DNA of 37,424 nucleotides from a virus. Below are positions 1-37,424 of this stretch, piece by piece. The DNA lies in IMG/VR virus record IMGVR_UViG_3300027704_000001, positions 1 to 37,424 of that record; one strand, given 5' to 3'. Both the position numbers and the translations under genes were made by a program. The notes below the pieces were generated by a model. That model was not told the origin of the DNA, searched no databases, and saw only the letters and a program-made list of their open reading frames with translations. Position 1 is the first letter of the stretch; the number at the start of each line of letters is the position of its first letter.

Positions 1-85
1 AGGACTAGACTTTAAAAATGAGTGGTTTAAGACTACACCTCAGAAAGCTAAAGAAATAATGGAGAAAGCTTATGAAGAAAGGTAA
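1..85 (+). CDS. 3' end of the GIY-YIG nuclease gene (partial)
   Basis: The reading frame from base 2 encodes the last 28 residues of the nuclease that is complete at 36861-37382, ending in KAYEER and TAA at 83-85. It is cut only because the circular genome was opened here. It overlaps the start of the exonuclease gene by 14 bases. Confidence 0.9.
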   Translation, partial: GLDFKNEWFKTTPQKAKEIMEKAYEER

Positions 86-127
86 ACCTTTTGATAAATG
101 CTTTGTAGATGCTGACAGCTTAATATA
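1..127. repeat. Terminal direct repeat, left copy (circular overlap)
   Basis: Bases 1-127 are identical to 37298-37424. The repeat lies across the end of the GIY-YIG gene and the start of the exonuclease gene, not in a noncoding terminus. A length of exactly 127 is a common assembly k-mer, so this is most likely the overlap of a circular or permuted assembly rather than a physical end repeat. The unique genome length is then 37,297 bp. Confidence 0.95.
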
Positions 128-824
128 CCGTATTGCACTTAAGACTGATATAGGCCTAAGTAAAGCTATGGACTACTACGATAAAGCTATTGAAGATATT
201 GAGTGGGCTACTATAGCTGGAGAAACCAAAGTAGCACTCAAGGGTGATGGTAACTTTAGGTATGGTATCGCAGACGACTATAAGGCAAGACGTAAAGTTG
301 ACCCCGAAGCAGGTGACCCGAATCCTGTTCTAACAGAGAGGCGTAAAGAGCTTAACGAATATGCTTATAGCCTTGGGCACTTCCAGTCAGACAATTGTGA
401 AGCCGATGATGTAGTTAGTATCTGGGCACAAGAGGCTATGGATGCTAATGAGAATTATGTAATAGCTCATATAGATAAAGACATTGACATGGTAGAAGGT
501 TGGCATTACAACTTCACCAAAGATTCTCTATACTATGTGGATGAAGCACAAGGCTGGTACAACATGTGCAAGCAAATGCTTACAGGAGACTCTACTGATA
601 ACATCCAAGGCTTAGTGGGCATCGGCCCTAAGAAAGCAGAGAAGCTGCTAGAGGATGTACCTAGAGACAGTATGCTAGCTAAGGTGCAAGAGGTGTGGCA
701 AGAGGCTCACCCTGAGGACTGGCACGATAGGCTAGAAGTATGCTGGAACCTACTGTATATGCGTAGGACTTGGGACGGTTTTCGTAGGTTAACCATTGAG
801 GATACCTTAGATGCTAAAGTTTAG
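72..824 (+). CDS. 5'-3' exonuclease / flap endonuclease (T7 gp6-like)
   Basis: This is a PIN-like/FEN family nuclease of 250 residues that removes primers and degrades DNA 5' to 3' during replication, supplying nucleotides to the phage. Visible metal-binding acids are D13/D15 (FVDADSLIYR), E110-D112-D113 (CEADDVV), D135/D137 (HIDKDID) and D173/D176 (TGDSTDN). A helix-hairpin-helix-like loop, GIGPKKAEKLL (about 183-193), follows. Size and motif order fit the T7 gp6/Pol I 5' nuclease family. It starts inside the end of the GIY-YIG gene, with GAAAG/GGAG-like purines upstream of the ATG, and its end overlaps endonuclease I. This places it in the replication operon just after the DNA polymerase. 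Confidence 0.92.
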   Translation: MKKGKPFDKCFVDADSLIYRIALKTDIGLSKAMDYYDKAIEDIEWATIAGETKVALKGDGNFRYGIADDYKARRKVDPEAGDPNPVLTERRKELNEYAYSLGHFQSDNCEADDVVSIWAQEAMDANENYVIAHIDKDIDMVEGWHYNFTKDSLYYVDEAQGWYNMCKQMLTGDSTDNIQGLVGIGPKKAEKLLEDVPRDSMLAKVQEVWQEAHPEDWHDRLEVCWNLLYMRRTWDGFRRLTIEDTLDAKV

Positions 825-1188
825 ATCAGGGCTAGAGAGCGCCTTTAGTGAAGCGGTAGGAACCAAAGACTTTGACTATGAACCATACAGGCTACCTTAT
901 GTAATTAATAAGAAATATGTACCTGATTTTATTGACAAACGTACAGGTGCTATGGTAGAATGTAAGGGCTTCTTTCGGGTAGGAGATACCCAGAAGTATA
1001 AGGCAATACGTGACGAAATAGATAGACCTCTTATCTTTGTTTTCTCTGACTCACGTAAGCGCCTTAGGAAAGGTTCTAAAATGAACCTAGGCGAGTGGTG
1101 CGATAAAGAAGGTTTTGAGCATTTCACTATGAAAACAGTTGACAAGCTATTGGAGCATTTGCAATGTCTAGCACCTTTGAAGAAATAA
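811..1188 (+). CDS. Endonuclease I, Holliday junction resolvase (T7 gp3-like)
   Basis: A 125-residue homologue of T7 endonuclease I, a homodimeric enzyme that cuts four-way and branched DNA and helps resolve replicating concatemers and degrade host DNA. The PD-(D/E)XK active site is visible as E9, D39 (VPDF), E50 and K52 (VECKG), matching E20/D55/E65/K67 of T7. It is somewhat shorter than the 149-residue T7 enzyme, mostly at the N-terminus. The gene overlaps the exonuclease end by 14 bases and the next small gene by 25 bases. This indicates tight operon packing. Confidence 0.9.
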   Translation: MLKFRSGLESAFSEAVGTKDFDYEPYRLPYVINKKYVPDFIDKRTGAMVECKGFFRVGDTQKYKAIRDEIDRPLIFVFSDSRKRLRKGSKMNLGEWCDKEGFEHFTMKTVDKLLEHLQCLAPLKK

Positions 1189-1331
1189 GAGAGCAAATAC
1201 TTAACAACTATGATGTAGACTTCTTGTGTGAGTTGCTAGGTATTACAAGTGAATCCTTAGTTGACCGCTATGAAGACCAGATAATGAAAAACTTAGAACT
1301 GTTTGAAGAGGATACAAAAGATGAAGCCTAA
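1164..1331 (+). CDS. Small acidic phage protein, 55 aa
   Basis: An unlisted small frame starting at ATG 1164 and ending TAA 1329-1331. The protein begins MSSTFEEIREQILNNYDVDF and continues with LCELLGITSESLVDRYED, so it is acidic and helical. Small proteins of this style (FEEIR..IL..YD.DFL.ELL.I..E.L.DRFED) recur next to replication genes in marine podoviruses, from memory of the family. No function is known to me. It overlaps endonuclease I upstream and the next gene downstream, which supports its being real. Confidence 0.75.
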   Translation: MSSTFEEIREQILNNYDVDFLCELLGITSESLVDRYEDQIMKNLELFEEDTKDEA

Positions 1332-1551
1332 GGACTGGTTAGTTATTAAAGAAGAGTGGGTAGAAGGTAACAAAGAAGACAATGGTTTTGAAATGAATAC
1401 TATAGTCTTCTGTGGGACATTAGATGAATGTGTAGTTAAGGTAGAAAATGAGGATGATTCTAGTGTTTTTGACTATGAAGGTAATAGGACAATACACTAC
1501 TACGTGCATAAAGACGAAGCAAAGTTAAGAGGGTATACAAAAGATGACTGA
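1321..1551 (+). CDS. Hypothetical protein, 76 aa
   Basis: No family is recognised. The protein (MKPKDWLVIKEEWVEGNKED...) is small, acidic and has no membrane segment. It looks like a compact alpha/beta domain with FEMNTIVFCG and a C-terminal HYYVHKDEA. I chose the ATG at 1321 over an in-frame TTG at 1303 because GAGG at 1308-1311 sits at good spacing before the ATG. The ATG overlaps the stop of the preceding 55-residue gene. The 3' end overlaps the DUF3310 gene by 8 bases, so it is part of the same operon. Confidence 0.7.
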   Translation: MKPKDWLVIKEEWVEGNKEDNGFEMNTIVFCGTLDECVVKVENEDDSSVFDYEGNRTIHYYVHKDEAKLRGYTKDD

Positions 1552-1831
1552 TGCACTTAAAGACCAAGTAGGCGGCAACCACTACACTGGTATGAAGCAG
1601 CAACCGCTAGAGAAAACCTTTAGCACCTATGGCTACGAAGGTGTCAAACATGCTATCTATACTAAGGTAGACAAGTATCTGACTAGAGATAAGGGTACTG
1701 ACAGGCAAGACTTGGAGAAAGCTATACACTGCTTACAGTTGCAGTTAGAGTTTTTCGATAAGAACTCCGAAGACCGCTTTAACCTTAACCCTAACTTCTT
1801 TAGCAAGCAGCCAATAGACGGTAATAAATAA
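1544..1831 (+). CDS. DUF3310 family protein (possible nucleotide kinase)
   Basis: A 95-residue protein with the DUF3310 signature: DQVGGNHYTGMKQQPLE near the N-terminus and a helical C-terminal half with KYLTRDKGTDRQDLEKA and a hydrophobic helix (HCLQLQLEFF). The family is widespread in phages and includes or is close to T7 gp1.7, reported as a nucleotide kinase; that link is family knowledge and is not proven here. Its place among nucleotide-metabolism genes (ThyX, RNR) fits such a role. It overlaps the endolysin gene by one base (TAATG), implying translational coupling. Confidence 0.8.
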   Translation: MTDALKDQVGGNHYTGMKQQPLEKTFSTYGYEGVKHAIYTKVDKYLTRDKGTDRQDLEKAIHCLQLQLEFFDKNSEDRFNLNPNFFSKQPIDGNK

Positions 1832-2262
1832 TGACTCAACTTATGAAAATGCTGACAGCACATGAGGGTGTAGAGACTCACGCTTACCAGTGTACAGCTA
1901 ACAAGACCACAATAGGAGTAGGGCGAAACATTGACCCTGATGGTGGCCTAGGGCTGAGTAAGCGAGAAATACAGTTCTTACTAGCCAATGACATTGAGCG
2001 TGTTGAAGACGAGTTGTACAAGAGTCACCCTTGGGTTATGCGTATTGGATGTGTGCGCTTAGATGCTATGATAAACATTTGTTTTAACTTAGGCTTACCT
2101 AGGTTCAATAAGTTTGTCAAAGCTATCTCAGCAGGGCAGAACGGAGACTGGGATAAGTCAGCCAATGAGTTCTTAGATAGCAAGTGGGCATCTCAGGTAG
2201 GCAATAGGGCCATAGAGGTTACGGAAATGATTCGTACAGGCGCTTACCAAAAGGAATACTAA
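1831..2262 (+). CDS. Endolysin, GH24 lysozyme
   Basis: A muramidase of the T4/P22 lysozyme family (GH24), 143 residues, that cleaves the glycan chains of peptidoglycan at lysis. The catalytic region is HEGVETHAYQCTANKTTIGV (11-30): E12 is the general acid, C21 stands where T4 has D20, and T27 matches T26. An E-8aa-D/C-5aa-T triad is known among phage lysozymes, so the Cys form is expected to be active. No signal peptide or SAR segment is visible, so export should need a holin; a candidate holin is at 20761-21165 in the opposite arm. The gene sits in the metabolism operon and is coupled to DUF3310. Confidence 0.9.
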   Translation: MTQLMKMLTAHEGVETHAYQCTANKTTIGVGRNIDPDGGLGLSKREIQFLLANDIERVEDELYKSHPWVMRIGCVRLDAMINICFNLGLPRFNKFVKAISAGQNGDWDKSANEFLDSKWASQVGNRAIEVTEMIRTGAYQKEY

Positions 2263-2297
2263 AGTTATCCTACAGGTAAATATAAGGAGTTCTTTAC

Positions 2298-2489
2298 ATG
2301 AAATTTGCACCAGCGTTAACTGTAGTATTTATAGTTTTAAAACTAACTAATTACATAGAGTGGTCTTGGTGGTTAGTCTTAGCGCCTATACCAGTAAGCA
2401 TTGTAGCGTTGTTTTTTACTTTACTTCTTATAGAATTGTCTAAGCAGGCTAGGGGTAAACGCGGCATAAAACGGTATGACGATAATTGA
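2298..2489 (+). CDS. Small two-helix membrane protein
   Basis: A 63-residue protein with two hydrophobic segments (about 4-18 and 25-46, the latter with WWLVLAPIPVSIVALFF) joined by a short loop NYIEWSW. It ends in a basic tail KQARGKRGIKRYDDN, which should lie in the cytoplasm. Short WSWWWVL-type proteins are common in marine phages and are often labelled as transmembrane proteins of unknown role. Its place right after the endolysin makes a holin-like role possible, but a clearer holin exists elsewhere. GGAG lies before the ATG. Confidence 0.7.
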   Translation: MKFAPALTVVFIVLKLTNYIEWSWWLVLAPIPVSIVALFFTLLLIELSKQARGKRGIKRYDDN

Positions 2490-2515
2490 ACATATAGCTA
2501 TGAGGAGCATTTAAA

Positions 2516-3148
2516 ATGAAAGCAGAATACATAAGTCACATGGGTGACGACCTTACTGTAGTTAATGCTGCTAGGGTATCCTTTGATAAGGAAAGTGAAG
2601 AGGTAAGCTTTGGTGATAGGAAGCTAATTAAGTATCTCGCTGACCACGGGCATTGGACACCATTCTCACACCCTCAGATAACCATGCGATACACAGTGCC
2701 TATCTTTATAGCACGACAAGAGTTTAAACATATCGTAGGCTTTACACGTAATGAGGTGAGTCGTAGGTATGTTGATAACGAACCTGAGTTCTTTACTCCA
2801 GAAGTGTGGAGGGCTAGGCCGGAAGGTAGCGTTAAGCAAGGTAGCGGTGGAGAAGTTGAAGACTGGGAGTATGTTGAAGAGGCTTATGAGATATGTGTAG
2901 AAATAGCTCACATAGGTTATCAGAAATTACTAGACTTAGGAGTAGCACCAGAGCAAGCCCGTATGGTCTTACCTCAGTCTATGTACACCTCATACTACAT
3001 AACAGGCTCACTATCAGCCTTTGCACGTATGGTTAAACAGCGAAGCGACCCACACGCTCAAGTAGAAATACAAGAGTTAGCTGGTATGGTAGACAAAGTA
3101 ATTAGACCTTTGTATCCTATATCATGGAAAGAATTAACAGGAGAGTAG
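2516..3148 (+). CDS. thyX: FAD-dependent thymidylate synthase ThyX
   Basis: This flavoenzyme makes dTMP from dUMP using methylene-tetrahydrofolate and NADPH. It has 210 residues. Supporting motifs are HGHWTPFSHPQ (44-54), the ThyX-motif region from R67 to Y85 ending TRNEVSRRYVD, and ARMVLPQSMYTSYYITG near residue 150, which carries the nucleotide-binding Arg. The classic RHRxxSxNExSxRY is altered: the first part reads RQEFKHIVGFT, as in other marine phage ThyX proteins. It is followed by redoxin, NrdA and NrdB, giving a complete dNTP supply module. GAGG precedes the ATG. Confidence 0.93.
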   Translation: MKAEYISHMGDDLTVVNAARVSFDKESEEVSFGDRKLIKYLADHGHWTPFSHPQITMRYTVPIFIARQEFKHIVGFTRNEVSRRYVDNEPEFFTPEVWRARPEGSVKQGSGGEVEDWEYVEEAYEICVEIAHIGYQKLLDLGVAPEQARMVLPQSMYTSYYITGSLSAFARMVKQRSDPHAQVEIQELAGMVDKVIRPLYPISWKELTGE

Positions 3149-3151
3149 TAA

Positions 3152-3325
3152 ATGAAAGGTCAGATAAGAGGTTTAGCTTTAGAGCTTTTACGTCAAGAGT
3201 GTGTTTCAGACTTAGATGCTGTAGGAGAAGCACCTGAGAGCCTAGAGGCTGTAAAGAAAGCAGAGACTTCTTGTGGGGCTTACGATAAAGCATTACATAA
3301 CAAAGGGGTAACTAATGATACTTAA
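3152..3325 (+). CDS. Hypothetical protein, 57 aa
   Basis: A short frame between ThyX and the redoxin gene, from ATG 3152 to TAA 3323-3325. It begins MKGQIRGLALELLRQE and has two cysteines (C17, C41) and an acidic middle. No family is recognised. GGAGAG of the thyX end lies 8-10 bases upstream of the ATG, and the 3' end overlaps the redoxin start by 11 bases. Without this gene a 165-base gap would remain in an otherwise gap-free operon, which supports it. Confidence 0.6.
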   Translation: MKGQIRGLALELLRQECVSDLDAVGEAPESLEAVKKAETSCGAYDKALHNKGVTNDT

Positions 3326-3548
3326 GTTTAGTACGGCAGGTTGTAGTCCATGTTACGCCTTAGGTCTAGTATTGGATAGCATGATGGTGGAATATACAGA
3401 TGTAGACATAAGTGAGAAGGTTTCTATGGCTATTGAGTATAGAGTAATGAGCGTACCAACCTTAGTTAACACTGAGACAGGCGCTAGACTCGTAGGGTTT
3501 AATGATAAGAAAATACTAGAGGAATGGTTGAATGACAATCAAGGTTAA
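3315..3548 (+). CDS. Thioredoxin/glutaredoxin-like protein
   Basis: A 77-residue redoxin with the active-site CSPC (C10-C13) after a first strand MILKFSTAG, and the cis-proline loop MSVPTLV (about 45-51). It probably reduces the C-terminal CxxC of the ribonucleotide reductase encoded by the next gene, which it overlaps by 17 bases. At 77 residues it is glutaredoxin-sized, but the active site lacks the CPYC of glutaredoxins. Electron transfer to RNR is inferred from position and motif. Confidence 0.85.
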   Translation: MILKFSTAGCSPCYALGLVLDSMMVEYTDVDISEKVSMAIEYRVMSVPTLVNTETGARLVGFNDKKILEEWLNDNQG

Positions 3549-5286
3549 TTACACACGCAACGAATTACTATCTGACCAAGCCTTTACGCTACTATCAGAC
3601 TATTACTGCCGTGAGGGTGAAGACCCCCAAGACGCTTATGCAAGAGCAGCTACAGCCTTTTGTAAAGCAGACACAGACTTAGCTCAACGAATCTATGACT
3701 ACGCCAGCAAAGGTTGGTTTATGTTTAGTTCGCCTATCCTATCTAACGCCCCTAAGGAGGGGGAGAAAATAAATGGACTACCTATTAGTTGTTTCCTTAC
3801 TTATGTGCCTGATTCCTTGGATGGTCTTATCGGACATAGCACCGAGCTTAGGTGGCTCTCAGTTAAAGGTGGTGGAGTGGGTGGTCATTGGTCTGACGTT
3901 CGCAGCGTTAGTGATGTGGCTCCTTCACCAATACCTTTCCTAAAGACTGTTGATAGTGATATGACAGCGTACAGGCAAGGTAAGACTCGTAAGGGTTCTT
4001 ATGCAGCTTACATGGACATTAGCCACCCTGACATAGTAGAGTTCATTAACATACGTGTACCCACAGGTGGCGACCCCAACCGTAAGGCTTTTAACTTACA
4101 TAACGCTGTCAACCTAACAGATGCCTTTATGGATACTGTACAAGCTGGTGGCCTTTGGGACTTAATTGACCCTGACGATAAGACTGTACGTGACACTATA
4201 CCAGCGCGTGAGTTATGGGAGCGTCTAATTGAGACTCGCTTTAGAACAGGCGAACCTTACTTAAACTTTATTGATGAAGCTAATAGATTCTTACCTGCTT
4301 CCATGAAAGAGAAAGGTCTTAAGATTCACGGGTCTAACCTATGTAATGAGATTCACTTGCCTACGTCAGAAGATAGAACAGCAGTGTGTTGTTTGTCTAG
4401 TGTTAACCTAGAGCATTATAATGAGTGGAAAGATACCACTATGGTAGCTGACTTAATAACTATGTTAGATAATGTTATTAGCTTCTTTTGCTTCCATGCG
4501 CCCAAGGAGCTACGTAGAGCTATCTACAGTGCCACACAAGAGCGCTCACTAGGACTAGGGGCAATGGGGTTCCATAGTGCCTTACAACGCTTAGGTGTAC
4601 CGTGGGAGTCTCCTATGGCTGCTTCATTGAATACGGAGATGTTTACACACATTAAGGCACAAGCAAGAGCTGCCTCAGTGTACTTAGCAGAAGAGCGTGG
4701 GGCTTGCCCTGATGTAGCTGGAGTTCGTAACTCACACTTACTAGCTATAGCGCCTAATGCTAACAGTAGTATCATTGCTGGTTGTAGTGCAAGCATTGAG
4801 CCTTTGAAGTCTAATGCCTTTACGCATCGCACTAGAGTAGGTGCACATTTAGTTGAAAATAAATATCTAGCTAAGGTATTAAAAGGTTACAATAGTGACC
4901 CTGTATGGCTAGCGGCTCAATGGAAGTCTATACTCTTACATGAGGGTAGCGTACAGCACCTAGACTTTATGGAGGACTGGGATAAGCAAGTATTTAAAAC
5001 TGCCTTTGAGCTAGACCAAAGATGGGTTATAGACCATGCAGCAGGTAGACAGCCTTACATTTGCCAAGGGCAGAGTGTTAACCTATTCTTTCCCTCAGGT
5101 ACAGATAAGGCCTATGTAAATGAAGTACACCTAAGAGCCTTTAATAAGAAGCTCAAAGGTTTGTATTACCTACGAACTAGCGCAAGCTCTAAAGCCGACA
5201 CAGTAAGCCTAAAGCCTACACGTGTTGCACTTAAGGACTTTGCTAGTAACCAAGATGATTCAGAATGTTTAAGTTGCCAAGGATAG
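3532..5286 (+). CDS. nrdA: Ribonucleotide reductase class I, large subunit
   Basis: Catalytic subunit that reduces ribonucleoside diphosphates to deoxy forms, working with NrdB. At 584 residues it is much shorter than E. coli NrdA (761) and starts almost directly with the barrel, so the N-terminal ATP-cone activity domain is missing. Active-site residues are C87 (PISCFLTY), N269-C271-E273 (NLCNEIHL), C286/C287, and the radical-transfer pair Y545-Y546 (GLYYLRT). The C-terminal CLSCQG (C579, C582) is the swinging redox tail served by a redoxin. Loss of the ATP cone should make it insensitive to dATP shut-off, as in other phage enzymes. Confidence 0.95.
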   Translation: MTIKVNYTRNELLSDQAFTLLSDYYCREGEDPQDAYARAATAFCKADTDLAQRIYDYASKGWFMFSSPILSNAPKEGEKINGLPISCFLTYVPDSLDGLIGHSTELRWLSVKGGGVGGHWSDVRSVSDVAPSPIPFLKTVDSDMTAYRQGKTRKGSYAAYMDISHPDIVEFINIRVPTGGDPNRKAFNLHNAVNLTDAFMDTVQAGGLWDLIDPDDKTVRDTIPARELWERLIETRFRTGEPYLNFIDEANRFLPASMKEKGLKIHGSNLCNEIHLPTSEDRTAVCCLSSVNLEHYNEWKDTTMVADLITMLDNVISFFCFHAPKELRRAIYSATQERSLGLGAMGFHSALQRLGVPWESPMAASLNTEMFTHIKAQARAASVYLAEERGACPDVAGVRNSHLLAIAPNANSSIIAGCSASIEPLKSNAFTHRTRVGAHLVENKYLAKVLKGYNSDPVWLAAQWKSILLHEGSVQHLDFMEDWDKQVFKTAFELDQRWVIDHAAGRQPYICQGQSVNLFFPSGTDKAYVNEVHLRAFNKKLKGLYYLRTSASSKADTVSLKPTRVALKDFASNQDDSECLSCQG

Positions 5287-5293
5287 AAGAGAT

Positions 5294-6247
5294 ATGAGTT
5301 TATTAACAGCGTCAGCAGCATACAAGCCCTTTAATTACTCCAGCTTTGTAACACAAGCTATTGAGCATGACAAGTTACACTGGGGAGAATGGGAGTGTGA
5401 CTTACAAGAAGACGTTACACAATGGAAGTCAGGTAAGATAAGCGCACCTGAGAAGAACTTTATTACTCAGATACTTAGGTTGTTCACACAGTCCGATGTT
5501 ATCGTAGGTGGCTCTTATGTGGACGTATTCTTACCACGTATTAAGAACAATGAAGCTCGTATGATGATGTTGTCCTTTGCACAGCGAGAGACTATCCATA
5601 TGCGCTCCTACGCTTTGCTTAACGATACCTTAGGTTTCCCTGAGGCTGAGTATACAGCGTTTCTTGAGTATGATGCTATGGCTGAGAAGCTAGAGTTTAT
5701 GCAGACCTTTGACCCCGACACTAAGCAAGGGTTAGCTAAGGCACTAGCACAGACTGTATGTAACGAAGGTATGAGCTTGTTTAGTGCCTTTGTAATGCTA
5801 CTCAACTTCCAACGCTTTGGCAAGCTTAAGGGCATGTGTGAAATTGTAGAGTGGAGTATTCGTGACGAAACTATTCACGTTGCAGGTATGACTGAGTTGT
5901 TCCGTGTGTTTATCGCTGAGAATCCTGAGGTTGTTACAGATGAATTTAAACTATCTATCTACGAGATGTACCGCACTGCTGTTGAGCTTGAAGATAAAGT
6001 TATTGATTTGGCATTTGAAATGGGAGGTGTGGAAGGTCTTACTGCGAGTGAAGTTAAAGAGTACATTAGGTACATTGCGGATAGACGACTAACTAACTTA
6101 GGTCTTAAGCCTAATTGGGAAATTGAAGAAAACCCCTTACCTTGGTTGGACTGGGTACTCAATGGCGATAGCTTCAAAAACTTCTTTGAGGGTCGTGTGA
6201 CTGACTATAGTGCTGACGGTATGTCCGGCACTTCATGGGGGTGGTAG
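5294..6247 (+). CDS. nrdB: Ribonucleotide reductase class I, small subunit
   Basis: Di-iron radical subunit of 317 residues (E. coli 376). Metal ligands visible are E99 and H102 in RETIHMRSY, E158 (CNEGMSLF), and E192 and H195 in RDETIHVAG. The radical tyrosine is kept as Y106, four residues after H102 as in E. coli Y122, so a tyrosyl-radical class Ia-type mechanism is likely rather than a tyrosine-less variant. The C-terminal tail ends SGTSWGW, the kind of tail that docks in NrdA. The start is 8 bases after the nrdA stop, so the two are made together. Confidence 0.95.
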   Translation: MSLLTASAAYKPFNYSSFVTQAIEHDKLHWGEWECDLQEDVTQWKSGKISAPEKNFITQILRLFTQSDVIVGGSYVDVFLPRIKNNEARMMMLSFAQRETIHMRSYALLNDTLGFPEAEYTAFLEYDAMAEKLEFMQTFDPDTKQGLAKALAQTVCNEGMSLFSAFVMLLNFQRFGKLKGMCEIVEWSIRDETIHVAGMTELFRVFIAENPEVVTDEFKLSIYEMYRTAVELEDKVIDLAFEMGGVEGLTASEVKEYIRYIADRRLTNLGLKPNWEIEENPLPWLDWVLNGDSFKNFFEGRVTDYSADGMSGTSWGW

Positions 6248-6248
6248 T

Positions 6249-6494
6249 ATGAAAGTTAACTTAGTTCTTACGGACGGTCAGAAAGAAGAAATTACAGTTA
6301 AATTCTTAGAGCAGCTACATAGCGACTTGAGTAGTGAACTTAGGGCGCACGACTTAGACCCTTACCTTGACCAACGTGACTTAATTGACGTTACAAGGTC
6401 AGCAGTAGCTATTGAAATTATAATGAAAGACTTACTGTTTGAAGAAGACTACTTAAAGTGGAAGGTACGCCACGGTATTGAAATGGCTATCTAA
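6249..6494 (+). CDS. Hypothetical protein, 81 aa (last gene of the rightward arm)
   Basis: Not recognised. The protein starts MKVNLVLTDGQKEEITVKFL and is acidic, with a helical C-terminal half rich in Leu/Ile and ending KWKVRHGIEMAI. I take the ATG at 6249 immediately after the nrdB TAG (6245-6247); a longer in-frame start at 6210 would run deep into nrdB. It ends 10 bases before the terminator hairpin, so it closes the transcription unit. Small proteins with this N-terminal style are frequent in phages near RNR genes. Confidence 0.7.
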   Translation: MKVNLVLTDGQKEEITVKFLEQLHSDLSSELRAHDLDPYLDQRDLIDVTRSAVAIEIIMKDLLFEEDYLKWKVRHGIEMAI

Positions 6495-6504
6495 ACTTTA
6501 GACA

Positions 6505-6545
6505 CAAAAAAGCCCTACTTAAGTTTCCTTAGGTAGGGCTTTTTA
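6505..6545. terminator. Bidirectional rho-independent terminator between convergent arms
   Basis: AAAAAAGCCCTACTTAA, loop, then TTAGGTAGGGCTTTTT: a 16 bp stem with one G-T position, preceded by an A run and followed by a T run. It therefore works on both strands. It lies exactly between the end of the rightward operon (6494) and the end of the leftward operon (6557). Confidence 0.93.
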
Positions 6546-6556
6546 TTGCCTATGGT

Positions 6557-8242
6557 TTACTCTTCTTCTTCTTCGCCCGAATCCCAAAGAGCATTACCTA
6601 GTAACATAGACTCACCAGCCATTTTAGGTACTTGTAGGGCCGTGTCTAACCTAGAAGGTCTAGCGTCCGTATACTCTCTAATAGTCTCGTCACTTACCCT
6701 TCCTGTCTGCCCCTTGTCTAAAGTTATCTTACCTTTTTTATCGCCTGTCTTATCTGCTACAGCACGTAGGTCTGAATAGATTGGAGGACTTATTGTAAGC
6801 TCTCTGTTAGGCAACGCCCTTCCTAACACTTTACCCAGTACAGGCACTTTCTCCAAGAAATCATGTTGGTCTGACATAAATGACATAGCTTTGCGGTTAG
6901 GCATTATCTTAGTCATAACATTAATACCTCCCTCCACTACAGCACTACCTACCTGTGAAGACGTAAGCCATAGACCTCTCTCTTGTACCTCTTCTAAGGT
7001 TTTAGTTATCATACCAACACCTTTGATAGGGTTAGCTTTCATATGTAGGAATAAAGCCACTGGGTCGTCAGTACCTAGCTCAGTGTATAGGTCTTTTACC
7101 CTCTTGTGTGCTTTGTTCTTCATAGCTATAGCGTCACTGCCATGATTCCCACCAACACCTGTGTTCCTTTTAACAACTAGCTTATCTCCTGAGTTAGGGT
7201 CAATACCCCATAGCTTAGTAGCCGACTCAAACACAAACCCTAATTCTTCATCGGATACTTCTAAAGCTTTCTTGGACTTGGGCCCCCGTGAACCTGTAGA
7301 GGTAATAGTGCTTTTTTGTTGCTTTGCAGAGTTAATATAGTTTTGCTTTGTTAGTTGCTGCATACCACCATAGGATACAGACTCAATAACATTGTTAAGC
7401 ACATCAGCTACCTTACCCTTACGTCCTGTTTGTGCAGTGATGTATTTATTATAGTTTATCTGAGCTACTGCTTTTTCTTTATGCCTATTAGCCTTACCTG
7501 TATTTCCTTTAGACCTTTCTAAGTAAGCTAAAGCCATTTCATCTTTAACTGTCTTTTGAGATACACTATTAATACCATGCTTATCATAGAGCGCCCTAGA
7601 GCTAGGACTAAAAGCCGCCACTAGCCCACCCTTGATACCGCTAGACGCCCAATCCGATAGACCCGTAAGTTTCTGAGCTAGAGCAAAAGCTTCTTTTTCA
7701 GTCTTGACCCCTTTTACGCCATAGTTAAGAAGTTTCTTTGTCAAGGAATTAAAGTTATCGGGCATATCCTTAAGGTTTTTAATCTCAGGCGCATAGTGGT
7801 TAGGTATGTAATTCTTAGCAGAGGCTATAGCCCTTTGTACTGGAGCTAATAAAGCACTAGGCAGCCCTAGCTCTAATGCTCCTACACCAGCAGCTAGGTT
7901 CTTAGCTATACGAGGGTTAGCCTTTAGATACGCAAGTCCGTCTTGGCCTAGCTCTGTCTCAAGAGCCTTTTGCATACCATACTCCATACCTTCATCTAAG
8001 AGGTCAGTAGCAGCGTCAGGGGTAACCATTTGGAAAGCTCCAGCAGCTATGCTACCTAAACCCTCCCCTCCCCTGCCTATCTCTCTTCCAATGTACTCGG
8101 CAGTAGTTATCTCCCCTTGATTCAGTCTTTTACTGTCTTCTTGGGACTCTTCATCTAAGCCCCCAAAGTCTGCCGCAAGTTTAGCCCATTCCTCTTGGGC
8201 TTCATCATACAAACTTTTAGCCATATCGCCTAGTAATCTCAT
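6557..8242 (-). CDS. Putative internal virion / ejection protein, 561 aa
   Basis: Not assigned to a family. It is the last gene of the late operon, beside other very large proteins, a position typical for internal virion (ejection) proteins of podoviruses. The N-terminal 60 residues are charged and helical. Residues about 65-125 are Gly/Ala-rich (AAGAFQMV, NLAAGVGALELGLPSALL) and could contact membranes. The middle is lysine-rich, with KRKAxK-type stretches, and the protein ends in a run of five glutamates. AGGA lies 6 bases before ATG 8242; a second Met seven codons in is possible. The role is inferred from context. Confidence 0.65.
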   Translation of the reverse strand: MRLLGDMAKSLYDEAQEEWAKLAADFGGLDEESQEDSKRLNQGEITTAEYIGREIGRGGEGLGSIAAGAFQMVTPDAATDLLDEGMEYGMQKALETELGQDGLAYLKANPRIAKNLAAGVGALELGLPSALLAPVQRAIASAKNYIPNHYAPEIKNLKDMPDNFNSLTKKLLNYGVKGVKTEKEAFALAQKLTGLSDWASSGIKGGLVAAFSPSSRALYDKHGINSVSQKTVKDEMALAYLERSKGNTGKANRHKEKAVAQINYNKYITAQTGRKGKVADVLNNVIESVSYGGMQQLTKQNYINSAKQQKSTITSTGSRGPKSKKALEVSDEELGFVFESATKLWGIDPNSGDKLVVKRNTGVGGNHGSDAIAMKNKAHKRVKDLYTELGTDDPVALFLHMKANPIKGVGMITKTLEEVQERGLWLTSSQVGSAVVEGGINVMTKIMPNRKAMSFMSDQHDFLEKVPVLGKVLGRALPNRELTISPPIYSDLRAVADKTGDKKGKITLDKGQTGRVSDETIREYTDARPSRLDTALQVPKMAGESMLLGNALWDSGEEEEE

Positions 8243-8250
8243 AGTTTTTC

Positions 8251-10014
8251 CTAGTTATTAGCCGCAGCTTTCAAAGGTGGACGCTCTCTTTCGTCTTCCA
8301 TTTCTTGTAATACAGATAATAAAATAACTCTGTCAGCCTTAAGTTGCTCTACCATTTCCCTACTCTTACTAGCTTTAATAGCCTTAGCTGTAGCTGTGAG
8401 CATTTCCCCTATACCCTTACGAGTAGCAGGAGCCTTAAGCATACGATAGCCCAATACTCCTGCACCTACACCTGCTAAAGCGCCTGTTGCGTAAGCAGCA
8501 AAACCCGATGTTACAAAGGAACCTGCGGCATTAGCCGTGGCAGCAAGAGCCAAAGGTGTGGTAGGCACATTAAGCTTTGTTGTGCGCCTAAGGTTTTGCC
8601 ATTGTCTACCTATAGCATTACGAGCCTCAATTTTAGATTTATCCATAGTAACGTCCCATGCTTTATACATGATGTGTTGCTTACGTAATAGTCCTTTAAC
8701 ATCTACAGAAGGAACAGCAGCGTCTACAGTGTCGTTTAACATGTTACGTATTGCACTAACAGCTACTTTCTTACTGTTAACGTAGTCAGCTTCCATACGC
8801 TCAGGTTGATGCTTTTGAATGTACCTATCAAGCTTCTTACGTGCATCCAGCAAACCTAAGGTAGTTCCGTCTGACTCTTTAATAAACTTAACAGCAGTAG
8901 ACATTAAATCATCAGCAAACTTAGGTGTTCCTCCAGCTAACGAAAAGCCTGTCTCACCTTTCAACGCTGTAGCTCTTGTTTCCAAAGCACCAGCAAGAGC
9001 CTTTATGTCTACCTTAGGGTTGCCTGCGTTTTTAATACGAGTTGTAAGCCTTTGGGCTGTTGCTGTTATTTCAGTGTATATAGTATTACGACTGTCAGTA
9101 AAGTTACCACTGGGCTTAAGGTTAGGAACTAAGGATGTTACGTCAATCATTTCAACATCAAATGGCCCTTTAACAGGTTCTATAGTATTGAAAAGACCTC
9201 TTGTTTCAGTAGGCATACCGTTAGGTGCATTTTCTGCGCTTTCGGGGTGTAAAGGTTTTAACATTTCCCATACACTTTCCTTCTTGTTCTCTATGCCAGC
9301 TTTTCTACCTGAGTCTAAAGACTTACGGCCTATATTGTTTAATGTAGAAGTGACAGGTAAAGCCTTAGAAGCTGGCGCACCTATAGCCGCTATATCAAAG
9401 GCTGCTCTTAGTTGCCTGTCTTCTGCTGGATTCTCTTTAGCCCAACCTAGGTATTTGCCATAACTTTCTGAGGCTAACCCAAGTGCTTTCTGTACCCAAG
9501 GTGTTTGACCTACGTTATAAGCAAGAGTTTTAAAAGTCTCTACCGTAGGTTTCTCAATAGCATCCGGAGTTATGTTACTTAACAGTTGACCTACAGAAGT
9601 AGCACCTGTACCTATCATACTTATAGCAGGTTTAATAAGAGTATCAGCAGCTTGATAAGCAGCAAACTGTTGTGGATTCTGAGGTCTAGTATCTTCGGAA
9701 GGGCCAGAGCTAAAAGGGTTCTGACCAGCTTGTGCTTTTTCCTGTACCACTTGACCCATATCAGCCATGTTCTGTCTATTAGCTTCCCCTGCGGCTGAAA
9801 CAGCTCCCATCACACCTGAGGAAAACTGAGAGCCTATGTCGCTAAAAGGAGTCTGCTGTGGCGTGTAGCTAGTAGCCGCTTCCTTTTCTGCTGCTTGAGA
9901 AGTTTCTTTAAGACCGTCTAAGTAAGTAGCCCACTCATTAACAGCAGCATTATCACCAGCCGCGTGTGCGCCCCTAAGGGCACTTAAAGCTTGTTGTTCA
10001 GTATATTGTGCCAT
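8251..10014 (-). CDS. Putative internal virion / ejection protein, 587 aa
   Basis: A large late protein. Its N-terminus carries QALSALRGAHAAGDNAAV followed by NEWATYLDGL, a helix-turn-helix-like amphipathic motif often seen at the start of phage proteins that enter the cell envelope. Near residues 495-535 is a long Ala/Gly-rich hydrophobic stretch (AAYATGALAGVGAGVLGY) that could span a membrane. The remainder is helical and hydrophilic. Taken together these features suggest a DNA-ejection conduit component, but no homologue can be named. The start is ATG 10014; the stop is 9 bases before the next gene. Confidence 0.65.
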   Translation of the reverse strand: MAQYTEQQALSALRGAHAAGDNAAVNEWATYLDGLKETSQAAEKEAATSYTPQQTPFSDIGSQFSSGVMGAVSAAGEANRQNMADMGQVVQEKAQAGQNPFSSGPSEDTRPQNPQQFAAYQAADTLIKPAISMIGTGATSVGQLLSNITPDAIEKPTVETFKTLAYNVGQTPWVQKALGLASESYGKYLGWAKENPAEDRQLRAAFDIAAIGAPASKALPVTSTLNNIGRKSLDSGRKAGIENKKESVWEMLKPLHPESAENAPNGMPTETRGLFNTIEPVKGPFDVEMIDVTSLVPNLKPSGNFTDSRNTIYTEITATAQRLTTRIKNAGNPKVDIKALAGALETRATALKGETGFSLAGGTPKFADDLMSTAVKFIKESDGTTLGLLDARKKLDRYIQKHQPERMEADYVNSKKVAVSAIRNMLNDTVDAAVPSVDVKGLLRKQHIMYKAWDVTMDKSKIEARNAIGRQWQNLRRTTKLNVPTTPLALAATANAAGSFVTSGFAAYATGALAGVGAGVLGYRMLKAPATRKGIGEMLTATAKAIKASKSREMVEQLKADRVILLSVLQEMEDERERPPLKAAANN

Positions 10015-10023
10015 TATGTTACC

Positions 10024-11457
10024 TTACTTTATATACTTAAGAGCATTAGTTGATAGAGAAGTAGGTGTAGACTGTTGTGAGCTATAGTCAGGTACAGGAA
10101 TATAGAAGTTCTTGGCTTTTTCCCAAGGAACACCGTTCTTACCACCTATGTCACCTAAACGGTCAATAATGCTATTGTGATTCTCTATTAAGCTAAAGTA
10201 ACCTTCACGCTCAATGCGTAACAAGTTAGACATAGCTCCTTCATCCATAGTTATCTCACCACCGACAATCTGTCTTGCGTACTCTCGGTCAGCATCAGAT
10301 AGACCAGTACCAGAACCAAAGGCTTTAATTACGTTAGCTACCGCAAGTCCTCGGTGAGCTAAGTAAGTTTCAGTGTTTGACACAATACCTTCAATTTCAT
10401 CAGAAGCTACACCAGCAGCAATAAGAGCTTTACCAGCCTGTAGTTTAAAGTTACCTGCAAATCCAGAAACAATACCTTCGTTAAAGATTTGTGAGGAAGT
10501 GTTATTAACCTCTAAAGCCATTACAGCATCATTAGCTTTTTCACTATAAGTGGCATAATTCTGTACTTCTGTTCCTATCATTGCTGTTGTTATTTGGTCT
10601 AACTGGTTAACTTCTTCCGTTAACTGAGGTGCCATAGACAACGAAAGTTCACTAGGGAATACCCAACTCATTGAAGGTCTATCCCATACCTTACCACCTT
10701 TGTCAACACGGAAAGGTTTAGCAACACCAGAAGAGTCTTTAAAGAATTTTATAGTAGCTTCCTTACCCTCTATAGTAGCCAAGAACATAGAGTCAGACAT
10801 GGTGTCATGCTTACCAGTAGCTATTTCTCTAATCATTGCAGCACTAGCACCATTTGTTATGGCTAATGAAATACGACCCTTACGACCTCCTGTCTGAATT
10901 ATAGATAGTGTCTCTTGGTCTCGTATTGCTTTGGCTGCTTCTTTTAGATCACCTCCATTTTCTACCATACTAGCAGTGCTGCTAAGACCTAAGTTTGTAG
11001 CTTGAGTTACTAAAGATTCTCGTAAAGCTTGCTCTTTAACTTGCTCGGCTGCCAAAGCTTCTTTAGCTCTTTTTTCTTTTAGACCTTCTTTGCCTAAGTT
11101 TATTAACTCGCCACCTCTATCTACATAGCCTAGTTTAATAAGCTCGTTACCCATAGTCAAATTACTTTCAGGGGTTCCTTGAGTAAGCTCCATTCCATAT
11201 TTAGCTTGATACTCTTTTTGTTGTGCATTTTTAGCTTCAAGTGCTTGACGCTCCGTATCAGCACCTCCAGCATTGTCGCCTAAGGCACGACCTAAGATAC
11301 TACCGAACATACTGCCCATACGTGCCCGTTGTGGGTCACGCGCTCCTTGGGCAGCCTGATTCATTAGTTGTTGTTGCATATCCTGCTGTCGTTTGCTACG
11401 TTGCGCTAGTAGCTCGTCAACCGTAATGCCCTGTGTAAATAAACCTTGATAAGACAT
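10024..11457 (-). CDS. Putative internal virion protein, 477 aa
   Basis: A late structural-type protein of unknown family. The N-terminal 130 residues are rich in Gln, Lys and Glu (RSKRQQDMQQQLMNQAAQ) and should be coiled-coil; the middle is more globular and includes FRVDKGGKVWDRPSMSWVFP. The C-terminal third is helical (EIEGIVSNTETYLAHRGLAV). It sits between the 1230-residue repeat protein and two other large proteins, so it probably belongs to the same ejected complex. A role is inferred from position only. Confidence 0.65.
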   Translation of the reverse strand: MSYQGLFTQGITVDELLAQRSKRQQDMQQQLMNQAAQGARDPQRARMGSMFGSILGRALGDNAGGADTERQALEAKNAQQKEYQAKYGMELTQGTPESNLTMGNELIKLGYVDRGGELINLGKEGLKEKRAKEALAAEQVKEQALRESLVTQATNLGLSSTASMVENGGDLKEAAKAIRDQETLSIIQTGGRKGRISLAITNGASAAMIREIATGKHDTMSDSMFLATIEGKEATIKFFKDSSGVAKPFRVDKGGKVWDRPSMSWVFPSELSLSMAPQLTEEVNQLDQITTAMIGTEVQNYATYSEKANDAVMALEVNNTSSQIFNEGIVSGFAGNFKLQAGKALIAAGVASDEIEGIVSNTETYLAHRGLAVANVIKAFGSGTGLSDADREYARQIVGGEITMDEGAMSNLLRIEREGYFSLIENHNSIIDRLGDIGGKNGVPWEKAKNFYIPVPDYSSQQSTPTSLSTNALKYIK

Positions 11458-11478
11458 AATTATTTCTCTTTGTTTCTT

Positions 11479-14400
11479 TTATCTAAACCAGCTACCAATG
11501 TTAGCAGCACCACCAGCAGTACCAGCGTAAGCACTAAAGGCTCCACCTGCTAAGTTAAGCAAGTCATTAGGTTGGTAATTATCTCTATTAGCTTGAGCTT
11601 GTCCAGTTATTAGACTAATTCTATTACGTTCTGTATCCAGCTCATAGTTCTGAGCAGCAACATCACGCTGTAGGTTGTAGTTACGGTTGCCAGTAAGCAT
11701 ACCCATTTCATAGTCTTGTAGCTGTTGTTGACCAGCCATAGCCATTTTCTGTTGATTCAAGCCATAGTCTTGGTACTGTTGTTGCTGAGCAAGTCCATAG
11801 TTCTGCTGATTGAAACCATAGTCCTGACGTTGCTGTTGTTGTGCTAAGCCAAAGTTCTGCTGATTAAAACCATAGTCCTGTAGCTGCTGCTGTTGAGCAA
11901 GTCCATAGTTTTGCTGAGATACACCATAGTCCTGTAGCTGCTGCTGTGTAGCTAAGTCCATCTTCTGTTGGTTAAGACCGTAGTCCTGCATCTGTTGCTG
12001 CTGCTGTAGACCATAGTTCTGATTCTGGCCTTGAGTAGCTAACGCTAAGTTATCAGCTTGACCTAAGGTGTCTAGAGCTAAGCGGCTAGTGTTGAGACCA
12101 TAGTTCTGAGTATTACTTAAGTTAGCTAATGATTGATTCTCACGTTGCGATAACTCAGCTAGGCTCTGACCTCTATCAGCTAGACCATAGTTCTGTTGTT
12201 GACCTTGAGCATCTAAGGCTAGACGACCTTTGTTAATGTCATAGTCTCTACTACTATTAAGTTCAGCTAGGTTCTGTCCTCGACCAGCCATACCGTAGTT
12301 CTGACTATTACTAAGTTCAGCTAGGCTTTGAGATCTGTTAGAGAGCATATAGTCGCGCTCTTGACCTTGGGAAGCTAAGTTAAACTGTGCTGAGTTAAGG
12401 CCATAGTCCTGAGCTTGGCCTGAGGTGTCTAAAGCTAAGCGACCTTGATTAAGGTTATAGTCCCTGTCTTGTCCTTGGGAAGCTAAGTTAAACTGTGCTG
12501 AGTTAAGACCATAGTCCTGTGCTTGTCCTGAGGTGTCTAAAGCTAAACGACCTTGGTTGAGACTAAAATCTCTATCTTGACCTTGAGAAGCTAAGTTGAA
12601 CTGTGCTGAGTTAAGACCATAGTCCTGAGCTTGGCCTTGAGTATCCAAAGCTAAGCGTCCTTGGTTGAGTCCAAAGTCCTGACTATTGCTTAATTCAGCA
12701 AGATCTTGACTTCGCTGTGCTAATGCAAACTGTTGTTGAGCCATAGCATTGGCTTGATTCTGAGTCTGCTGTGCTAAACCAAAGCGATCCTGAGCTAGGC
12801 CATAGTCCTGCATCTGACCTTTCTCGTCTAACCTAAAGCGTTGCTGACCTAAGCCATAAGCCTGATCTTGCGTCTGTTGTGCTAAACCAAAGTTCTGCTG
12901 CTGTCCTTGAGAAGCTAAGTTGAATTGTGCTGCATTTAAGCCATAGTCCTGAGACTGTCCTTGTGACGCAAGTCCAAAGTTCTGAGCTTGTGCTTGTGTG
13001 TCTAACGCTAGACGAGCCTGTGACATTCTCTGGTCTTGTGCTGCCTGCTGGTTAGCTGATTGTTGCTGTGCAATACCAGCTTCAATCTCAGCGCCTTGGA
13101 TACCAGCAGATAACATACCTTGACCTGAACCCATAAGGTTAGCGTATTGCTGCTGCTGTGCCTGTTGGTTCTGTGTAAAGCGTTGACTATCTAAACCAGC
13201 GACAGCCTGTGCCCTTGCAAAAGCATCATCAGTAGACTGTGAAGCTAAACCAGCAAGTGCTTGGGATTGTGCTTGGTTCATACCAAAGGCATCTGGTTGT
13301 ACCATTCCACTATCAGCACCAGCGCCTACAGCTTCACCAGACAACCTAAGACCTAGGCGACCTGAGCCAAACATATCTTGCTTAGCTAATGCACGTTGTT
13401 GTGCAAAGGCTGGCTCAAGTAATGCTGAACGTTGAGCAAATAAGTCAGAGGCACGTTGGTCAGTATCCATGTTAAAGCTGAGTTGATCTGGAGCCTGTTG
13501 TGCATTACCTGCAGCTTGTGTCAACAAACCTTGACCTGAACCAACCAAGTTGCTTAAGCTTGAGTAAGGATCATTAAGTCTAGTAGTAGTACCATCAGCA
13601 TCAGTAGTAGATGTACCAGTACCTGACCTAAATGTAACTGGCTTAAAGGTTCCTGAGTCTGCTGCACCCTTAGGTATAGACGCACCTGCCACTGGAGTAG
13701 ATTGTGTGTCTAGCTGCATTGCTTCCGCTATAGGTGCTGTATTACCAGACACCATGTTTTGTAAGGACTCATATGCAGGTGTACCTCGTGGGGCTTGAGC
13801 CTGATATGCTTCTGCTGCAGCTATAGGAGCTTGAGCCTGATATGCCTGTGGCTGATAAGGTGTACCCTGAGCAGCTATAGGAGCTTGAAGTCCTCCTCCT
13901 TGGGATGCTAAAGCTTGATAAGGTGTACCTTGAGCAGCTATAGGAGCTTGAAGTCTTCCTCCTTGGGATGCTAAAGCTTGATAAGGTGTACCCTGAGCAG
14001 CTATAGGAGCTTGAAGCCCTAAAGGAGCTTGAGTAGACTGAGGTGCTTGAGAAACCTGAGGTAATAACATACCCTGTCGTGCTGCTATCTCAAAGGCTGC
14101 TGCTTTTGACTGTGGACGTGCTTGAGGTGCTTGAGGTGCTTGAGCATACTGAGGTGCCTGTGCTGCTTGATCATACTGAGGTGCCTGTGGTGACTGAGTA
14201 AGCATACCACCTGTGTTACCATACAAATTATCCTCAGGTATAGTAGCTTGAGGTGAGTTCCACGTAGGTGCATACTTATCGTAGGTTGAATCAGTATCTT
14301 TAGGTATCGTAGGTGCCCAATCTGGACGTTTTGCAGTTCCTGTAGGTATCGTAGGAGCCCAATCTGGCCTTGCTTGTACACCCTCTAGTGCATTAGCTGG

Positions 14401-15171
14401 AGCCCAATCTGGCCTAGGGCCGCCTGTTACAGGAGCGGAAGGAGCATAAGGATCTTTAGCTGGTACATTAGAAGCTGCTTTAGCGTCCTCTTGACGTTGC
14501 CATTCATCCATGCCTAAGAACTCTTGGTCACGAGCTATGTCGTAAGGAGTCTTAACATAAGCGTTAGGGTCTACATAGTTAGGGTCATAAGGCGCCCATG
14601 AAGGGCGTGCAACACTTGGGTCTATCTTAGATAACTCTATTTCACCTAGCTTGGCCTCTTCTGCGCCCTCAACAACTTCACCTGTGTGTGGGTCAACTGA
14701 AAATGTAGCCTCACCATCCCCACTTTGAATCTTGTTATCATCAGTGCTTATGTATTTGCCAGAGTTAGGAGGAAACTCTACGCCTCCTGTTTCACCATTA
14801 CGAGGGTCGCCTCTTGCAGCAGGGTTTTTCTTGAAATAAGCTTCACGCGCCTGTTGAACTGTTTCTTTTACACTCTGGCCTGCTGGTACTCCTGCTTTAA
14901 CTATTGTTCTATATTCATCAGCAATCTTATCATTCATCCCTAATGAAGTTTGATTCCAAAAGACTTTTGCTGCGCTAGTAAGCATACCGCCTACTGCTGA
15001 TACAGGGCCACCTGCCTTTACAGTATTTGATACAGTTAGCGCTTTATCATAATTAGCTGGATAGTTAGCACCGCTTGAGCTTTTTGTTGTCTTACCATCA
15101 CCTGTTCTAGTTTCATTACCTGCGTTAGCTTTTGCTTTATCGTTATTACTTACCGACCATGCTTGCGGCAT
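11479..15171 (-). CDS. Giant repeat-built virion protein, 1230 aa
   Basis: The largest protein of the genome. Residues 1-350 are low-complexity, with several RPDWAP units (about 187-290). About 387-445 hold three 21-residue repeats (APIAAQGTPYQALASQGG). About 640-717 are Ala/Gln rich. About 717-1157 form a tandem array with an 18-residue period, in which consensus positions read xDYGLNxxxFxLAxQxQxx and leucines are spaced alternately 7 and 11 residues. The array is Gln-rich (many QDYGL, NLASQGQ and LALDT units). The C-terminus (about 1160-1230) has unique sequence ending GGAANIGSWFR. It lies between tail fibers and ejection-type genes. A long helical rod or tube used in ejection, or an elongated tail part, fits; no family is recognised. 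Confidence 0.75.
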   Translation of the reverse strand: MPQAWSVSNNDKAKANAGNETRTGDGKTTKSSSGANYPANYDKALTVSNTVKAGGPVSAVGGMLTSAAKVFWNQTSLGMNDKIADEYRTIVKAGVPAGQSVKETVQQAREAYFKKNPAARGDPRNGETGGVEFPPNSGKYISTDDNKIQSGDGEATFSVDPHTGEVVEGAEEAKLGEIELSKIDPSVARPSWAPYDPNYVDPNAYVKTPYDIARDQEFLGMDEWQRQEDAKAASNVPAKDPYAPSAPVTGGPRPDWAPANALEGVQARPDWAPTIPTGTAKRPDWAPTIPKDTDSTYDKYAPTWNSPQATIPEDNLYGNTGGMLTQSPQAPQYDQAAQAPQYAQAPQAPQARPQSKAAAFEIAARQGMLLPQVSQAPQSTQAPLGLQAPIAAQGTPYQALASQGGRLQAPIAAQGTPYQALASQGGGLQAPIAAQGTPYQPQAYQAQAPIAAAEAYQAQAPRGTPAYESLQNMVSGNTAPIAEAMQLDTQSTPVAGASIPKGAADSGTFKPVTFRSGTGTSTTDADGTTTRLNDPYSSLSNLVGSGQGLLTQAAGNAQQAPDQLSFNMDTDQRASDLFAQRSALLEPAFAQQRALAKQDMFGSGRLGLRLSGEAVGAGADSGMVQPDAFGMNQAQSQALAGLASQSTDDAFARAQAVAGLDSQRFTQNQQAQQQQYANLMGSGQGMLSAGIQGAEIEAGIAQQQSANQQAAQDQRMSQARLALDTQAQAQNFGLASQGQSQDYGLNAAQFNLASQGQQQNFGLAQQTQDQAYGLGQQRFRLDEKGQMQDYGLAQDRFGLAQQTQNQANAMAQQQFALAQRSQDLAELSNSQDFGLNQGRLALDTQGQAQDYGLNSAQFNLASQGQDRDFSLNQGRLALDTSGQAQDYGLNSAQFNLASQGQDRDYNLNQGRLALDTSGQAQDYGLNSAQFNLASQGQERDYMLSNRSQSLAELSNSQNYGMAGRGQNLAELNSSRDYDINKGRLALDAQGQQQNYGLADRGQSLAELSQRENQSLANLSNTQNYGLNTSRLALDTLGQADNLALATQGQNQNYGLQQQQQMQDYGLNQQKMDLATQQQLQDYGVSQQNYGLAQQQQLQDYGFNQQNFGLAQQQQRQDYGFNQQNYGLAQQQQYQDYGLNQQKMAMAGQQQLQDYEMGMLTGNRNYNLQRDVAAQNYELDTERNRISLITGQAQANRDNYQPNDLLNLAGGAFSAYAGTAGGAANIGSWFR
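11700..13030 (-). repeat. Coding array of 54 bp units (18-residue repeats)
   Basis: Inside the 1230-residue gene the DNA repeats every 54 bp, and in the middle every 108 bp with high identity: TCTAAAGCTAAGCGACC-type units recur near 12427, 12535 and 12643. Purifying similarity across the array plus near-identical 108 bp blocks suggests repeat turnover by slippage or recombination. Confidence 0.85.
13857..14045 (-). repeat. Three 63 bp tandem coding repeats
   Basis: AGGTGTACCCTGAGCAGC-type units begin near 13857, 13920 and 13983, with only a few changes between the first two; the third is partial. Each encodes 21 residues containing APIAAQGTPYQAL. This is a second, separate repeat family in the same gene. 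Confidence 0.85.
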
Positions 15172-15173
15172 AA

Positions 15174-15665
15174 TTAAATCTCCTCAGGCCATGTAATTGT
15201 GTGTGGGAAACCTTCTTGAGTTGTTATGTCACGTAAGGTAGTCCTGTATGTTGTCATAGCTGAACTCATTGTAACGTCACTGCCTGCTGTCCAGTCTGTA
15301 GCTGCTAAGAGCTTGTTACGCTGCTCACGTACGCCTGAGGCTGCTTGTGCGTCTAAACTAGCAAGGTATGTAGCTTCGTTAGTTGCTTTGGTTACTATAG
15401 TTCCATCTTCGTCTGTAGTGTCGCTAAAGGCATCCACAAGCTCCCAAGCCTCTACCCAGTTGCCTAGAGAGTCTTGAGTTACACCATTAGAGCGTACAGC
15501 TTGTAATGAGGTCTTAGAGGGCTTAGGTGAGCTTAAGACAGGATCAATGTCCAATAGTGTACATACGTCTGAGTCCCATACTCGTGGGAATGAACGGTGC
15601 TTATTAGCTTGGCGAATCTCGCCTTGAGTGCTAATAGCTCCTGTGGTTTTATTTCTGTAATTCAT
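15174..15665 (-). CDS. Phage tail assembly chaperone-like protein
   Basis: A 163-residue protein whose C-terminal third (REQRNKLLAATDWT... then MTTYRTTLRDITTQEGFPHT) matches the pattern of phage tail assembly chaperone / tail-fiber assembly proteins (RN.LL...DW....YR..LRDI..Q.GFP...WP). The family member normally acts with the fiber encoded next to it and is usually not in the virion. Here it directly follows the 635-residue fiber-like gene in transcription order, which agrees. The N-terminal half is variable and may bind the specific fiber. Confidence 0.8.
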   Translation of the reverse strand: MNYRNKTTGAISTQGEIRQANKHRSFPRVWDSDVCTLLDIDPVLSSPKPSKTSLQAVRSNGVTQDSLGNWVEAWELVDAFSDTTDEDGTIVTKATNEATYLASLDAQAASGVREQRNKLLAATDWTAGSDVTMSSAMTTYRTTLRDITTQEGFPHTITWPEEI

Positions 15666-15676
15666 AGTTGATAGTC

Positions 15677-17584
15677 CTATGCGATTGCTAAGTAAATATA
15701 TGTGCCACTAGACACGTTGATGTTGGTTGCTGAGACTTGGTTAACTCCAAAGCCTGAGCTAACAGGGTCTACTGAGTCATCTGAGGTAACTTCGGCTGCT
15801 GTAGTGTTAAGGCTTAGGTGTGGGTCGTTGCCTGCGACTATGCCACGGGTTGTGTCCCACATAAACCAATCACCTGTAGCGTCAGTGCGCTTAATCATGA
15901 TGAACCTAGCGCCTGCTGCGAAGCCACAGTTGATGGTTTGGCTTGATCCGTTTCCTGTGTAGGAGCCTACTTTACTGACTCCATCTAGTGAGGCGAATAG
16001 GTATGCTATGTATGTAGAACCAGAGGCATTTATAGATGTACTGGCGTTGCAAGTGAATAAGGTGTCGGTTGGTGTAGTATTATTCCATGTTGAAGTATTC
16101 CCGAAGCCATTAGATAAGTCTAAATATGCTTCTTTATTATTACCAACATCAGCGTGGTAAGCACTCCAATTAGTTACAGCACTACGCCTCTTAACCCAAA
16201 TCATATCAGGCACTACACCCAAGCTATGGGCCACAGTCCTACCAGCTACACCCGTACCGCTATAAGCTACAACATCAAAGAAGCCTTTTGCTCGTTTCCA
16301 CAAATACGCCAATTGGTCAGTGCTTACGCTTGTATTATCTGCAGCGCCATTGCTAAAATCCATAGAGTAATTAGTATTTGTCGCTGCATCTGCCGCTGAT
16401 GTTGTTGGGTCTAGTGGTCGCAAAGTTAGTCTTGGTGTGGTTCTTATGAAGCCATTAGTTTTATTGAGAAACATAAACATATCAGCGGCAAACGGGGATC
16501 TGAAAGCTGGAGTTTTACCATCCCCTGTACTACCCTTAGTATCAACAGCAAACACATCAGTAGCACTCTCAGGCTCTACCATCATAGGTGCACGTATGGC
16601 CATGTAGATGTAGGTTTTACCAGAACCATTTACTCCGCCATTAGTGCCTGTCATTTGAAAACCTGTCGGAGTTAATGACATACCATAAGCTGTACCTGTT
16701 GATTCTGCACTACTCTGGTTAGCAAACAGCGTAGTAGTAGTTCCTGACGCTATACCCCTCATATTATCGTAAATAAACCACTCTTCACCCCCATGGCTGG
16801 AGCATTTTAAAAGCACATATTGAGGCTCCCAACCCAAGTCAATTACAGGGCCAGTAGAAGAACCATTACCCGTATAGCTACCACACTTAATCATCTGTTC
16901 TTCCGCATCCTCAGAAGAGTTGTCAGCGAATAGGTAGGCTACGTGAGTTTGTCCATTAGAATTAACATCACTGCCATTACCTATAGTAAAGACTGTACTG
17001 GTAGGCTCTGTGTCGTTTAATTCATAAACTCTATCTGCTGCCGCATCGGTATCGTTTAGGATAAGGGAGAAATTGGCAGTAAGGGATTTATGATACACCC
17101 GCCAAGTAGATACATTACCAGTATCTTTTATTATAATTAATCCGGGTGCTACGCCCAAGTCATGAGAAATCTCAAGCCCTGCAACTCCATTACCCGTATA
17201 GGTCACTATGTCAAAGAACTTAGGAGCCTTGCGGAATGTCCATGAGACTATTTCCCTACCCGACTCATTTAGGTCAATACCAGTGCCAGTAGAATAACCG
17301 TCACTATTAAAAGATGAGATAGTTCCAGAGCGTGTAACTTCCGCCCCAGTAGTGTTTGAAGATAGCCTTTTATCTAATACTCTCTCTGTGTCAAACAAAG
17401 CGTGACCAACTGAAAAACCTCTGTGTTTACCCCACACTAAACCACCTTTACCAGCAAGGTCTATACCGTTAGTAATTGTCTGTACTGAACCAGTACCCGT
17501 ATACAAATAAGCACTAAAAACATCAGCGACATTAATCGCACCCCCACTAGGGTTAGTCCCTAATAACTTCTTTTCAATAGTCAT
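15677..17584 (-). CDS. Repeat-domain tail fiber / receptor-binding protein, 635 aa
   Basis: A beta-rich protein built from four to five diverged copies of a roughly 100-residue unit: YTGNGVAGLEISHDLGVAPG, then W..YH, then S..TYIYLAI. Units start near residues 20, 140, 230, 430 and 530. This unit is common in cyanophage and marine phage tail proteins (I believe Pfam DUF7483, from memory). It is probably an adhesin or fiber displayed on the virion. It overlaps the upstream fiber gene by one base (TAATG) and is followed by a tail chaperone, strengthening the fiber assignment. Confidence 0.8.
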   Translation of the reverse strand: MTIEKKLLGTNPSGGAINVADVFSAYLYTGTGSVQTITNGIDLAGKGGLVWGKHRGFSVGHALFDTERVLDKRLSSNTTGAEVTRSGTISSFNSDGYSTGTGIDLNESGREIVSWTFRKAPKFFDIVTYTGNGVAGLEISHDLGVAPGLIIIKDTGNVSTWRVYHKSLTANFSLILNDTDAAADRVYELNDTEPTSTVFTIGNGSDVNSNGQTHVAYLFADNSSEDAEEQMIKCGSYTGNGSSTGPVIDLGWEPQYVLLKCSSHGGEEWFIYDNMRGIASGTTTTLFANQSSAESTGTAYGMSLTPTGFQMTGTNGGVNGSGKTYIYMAIRAPMMVEPESATDVFAVDTKGSTGDGKTPAFRSPFAADMFMFLNKTNGFIRTTPRLTLRPLDPTTSAADAATNTNYSMDFSNGAADNTSVSTDQLAYLWKRAKGFFDVVAYSGTGVAGRTVAHSLGVVPDMIWVKRRSAVTNWSAYHADVGNNKEAYLDLSNGFGNTSTWNNTTPTDTLFTCNASTSINASGSTYIAYLFASLDGVSKVGSYTGNGSSQTINCGFAAGARFIMIKRTDATGDWFMWDTTRGIVAGNDPHLSLNTTAAEVTSDDSVDPVSSGFGVNQVSATNINVSSGTYIYLAIA

Positions 17585-18552
17585 TAAGCCATACCTATTC
17601 CGCTAGCAACACCGTACCATGTAGTACCACCGTCACAGGTTACAAAAGTTAATATATCAATACCTGCTGCCGTTAGTGTAGGTGCAGTAGCTACAGGCCA
17701 GTCCACACTTGAGGGCCAAGTCACTGTAGCACTGCCACCATTCGTGAGTATAAGAGTAAAAGCTCCTGCTGTGCCTGAGGCTGGAGGGTTAGCAAAAGTA
17801 AGCGTCTGTGAACCTGAGATAGTCTTAGTGTGTACGTTACCTAACTCTAAGTCTACTTCATTAGCAGCCATAGCTACTTTAGTTTCACCGTAGTCTTTAA
17901 GCACTGGGCGTTGAATAATGTTGTCTGCAGCTACTACGGTGCCCGATAGAGTACCTCCGGCCTTGGGTAGTGCAGCGTCAGCCGTAGCACCATCGGCAGC
18001 AACGTCACGACCATCAAACGTACTGTTAGTGGTAATGGCTCCAGTCATTGCACCACCAGCCTTAGGTAGAGCCTCAAGAGCCACGTTAGCTGTAGTAGTT
18101 AACACAGCGTCACGTGTAGCTATATCAACACCGTCAAAGGTGCTATTGGTAGTGATAGCGCCTGTCATAGCCCCGCCTGACTTAGGTAGTGCTGCGTCTG
18201 CTGTAACACCGTCCGCTGCTACATCCCTACCATCAAATGTACTGTTAGTAGTGATAGCGCCTGTCATTGCACCACCAGCCTTAGGGAGTAAGCCGGATAA
18301 GTCTACATTGCCTACAGCAGTAGCAACAAAGGCAGTAGTAGCTACCTGAGTAGTGTCTGTGCCTGAGCTAGCTGTAACTGCACTGACTACTCCAGTAAAC
18401 GTAGGTGCAGCTAAGTTAGCTTTGGTAGCTGAGGCCACTGCAATAGCGTCAAACTCTACATTAAACTCAGTACCTTTGATAGTCTTGAGTGGGTTACCTG
18501 AGGCTAGGGTATCCTTAGTTGCAAAGTTAGTTGTTTTGGTATAGTTTGACAT
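17584..18552 (-). CDS. Tail fiber-like protein with 33-40 residue repeats, 322 aa
   Basis: The N-terminus (MSNYTKTTNFATKDTLASGN) resembles the virion-attachment end of phage fiber proteins. From residue 89 to about 205 there are four copies of LPKAGGAMTGAITTNSTFDG (starts near 89, 122, 162, 195), the classic GAMTGAI fiber repeat that makes a trimeric beta shaft. The C-terminal domain (ISGSQTLTFANPPASGTAGA...) looks like a compact beta-sandwich. It is co-translated with the next fiber gene. It is probably the proximal part of the fiber, with the 635-residue protein forming a further part. Confidence 0.85.
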   Translation of the reverse strand: MSNYTKTTNFATKDTLASGNPLKTIKGTEFNVEFDAIAVASATKANLAAPTFTGVVSAVTASSGTDTTQVATTAFVATAVGNVDLSGLLPKAGGAMTGAITTNSTFDGRDVAADGVTADAALPKSGGAMTGAITTNSTFDGVDIATRDAVLTTTANVALEALPKAGGAMTGAITTNSTFDGRDVAADGATADAALPKAGGTLSGTVVAADNIIQRPVLKDYGETKVAMAANEVDLELGNVHTKTISGSQTLTFANPPASGTAGAFTLILTNGGSATVTWPSSVDWPVATAPTLTAAGIDILTFVTCDGGTTWYGVASGIGMA

Positions 18553-20112
18553 TTAAAGTACCTTGCCTTGTTTAGCGTATATGGTTAGCCTCTGTAAACT
18601 CATAGGAGAACCGTTAATTTCAGCACTAAAGCTTATCTGTAATATGTTACCTGAGCCTTGTGCTGGTGAAGACTGGTCGTTAACTAGTATGCCTCCTGAG
18701 TATTCAACTAAAGCAAACTCAGATATATTAAACTCTGAGACTTCACTAGCGTCTAAAGTAAATGTCTCAGAAAACAAAGCAGGTTTATACTCGTAACCTA
18801 CCTGTAGCGAAAAAGTTTGACCAGAGACACCTACTGTTGTTGCTGTTACTCTTTTAACTATCTTGTTTACATCCGGCATTTCTAGGTCAAAGTAGTTGCT
18901 AGAATAAGCCATTAAGTAAGCTTCACCATTATCTCTGTTAGCAGTATAGGTTGCAATACCGTCTACCTGAGCAAAGAACAACTCTGAGCCTACAGAAAGT
19001 AAACCTTTGTGAGGTATGTTGTTAGGCCAAAGTGTTACCCTAAAAGAACCATCCTGTAGTGGTGTTCTTGTGTCAAAACAAAAGGTCTGTAGTGTCGTAG
19101 GAAACGTAAGTAAGTAGAAAGCGTTAGTAGGTGAGTAGACTGATTTAATATTAGCTAAAGTTTCAAACTCAAGTGCTTGTATAATGTCGTCACGTACATT
19201 CTTAGATATGTCTCGCATTGGTTGAGACTTCTCTTGTATTGTACGACTCAATGAACGTACACCTGTGTTACTTAAGAACAGTATGTCCTCACCAGTGCTT
19301 TGTACAGAGTCCCTAGCAATACAACCTACACCCTCAATGACTTCTACTAAAGTTAGGCTTGCGGTAGTCATACCTGTCTGGAAGTTATCACCATCACTAT
19401 AGATAATAATATTGTTCTTACAAAAGATAATTAAGAATCCGTTGTGTGCGCCTAGGGATACTATTTCATCCATTCCTCTAGTTAAGACACTAGAGATATC
19501 TATAGAACCTGCTGTGCCTGTGTTCCAGTCAGTACCGTCAAGTATGTCACTAAACCACACTGTAGTCTTGTTAGACGTTGTATCCGCTATCCACAAGCGA
19601 CCATAGGCAGCTAAGACTGTATTGGCTGGCTGTGAGCCTGTAGTAGCATCAGCGTGTACAGATATTGTTTCAAAGGTATCAGACCCACCATCATTAGTAT
19701 AAACTAAAGGTAAGTAGCCTCTTTGAAAGAAATAGTGGTGATCATTTAATGTAGCTGATTGCCAGTTACCTGCTGCTATAGTGTCTGAGGTAGTCAACGA
19801 AAGAGCCGTAAGTGCTGTAGTACCTTTGTAGAATGTAGTATCATTCCAGCTTAGGCGTGTAGTGGCTCCAGTAATATCTATAAAGTTAGACAAACCTTCT
19901 AAGTTAAGCCCTACGTTATCAGCATCTACACCACCTAAGGAATCTGTAATTGTTTCCCATCCCTTACGGGCACTTAAGCGGCCTTGCTTATCTATGACTG
20001 AGTTATCAGCCTTAAGAGCAAATCCCTCTTGTAAGGTTACACCAGATTCCTGAGTGTTTAGCCCGTAGAACGCTGGTGCTTGTATTGAGGAAGCTATTAA
20101 CTGTTTAGCCAT
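18553..20112 (-). CDS. Tail nozzle-like protein (P22 gp10 / T7 gp12 position), 519 aa
   Basis: A beta-rich protein with an N-terminal arm (SSIQAPAFYGLNTQESGVTL), propeller-like repeats with LSWNDTTFYKG and TVWFSDILDG motifs, and a C-terminal domain ending LQRLTIYAKQGKVL. Order after portal, scaffold, capsid and adaptor, and its size (P22 gp10 is 472 residues), point to the nozzle that plugs the short tail. Motifs such as GRLWIADT and TSNKTTVWFSD are typical for this class in marine podoviruses. The assignment rests on gene order and fold impression, not a definite motif. Confidence 0.7.
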   Translation of the reverse strand: MAKQLIASSIQAPAFYGLNTQESGVTLQEGFALKADNSVIDKQGRLSARKGWETITDSLGGVDADNVGLNLEGLSNFIDITGATTRLSWNDTTFYKGTTALTALSLTTSDTIAAGNWQSATLNDHHYFFQRGYLPLVYTNDGGSDTFETISVHADATTGSQPANTVLAAYGRLWIADTTSNKTTVWFSDILDGTDWNTGTAGSIDISSVLTRGMDEIVSLGAHNGFLIIFCKNNIIIYSDGDNFQTGMTTASLTLVEVIEGVGCIARDSVQSTGEDILFLSNTGVRSLSRTIQEKSQPMRDISKNVRDDIIQALEFETLANIKSVYSPTNAFYLLTFPTTLQTFCFDTRTPLQDGSFRVTLWPNNIPHKGLLSVGSELFFAQVDGIATYTANRDNGEAYLMAYSSNYFDLEMPDVNKIVKRVTATTVGVSGQTFSLQVGYEYKPALFSETFTLDASEVSEFNISEFALVEYSGGILVNDQSSPAQGSGNILQISFSAEINGSPMSLQRLTIYAKQGKVL

Positions 20113-20113
20113 G

Positions 20114-20764
20114 TTATGAAGCCTCCCACACCAACGCCTGAGGGTCTTTACCTGCGTCCAGTGATATTGAGTCTGATAAGTACGCTTGAGCTAGTGCCTT
20201 AGCGGATACAGCAGATACACCCCCGTCTTCTCCACGTTCCTCTACTGCCATAGCGTAGGCTAGGGCTTGTACAGGCAGGAAAGGCACCTTAATGGTAGCG
20301 GAGTCTGCTAAAGAGTCTGGAGAGCGTTTAAGCACCTTCACGGGGATAGCGTAAGTTCCATCTGGAATAGGATACACTTGTATCTGTGTGTCGCCATTAG
20401 AGTCTAAGCCAGCAAAGGTGTAATTGCTTGGCGTACCTGAGGCTGGAGTGTTGTTTAGGAATACGTTATCAAACCAAAGAGGTGATTGGTAAGTCATAAA
20501 GTTATTGCCTGTGTCGTTAATAACCGCAAGAACTGTAGTCTTATCCCCTGATCCTGTAAGCACGTAAGAATAAACACCAGAGCTTGTTGTTACGTTTATA
20601 GTCTCACGTAAGTTAGACCAGTTCCATGCGCTTTCTACGTACTCAATAGCGTCATGTACAAAAATACCTATGAGCTTAGAGTAGCTATTATCAGCTATGG
20701 TAACAATCTCTTTTTCTCGTAAGCGTATTAAAATGTTATTTACTAATTCTTTATATGTTTTCAT
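20114..20764 (-). CDS. Head-tail adaptor (P22 gp4 / T7 gp11-like), 216 aa
   Basis: The N-terminal helix (MKTYKELVNNILIRLREKEI) followed by ESAWNWSNLRETINVTT, with a C-terminal helical part holding VQALAYAMAVEERGE, is typical of podoviral tail tubular protein A / adaptor proteins. These form a ring below the portal. It overlaps the holin gene stop by ATGA. It is larger than P22 gp4 (166) and close to T7 gp11 (196). Confidence is moderate to good from length, start motif and position. Confidence 0.75.
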   Translation of the reverse strand: MKTYKELVNNILIRLREKEIVTIADNSYSKLIGIFVHDAIEYVESAWNWSNLRETINVTTSSGVYSYVLTGSGDKTTVLAVINDTGNNFMTYQSPLWFDNVFLNNTPASGTPSNYTFAGLDSNGDTQIQVYPIPDGTYAIPVKVLKRSPDSLADSATIKVPFLPVQALAYAMAVEERGEDGGVSAVSAKALAQAYLSDSISLDAGKDPQALVWEAS

Positions 20765-21165
20765 TTAGCCCTGCCATTTAGTTTTTCTACTGTTCTAAGA
20801 CCTGCAAGACCAAGCATTGCTAAAGTTAACTCAAGCATTGCATCCAAGGGTAACTCAGGACTACCTATCTCCGGTACTAACCACTGTAATACTGGGTTAA
20901 TAACAAATGCAAACAAGAAGCCCATGCCGCAAACCCACATGAGAAAGGGTCTAGCTCCAGCCACAAAGATAGACCTGTGACCTGCCTGTACCTTGTTTAT
21001 CTCAGCTTGCATAAGTGCTGGCTTAAGTGCTAGCCTTTGCTTTAGTAAGTCTCCGTGAGCTTTCTCTTCATCGGAAGTAAATACACTATCTATAATATTA
21101 CCAATAGCTTCTATAGGTTCAGCAATAGAGCTGCCACCACTAAACAAACTACTTAAGATACCCAT
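20761..21165 (-). CDS. Holin of the 3TM gene-transfer-agent type
   Basis: A 134-residue membrane protein. A soluble N-terminal part with KLKQRLALKPALMQAEINKV-like helix precedes the hallmark AGHRSIFVAGARPFLMWVCG (about 62-81), then hydrophobic helices (GFLFAFVINPVLQWLV and LDAMLELTLAMLGLAGL). This pattern matches the family of three-transmembrane holins used by gene transfer agents and phages. It would let the cytoplasmic GH24 endolysin (1831-2262) reach the wall. It lies in a cluster of small membrane proteins in the late operon. Confidence 0.85.
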   Translation of the reverse strand: MGILSSLFSGGSSIAEPIEAIGNIIDSVFTSDEEKAHGDLLKQRLALKPALMQAEINKVQAGHRSIFVAGARPFLMWVCGMGFLFAFVINPVLQWLVPEIGSPELPLDAMLELTLAMLGLAGLRTVEKLNGRAK

Positions 21166-21169
21166 GTTA

Positions 21170-21445
21170 TTAACCTCTCACGGAGTAAGCTATAAAAGAT
21201 AAACCAGCAGCTAATACAATAAAGAATACACGCTCTGCAATTCTAGTGGCTCCTGAGTTCTTAATTACCTCAGTCTTTATAGAGTCCATACGTTCACTGT
21301 GGTTGTCTAGTCGTTTGTCTTGTGTAATGTTATGTGTGTATAGACCGTCTAGCTTTGTGTCGTGTTCTATGAGCATAACCATAGCATCAGCCAGCTTGTC
21401 GAGCTTCTGTTCTAACCTATCAAATCTGGCATCCATGTTATTCAT
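21170..21445 (-). CDS. Coiled-coil protein with C-terminal membrane anchor, 91 aa
   Basis: A heptad-rich N-terminal region (RFDRLEQKLDKLADAMVML, then LDNHSERMDSIKTEV) leads into a single C-terminal membrane segment (VFFIVLAAGLSFIAYSV). The start at ATG 21445 is preferred over an upstream TTG at 21457 because it forms an ATGA overlap with the previous stop. It sits directly before the holin gene in transcription order. It may help lysis or act as a spanin/antiholin-like partner, but no family is identified. Confidence 0.7.
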   Translation of the reverse strand: MNNMDARFDRLEQKLDKLADAMVMLIEHDTKLDGLYTHNITQDKRLDNHSERMDSIKTEVIKNSGATRIAERVFFIVLAAGLSFIAYSVRG

Positions 21446-21873
21446 CTCAAGTACCAAGCAACCCCAAAAGCAGCAGCTATAATTAATATTAAGGTAGCCC
21501 CCACTTTGGAAGCTATCTCTAAATTGTCATAAAAAGCTTTATCACTGGCTATACGTCTACGAACCTTAACCTTCTCAGCTTCACGTAAGTTTCTTGTGTA
21601 CTCAGCTTTAAATTTAATAAAGTCAGAGTATCCGTTTATTCTTTGTTTATTTAAAAGGAATTTAAGTTCAGATTCTTGTCTTGCTAACTGCTCTCTAGCT
21701 TGAAAGGCTTCAAGTACATTGCCCTTGTTGCTAGCAGCTTTAACTGCTATTGCTTTCTCTGCCTTAAAATACTTACCAACTGCGTCACCTGCGTCTAGCA
21801 ACTGTTTGCCGTTAGTTAGTGTAGTCTTAATAACCTTAAAAGCAGCATTGGCTATAGCTAGTTCTGCTAACAT
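21442..21873 (-). CDS. Helical protein with C-terminal membrane anchor, about 143 aa
   Basis: A hydrophobic/amphipathic N-terminus (MLAELAIANAAFKVIKTTLT) is followed by a charged coiled-coil middle (EAFQAREQLARQESELKFLL) and a C-terminal membrane span (VGATLILIIAAAFGVAWYL). Similar proteins with this start are frequent next to holins in marine T7-like phages, function unknown. AAGAGG lies 8 bases before the ATG at 21873 and only 2 bases before ATG 21879, so I prefer the inner start. It may be part of the lysis set. Confidence 0.7.
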   Translation of the reverse strand: MLAELAIANAAFKVIKTTLTNGKQLLDAGDAVGKYFKAEKAIAVKAASNKGNVLEAFQAREQLARQESELKFLLNKQRINGYSDFIKFKAEYTRNLREAEKVKVRRRIASDKAFYDNLEIASKVGATLILIIAAAFGVAWYLR

Positions 21874-22046
21874 ATCCATAACCTCTTTGAGTAAATAGCT
21901 GTAAGCTCGTAAGGAGCCTTAGGAGGCTGTACGGGCCTATAGTCTACCTCACGTATTACCTGAGGCTCTACAAGCCGTACAGAGCCTTGTGGAGCCTGTG
22001 AGGGGCATAAGTGAGTAGGATAAACCTCAGTTACTACAGGTATCAC
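21867..22046 (-). CDS. Proline-rich small protein, 59 aa, GTG start
   Basis: An unlisted frame that fills the gap between its neighbours. It starts at GTG 22046, which overlaps the upstream stop as TAGTG, and ends 7 bases inside the next gene. The protein VIPVVTEVYPTHLCPSQAPQ... is rich in Pro and Val, with VEPQVIREVDYRPVQPPKAP in the middle and two cysteines (one terminal). No signal peptide is seen. Proline richness beside lysis genes recalls Rz1-type spanins, but the lipobox is missing. The overlap geometry argues for a real gene; the weak ribosome site argues against. Confidence 0.5.
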   Translation of the reverse strand: MIPVVTEVYPTHLCPSQAPQGSVRLVEPQVIREVDYRPVQPPKAPYELTAIYSKRLWIC

Positions 22047-22138
22047 TATTTCTTAGGTTTTTTAGCTTTCTTAGCGGCTGCTGCTGATTTCTTACCTGCT
22101 GCTGTATATGGGTACTTCTTACCGTTAACTGTTGGCAT
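22046..22138 (-). CDS. Lysine-rich 30-residue protein
   Basis: ATG 22138 to TAG 22046-22048. The peptide begins MPTVNGKKYPYTAAGKKSAA and ends in AKKAKKPKK, 10 lysines in 30 residues. Short MP.VNGKK(F/Y)PYT..GK.AA.K peptides recur in late regions of many phages in my memory, without a known role. A basic peptide made with the virion genes could bind DNA or a surface of the particle. GAGAG lies 9 bases upstream of the ATG. Confidence 0.7.
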   Translation of the reverse strand: MPTVNGKKYPYTAAGKKSAAAAKKAKKPKK

Positions 22139-22159
22139 AGTGTTTCTCTCTAGGTTAGG

Positions 22160-22390
22160 TTATACGCTTCTTACGTCTTGTACACAAAAGGCTACTGTAG
22201 TGCCTTTGGCGTTTAGTTTAGTTACTGACTTCCCTATTAATGGATGTGTTGTTAAGTAAAAGTTAGCTAGTTCGGTTATTTGAACTATCTCTTGCTGGCA
22301 ATCAGCTAGGCTGCTAAATTCTGCTACTACTACGGGAGGGCGGGAGGTAATACCTGTTGACAACATTACTGCTATTGCTAAAAAATACAT
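22160..22390 (-). CDS. Small secreted or membrane-anchored protein, 76 aa
   Basis: The N-terminus MYFLAIAVMLSTGITSRPPV looks like a short signal or anchor segment. The rest is small and soluble with two cysteines (DCQQEI and AFCVQD) that could form a disulfide outside the cytoplasm. GAGG precedes the ATG by 8 bases. It lies just beyond the terminator that follows the capsid gene, so it depends on read-through or an unseen promoter. No family is recognised; a lysis or superinfection role is only a guess. Confidence 0.6.
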   Translation of the reverse strand: MYFLAIAVMLSTGITSRPPVVVAEFSSLADCQQEIVQITELANFYLTTHPLIGKSVTKLNAKGTTVAFCVQDVRSV

Positions 22391-22411
22391 TACTACCTCA
22401 TGTTTAAAAAT

Positions 22412-22449
22412 AAAAAAAAGGAGCCTTAAGTTACGAACAAAAGGCTCCT
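22412..22449 (-). terminator. Rho-independent terminator after the major capsid gene
   Basis: Read on the minus strand: GGAGCCTT, a 13-base loop, AAGGCTCC, then a run of eight T followed by more T/A. The 8-10 bp stem starts about 20 bases after the capsid stop. It ends the transcript that starts at the 24815-24843 promoter, perhaps with read-through to tail genes. Confidence 0.9.
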
Positions 22450-22469
22450 ATTATTATTCTAAGTTAAGT

Positions 22470-23429
22470 TTAACCGTTTACTGCCATGATGAATCCAGTC
22501 TCAGGACGCAACACTTGAGTACCATACAAACGGTCAGCAGTGTACAAGGTTCCTAAGAACTCTTGCTTGTACTGTGTTTGAGAGCGTACACCCTGTTGTT
22601 CCGCAAGTACCATAGTATCCTTATGGCCTAGTAAAGCACCTCGGATAATACCACCTGAGGAAGCTCCGTTTTCAGCAGCAGTTTCAAGTACAGGGCAGTT
22701 GGTAGATACATAAATATCAATACCGTACAATTCACCAATCTTACCGTTTACAACACCTTGACCATTCACAAAGTCAGAGCTTACGTAGCGGTCGACACCC
22801 ATGATAGCATTACGCATTACAGGTGGGATAACTAAGAAGCGTCCGTCCATCGGTGCGTCTGCGTCATCAAGCTTCTGTACCATATCACGTAAGAAGCTAT
22901 CAGCAAATACGTCAGCAGGAACAACTGTGTCAGCACTATATGCTGTAGTGCCTGTGGAAGTGTCATTGTAGAACGAGGCAGAGGTAAAGAAGTTAGAACC
23001 ATCACCATTACCAAAGCTTTTACCAAGTGTAAACAAGTCATCATCTACTTGCTTGCCTAGGGCGTAGCCAGCATCACCAGTATAGAACTGACGTAGGGAA
23101 GCCAAGGCTTGTACGTTAGTAATATCTTCAATCATGCGTGAGTATTCAAAGTGCTTGTTAATTGTTACTAGGACTTCGGACTCAGTAGCGTTTTGGATAG
23201 TAACTGCTGTGTTCTCTGCCTTAGCACTTGCAACACCACGAGTAGGCTTAGGGATATGGATAGTATCGCCTTTCTTACCTTGCATTGCAATCTTTTTAGT
23301 TAATGGAGCTAGTACAAGTGATTTCTCGTATGCAGCAATTACTTCATCTGACCAAATTTCGGGGATGAATGAAGCTGCGGAAGTGTTATCTACTGTACCC
23401 GTTTGATTGGGATATGTTGAAGTAGCCAT
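22470..23429 (-). CDS. Major capsid protein
   Basis: A 319-residue HK97-fold type coat protein. The start MATSTYPNQTGTVDNTSAAS, the arm FIPEIWSDEVIAAYEKSLVL and the E-loop-like stretch with KGDTIHIPKPTRG are standard for podovirus coat proteins. Later parts include INKHFEYSRMIEDI, DDADAPMDGRFLVIPP and a C-terminal domain ending RPETGFIMAVNG. It follows the scaffold gene and is followed by a strong terminator, as expected for the most abundant virion protein. It builds the icosahedral head together with the portal at one vertex. Confidence 0.93.
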   Translation of the reverse strand: MATSTYPNQTGTVDNTSAASFIPEIWSDEVIAAYEKSLVLAPLTKKIAMQGKKGDTIHIPKPTRGVASAKAENTAVTIQNATESEVLVTINKHFEYSRMIEDITNVQALASLRQFYTGDAGYALGKQVDDDLFTLGKSFGNGDGSNFFTSASFYNDTSTGTTAYSADTVVPADVFADSFLRDMVQKLDDADAPMDGRFLVIPPVMRNAIMGVDRYVSSDFVNGQGVVNGKIGELYGIDIYVSTNCPVLETAAENGASSGGIIRGALLGHKDTMVLAEQQGVRSQTQYKQEFLGTLYTADRLYGTQVLRPETGFIMAVNG

Positions 23430-23452
23430 TTTAAATTTCTCTATATATAAGG

Positions 23453-24274
23453 TTATTTAACCCGTTTCTCTGCGTATGCCTTTTGTATATCGTCAGAGAG
23501 CGCTAAGTAGCGGTCGGGATCAGTTTTCATAAGTTTAATAATATCAGCGCGTCTGTAGATTTTCTTGGAAGTGCTTGAGTCGGGGTTACCACGAGTGTAA
23601 CCTGTTGACCCGTCCTTGACAGCCCTCTGTCTTCCATTTTTTTCTGCCTGTATTGTCTGCCGTATAGCGCCTGAACGATCCTTCCATAAGGAGAATAATT
23701 CATTAGCCGCCTCTACGTCAAAGTGCTGATCTGCCGCAATAAACATCTTTGTCCTAATGTTAGAAGCTTGAATCCACTCACCGAACTTAGGATCTGATAC
23801 GATCTCTTGTAAGTCTGGGTGACCTTCTTTCAAACGAGCCATAGAGGTTTGCTTGTGATAAGCTCTCGTTGACTGTTCTGCTGCTCTAACTGCAGGATGA
23901 TTGTCTATAGCGCGGCTCATAGCCTTTTCAGGGTCAGAGTAAAAATCTATGTCTTCATCTGTGTTGTCAGTGGCCTGTGTAGGCTTCTGATCATTGAGTT
24001 GTGTGTTGATATAACTATCTACAACATTACGTAAGTCACCTACTTCTGAGCTTTGACGACCTAATAGCTTCTCAGCTTCTTGGTGCATCCTAACTACATC
24101 TTCTAACGACTTACCGTTGTATTTGTCGGGTACTTGTGATTGAGGCTCTTGATAAGGTTCAGGGTTGCCGTGGTTAGGTTCCTGTTCCATTTCTGATCCT
24201 ACTTCATTCATACCTTCTAAGCTATCAAAACGCTCACTATTTAAGTCCTCTTCTTCGAGGATAACTGCTGCCAT
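23453..24274 (-). CDS. Capsid scaffolding protein
   Basis: A 273-residue acidic, hydrophilic, helical protein immediately upstream of the capsid gene. The N-terminal part is Glu/Pro-rich (SLEGMNEVGSEMEQEPNHGN), the middle helical (LEDVVRMHQEAEKLLGRQSS and EDIDFYSDPEKAMSRAIDNH), and the C-terminus basic (ADIIKLMKTDPDRYLALSDD, then KAYAEKRVK), which is the end that binds coat protein in known scaffolds. It should be present in procapsids and lost before DNA packaging. Confidence 0.9.
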   Translation of the reverse strand: MAAVILEEEDLNSERFDSLEGMNEVGSEMEQEPNHGNPEPYQEPQSQVPDKYNGKSLEDVVRMHQEAEKLLGRQSSEVGDLRNVVDSYINTQLNDQKPTQATDNTDEDIDFYSDPEKAMSRAIDNHPAVRAAEQSTRAYHKQTSMARLKEGHPDLQEIVSDPKFGEWIQASNIRTKMFIAADQHFDVEAANELFSLWKDRSGAIRQTIQAEKNGRQRAVKDGSTGYTRGNPDSSTSKKIYRRADIIKLMKTDPDRYLALSDDIQKAYAEKRVK

Positions 24275-24322
24275 ATTAAACTCCGTACCTTAGTATTATG
24301 GAGAAATTGAAAATGAAAGCTC

Positions 24323-24559
24323 CTATGAATTAGGGTTAGCTTTCTCTGCTTTTGCTCTACTACGTTCATGGTCTTTAGCCCACTTTAGCGTTGCACCTGC
24401 AAAATCGCCAGAGAAAGGTTCTAAGATAGGTCGTGGAGAGCTAAGTTGTCTGGTCGCATAGGCTTTACAGGTTTTACACAATTGTGTGTCTGGCGAGCCT
24501 TTGACCATGTGTTCATTAACGTGCCCTAAGGCACATTTGTAGTCATAATATCTATACAT
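24323..24559 (-). CDS. FmdB-like zinc ribbon protein, 78 aa
   Basis: The N-terminus MYRYYDYKCALGHVNEHMVK plus LCKTCKAYATRQLS forms a Cx2GH...Cx2C zinc ribbon as in FmdB-family regulatory proteins (C9, H13, C28, C31). The C-terminal half (GDFAGATLKWAKDHERSRAK) is helical and basic and resembles the tails of phage homologues found beside portal and scaffold genes. Its role is unknown; it overlaps the upstream gene by 8 bases and so is coupled to it. Confidence 0.8.
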   Translation of the reverse strand: MYRYYDYKCALGHVNEHMVKGSPDTQLCKTCKAYATRQLSSPRPILEPFSGDFAGATLKWAKDHERSRAKAEKANPNS

Positions 24560-24803
24560 TGACGTAGGATTCCTCTAAGGATTCTTCTTGTCCTACGCGA
24601 GTAGTCTCTTCAAGGTTCAGTATGCTACCTAAGATGTTAAGTTGACCCTTACGGAAGTAAAGGTCTTTATCGTCTTTGGTGCTTTCCACTGAATTAATGA
24701 TAGGAAGACTGTCAGTTAAGTCTTTAATGAGAGTTTGCCACCCCTTTGTCCTAAAGAGGTCGTTCATATCTCTAAAGTAAACTTCTAATTCTTTATCTGT
24801 CAT
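24552..24803 (-). CDS. Hypothetical protein of the capsid block, 83 aa
   Basis: A helical acidic protein (MTDKELEVYFRDMNDLFRTK, later DKDLYFRKGQLNILGSILNL). Proteins with (D/E)M.(E/D)LF.T.GW..L..D and DL.FR.G.L..L...L are common between portal and scaffold in T7-like marine phages; the function is unknown. The ATG at 24803 lies only about 5-8 bases downstream of the expected transcription start from the 24815-24843 promoter, so that transcript would be nearly leaderless. Confidence 0.8.
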   Translation of the reverse strand: MTDKELEVYFRDMNDLFRTKGWQTLIKDLTDSLPIINSVESTKDDKDLYFRKGQLNILGSILNLEETTRVGQEESLEESYVNV

Positions 24804-24814
24804 TTATGGTGCCC

Positions 24815-24843
24815 ATTATAACATATTTTAGCCAAAATGTCAA
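24815..24843 (-). promoter_or_regulatory. Sigma70-type promoter for the capsid block
   Basis: Minus strand TTGACA (24843-24838), 17 bp spacer, TATAAT (24820-24815), with TG one base before the -10 (extended -10). Both boxes are perfect consensus. It differs at only 3 of 29 positions from the late promoter at 28845-28873. Confidence 0.92.
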
Positions 24844-24852
24844 GTTAATTAA

Positions 24853-24990
24853 TTATTTATCTTTACTTTTAGCTTTAAGTGTGCTAAGGGCTGCTACTTC
24901 TGCCTCTAGCTTGGCAATACGTTCTACCAAAGCAGCATAACTACTGTTAACTTGAGAAACTACCTCTTCTAGTTCTTTATTACTTACCAT
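24853..24990 (-). CDS. Small coiled-coil protein, 45 aa
   Basis: ATG 24990 to TAA 24853-24855. The sequence MVSNKELEEVVSQVNSSYAA continues with heptads LVERIAKLEAEVAAL and a basic end KAKSKDK. It should form a short parallel coiled coil. Such peptides downstream of portal genes occur in related phages; the role is unknown. GGAAAC-type purines precede the ATG, and the gene fills the space between portal and the capsid promoter. Confidence 0.65.
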   Translation of the reverse strand: MVSNKELEEVVSQVNSSYAALVERIAKLEAEVAALSTLKAKSKDK

Positions 24991-25014
24991 TGCTTAGGTT
25001 TCCTATGTAAATGT

Positions 25015-26988
25015 TTATACCAAAGGGGTTCTAGATACGTTTGACTGAGAGTCACGTTGCTCTGTACGCTCCTTAATAGCAACCTCACGCTCCTTTAAGA
25101 TACTTTCTGATACCCTCATACGCCTTTCAAACTCTTTATCGTCGTTGTCTCCGGCTTGTAGGTTAGTTGTAACTGCTTTGATACGAGCAATCTCAGTCTC
25201 AGCAGGTACAGCTTGGGCTTCTGCGGCAAGCTTCTGTGCCCTTGCGTTGGACTCTTCTGCTTGTGATGATAGAGCGGCTGTCTGTGATGCTTGGAAAGCC
25301 ATTTGTGCTGCTTGAGTTTCTTGTGCTGCCTTAGCTGCCTCAGGGTTAGGTTTAGCTGCTTCATCAATAAGACCAATAAGCTCTTCACGGTTAGTGATGT
25401 TCATGTTATCGACAATAGACTTAAGCATGATAGGGTAATAGGGCGTGTCCTTGCCCATAGTTTGTAGTAGTTGTACTAACTGACTGACTTCATACTCTCT
25501 TGCGATAATACCTAAGGTAGACGTAGCATTGAACTTGTAGTCCGACACAGGGTAAAGCTCAGGCTCATACTGCATATAACGCCAAGCTGCTTTCTTCACA
25601 AATGGTATCAGGAAAGATTCTTGGAAGTTAATTAAGGTGCGCTTGTGTCGCTTAATTATTGCACCCAAAGACATAGATATGCCAGCAGCAGTGGCCTCAC
25701 CGTTAATAGAGCCACCAACACCAGAAGAGTCAACTGCGCCTGTAGATTGCTGTACCATTGACTGTAGTGCCTGAGCCTGAGCAAAGGTTATTTGGCTTAC
25801 GTTGCCAAAGTTGAAAGGGTTAATTATCTCACGGGGGTCACCATTGGTTAACAATAGTTTACCTGCTCGTATCTCAGGCTTTGTGCCCCGTGGGATTCGT
25901 GTAGCGTCCATTGCTAGCATAGGGTGTACTGTAAGCGCCAGAGCGTCTATACGTGCCCTAAGCTCTGCATCAAGAGCCTTTTGACTGTTGTAGCCTTTCT
26001 CACACACACCACGACCATAGAAGCGACTAGGTACTACGTCCCAAGGAAACGCAACTACAGGTCTATCCTTCATCATGTATGGACTAGCTTCGGCCTTGAG
26101 TAAGTGGCCCTCGTTAGCAATGATAACTACAGCTTCGACATAATAGCCTTGTGCGTCCTCTTCGTCTAAGTCATACTCTAATTCTTTCTCAAGTAAGTGG
26201 CGAGGCACTAAGCCATAGTATTTAGTTAAGCGTGTCTTGTCGTCTTGGTAGACAGTAAGGTCAGCATCAGCTTCTAGGTTAAAGTCTTCACCAGCAGAGC
26301 CTATGGATACATCACGGTAGACTCCTTGCTCTTGAAGTTGTTCTACTATATGTGTTCCGACAAATTCATCAATGGCTACACCTAGAGCTTCTTCAATGTT
26401 AGTAGCTGTAGGGTCAATTCTAAAGTTTTGTGGTAGGATAGGACGTAAGCGTACCATAGTGCGTTTGGTTACTGTAACACCTACAGCTTCCATAGCCCCA
26501 TCCATGATTTGCTCAGTTGAGGGTTTCATTTCGTTGACTTCCTCTAAGACAACCTCACCTACTCCATTACCAAATACAGCAGAGTTGATAAGACATTCAG
26601 AGACATCTCTACGTACCTTAGCTAAGTCAAAGTCTTCGTGTAGCTTCTTACGTAAGAACTGAATGTCTTCAGTCTCAGAATCGCCTAGGTTATCTTTAAT
26701 GTCAAAGTAAGTGCCACGACCAAAGGTAGCCTCTTCTATCTCAGCTACGTTAGACTCTACGGCTTGCTGTAGTGCAGGAGCTATGATTTGACTACGTTCT
26801 GCTTGGCGTGTCTTGTCTTCTGCTGCCCACTGTCCACGCCATAACCTGTAGTATTCTTGGTGCTTTACAGCGTAGTTGTTTTCATAATAGTCAGCCCAAT
26901 CGTCCACTTTTGTCATAACCCAGTCTTCAAGTGACTGTTCAATAATAATAGGGTCAGTAGATTCGTTGTTATCTAAATATTGCTTCAT
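25015..26988 (-). CDS. Portal protein (head-tail connector)
   Basis: A 657-residue portal of the podovirus type: dodecameric ring at one capsid vertex through which DNA enters and leaves. Signs are the N-terminal WADYYENNYAVKHQEYYRLW motif, the region PQNFRIDPTATNIEEA (about 180), and DRPVVAFPWDVVPSRFYGRG (about 310), a characteristic portal signature. AALAxxI-like helices follow. The C-terminal 120 residues are Ala/Gln-rich coiled coil (AAQETQAAQMAFQASQTAAL), the barrel region that extends into the capsid. It follows the large terminase with a 4-base gap, the usual packaging order. Confidence 0.93.
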   Translation of the reverse strand: MKQYLDNNESTDPIIIEQSLEDWVMTKVDDWADYYENNYAVKHQEYYRLWRGQWAAEDKTRQAERSQIIAPALQQAVESNVAEIEEATFGRGTYFDIKDNLGDSETEDIQFLRKKLHEDFDLAKVRRDVSECLINSAVFGNGVGEVVLEEVNEMKPSTEQIMDGAMEAVGVTVTKRTMVRLRPILPQNFRIDPTATNIEEALGVAIDEFVGTHIVEQLQEQGVYRDVSIGSAGEDFNLEADADLTVYQDDKTRLTKYYGLVPRHLLEKELEYDLDEEDAQGYYVEAVVIIANEGHLLKAEASPYMMKDRPVVAFPWDVVPSRFYGRGVCEKGYNSQKALDAELRARIDALALTVHPMLAMDATRIPRGTKPEIRAGKLLLTNGDPREIINPFNFGNVSQITFAQAQALQSMVQQSTGAVDSSGVGGSINGEATAAGISMSLGAIIKRHKRTLINFQESFLIPFVKKAAWRYMQYEPELYPVSDYKFNATSTLGIIAREYEVSQLVQLLQTMGKDTPYYPIMLKSIVDNMNITNREELIGLIDEAAKPNPEAAKAAQETQAAQMAFQASQTAALSSQAEESNARAQKLAAEAQAVPAETEIARIKAVTTNLQAGDNDDKEFERRMRVSESILKEREVAIKERTEQRDSQSNVSRTPLV

Positions 26989-26992
26989 AAGG

Positions 26993-28270
26993 TTAGTATC
27001 CTGAAATTGAGTCTAGGGCTTCAAAGTTATCTAACTCTTCAAAGTTACCAGCGTAAGTTACCTTAGCTAGTTGGTCAATGTAAGCTAAAGAGTCTACCAA
27101 GTCGTCGTGGGTTAGAGGGTCGGGAAAGGCAAAGAGCTGGTCTAAGAATATAGGGTGCCAGTCTTTCTTCTTCTTGTTGAGGGTAATACGTCCATGCTCA
27201 AAGCGTCCCTGTAGTGACCACATTATACGGTCAGTCTTACGTTGGTTACCGTGAGTCAGTTCTTCCACTCTAAAGTAAAAGTTCTGTCTTTTCATCATAT
27301 CCATAAGTGGAGACATAACAGCTTGTTTGGATATTCCTTTCTCTATACCAATGCTCATAGGTTTGTAGTCTTTAACTACTTGGAATATCTTCTTTGCTGT
27401 ATCGTCTAAAGTCCATCTGCCATGTATAATATCTTCGACAAACCAACCTTCTTCGGTTACAAATACAATTGATATAGCCGAGGAATCTAAACGTGAAGTG
27501 TTACCTTTCTTCTTAGATACGTCTTGGAAGCCAGCTAAGTCTATAGCGACATAGTAGTCTCCATCCTCTGAGGCAGGTTTAGTGCCAAAGTTAAGCCATT
27601 CCTCCTTAAACATCTCAGAGCCTTGGTTTTTAAAGCTAGCCATAAACTCTTGTTGGAAAGCATGACTTGACATAGACTTCTTAGCTACATCTATTTCCTC
27701 AGGGTCTAAGGTTTCATTATCGTAACTTGTGAAGTGCCATGCAGTAAATGTAAGGTCATCATCACCAGACAACTCAGCATACTTATATAAGTCATAGAAG
27801 TGGTTACGACCCTTAGGTGTGCCTATAAACAAACAGCCACCCTTTTGGTCAGCCAAAGCAGGACGTAGTATCTCTTCAAATACCTCTGCTTTCATATCGG
27901 CATACTCGTCTAACACTAGAAACTTAAGACTTACTCCACGCATAGTGTCGGGTCTATCGGCTCCCTTAAGACTTATGGTAGAGCCATTTATTAAGGTTAT
28001 TTGCATATTGTTAATGTGTGCACTTCGGACGACAGGGCCGCCTAGTTCGACTAACAACTTCCACATAATGTCTCTAGCTTGCCCTTGTGTAGGTGCAACG
28101 TAGAAGACATGAGAGTTAGGTAAGTTAGCTTGTAATGCATTGACTATAAGAAGCCAAGCAGCTAGACGAGACTTACCACACCTTCGACCTGCGGCTACTA
28201 CTCTAAAGCGAGTATCATCAGCCCAGACTTTCTTTTGCCAGTCTAAGAGCTCTATAGTTAAGTCGCTCAT
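26993..28270 (-). CDS. Terminase large subunit
   Basis: The 425-residue packaging motor ATPase and nuclease. Walker A is AAGRRCGKSRLA (G28-S34), Walker B is FLVLDEYAD with D121-E122, and the coupling/motif III region is FIGTPKGRNHFYDL (148-161). The C-terminal RNase H-like nuclease shows AIDLAG (D244) and a late acidic DPLTHDDLVDSLAY. It is short but complete. The start overlaps the small terminase stop as ATGA, so the two subunits are translationally coupled. Confidence 0.95.
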   Translation of the reverse strand: MSDLTIELLDWQKKVWADDTRFRVVAAGRRCGKSRLAAWLLIVNALQANLPNSHVFYVAPTQGQARDIMWKLLVELGGPVVRSAHINNMQITLINGSTISLKGADRPDTMRGVSLKFLVLDEYADMKAEVFEEILRPALADQKGGCLFIGTPKGRNHFYDLYKYAELSGDDDLTFTAWHFTSYDNETLDPEEIDVAKKSMSSHAFQQEFMASFKNQGSEMFKEEWLNFGTKPASEDGDYYVAIDLAGFQDVSKKKGNTSRLDSSAISIVFVTEEGWFVEDIIHGRWTLDDTAKKIFQVVKDYKPMSIGIEKGISKQAVMSPLMDMMKRQNFYFRVEELTHGNQRKTDRIMWSLQGRFEHGRITLNKKKKDWHPIFLDQLFAFPDPLTHDDLVDSLAYIDQLAKVTYAGNFEELDNFEALDSISGY

Positions 28271-28671
28271 ATAACCTCGTACTCCGCATCACTTATGTCT
28301 TGTTCTTGAGAGCCAGAGATTTCTGGGGTGCCGACACCAGTTATGTTTATCTGGATGCTACTCTTACCACCGCCCTTAATGATTTCTTTCTCAAAGGCTG
28401 CTACAGGTGCGACTCTATCCATGACAAGCTTCCATGCACTAGCTTGGTTCTTATGTTCATTGTCTAAGGCTGCATCAAAGATAGCATCTAGCACTTTAGC
28501 TGACTTAGGACTAGCTAACATCCTAGCTTTGTATTCATTAATTATTGTAGCATCACCTTTGGGTCGACCAATAATACCTTTAGGTTTCTTAAGTGTTGAC
28601 TTGGGTGGCCTACCTTTTCTCTTAACTACTTTAGTGTCTTCGGAAACTTTAGAGTCTTTAGTTGTAGACAA
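28267..28671 (-). CDS. Terminase small subunit-like, with AT-hooks
   Basis: A 134-residue protein directly before the large terminase. The N-terminal third has two AT-hook-like motifs, KRKGRPPKS (18-26) and IIGRPKGDA (33-41), which bind the minor groove of AT-rich DNA. Residues about 45-90 are helical (SAKVLDAIFDAALDNEHKNQ); the C-terminus is acidic. It should recognise the packaging site. The start is TTG: GAGG lies 8 bases upstream at 28683-28686 and no ATG fits. It is the first gene behind the late promoter and the long palindromic leader. Confidence 0.75.
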   Translation of the reverse strand: MSTTKDSKVSEDTKVVKRKGRPPKSTLKKPKGIIGRPKGDATIINEYKARMLASPKSAKVLDAIFDAALDNEHKNQASAWKLVMDRVAPVAAFEKEIIKGGGKSSIQINITGVGTPEISGSQEQDISDAEYEVI

Positions 28672-28698
28672 AACAATTACCTCTTTGTTGAGATTGCT

Positions 28699-28823
28699 TT
28701 AACAACTTAAGTGCCTTAAGTATACTTAAGTTTCCTAAAGCTCTTTAAGTTGATACTTTAATTATAAATAAAGGATAAACCTAAAGAGCTTATAGTTGAC
28801 TTAAGTACACTTAAGGTTGTTAA
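28699..28823. repeat. Large imperfect palindrome upstream of the terminase genes
   Basis: A nested inverted repeat centred at 28764/28765. Inner arms 28739-28764 and 28765-28790 match at 22 of 26 positions, beginning with a perfect AGCTCTTTA/TAAAGAGCT. Outer elements CTTAAGTATACTTAAG (28715-28730) and CTTAAGTACACTTAAG (28800-28815) are each near-perfect palindromes placed symmetrically, and TTAACAAC/GTTGTTAA flanks them. It lies in the 5' leader of the late transcript and could be a packaging site, an operator or an RNA structure. Confidence 0.85.
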
Positions 28824-28844
28824 GCTGCTTTAGAACATAAGTCT

Positions 28845-28873
28845 ATTATAACATATTTAAGGCTAAATGTCAA
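28845..28873 (-). promoter_or_regulatory. Late promoter for terminase and structural genes
   Basis: Minus strand TTGACA (28873-28868), 17 bp spacer, TATAAT (28850-28845), with an extended -10 TG. Perfect consensus for a host sigma70 RNA polymerase. Expected start near 28838, giving a leader of about 165 bases before the small terminase gene. Confidence 0.92.
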
Positions 28874-29149
28874 TACATTTCTAATGTTTCTTTTGTTAAC
28901 TTATGTAACTTAAGGTTACCTTTAACCTTTATTCTACAATAGTTGTTAAACCCTTGTCTACTGTAGGTCTACTCCTGTTTTCTTTTAATTTCTTTTATTG
29001 ACTTTTATGTCTTTTGTTAACTTAAGGCCTTGGGTTAACTATCGGCTACCTAAGGCAGAAAGTCAAATGACTCTTTAGTAAACTTAAGTGCCTACCACAA
29101 GTAACTCAGGATAACTCCACGCCCCCGACCCCCAACTTTGGTCAAACTA

Positions 29150-29242
29150 TGACTAACTCAAGGCCTTTGGTCACCTCGTGACTAACTCAAGGCCTTTAGT
29201 CACGCCATGACTCACCAGTCTAACTCAAGGCCTTAGGTTGAC
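29150..29242 (+). repeat. Iteron-like direct repeats with AAGGCCTT core
   Basis: TGACTAACTCAAGGCCTTTG-type units: 29150-29174 and 29179-29203 are 25 bp copies differing at one base and spaced 29 bp apart. A third, diverged copy lies at 29218-29242. Each has a palindromic AAGGCCTT core and TGAC/GTCA flanks. Confidence 0.85.
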
Positions 29243-29285
29243 ATGAGTCTACCAATGTGCCAGGCACTTGAGTTTACTTAAGGCC

Positions 29286-29330
29286 TTGAGTTAACATAAG
29301 GCACTTGAGTTAACATAAGGCACTTGAGTT
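29286..29330 (+). repeat. 19 bp tandem repeat, 2.4 copies
   Basis: TTGAGTTAACATAAGGCAC occurs at 29286-29304 and 29305-29323, with the first seven bases again at 29324-29330. It contains the inverse of the TAACTCAA part of the neighbouring iterons and a GTTAAC palindrome. Confidence 0.9.
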
Positions 29331-29436
29331 GTCAACAGTTAAAACTATTGGGTTTACTTGAGTTATAGAAGTTGACAAGTGTATGCCAATGTGGGTGCCT
29401 CCAGCTAACTAATGTTAGCTAATGTTAACCAATGTA

Positions 29437-29465
29437 TTGACATTCTCTTTAGGTTGTGATATATG
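29437..29465 (+). promoter_or_regulatory. Putative early promoter for the small-gene cassette
   Basis: TTGACA (29437-29442), 17 bp spacer, TATATG (29460-29465). The -35 is perfect and the -10 matches 4 of 6. It would start transcription near 29472, about 180 bases before the first rightward gene; the leader contains a GACTGA-TTAG-TCAGTC dyad at 29540-29555. Confidence 0.6.
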
Positions 29466-29539
29466 AAGCACCCTTTGTTAATGCGTGTGCGCGCGAGTAA
29501 CATACTTACTTAGGTTGTGTCAAGTTTATTGTGTATTGT

Positions 29540-29555
29540 GACTGATTAGTCAGTC
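29540..29555. promoter_or_regulatory. Perfect dyad in the early leader
   Basis: GACTGA, TTAG, TCAGTC: a perfect 6 bp inverted repeat with a 4-base centre, between the early promoter and the first gene. It could be a small hairpin or an operator. Confidence 0.5.
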
Positions 29556-29652
29556 GAGCACCTATTTATTAGTAGTGATAATATAGTCATGTAGTTTGCA
29601 GTTAAGGGCATCAGCACAGGCCCACATTAATTAAGAGTAAGGAGTAGGTAAC

Positions 29653-30000
29653 ATGAAAGCATTATCAGACCTAACACCACAAGATGTTCTATACGCCATA
29701 GTTTGTAAGGACGCTCGTAGCTATTCCAATTTAAACACTCAAGGAGAGAAGTTTCAAACCATACAAGATTACGTTTTCAACTCTACACACTGGTATTTTA
29801 CGCCTAGAAGCAGCTCACAAGCCGCTGTTACTATGCGGCAGATAGATGCAGCACCTAAATGGTTTATGATGGATGCAATTCTAAACGCTTGTGAAAATTG
29901 GGAATTTTCAGAGGATGACCGCACATTTATGGAGTATGTAGGCGCTTCAATGGGTGGTATAGCAGAAGAGTACACAATTAAGGGCTACCCTGTAAAGTAG
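29653..30000 (+). CDS. Hypothetical early protein, 115 aa
   Basis: First gene of the rightward arm, with a strong AAGGAG 8 bases before the ATG. The protein (MKALSDLTPQDVLYAIVCKD) looks soluble and globular, with aromatic-rich NSTHWYFTPRSSSQAA and an acidic middle NACENWEFSEDDRTFMEYVG. No family is recognised. Being first behind the early promoter, it is probably expressed soon after infection and may act on host functions; this is inference. Confidence 0.75.
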   Translation: MKALSDLTPQDVLYAIVCKDARSYSNLNTQGEKFQTIQDYVFNSTHWYFTPRSSSQAAVTMRQIDAAPKWFMMDAILNACENWEFSEDDRTFMEYVGASMGGIAEEYTIKGYPVK

Positions 30001-30018
30001 CAGCATAACCTAACTATA

Positions 30019-30034
30019 GCCCTAGCAATAGGGC
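30019..30034 (+). ncRNA. GNRA-loop hairpin ahead of a small gene
   Basis: GCCCTA-GCAA-TAGGGC, a perfect 6 bp stem with a GCAA tetraloop, ending a few bases before the AAAGGA ribosome site of the 42-residue gene. There is no T run, so it is not an intrinsic terminator. An mRNA processing or stabilising hairpin is likely. Confidence 0.6.
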
Positions 30035-30048
30035 ACAAAGGAAATACA

Positions 30049-30177
30049 ATGACTACTCAACTTACCCCACGTGAACAAGCAATAGTATTAGCACATATTA
30101 AACTATTGAACTCTTATGGCACCCCAAACTACTGGCCTGCTAAGGTAGCATTTAACTTGTTACGAGCTAATAAATAA
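30049..30177 (+). CDS. Small early protein, 42 aa
   Basis: ATG 30049 to TAA 30175-30177 with AAAGGA 7 bases upstream. The sequence MTTQLTPREQAIVLAHIKLL continues NSYGTPNYWPAKVAFNLLRA and NK. It is helical with one GTP.YWP turn and a slight basic charge. Not recognised. Hairpins on both sides (30019-30034 and 30197-30225) may set its mRNA ends. Confidence 0.6.
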   Translation: MTTQLTPREQAIVLAHIKLLNSYGTPNYWPAKVAFNLLRANK

Positions 30178-30196
30178 TTAAACCTGTTGCTTTACC

Positions 30197-30225
30197 CTAG
30201 GCCTTTAGCTACAATAGAGGCCTAG
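30197..30225 (+). ncRNA. Hairpin ahead of the cysteine-rich gene
   Basis: CTAGGCCT, 13-base loop, AGGCCTAG: perfect 8 bp stem, about 35 bases before the next gene. It is not followed by a T run. The stem is nearly the same as that of the hairpin at 33439-33470. Confidence 0.6.
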
Positions 30226-30260
30226 CTTAAATCAACCAACAACAAAAGAGACTAAATATT

Positions 30261-31031
30261 ATGGGCGCACTAATGCAAGGGCCAAAGGCCAAGCCAGTTA
30301 AACAGCCAGCTATACTAGGTTTTATTATGTACGAGGGGCCTAGTGTCTTAGACCCCACACGTAACATTGTTTCTGTTATGACCTTTAAGACTAGCAATGA
30401 TAAAACGGGCAACATGGCGCAGCTTTGGATACTAGACGCGGGAGACTTAAACCCCCTTGAATTATCTAAGGCTCGACTAGATGCCAGCATTTGTGGTAAT
30501 TGTGTCCATAGGCATAGCAATGGTGGTGCTTGTTATGTCAACCTTGCACATGCGCCCTTGGCTATCTATAAGGCTTACAAGCGAGGCCGTTACACTCATT
30601 TTGATGCAACTAAACATGCTCATTGGATAACCACTAGAAAAGTACGCTTAGGTGCGTATGGCGACCCCTCAGCTATGCCCTTTGCTATTGTTAACTCTAT
30701 TGTTAAGCTAGCTATTTCTCATACGGGTTATGTGCACCAATTAGCCCATCCTAACTTTGATATGCGCTTTATTGATATTTGCATGGTCAGTTCAGATACA
30801 CCCAAGCAAGCCCTAAAAGCTCAGGCCTTAGGTGCCCATACGTTTCGAGTAGCATTAGCAGGTGATACACTAGCAGAGGGCGAAGTAGAGTGTCTAGCAG
30901 ATAGTAAAGGCCTGAGCTGCTTTGATTGTGGTCTATGTGATGGAACAAAAGGTAACGTAGCTATTACAGTACACGGCTCAAGGGCTAAACGCTTTAATAG
31001 TAAAATGATAAATTTAACCGAGGTGGCATAA
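30261..31031 (+). CDS. Conserved cysteine-rich phage protein, GP88-like pattern, 256 aa
   Basis: Motifs in order: C78-x2-C81 and C91 in CGNCVHRHSNGGACYVN; RLGAYGDPSAMP (129-140); HTGYVHQLAHPNF (154-166); a strand DICMVSSDT (172-180); and a C-terminal cluster C211, C220, C223, C226 (SCFDCGLCDG), then AITVHGSRAKRF. Proteins with this arrangement are spread among marine phages without known function. The order resembles the phage GP88 family (N-terminal Cys, RxxDSGD-like loop, Y..TKS, S, C..C..C, F..HG), so a related metal- or cluster-binding barrel is possible. It is coupled to the next gene by TAATG. The function is unknown. Confidence 0.7.
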   Translation: MGALMQGPKAKPVKQPAILGFIMYEGPSVLDPTRNIVSVMTFKTSNDKTGNMAQLWILDAGDLNPLELSKARLDASICGNCVHRHSNGGACYVNLAHAPLAIYKAYKRGRYTHFDATKHAHWITTRKVRLGAYGDPSAMPFAIVNSIVKLAISHTGYVHQLAHPNFDMRFIDICMVSSDTPKQALKAQALGAHTFRVALAGDTLAEGEVECLADSKGLSCFDCGLCDGTKGNVAITVHGSRAKRFNSKMINLTEVA

Positions 31032-31183
31032 TGCTAGAACAGGATCAAGTGACAATTCCCAAAGCCTATTTAGCTTTACTCGAGAAGCATAGCGAATGTT
31101 TGCAAAGCATTGAGGACTTAGATATACTGACTCAATTTGAGTGGCTAGCGGTCGCAGAACTAACCAAGGAGCACAAAGCATAA
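31031..31183 (+). CDS. Small acidic protein, 50 aa
   Basis: ATG overlaps the previous stop by one base (TAATG) and its own stop overlaps the next ATG the same way. The sequence MLEQDQVTIPKAYLALLEKH goes on as a helical acidic protein (SECLQSIEDLDILTQFEWLA). Not recognised. Coupling at both ends shows it belongs to the operon and supports its reality despite its size. Confidence 0.7.
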   Translation: MLEQDQVTIPKAYLALLEKHSECLQSIEDLDILTQFEWLAVAELTKEHKA

Positions 31184-31464
31184 TGCTAACCTTTGAAGAG
31201 TACCAGACACAAAACCTAGCCCTAGACTTAAGTCTATACTTAACGTCTAAGGCTTTACAAGAGTTACGCCAAGGGCACACAAGCGCCCTAGGTTTAGTTT
31301 CAGATCAACTGCGCACCAGTGTATCCTATGTAAAGGCCAGCGCCGCATACGCTCAAGCCTTTGGCGCTAGTAGGGCCTTTAATGGCTCAATGCCTAAAGA
31401 ATACAAACGCAAGAATAGTCTTATTAGAAGAAACTTAAGTATAACAAAAGCGAGTAACGAATAA
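31183..31464 (+). CDS. Hypothetical early protein, 93 aa
   Basis: A helical protein beginning MLTFEEYQTQNLALDLSLYL, with a basic C-terminal part (MPKEYKRKNSLIRRNLSITK) that could bind nucleic acid. I choose ATG 31183, coupled by TAATG to the gene before, over an in-frame GTG at 31141. It ends LSITKASNE, nearly the same ending as the next gene's LSSTKASKP, encoded by a repeated 36-base junction. No family is recognised. Confidence 0.7.
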   Translation: MLTFEEYQTQNLALDLSLYLTSKALQELRQGHTSALGLVSDQLRTSVSYVKASAAYAQAFGASRAFNGSMPKEYKRKNSLIRRNLSITKASNE

Positions 31465-31469
31465 TGATA
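31434..31469 (+). repeat. Gene-junction repeat, copy 1 (copy 2 at 31571-31606)
   Basis: The last codons of one gene plus the first codons of the next are repeated 137 bases downstream with 29 of 36 identical bases, including blocks CTTAAG, AAAGCGAGTAA and ATAATGATA. Copy 2 spans 31571-31606. Confidence 0.8.
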
Positions 31470-31601
31470 CACAAAATTAAACGAGCGTACACCTTAAGCC
31501 CTCAAGCAGATGAAAACGCTAAAATCACAATGGCTAAGGCATATCACGCGGCATTAGTTAAACGGGTAGCCTTAAGCTCAACTAAAGCGAGTAAGCCATA
31601 A
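31464..31601 (+). CDS. Small basic protein, 45 aa
   Basis: Starts and ends with TAATG overlaps. MIHKIKRAYTLSPQADENAK then ITMAKAYHAALVKRVALSST, ending KASKP. Basic and helical; no family. It lies between the two copies of the junction repeat, so it may have been inserted or duplicated as a cassette unit. Confidence 0.65.
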   Translation: MIHKIKRAYTLSPQADENAKITMAKAYHAALVKRVALSSTKASKP

Positions 31602-31789
31602 TGATAACCCCTAACACTAAAGGCACTAAGACACTAGCGCAAGAGCTTCAACCAAGCCCTCCAGTAGCCCGTAAACTTAGGCGTACTACTAGGGCAGATA
31701 TTATTGTAAACACCTTAGGCGGCTTATTTGGAGCCTTGGCGGTGGTTGCTTGCGTTGTCGTAGCATTTGAGGGGAGCTTGGGGTTATGA
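31601..31789 (+). CDS. Single-pass membrane protein, 62 aa
   Basis: The N-terminal 33 residues are hydrophilic and basic at the membrane edge (VARKLRRTTRAD), followed by one hydrophobic segment (IVNTLGGLFGALAVVACVVV) near the C-terminus. The positive-inside rule places the N-terminus in the cytoplasm. TAATG overlap with the gene before and ATGA overlap with the gene after. Function unknown; an early membrane protein could block superinfection or affect host envelope proteins. Confidence 0.65.
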   Translation: MITPNTKGTKTLAQELQPSPPVARKLRRTTRADIIVNTLGGLFGALAVVACVVVAFEGSLGL

Positions 31790-31998
31790 TTTTATTTACA
31801 GGTTACAAAAGCAAAAAAGAATTAAAGGCTAGTATTGGCGAGCCTTTAAAATATCAGGATACGGGTATGTTTGGTTATGACTATGTAAGCAATGGAACCA
31901 TAGTGGGCGCTCATAGGCCGTTAGTTACAGGCCTTAAAGGACGCGAGTTTTTCGCTAGCGTAACAATGGCTAACAATATAATTGTAGGTGTGAAGTAA
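31786..31998 (+). CDS. Hypothetical early protein, 70 aa
   Basis: A small protein of beta character (MILFTGYKSKKELKASIGEP, then GYDYVSNGTIVGAHRPLVTG), slightly basic, with no membrane segment. It starts within the stop of the membrane protein gene (ATGA). Not recognised. Confidence 0.65.
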   Translation: MILFTGYKSKKELKASIGEPLKYQDTGMFGYDYVSNGTIVGAHRPLVTGLKGREFFASVTMANNIIVGVK

Positions 31999-31999
31999 A

Positions 32000-32299
32000 A
32001 TGAAAACTAAAATAACGTACACTTTGGACGAGCAAGAGTTATACAGGCAGCTACTAGAACTTAACTATTCTCAACCTTATATAACGCTTAACGACATAAC
32101 AAAGGCAACGCGCCTTGTACGCCCCAAATTAATGCCTTTACTGGACGCTTTAGAAACCAAGGGCAAGCTATTGGTAGGCAGTGAAGAGGTCTTAGGCAGC
32201 CTTATACGAACCCATACGCCTATAGTTAAAGGCAATAACGCCTATGGCTACCCTAGCGATGAATTTAAGTTCAATGACTGGATGGGCTTTCAGATATGA
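32000..32299 (+). CDS. Possible winged-helix protein, 99 aa
   Basis: Residues about 8-58 look like a winged helix-turn-helix: YTLDEQELYRQLLELNYSQP, then YITLNDITKATRLVRPKLMP, then LLDALETKGKLLVGSEEV, i.e. helix, short turn, recognition-like helix, helix ending in a wing. No family can be named. In a genome with repeated palindromes in its leaders and no other visible regulator, it is a reasonable candidate DNA-binding regulator. It starts 2 bases after the preceding stop and overlaps the next gene by ATGA. Confidence 0.65.
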   Translation: MKTKITYTLDEQELYRQLLELNYSQPYITLNDITKATRLVRPKLMPLLDALETKGKLLVGSEEVLGSLIRTHTPIVKGNNAYGYPSDEFKFNDWMGFQI

Positions 32300-32436
32300 T
32301 ACAAATAATACAGGATTTACTGTTAATAACTGGTATAATAACTAGCTATACTATTGGCGCTATAGCGATAGTCAGCGTGATATCAACCATAGTGGCATTA
32401 GTAGTAGTTTACTTTTCTAAAGATAAAGAGGTGTAA
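32296..32436 (+). CDS. Small membrane protein, 46 aa
   Basis: ATGA overlap with the gene before. MIQIIQDLLLITGIITSYTI is followed by GAIAIVSVISTIVALVVVYF and the tail SKDKEV: one long or two short hydrophobic segments with a polar C-terminus. Not recognised. It lies in the cassette of coupled small genes. Confidence 0.6.
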   Translation: MIQIIQDLLLITGIITSYTIGAIAIVSVISTIVALVVVYFSKDKEV

Positions 32437-32437
32437 C

Positions 32438-32617
32438 ATGAGATGCGCGAGTTGTGATTCAGTTTTAAGTGACCACGAACAAAGCAAGAAGGATAGAGAA
32501 ACAGGTGTTTTTCTAGATATGTGCAATAAGTGTTTGACATTTAACGCCCATGCAGAATATAATTACTCTATCGACTCAGGCACTATAGACCTTAGCGATA
32601 TTATAGGAGAAAAATAA
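32438..32617 (+). CDS. Small zinc-ribbon protein, 59 aa
   Basis: Two knuckles, MRCASC (C3, C6) and MCNKC (C29, C32), enclose SDHEQSKKDRETGVFLD, a classic small zinc ribbon. Similar short proteins (C..C...L...E......G.F.DMC..C) occur in many T7-like phages, function unknown. A protein or nucleic acid contact role is likely. The stop overlaps the next ATG (TAATG). Confidence 0.75.
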   Translation: MRCASCDSVLSDHEQSKKDRETGVFLDMCNKCLTFNAHAEYNYSIDSGTIDLSDIIGEK

Positions 32618-32865
32618 TGCCTAACTCAAAATTTAGCATTGACCTTTACGTTTTAGACCAGCCAGTATTGACTGAGTTACAAGTCGAATGGGACTATACG
32701 CCTCAAGGTGAGATATGTGTTGAAGACTTATACGCATATCGTACAGAGGTAGACAGTAACGGTCATATGAGCTACGATAGACTACCTAGGTGGCTAGAAA
32801 GGCTTATAATTAAACATGAAATTGAAGAGTATAGTGAGGAAATTGAAAATAATGTCAATAATTAG
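32617..32865 (+). CDS. Hypothetical protein, 82 aa
   Basis: Last gene of the small-gene cassette. The sequence includes NSKFSIDLYVLDQPVLTELQ, QGEICVEDLYAYRTEVDSNG and an acidic helical end (EIEEYSEEIENNVNN). Probably a small beta-rich fold with an acidic tail. No family is recognised. It is followed directly by the ssb promoter. Confidence 0.65.
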   Translation: MPNSKFSIDLYVLDQPVLTELQVEWDYTPQGEICVEDLYAYRTEVDSNGHMSYDRLPRWLERLIIKHEIEEYSEEIENNVNN

Positions 32866-32875
32866 TAAATAAAGC

Positions 32876-32904
32876 TTGACAGGTTCTAGGGTAGTGTGTA
32901 TACT
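32876..32904 (+). promoter_or_regulatory. Sigma70-type promoter for the replication operon
   Basis: TTGACA (32876-32881), 17 bp spacer, TATACT (32899-32904). The expected start is near 32911, giving a leader of about 145 bases before ssb that contains two palindromes. Confidence 0.9.
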
Positions 32905-32907
32905 ACC
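32890..32907. promoter_or_regulatory. Putative operator overlapping the -10 box
   Basis: GGTAGT-GTGTAT-ACTACC, a perfect 6 bp inverted repeat that covers the -10 of the replication promoter. A dimeric protein bound here would block RNA polymerase. Confidence 0.5.
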
Positions 32908-32930
32908 TAAGAACAAGAGGCAATACTTTA

Positions 32931-32951
32931 AGTTTATATTAATTATAAACT
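32931..32951. repeat. AT-rich inverted repeat in the ssb leader
   Basis: AGTTTATA-TTAAT-TATAAACT, perfect 8 bp arms, extended by CTTTA/TAAAG. A related sequence (ACTTTAATTATAAATAAAGG) lies at the centre of the late-leader palindrome near 28755-28774. Confidence 0.75.
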
Positions 32952-32986
32952 AAAGGGCATAAGGTTTACTTAAGAGTCTAAAGGCA

Positions 32987-33002
32987 CTTAAGTATACTTA
33001 AG
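32987..33002. promoter_or_regulatory. 16 bp palindrome shared with the late leader
   Basis: CTTAAGTATACTTAAG, identical to 28715-28730. Both copies have GGCACTTAAG or its inverse next to them, and both lie in leaders downstream of promoters. Confidence 0.8.
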
Positions 33003-33056
33003 TAATAGACCTATTTGGTCATAATAGACAATCTAAATTAATAGAGTGAGTATAAT

Positions 33057-33422
33057 ATGAGTGTAATTTCAGGTAAGGCAGCGTTTGTTAATTTAACAGA
33101 GTTTGAAAGCTATCAGGGCCAGTCTACGGGCAAATACAGTATTGTCGTGACTTTAGATAACCCTAGCGCTGAATTGCTAAAGGGTCAAGGTGTAAAGGTA
33201 CGTCTATACGAGGAAAGCCACCAGCGTAAGTTTGCTAGTAAGTTTGATACACCTATCTTTGATATCAATAACGACCCGTTTATAGGTACTATTCCTAGGG
33301 GTTCTTTGGTCAAAGTACAGTATACTTTAGGTCAGGAGCATCCAGTTCACGGTATCACCCCTTACTTAGACAAGATTCGTGTCGTAGAGCTTGCAGAGTC
33401 AGATACAGACGAAGACTTCTAA
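33057..33422 (+). CDS. Single-stranded DNA-binding protein
   Basis: A 121-residue OB-fold type protein (ISGKAAFVNLTEFESYQGQS, STGKYSIVVTLDNPS, GVKVRLYEESHQRKF) ending in an acidic tail, ELAESDTDEDF, with C-terminal Phe. Such tails recruit polymerase and helicase in T7 gp2.5 and other phage SSBs. It is the first gene of the replication operon, behind its own promoter and ahead of the primase-helicase. Sequence similarity to T7 gp2.5 itself is low; the call rests on fold pattern, tail and position. Confidence 0.85.
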   Translation: MSVISGKAAFVNLTEFESYQGQSTGKYSIVVTLDNPSAELLKGQGVKVRLYEESHQRKFASKFDTPIFDINNDPFIGTIPRGSLVKVQYTLGQEHPVHGITPYLDKIRVVELAESDTDEDF

Positions 33423-33438
33423 AGGCACTTAAGTTAAC

Positions 33439-33470
33439 CCCTAGGCCTACTATTCCCCAGTGGCCTAGGG
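33439..33470 (+). ncRNA. Hairpin between ssb and primase-helicase
   Basis: CCCTAGGCC, 14-base loop, GGCCTAGGG: perfect 9 bp stem without a following T run. It lies 40 bases before the primase-helicase start and shares its stem sequence with the hairpin at 30197-30225. It may protect or cleave the mRNA to separate ssb from downstream message. Confidence 0.65.
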
Positions 33471-33510
33471 AGCTTATACGGGCTTACAGGAGCTTACAGG
33501 AGGTATAAGG

Positions 33511-35139
33511 ATGCAGGATAGAGTAGAGAGTACTTTTGTGAAGCATGGGCCTTGCGGCTCATGTGGCTCACGAGACGCTAACGCTATATATAGTGACAAC
33601 CATTCCGTTTGCTTTAGCTGTAACGCTTATAAGCATGGTGACGGTTCAATAGTTCAACCTAGCAAGACTAGAGCGAGGCCTTTAGAAATGACAGGCACAA
33701 TAGCAGCAATACAAGACCGTAGACTAAGCATGGACACATGTAAGAGGTATGGTGTAACAGTAGAACAAGGGCCAGATGGTAGCATTATTAAACATCACTA
33801 CCCTTACCATAACCAAGAGGGCACACAAGTATTAGGAACTAAGGTTCGCAATGTAGCCACCAAAGACTTCTACGCTACAGGCAACCTAGGCGAGGCTGGT
33901 TTGTTTGGTCAGCAAGCTTTTGCAGAAGGTGGTAAATACATAACTATAACTGAGGGTGAAATAGACGCTATGGCAGCGTTTGAAATGAATGGTGGCTTCC
34001 CTGCCGTTAGTATTAGGTCAGGAGCCAATAGTGCAGTTAAGGACATTAAAGCCAGCCTAGAGTATCTAGAGACGTTTACTAACGTGGTTATATGCTTTGA
34101 CAATGATGAGGCAGGCATTAAGGCAGCAGCAGCCGTTCTACCGCTCTTTTCACCACGTAAGGCTAAGGTATGCACCCTACCCCTTAAAGACGCTGGTGAC
34201 ATGCTCAAGGCCAATAGAGTACGTGAGTACACCAAATGCTGGTGGGACGCTAAGGCCTTTAAGCCGGAAGGTGTCGTTAGTTTAGGTGATGATGATGTAT
34301 GGGATAAGTTCTTAAAGCGCGGTACTGAGGAAGTAACGCCACTACCAGCCAGCTTTGGCTCACTTAACGCAATGATGAATGGAGGTATAGCAGCAGGTGA
34401 AGTAACAGTAATTGGTGCCCTAACGTCCATAGGCAAGTCTACAATGGTTTATAACCTAGTTCACGGGATGTACGCAGAGAGCGCTAAGAAGATAGGTTGT
34501 GTGTTCCTAGAGGCCGATGTAGGCGAGACAGTAGAAAAGTTACTATCCGTTTATATGGGCACTAATATTGCCGATGTAGCTAGTGAGGATAGAGACTATA
34601 ACCTCTACCATGAAAAGTACGATGAAATGGCAAAGAGTGACAAGCTGCATATCCTAGACCACCAAGGTGCATTAGAAGCAGATGAATTGTTCGCTAAGAT
34701 GCAATACCTAGTCAAAGGTTTAGACTGTGACATTATCATTTTAGACCCGTTACAAGCGGCAGTAACCAGTAACGATAACGGTATCATTGATGCCTTTATG
34801 GACAAGTGTCTTAAGCTAGCTAAGAATACAGGTGTAAGCATTATCATTGTTAGTCACATGCGTAAGCCTAATGCTAAAAACGCACATGACGTAGGTGAAT
34901 ATGACCTTAAGGGCTCAGGTAGTATAAACCAGATAGCCTTTAATACAATACTATTGTCTCGTGACAAAATGACCGACGACGACTACGCTAGAAACTGTAC
35001 TCAGGTTCAGTTAGTTAAATGTAGACGTACAGGCCGCACAGGTGTCGCTGGCTGGCTTTACTACGAAAGCAACACCAGTAGGCTAGTAGCTACTCAAGCA
35101 CCCGAGGTGCAAGCAGCAAATCAACATGAGGACTTTTAG
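33511..35139 (+). CDS. Primase-helicase (T7 gp4-like)
   Basis: Bifunctional replication enzyme of 542 residues. N-terminal zinc domain C15-x2-C18...C34-x2-C37; TOPRIM primase with ITEGEIDA (E148) and CFDNDEAG (D197, D199); linker; then a RecA-like hexameric helicase with Walker A GALTSIGKST (302-311), LEADVGET (H1a-like, 333-340), Walker B IIILDPLQA (D412) and VSHMRKP (about 449-455). All parts of the T7 enzyme are present. Ribosome site AGGAGG is strong. It primes and unwinds for the polymerase encoded next. Confidence 0.95.
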   Translation: MQDRVESTFVKHGPCGSCGSRDANAIYSDNHSVCFSCNAYKHGDGSIVQPSKTRARPLEMTGTIAAIQDRRLSMDTCKRYGVTVEQGPDGSIIKHHYPYHNQEGTQVLGTKVRNVATKDFYATGNLGEAGLFGQQAFAEGGKYITITEGEIDAMAAFEMNGGFPAVSIRSGANSAVKDIKASLEYLETFTNVVICFDNDEAGIKAAAAVLPLFSPRKAKVCTLPLKDAGDMLKANRVREYTKCWWDAKAFKPEGVVSLGDDDVWDKFLKRGTEEVTPLPASFGSLNAMMNGGIAAGEVTVIGALTSIGKSTMVYNLVHGMYAESAKKIGCVFLEADVGETVEKLLSVYMGTNIADVASEDRDYNLYHEKYDEMAKSDKLHILDHQGALEADELFAKMQYLVKGLDCDIIILDPLQAAVTSNDNGIIDAFMDKCLKLAKNTGVSIIIVSHMRKPNAKNAHDVGEYDLKGSGSINQIAFNTILLSRDKMTDDDYARNCTQVQLVKCRRTGRTGVAGWLYYESNTSRLVATQAPEVQAANQHEDF

Positions 35140-35152
35140 AGATAGGTAACTT

Positions 35153-36874
35153 ATGACAAGACTCATATTTGACATAGAAACCAATGGCCTCGCGCCTACT
35201 GTAGTTTGGTGTATCGTTACCAAAGACGTAGACACTGGTACTATAGTAAAGTACGTGCAAGGCGAGTGGCAAGAGTTTAACAAAGCAATAGCGCAAGCTA
35301 AGGAGGTGATAGGGCATAACATTATAGGCTACGATATACCAGCATGTGAGGTTCTTTTAGGTACTGACTTTAGCCAGCCTAAGATAACAGACACTTTAGT
35401 TATGTCACGACTAGCTAACCCACAAAGAGAAGCTCATAGCCTTGCATATTGGGGCGAGCAGTTAGGTTACCCAAAAGGAGAATATAGTGATTGGACTTGT
35501 TATACGCCGGAAATGGTGGAGTATTGTATACAGGATGTATCAGTTAATGAACAGGTGTACATTAGACTATTATCCGAGCTTGATACTTTTGGAACACAAA
35601 GCGTTGAACTTGAGCACGAAGTACAGGATATTATCCAAAAGCAAGTACGAAACGGATGGTTATTAGACCAACCTAAAGCAAGAGATTTAGTAGCACAACT
35701 TAAAGAGAAATCATATGACCTTGAAGAAATTGTCCAACAAGTATTTTTACCTTTACCTACGTACATTAAGGAAATTGTTCCCAAGCTTAAAAAAGACCAA
35801 ACCTACAGCATCGTCGGACTCAAGTTCTTAGGCGACAATTGGGAGCAAGTCGCAGGGCCATTTAGCCGTATTGACTGGCCTGTGTTCAACCTTGGTTCAC
35901 GGCAGCAGATAGGGCGCTACCTAAAGCACTTCGGATGGAAGCCTAAAGTATTTACAGAGACAGGCCACGCCATAGTTTCTGAGGACATTCTAAAGAATGT
36001 CAAAGGCATACCGGAAGCCGAGCTTATAGCTTCTTACTTATTAGTAGGCAAGCGTATAGCACAGGTAAGTAGCTGGTTAGAAGCTGTAGAAGCTGACGGT
36101 AGGGTAAGAGGTTACGTTAATACTAATGGAGCTGTTACAGGCCGCATGACGCACAGTAAGCCTAACTTAGCTCAAGTGCCCAGTGCTAGCAGTTTGTACG
36201 GCCCTGAGTGTCGTGGGTGTTGGATTGTTGCCGAGGGTTACAAGTTAGTAGGTATAGACGCTAGTGGACTTGAGTTGCGTATGTTAGCTCATTACATGAA
36301 TGACGCTGCTTATACTAACGAGATACTTAACGGTGACATCCATACCGCTAACCAAAAGGCGGCAGGTTTAGCTTCTAGAGATATTAGCAAGACTTTCATA
36401 TATGCTTATTTATATGGCGCAGGTGATGAAAAGATAGGCTCTATTGCTGGAGGTGGCCGTAAGCTAGGCAAACAGCTCAAGGCTAAGTTCTTAGCAGGTA
36501 CGCCAGCACTAGCTAACCTTAAAGATAACGTGGCTCAGTCAGCTTCTAAGGGCTTCGTAACGGCACTGGATGGACGTAAGATATTTATTAGGTCAGAACA
36601 CGCTGCACTTAATTCTTTACTACAGTCAGCAGGCGCTTTAATTATGAAGCAAGCATTAGTTATCTTAGATAAGTACGCTAAGTTATGGAAGTTAGACTAT
36701 AAGTTTGTAGGCAACATCCATGACGAGTTTCAGGTAGAGGTACTAGAGAGCCAAGCAGACAGGTTTGGTCAGTTAGCTGCTAGTTGCATAGAGGCAGCAG
36801 GCTTGCACTTTAATCTTAGGTGCCCGTTAGCAGGTGAATATAACATTGGGGATAACTGGTATGATACACACTGA
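35153..36874 (+). CDS. DNA polymerase, family A with proofreading (T7 gp5-like)
   Basis: Replicative polymerase of 573 residues. Exonuclease: D7/E9 in FDIETNG, D61 in GYDIP, Y124/D128 in YCIQD. Polymerase: motif A LVGIDASGLELRM (D369), motif B KTFIYAYLYGAGDEKIG (K413, Y417, Y421), motif C HDEFQ (D524, E525). The C-terminal third is very close to T7 gp5; it is shorter than T7 (704), mostly between the exonuclease and thumb, so a thioredoxin-binding loop may be reduced or absent. Y417 corresponds to position 762 of E. coli Pol I. Confidence 0.96.
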   Translation: MTRLIFDIETNGLAPTVVWCIVTKDVDTGTIVKYVQGEWQEFNKAIAQAKEVIGHNIIGYDIPACEVLLGTDFSQPKITDTLVMSRLANPQREAHSLAYWGEQLGYPKGEYSDWTCYTPEMVEYCIQDVSVNEQVYIRLLSELDTFGTQSVELEHEVQDIIQKQVRNGWLLDQPKARDLVAQLKEKSYDLEEIVQQVFLPLPTYIKEIVPKLKKDQTYSIVGLKFLGDNWEQVAGPFSRIDWPVFNLGSRQQIGRYLKHFGWKPKVFTETGHAIVSEDILKNVKGIPEAELIASYLLVGKRIAQVSSWLEAVEADGRVRGYVNTNGAVTGRMTHSKPNLAQVPSASSLYGPECRGCWIVAEGYKLVGIDASGLELRMLAHYMNDAAYTNEILNGDIHTANQKAAGLASRDISKTFIYAYLYGAGDEKIGSIAGGGRKLGKQLKAKFLAGTPALANLKDNVAQSASKGFVTALDGRKIFIRSEHAALNSLLQSAGALIMKQALVILDKYAKLWKLDYKFVGNIHDEFQVEVLESQADRFGQLAASCIEAAGLHFNLRCPLAGEYNIGDNWYDTH

Positions 36875-37382
36875 CATAATAGCGAGAGTAAAGACTAAAC
36901 TATGGGAAGAGGAAGGTGAATTATGGTATAGACATACAGACGGGAAAAGACGTAAGTATAAAAGCAGACCTAAGACAAACAATGGACGTATGTTTGTAAA
37001 TGGTAAGTACATATCACGGACGCACCCATTGTATAAAGCTGGTAGGTACAAATCATTCAATGACGCAGCCTTTAGCTCGTTTACCAATTACAAGCGAGTT
37101 AACAAAGGCGAGGTATACATTATAGTTAATGAGGCATGGCCTGAGTGGGTTAAGGTAGGTAAAGCTGTTAGTTCGTTAGACAGGTTAGCTAGCTACCAGA
37201 CAAGCGCCCCTTTACGAGACTACAAACTGTTTTGCGCTGTACCTGTTGACAATAGGCATGAGTTTGAAGTTGATTGCCATGCAGCCTTAAAGAGCGCAGG
37301 ACTAGACTTTAAAAATGAGTGGTTTAAGACTACACCTCAGAAAGCTAAAGAAATAATGGAGAAAGCTTATGAAGAAAGGTAA
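36861..37382 (+). CDS. GIY-YIG family nuclease (T5orf172/MUG113-like), 173 aa
   Basis: The C-terminal half is a GIY-YIG-type fold: GEVYIIVNE (83-91), WVKVGKA (96-102), R108 in LDRLASYQTSAP, and ExxxH (E136, H140) followed by NEWFKTTPQKA. This is the T5orf172/MUG113 pattern. The basic N-terminal half (KRRKYKSRPKTNNGRMFVNG) may bind DNA. Start: ATG 36861 overlaps the polymerase stop by 14 bases; an in-frame GTG at 36834 is possible. Lying between polymerase and exonuclease, it may be a free-standing homing-type or host-degrading nuclease. The gene continues across the circular junction. Confidence 0.8.
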   Translation: MIHTDIIARVKTKLWEEEGELWYRHTDGKRRKYKSRPKTNNGRMFVNGKYISRTHPLYKAGRYKSFNDAAFSSFTNYKRVNKGEVYIIVNEAWPEWVKVGKAVSSLDRLASYQTSAPLRDYKLFCAVPVDNRHEFEVDCHAALKSAGLDFKNEWFKTTPQKAKEIMEKAYEER

Positions 37383-37424
37383 ACCTTTTGATAAATGCTT
37401 TGTAGATGCTGACAGCTTAATATA
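37298..37424. repeat. Terminal direct repeat, right copy
   Basis: Identical to bases 1-127; see the left copy. Joining the ends restores intact nuclease and exonuclease genes. Confidence 0.95.
37369..37424 (+). CDS. 5' end of the exonuclease gene (partial, same as 72-824)
   Basis: The first 18 codons of the exonuclease (MKKGKPFDKCFVDADSLI), cut by the window end. The complete copy starts at base 72. It overlaps the end of the GIY-YIG gene by 14 bases. Confidence 0.9.
   Translation, partial: MKKGKPFDKCFVDADSLI

Follow-up and report, generated by a model that had tools for sequence, protein, structure and literature searches.

What does a nested palindrome of more than 100 bp do when it lies between a strong promoter and the terminase genes of a phage? 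The question is raised by the window analysed here, a stretch of 37,424 nucleotides (positions 1 to 37,424 of IMG/VR record IMGVR_UViG_3300027704_000001) from a marine podovirus-like phage whose lineage is represented among the metagenome contigs of IMG/VR. A sequence-only reading of this locus, made without database searches, had offered three roles for the palindrome, namely a small-terminase recognition (pac) site, a multi-dimer operator, or a long RNA hairpin cut by RNase III. The large terminase (TerL) of the phage is less than 60% identical to all its matches in the phage collection, a distant blastn search of the region against cultured phages gave no match, and no described counterpart of the hairpin leader turned up in the literature searched. 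A reliable host was not found from genome-contig relatives, the best being a Flavobacteriales MAG contig with a 59% identical TerL, which may be a binning error.

The symmetry first claimed, about 120 bp of nested palindrome around one centre, is borne out. Positions 28715-28730 (CTTAAGTATACTTAAG) form a perfect palindrome (16/16), and positions 28800-28815 (CTTAAGTACACTTAAG) are self-palindromic at 14/16 and identical to the former copy at 15/16; between the two lie inner arms, 28738-28764 and 28765-28791, that match at 23 of 27 positions (22 of 26 in the sequence-only reading). A separate repeat search returned the arms 28703-28731/28799-28827 (83%) and 28738-28764/28765-28791 (85%), and the centres of the nested arms coincide to within half a base. 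On the minus strand, 28829-28701 is a 52-pair quasi-palindrome that reaches slightly beyond the span first reported, and folding of the leader RNA, which had been suggested as a check, gives one hairpin of -64.3 kcal/mol, compared with -28.0 +/- 3.5 in dinucleotide shuffles (z = -10.5, with 0 of 200 as good), inside which run continuous stems of 18 and 14 pairs. The plus-strand fold of the palindrome reaches -53.5 (z = -6.5). No intrinsic terminator was called at the palindrome, which lacks a T run, as had been remarked from the letters, and does not combine a GC-rich stem with one; an Rfam search of the leader returned only sub-cutoff matches, to plant or animal miRNA precursors. The features of the locus are collected in Table 1.

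Table 1. Features of the late leader, of its neighbouring genes and of the second leader, in positions of the window
Feature	Position	Strand	Basis
Late promoter, TTGACA-17-TATAAT with TG extension	28845..28873	-	12/12 sigma70-type consensus; same place in relatives
Leader hairpin, 52 predicted pairs	28701..28829	-	RNA fold z -10.5; arms also by repeat search
Outer 18-pair stem, 5' arm, with CTTAAGTGTACTTAAG palindrome (minus-strand reading)	28799..28816	-	
Outer 18-pair stem, 3' arm, with perfect palindrome CTTAAGTATACTTAAG	28714..28731	-	
Inner hairpin with family core motif (CTTTTAGTTATT...ATTAAAG type)	28736..28795	-	model R1 match
Small hairpin CAATCTC...GAGGTAATTG with Shine-Dalgarno of terS	28674..28696	-	single window match; in most close relatives
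Small-terminase-like gene (terS), 134 aa, two GRP/AT-hook motifs, late operon gene 1	28267..28671	-	adjoins TerL
Large terminase gene	26993..28270	-	Pfam Terminase_6N E 5e-19
Promoter of helicase-polymerase operon, TTGACA-17-TATACT	32876..32904	+	11/12 consensus; counterparts in relatives
Second leader element, a hairpin with CTTAAG palindromes	32919..33002	+	blastn, R1, fold

The palindrome had been placed in the late leader beside the terminase genes, and this position holds, for it lies downstream of a strong promoter and directly before those genes. Judged from the promoter, transcription would start near 28838, and the hairpin begins about 10 nt downstream of the late promoter (stem near +10, with some 9 unpaired nucleotides 5' of it, as estimated from promoter spacing) and ends just ahead of the small-terminase gene. 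This gene is conserved in all relatives inspected; its protein gave no match to phages, Pfam, PHROGs or solved structures, and its AlphaFold model from 28 homologues was poor (pLDDT 58, pTM 0.26). The small hairpin at the terS ribosome-binding site is highly conserved, which suggests translational control. Elsewhere in the window, a second 12/12 consensus promoter is found on the minus strand within the late operon (24815-24843), kept in relatives and followed almost immediately by a start codon; its leader is only about 12 nt long and has no hairpin. At 6509-6545, where two long operons converge, stands a hairpin that resembles a strong terminator for both directions and is flanked by runs of A and T, and direct repeats (ACTCAAGGCCTT, AGGCACTTGAGTT and the like) are clustered at 29011-29340, between divergent operons and near the minimum of the cumulative GC skew, possibly as a replication origin or a regulatory array.

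The comparison covered 80 close TerL relatives and 80 from a sister clade. Where a close relative includes the full region, its late leader measures 116-260 nt and contains one or two hairpins, whose stem sequences vary between phages with the pairing retained; across relatives, unrelated stems occupy one position, among them GCAGCTT/AAGCTGC, AGACACTTT/AAAGTGTCT, GTCTTTAG/CTAAAGAC and AGCTCTTTA/TAAAGAGCT. Comparison of close pairs gave 46 changed pairs among 1503 paired positions against 86 changes among 1253 unpaired ones, i.e. stems change less than loops. More conserved than the stems is the core motif, which mostly lies near +50 of the late leader, with repeats of CTTAAG at about +71 to +92. 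Many relatives have stems far shorter than that of the window, or interrupted ones, and nested and tandem hairpins occur in L008, L058, L153 and L163. The model built for this family (R1) contains sequence only, because RNAalifold on the MAFFT core alignment gave no consensus structure, which we think is due to alignment slips on AU-rich stems; R1 matches the inner hairpin of the window on the minus strand with 44.5 bits (E 4e-12), this sequence itself being in the training set of the model.

Whether the hairpin signal is peculiar to leaders was answered by control stretches, folded without G-U pairs so that both strands are scored alike. The late leaders have a mean z of -2.89, with z < -2 in 24 of 32 families (the families are related and the counts hence not independent), against mean values of -0.61 and -0.28 in 110-base stretches lying 5' of these promoters and of -0.2 in coding stretches. 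Since neither the upstream nor the coding stretches carry it, the signal is a property of leaders that are transcribed and not of non-coding DNA generally. The leaders of the helicase-polymerase operon give a mean z of -3.12, with 10 of 13 below -2, compared with -0.46 upstream; at the third promoter (24815-24843 in the window), where the leader is minimal, the value is 0.03 (n = 19). CTTAAG occurs 18.2 times per kb of late leader, 3.2 times per kb upstream and 0.68 times per kb of coding DNA, and pairs of it 9-11 bp apart recur in both the late and the helicase-polymerase leaders. A first strand comparison, in which the sense z was lower in 19 of 21 cases, was discarded since the shuffled baselines differ between strands, and a symmetric wobble test was used instead.

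The window itself carries the element on both operons. The first leader matches 32926-33002 by blastn (E 4e-6), R1 gives a weaker match at 32919-32957, on the opposite strand, and the second element folds with z -2.9 (no-wobble z -5.0). According to the R1 search, the core motif also lies just downstream of the helicase-polymerase operon promoter in several genomes of the clade. It was further seen in L214:3562-3603 and L215:2286-2326, downstream of a promoter that precedes the helicase gene in a lineage whose helicase is 48% identical, with no clear closing stem.

Six leader families of the sister clade possess a late leader of 22 nt without a hairpin, with TerS, the GRP/AT-hook motifs and the gene order kept, and others (L074, L079, L257 and L283) have late hairpins at the same place but of wholly different sequence. 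Phages with the same gene order and no inverted repeat had been named beforehand as evidence against a role of the palindrome; they do exist in part of the sister clade. In the helicase-operon leaders of this clade, a stem-loop of only about 5-9 pairs opens the predicted transcript at about +1 to +3. Eleven different pairs of its arms, which were anchored manually as MAFFT misaligned the stems, have standard pairs in 49 of 55 anchored cells (shuffle p 5e-5), with 6 G-U and 0 A-C; as judged from these arms, in which some changes are shared by descent, the 5' stem-loop shows covariation of RNA type. Between it and the ribosome-binding site, extra hairpins of differing sequence were observed in L322, L324, L329, L356, L365 and L379.

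Does the element of the window, then, act as RNA or as DNA? Within its own clade, second-operon leaders included, G-T and A-C mismatches number 44 and 52, with no strand preference, and in close pairs 6 and 14; this equality does not support selection at the RNA level acting on single pairs and leaves room for a DNA operator made of CTTAAG sites. The restriction of the signal to transcribed leaders speaks for RNA, as does the sister clade, and from these comparisons we consider action at the RNA level rather probable. As to the covarying homologues that the sequence-only reading proposed to look for, the hairpin is kept while its sequence changes, and the sister clade covaries, but a wobble bias is lacking in the own clade. 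Among the three roles first proposed, the long RNA hairpin stands best.

The explanation that we prefer, with a probability of about 45%, is that the palindrome serves as a hairpin acting in cis within the 5' leader of the late mRNA (terminase to tail), where most likely it would protect the long late and middle mRNAs. Host RNA polymerase would initiate at the consensus promoter (28873-28845) and produce the long AU-rich hairpin within about 130 nt, with the small hairpin at the terS ribosome-binding site next; the former would form a structural obstacle close to the 5' end, shielding very long phage mRNAs from 5'-end-dependent decay, and RNase III trimming would perhaps come before or alongside this barrier function. 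There would be two such leaders per genome, the other one heading the helicase-polymerase operon. A hairpin hindering 5'-end-dependent decay would explain the position, the occurrence on two operons and the indifference to sequence.

Protection of the mRNA specifically is a tentative proposal. In bacteria, mRNA is known to be stabilised by a hairpin, a bound protein or a ribosome site lying at its 5' end or close to it, and the stem-loop stabilisers of ompA type resemble the present element in their place near the 5' end of the transcript, which for the window is a predicted one, and in keeping structure over sequence (PMC3997798; PMC7509114). The likeness is very clear in the helicase-operon leaders of the sister clade, and it is pairing, not sequence, that is conserved, as seen in the different stems at one place and in the sister covariation, yet without wobble bias in the clade of the window. 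Unlike ompA-type stabilisers, the window hairpin is much longer and AU-rich, is preceded by about 9 unpaired nucleotides, which is more than in classic 5' stabilisers, has a conserved core and occurs on two phage operons, and its stabilising role is putative. In fact, mRNA protection does not explain the conserved core motif, for which a barrier acting by structure alone would have no use; the missing RNA-specific selection in the own clade and the sister phages without any late hairpin also speak against it.

Closest to the multi-dimer operator of the sequence-only reading is the view that CTTAAG palindromes 9-11 bp apart, downstream of promoters, form a DNA operator, through which a regulator of the phage or the host would set the timing of the middle and late operons. 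It agrees with the enrichment of CTTAAG in leaders, with its paired spacing in both of them, with the lack of wobble bias and with near-perfect promoters that would otherwise be active early. However, the spacing fits RNA loops of 3-5 nt equally, the sister hairpins of L074, L257 and L283 have other sequences at the same place, the sister middle leaders have G-U pairs only (no A-C), and no regulator was found; we regard an operator as unlikely.

Nascent-RNA antitermination, by which leader RNA would bind the transcribing polymerase and keep its processivity over long operons, is decidedly unlikely. Its model is HK022 putL/putR, two related leader RNA elements with two stem-loops downstream of sigma70-type promoters (PMC9378689), and the phage studied here likewise has two mutually similar elements per genome, each just 3' of the sigma70-type promoter that drives a long operon and laid out as a main hairpin plus a CTTAAG hairpin. 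Antitermination explains the two related elements but not their rapid turnover, which is far quicker than polymerase contacts would predict. Unlike in HK022, no terminator excess to overcome was found, terminator-like sites being no more frequent than in shuffles, and the third promoter, which feeds structural genes, has no element; put-like activity here, which would suppress termination by way of the zinc-binding domain in the beta' subunit of RNA polymerase, is putative. The chance is likewise slim that, in this widespread uncultured marine phage lineage, paired fast-evolving leader RNAs act on host RNA polymerase or an early phage protein to control replication and the late operon, as a new put-like or protein-bound family.

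RNase III hairpins are known in the mRNA leaders of T7 and lambda, and a processing site of this kind would trim or activate the late mRNA. With 18 and 14 continuous pairs within its 52, the element resembles these precedents, long hairpins that lie in the leader of a phage mRNA or between its cistrons. However, neither stem length nor loops are conserved among relatives, many of which have much shorter or interrupted stems, and the sister-clade stems have about 5-9 pairs; cleavage here is putative, and a processing site as the main role is improbable. Very improbable is an origin by template switching in replication, which would make and correct palindromes that are tolerated without function in non-coding leaders: the nested and tandem hairpins of L008, L058, L153 and L163 and the lack of wobble bias fit it, but non-coding DNA upstream of the same promoters has no hairpin signal and stems are conserved better than loops.

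Scarcely credible, finally, is the pac site: although the palindrome adjoins the terS gene, whose product has GRP/AT-hook motifs, and pac sites, those of P22 type included, often lie near terS, the element is promoter-linked and present twice, with its second copy at the helicase operon, and sister phages in which terminase genes, TerS motifs and gene order are unchanged have hairpin-less 22-nt leaders (a pac elsewhere being possible there), which argues against a required packaging site; in others, unrelated hairpins take its place. The palindrome is, very probably, a leader element and not a packaging site. Closed-circle assemblies break elsewhere, at different genes, and give no sign of an end here, though such breaks do not map the ends. 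The window has an exact direct terminal repeat of 127 bp (1-127 and 37298-37424), and the relative G002 has the same overlap length with its break in another gene; the repeat is probably the assembler k-mer overlap of a closed circle, with a unit genome of 37,297 bp, and does not give the physical ends.

The lineage seems to rely on host promoters, and no phage RNA polymerase was found among the proteins searched. Its natural variants, i.e. leaders with no hairpin, with a small 5' hairpin and with a giant nested hairpin, offer a ready test series for the effects of 5' structure on phage mRNA. If the preferred explanation is true, leader RNA structure would be a shared, rapidly evolving device of control or protection for the two principal operons in a marine phage lineage that is common.
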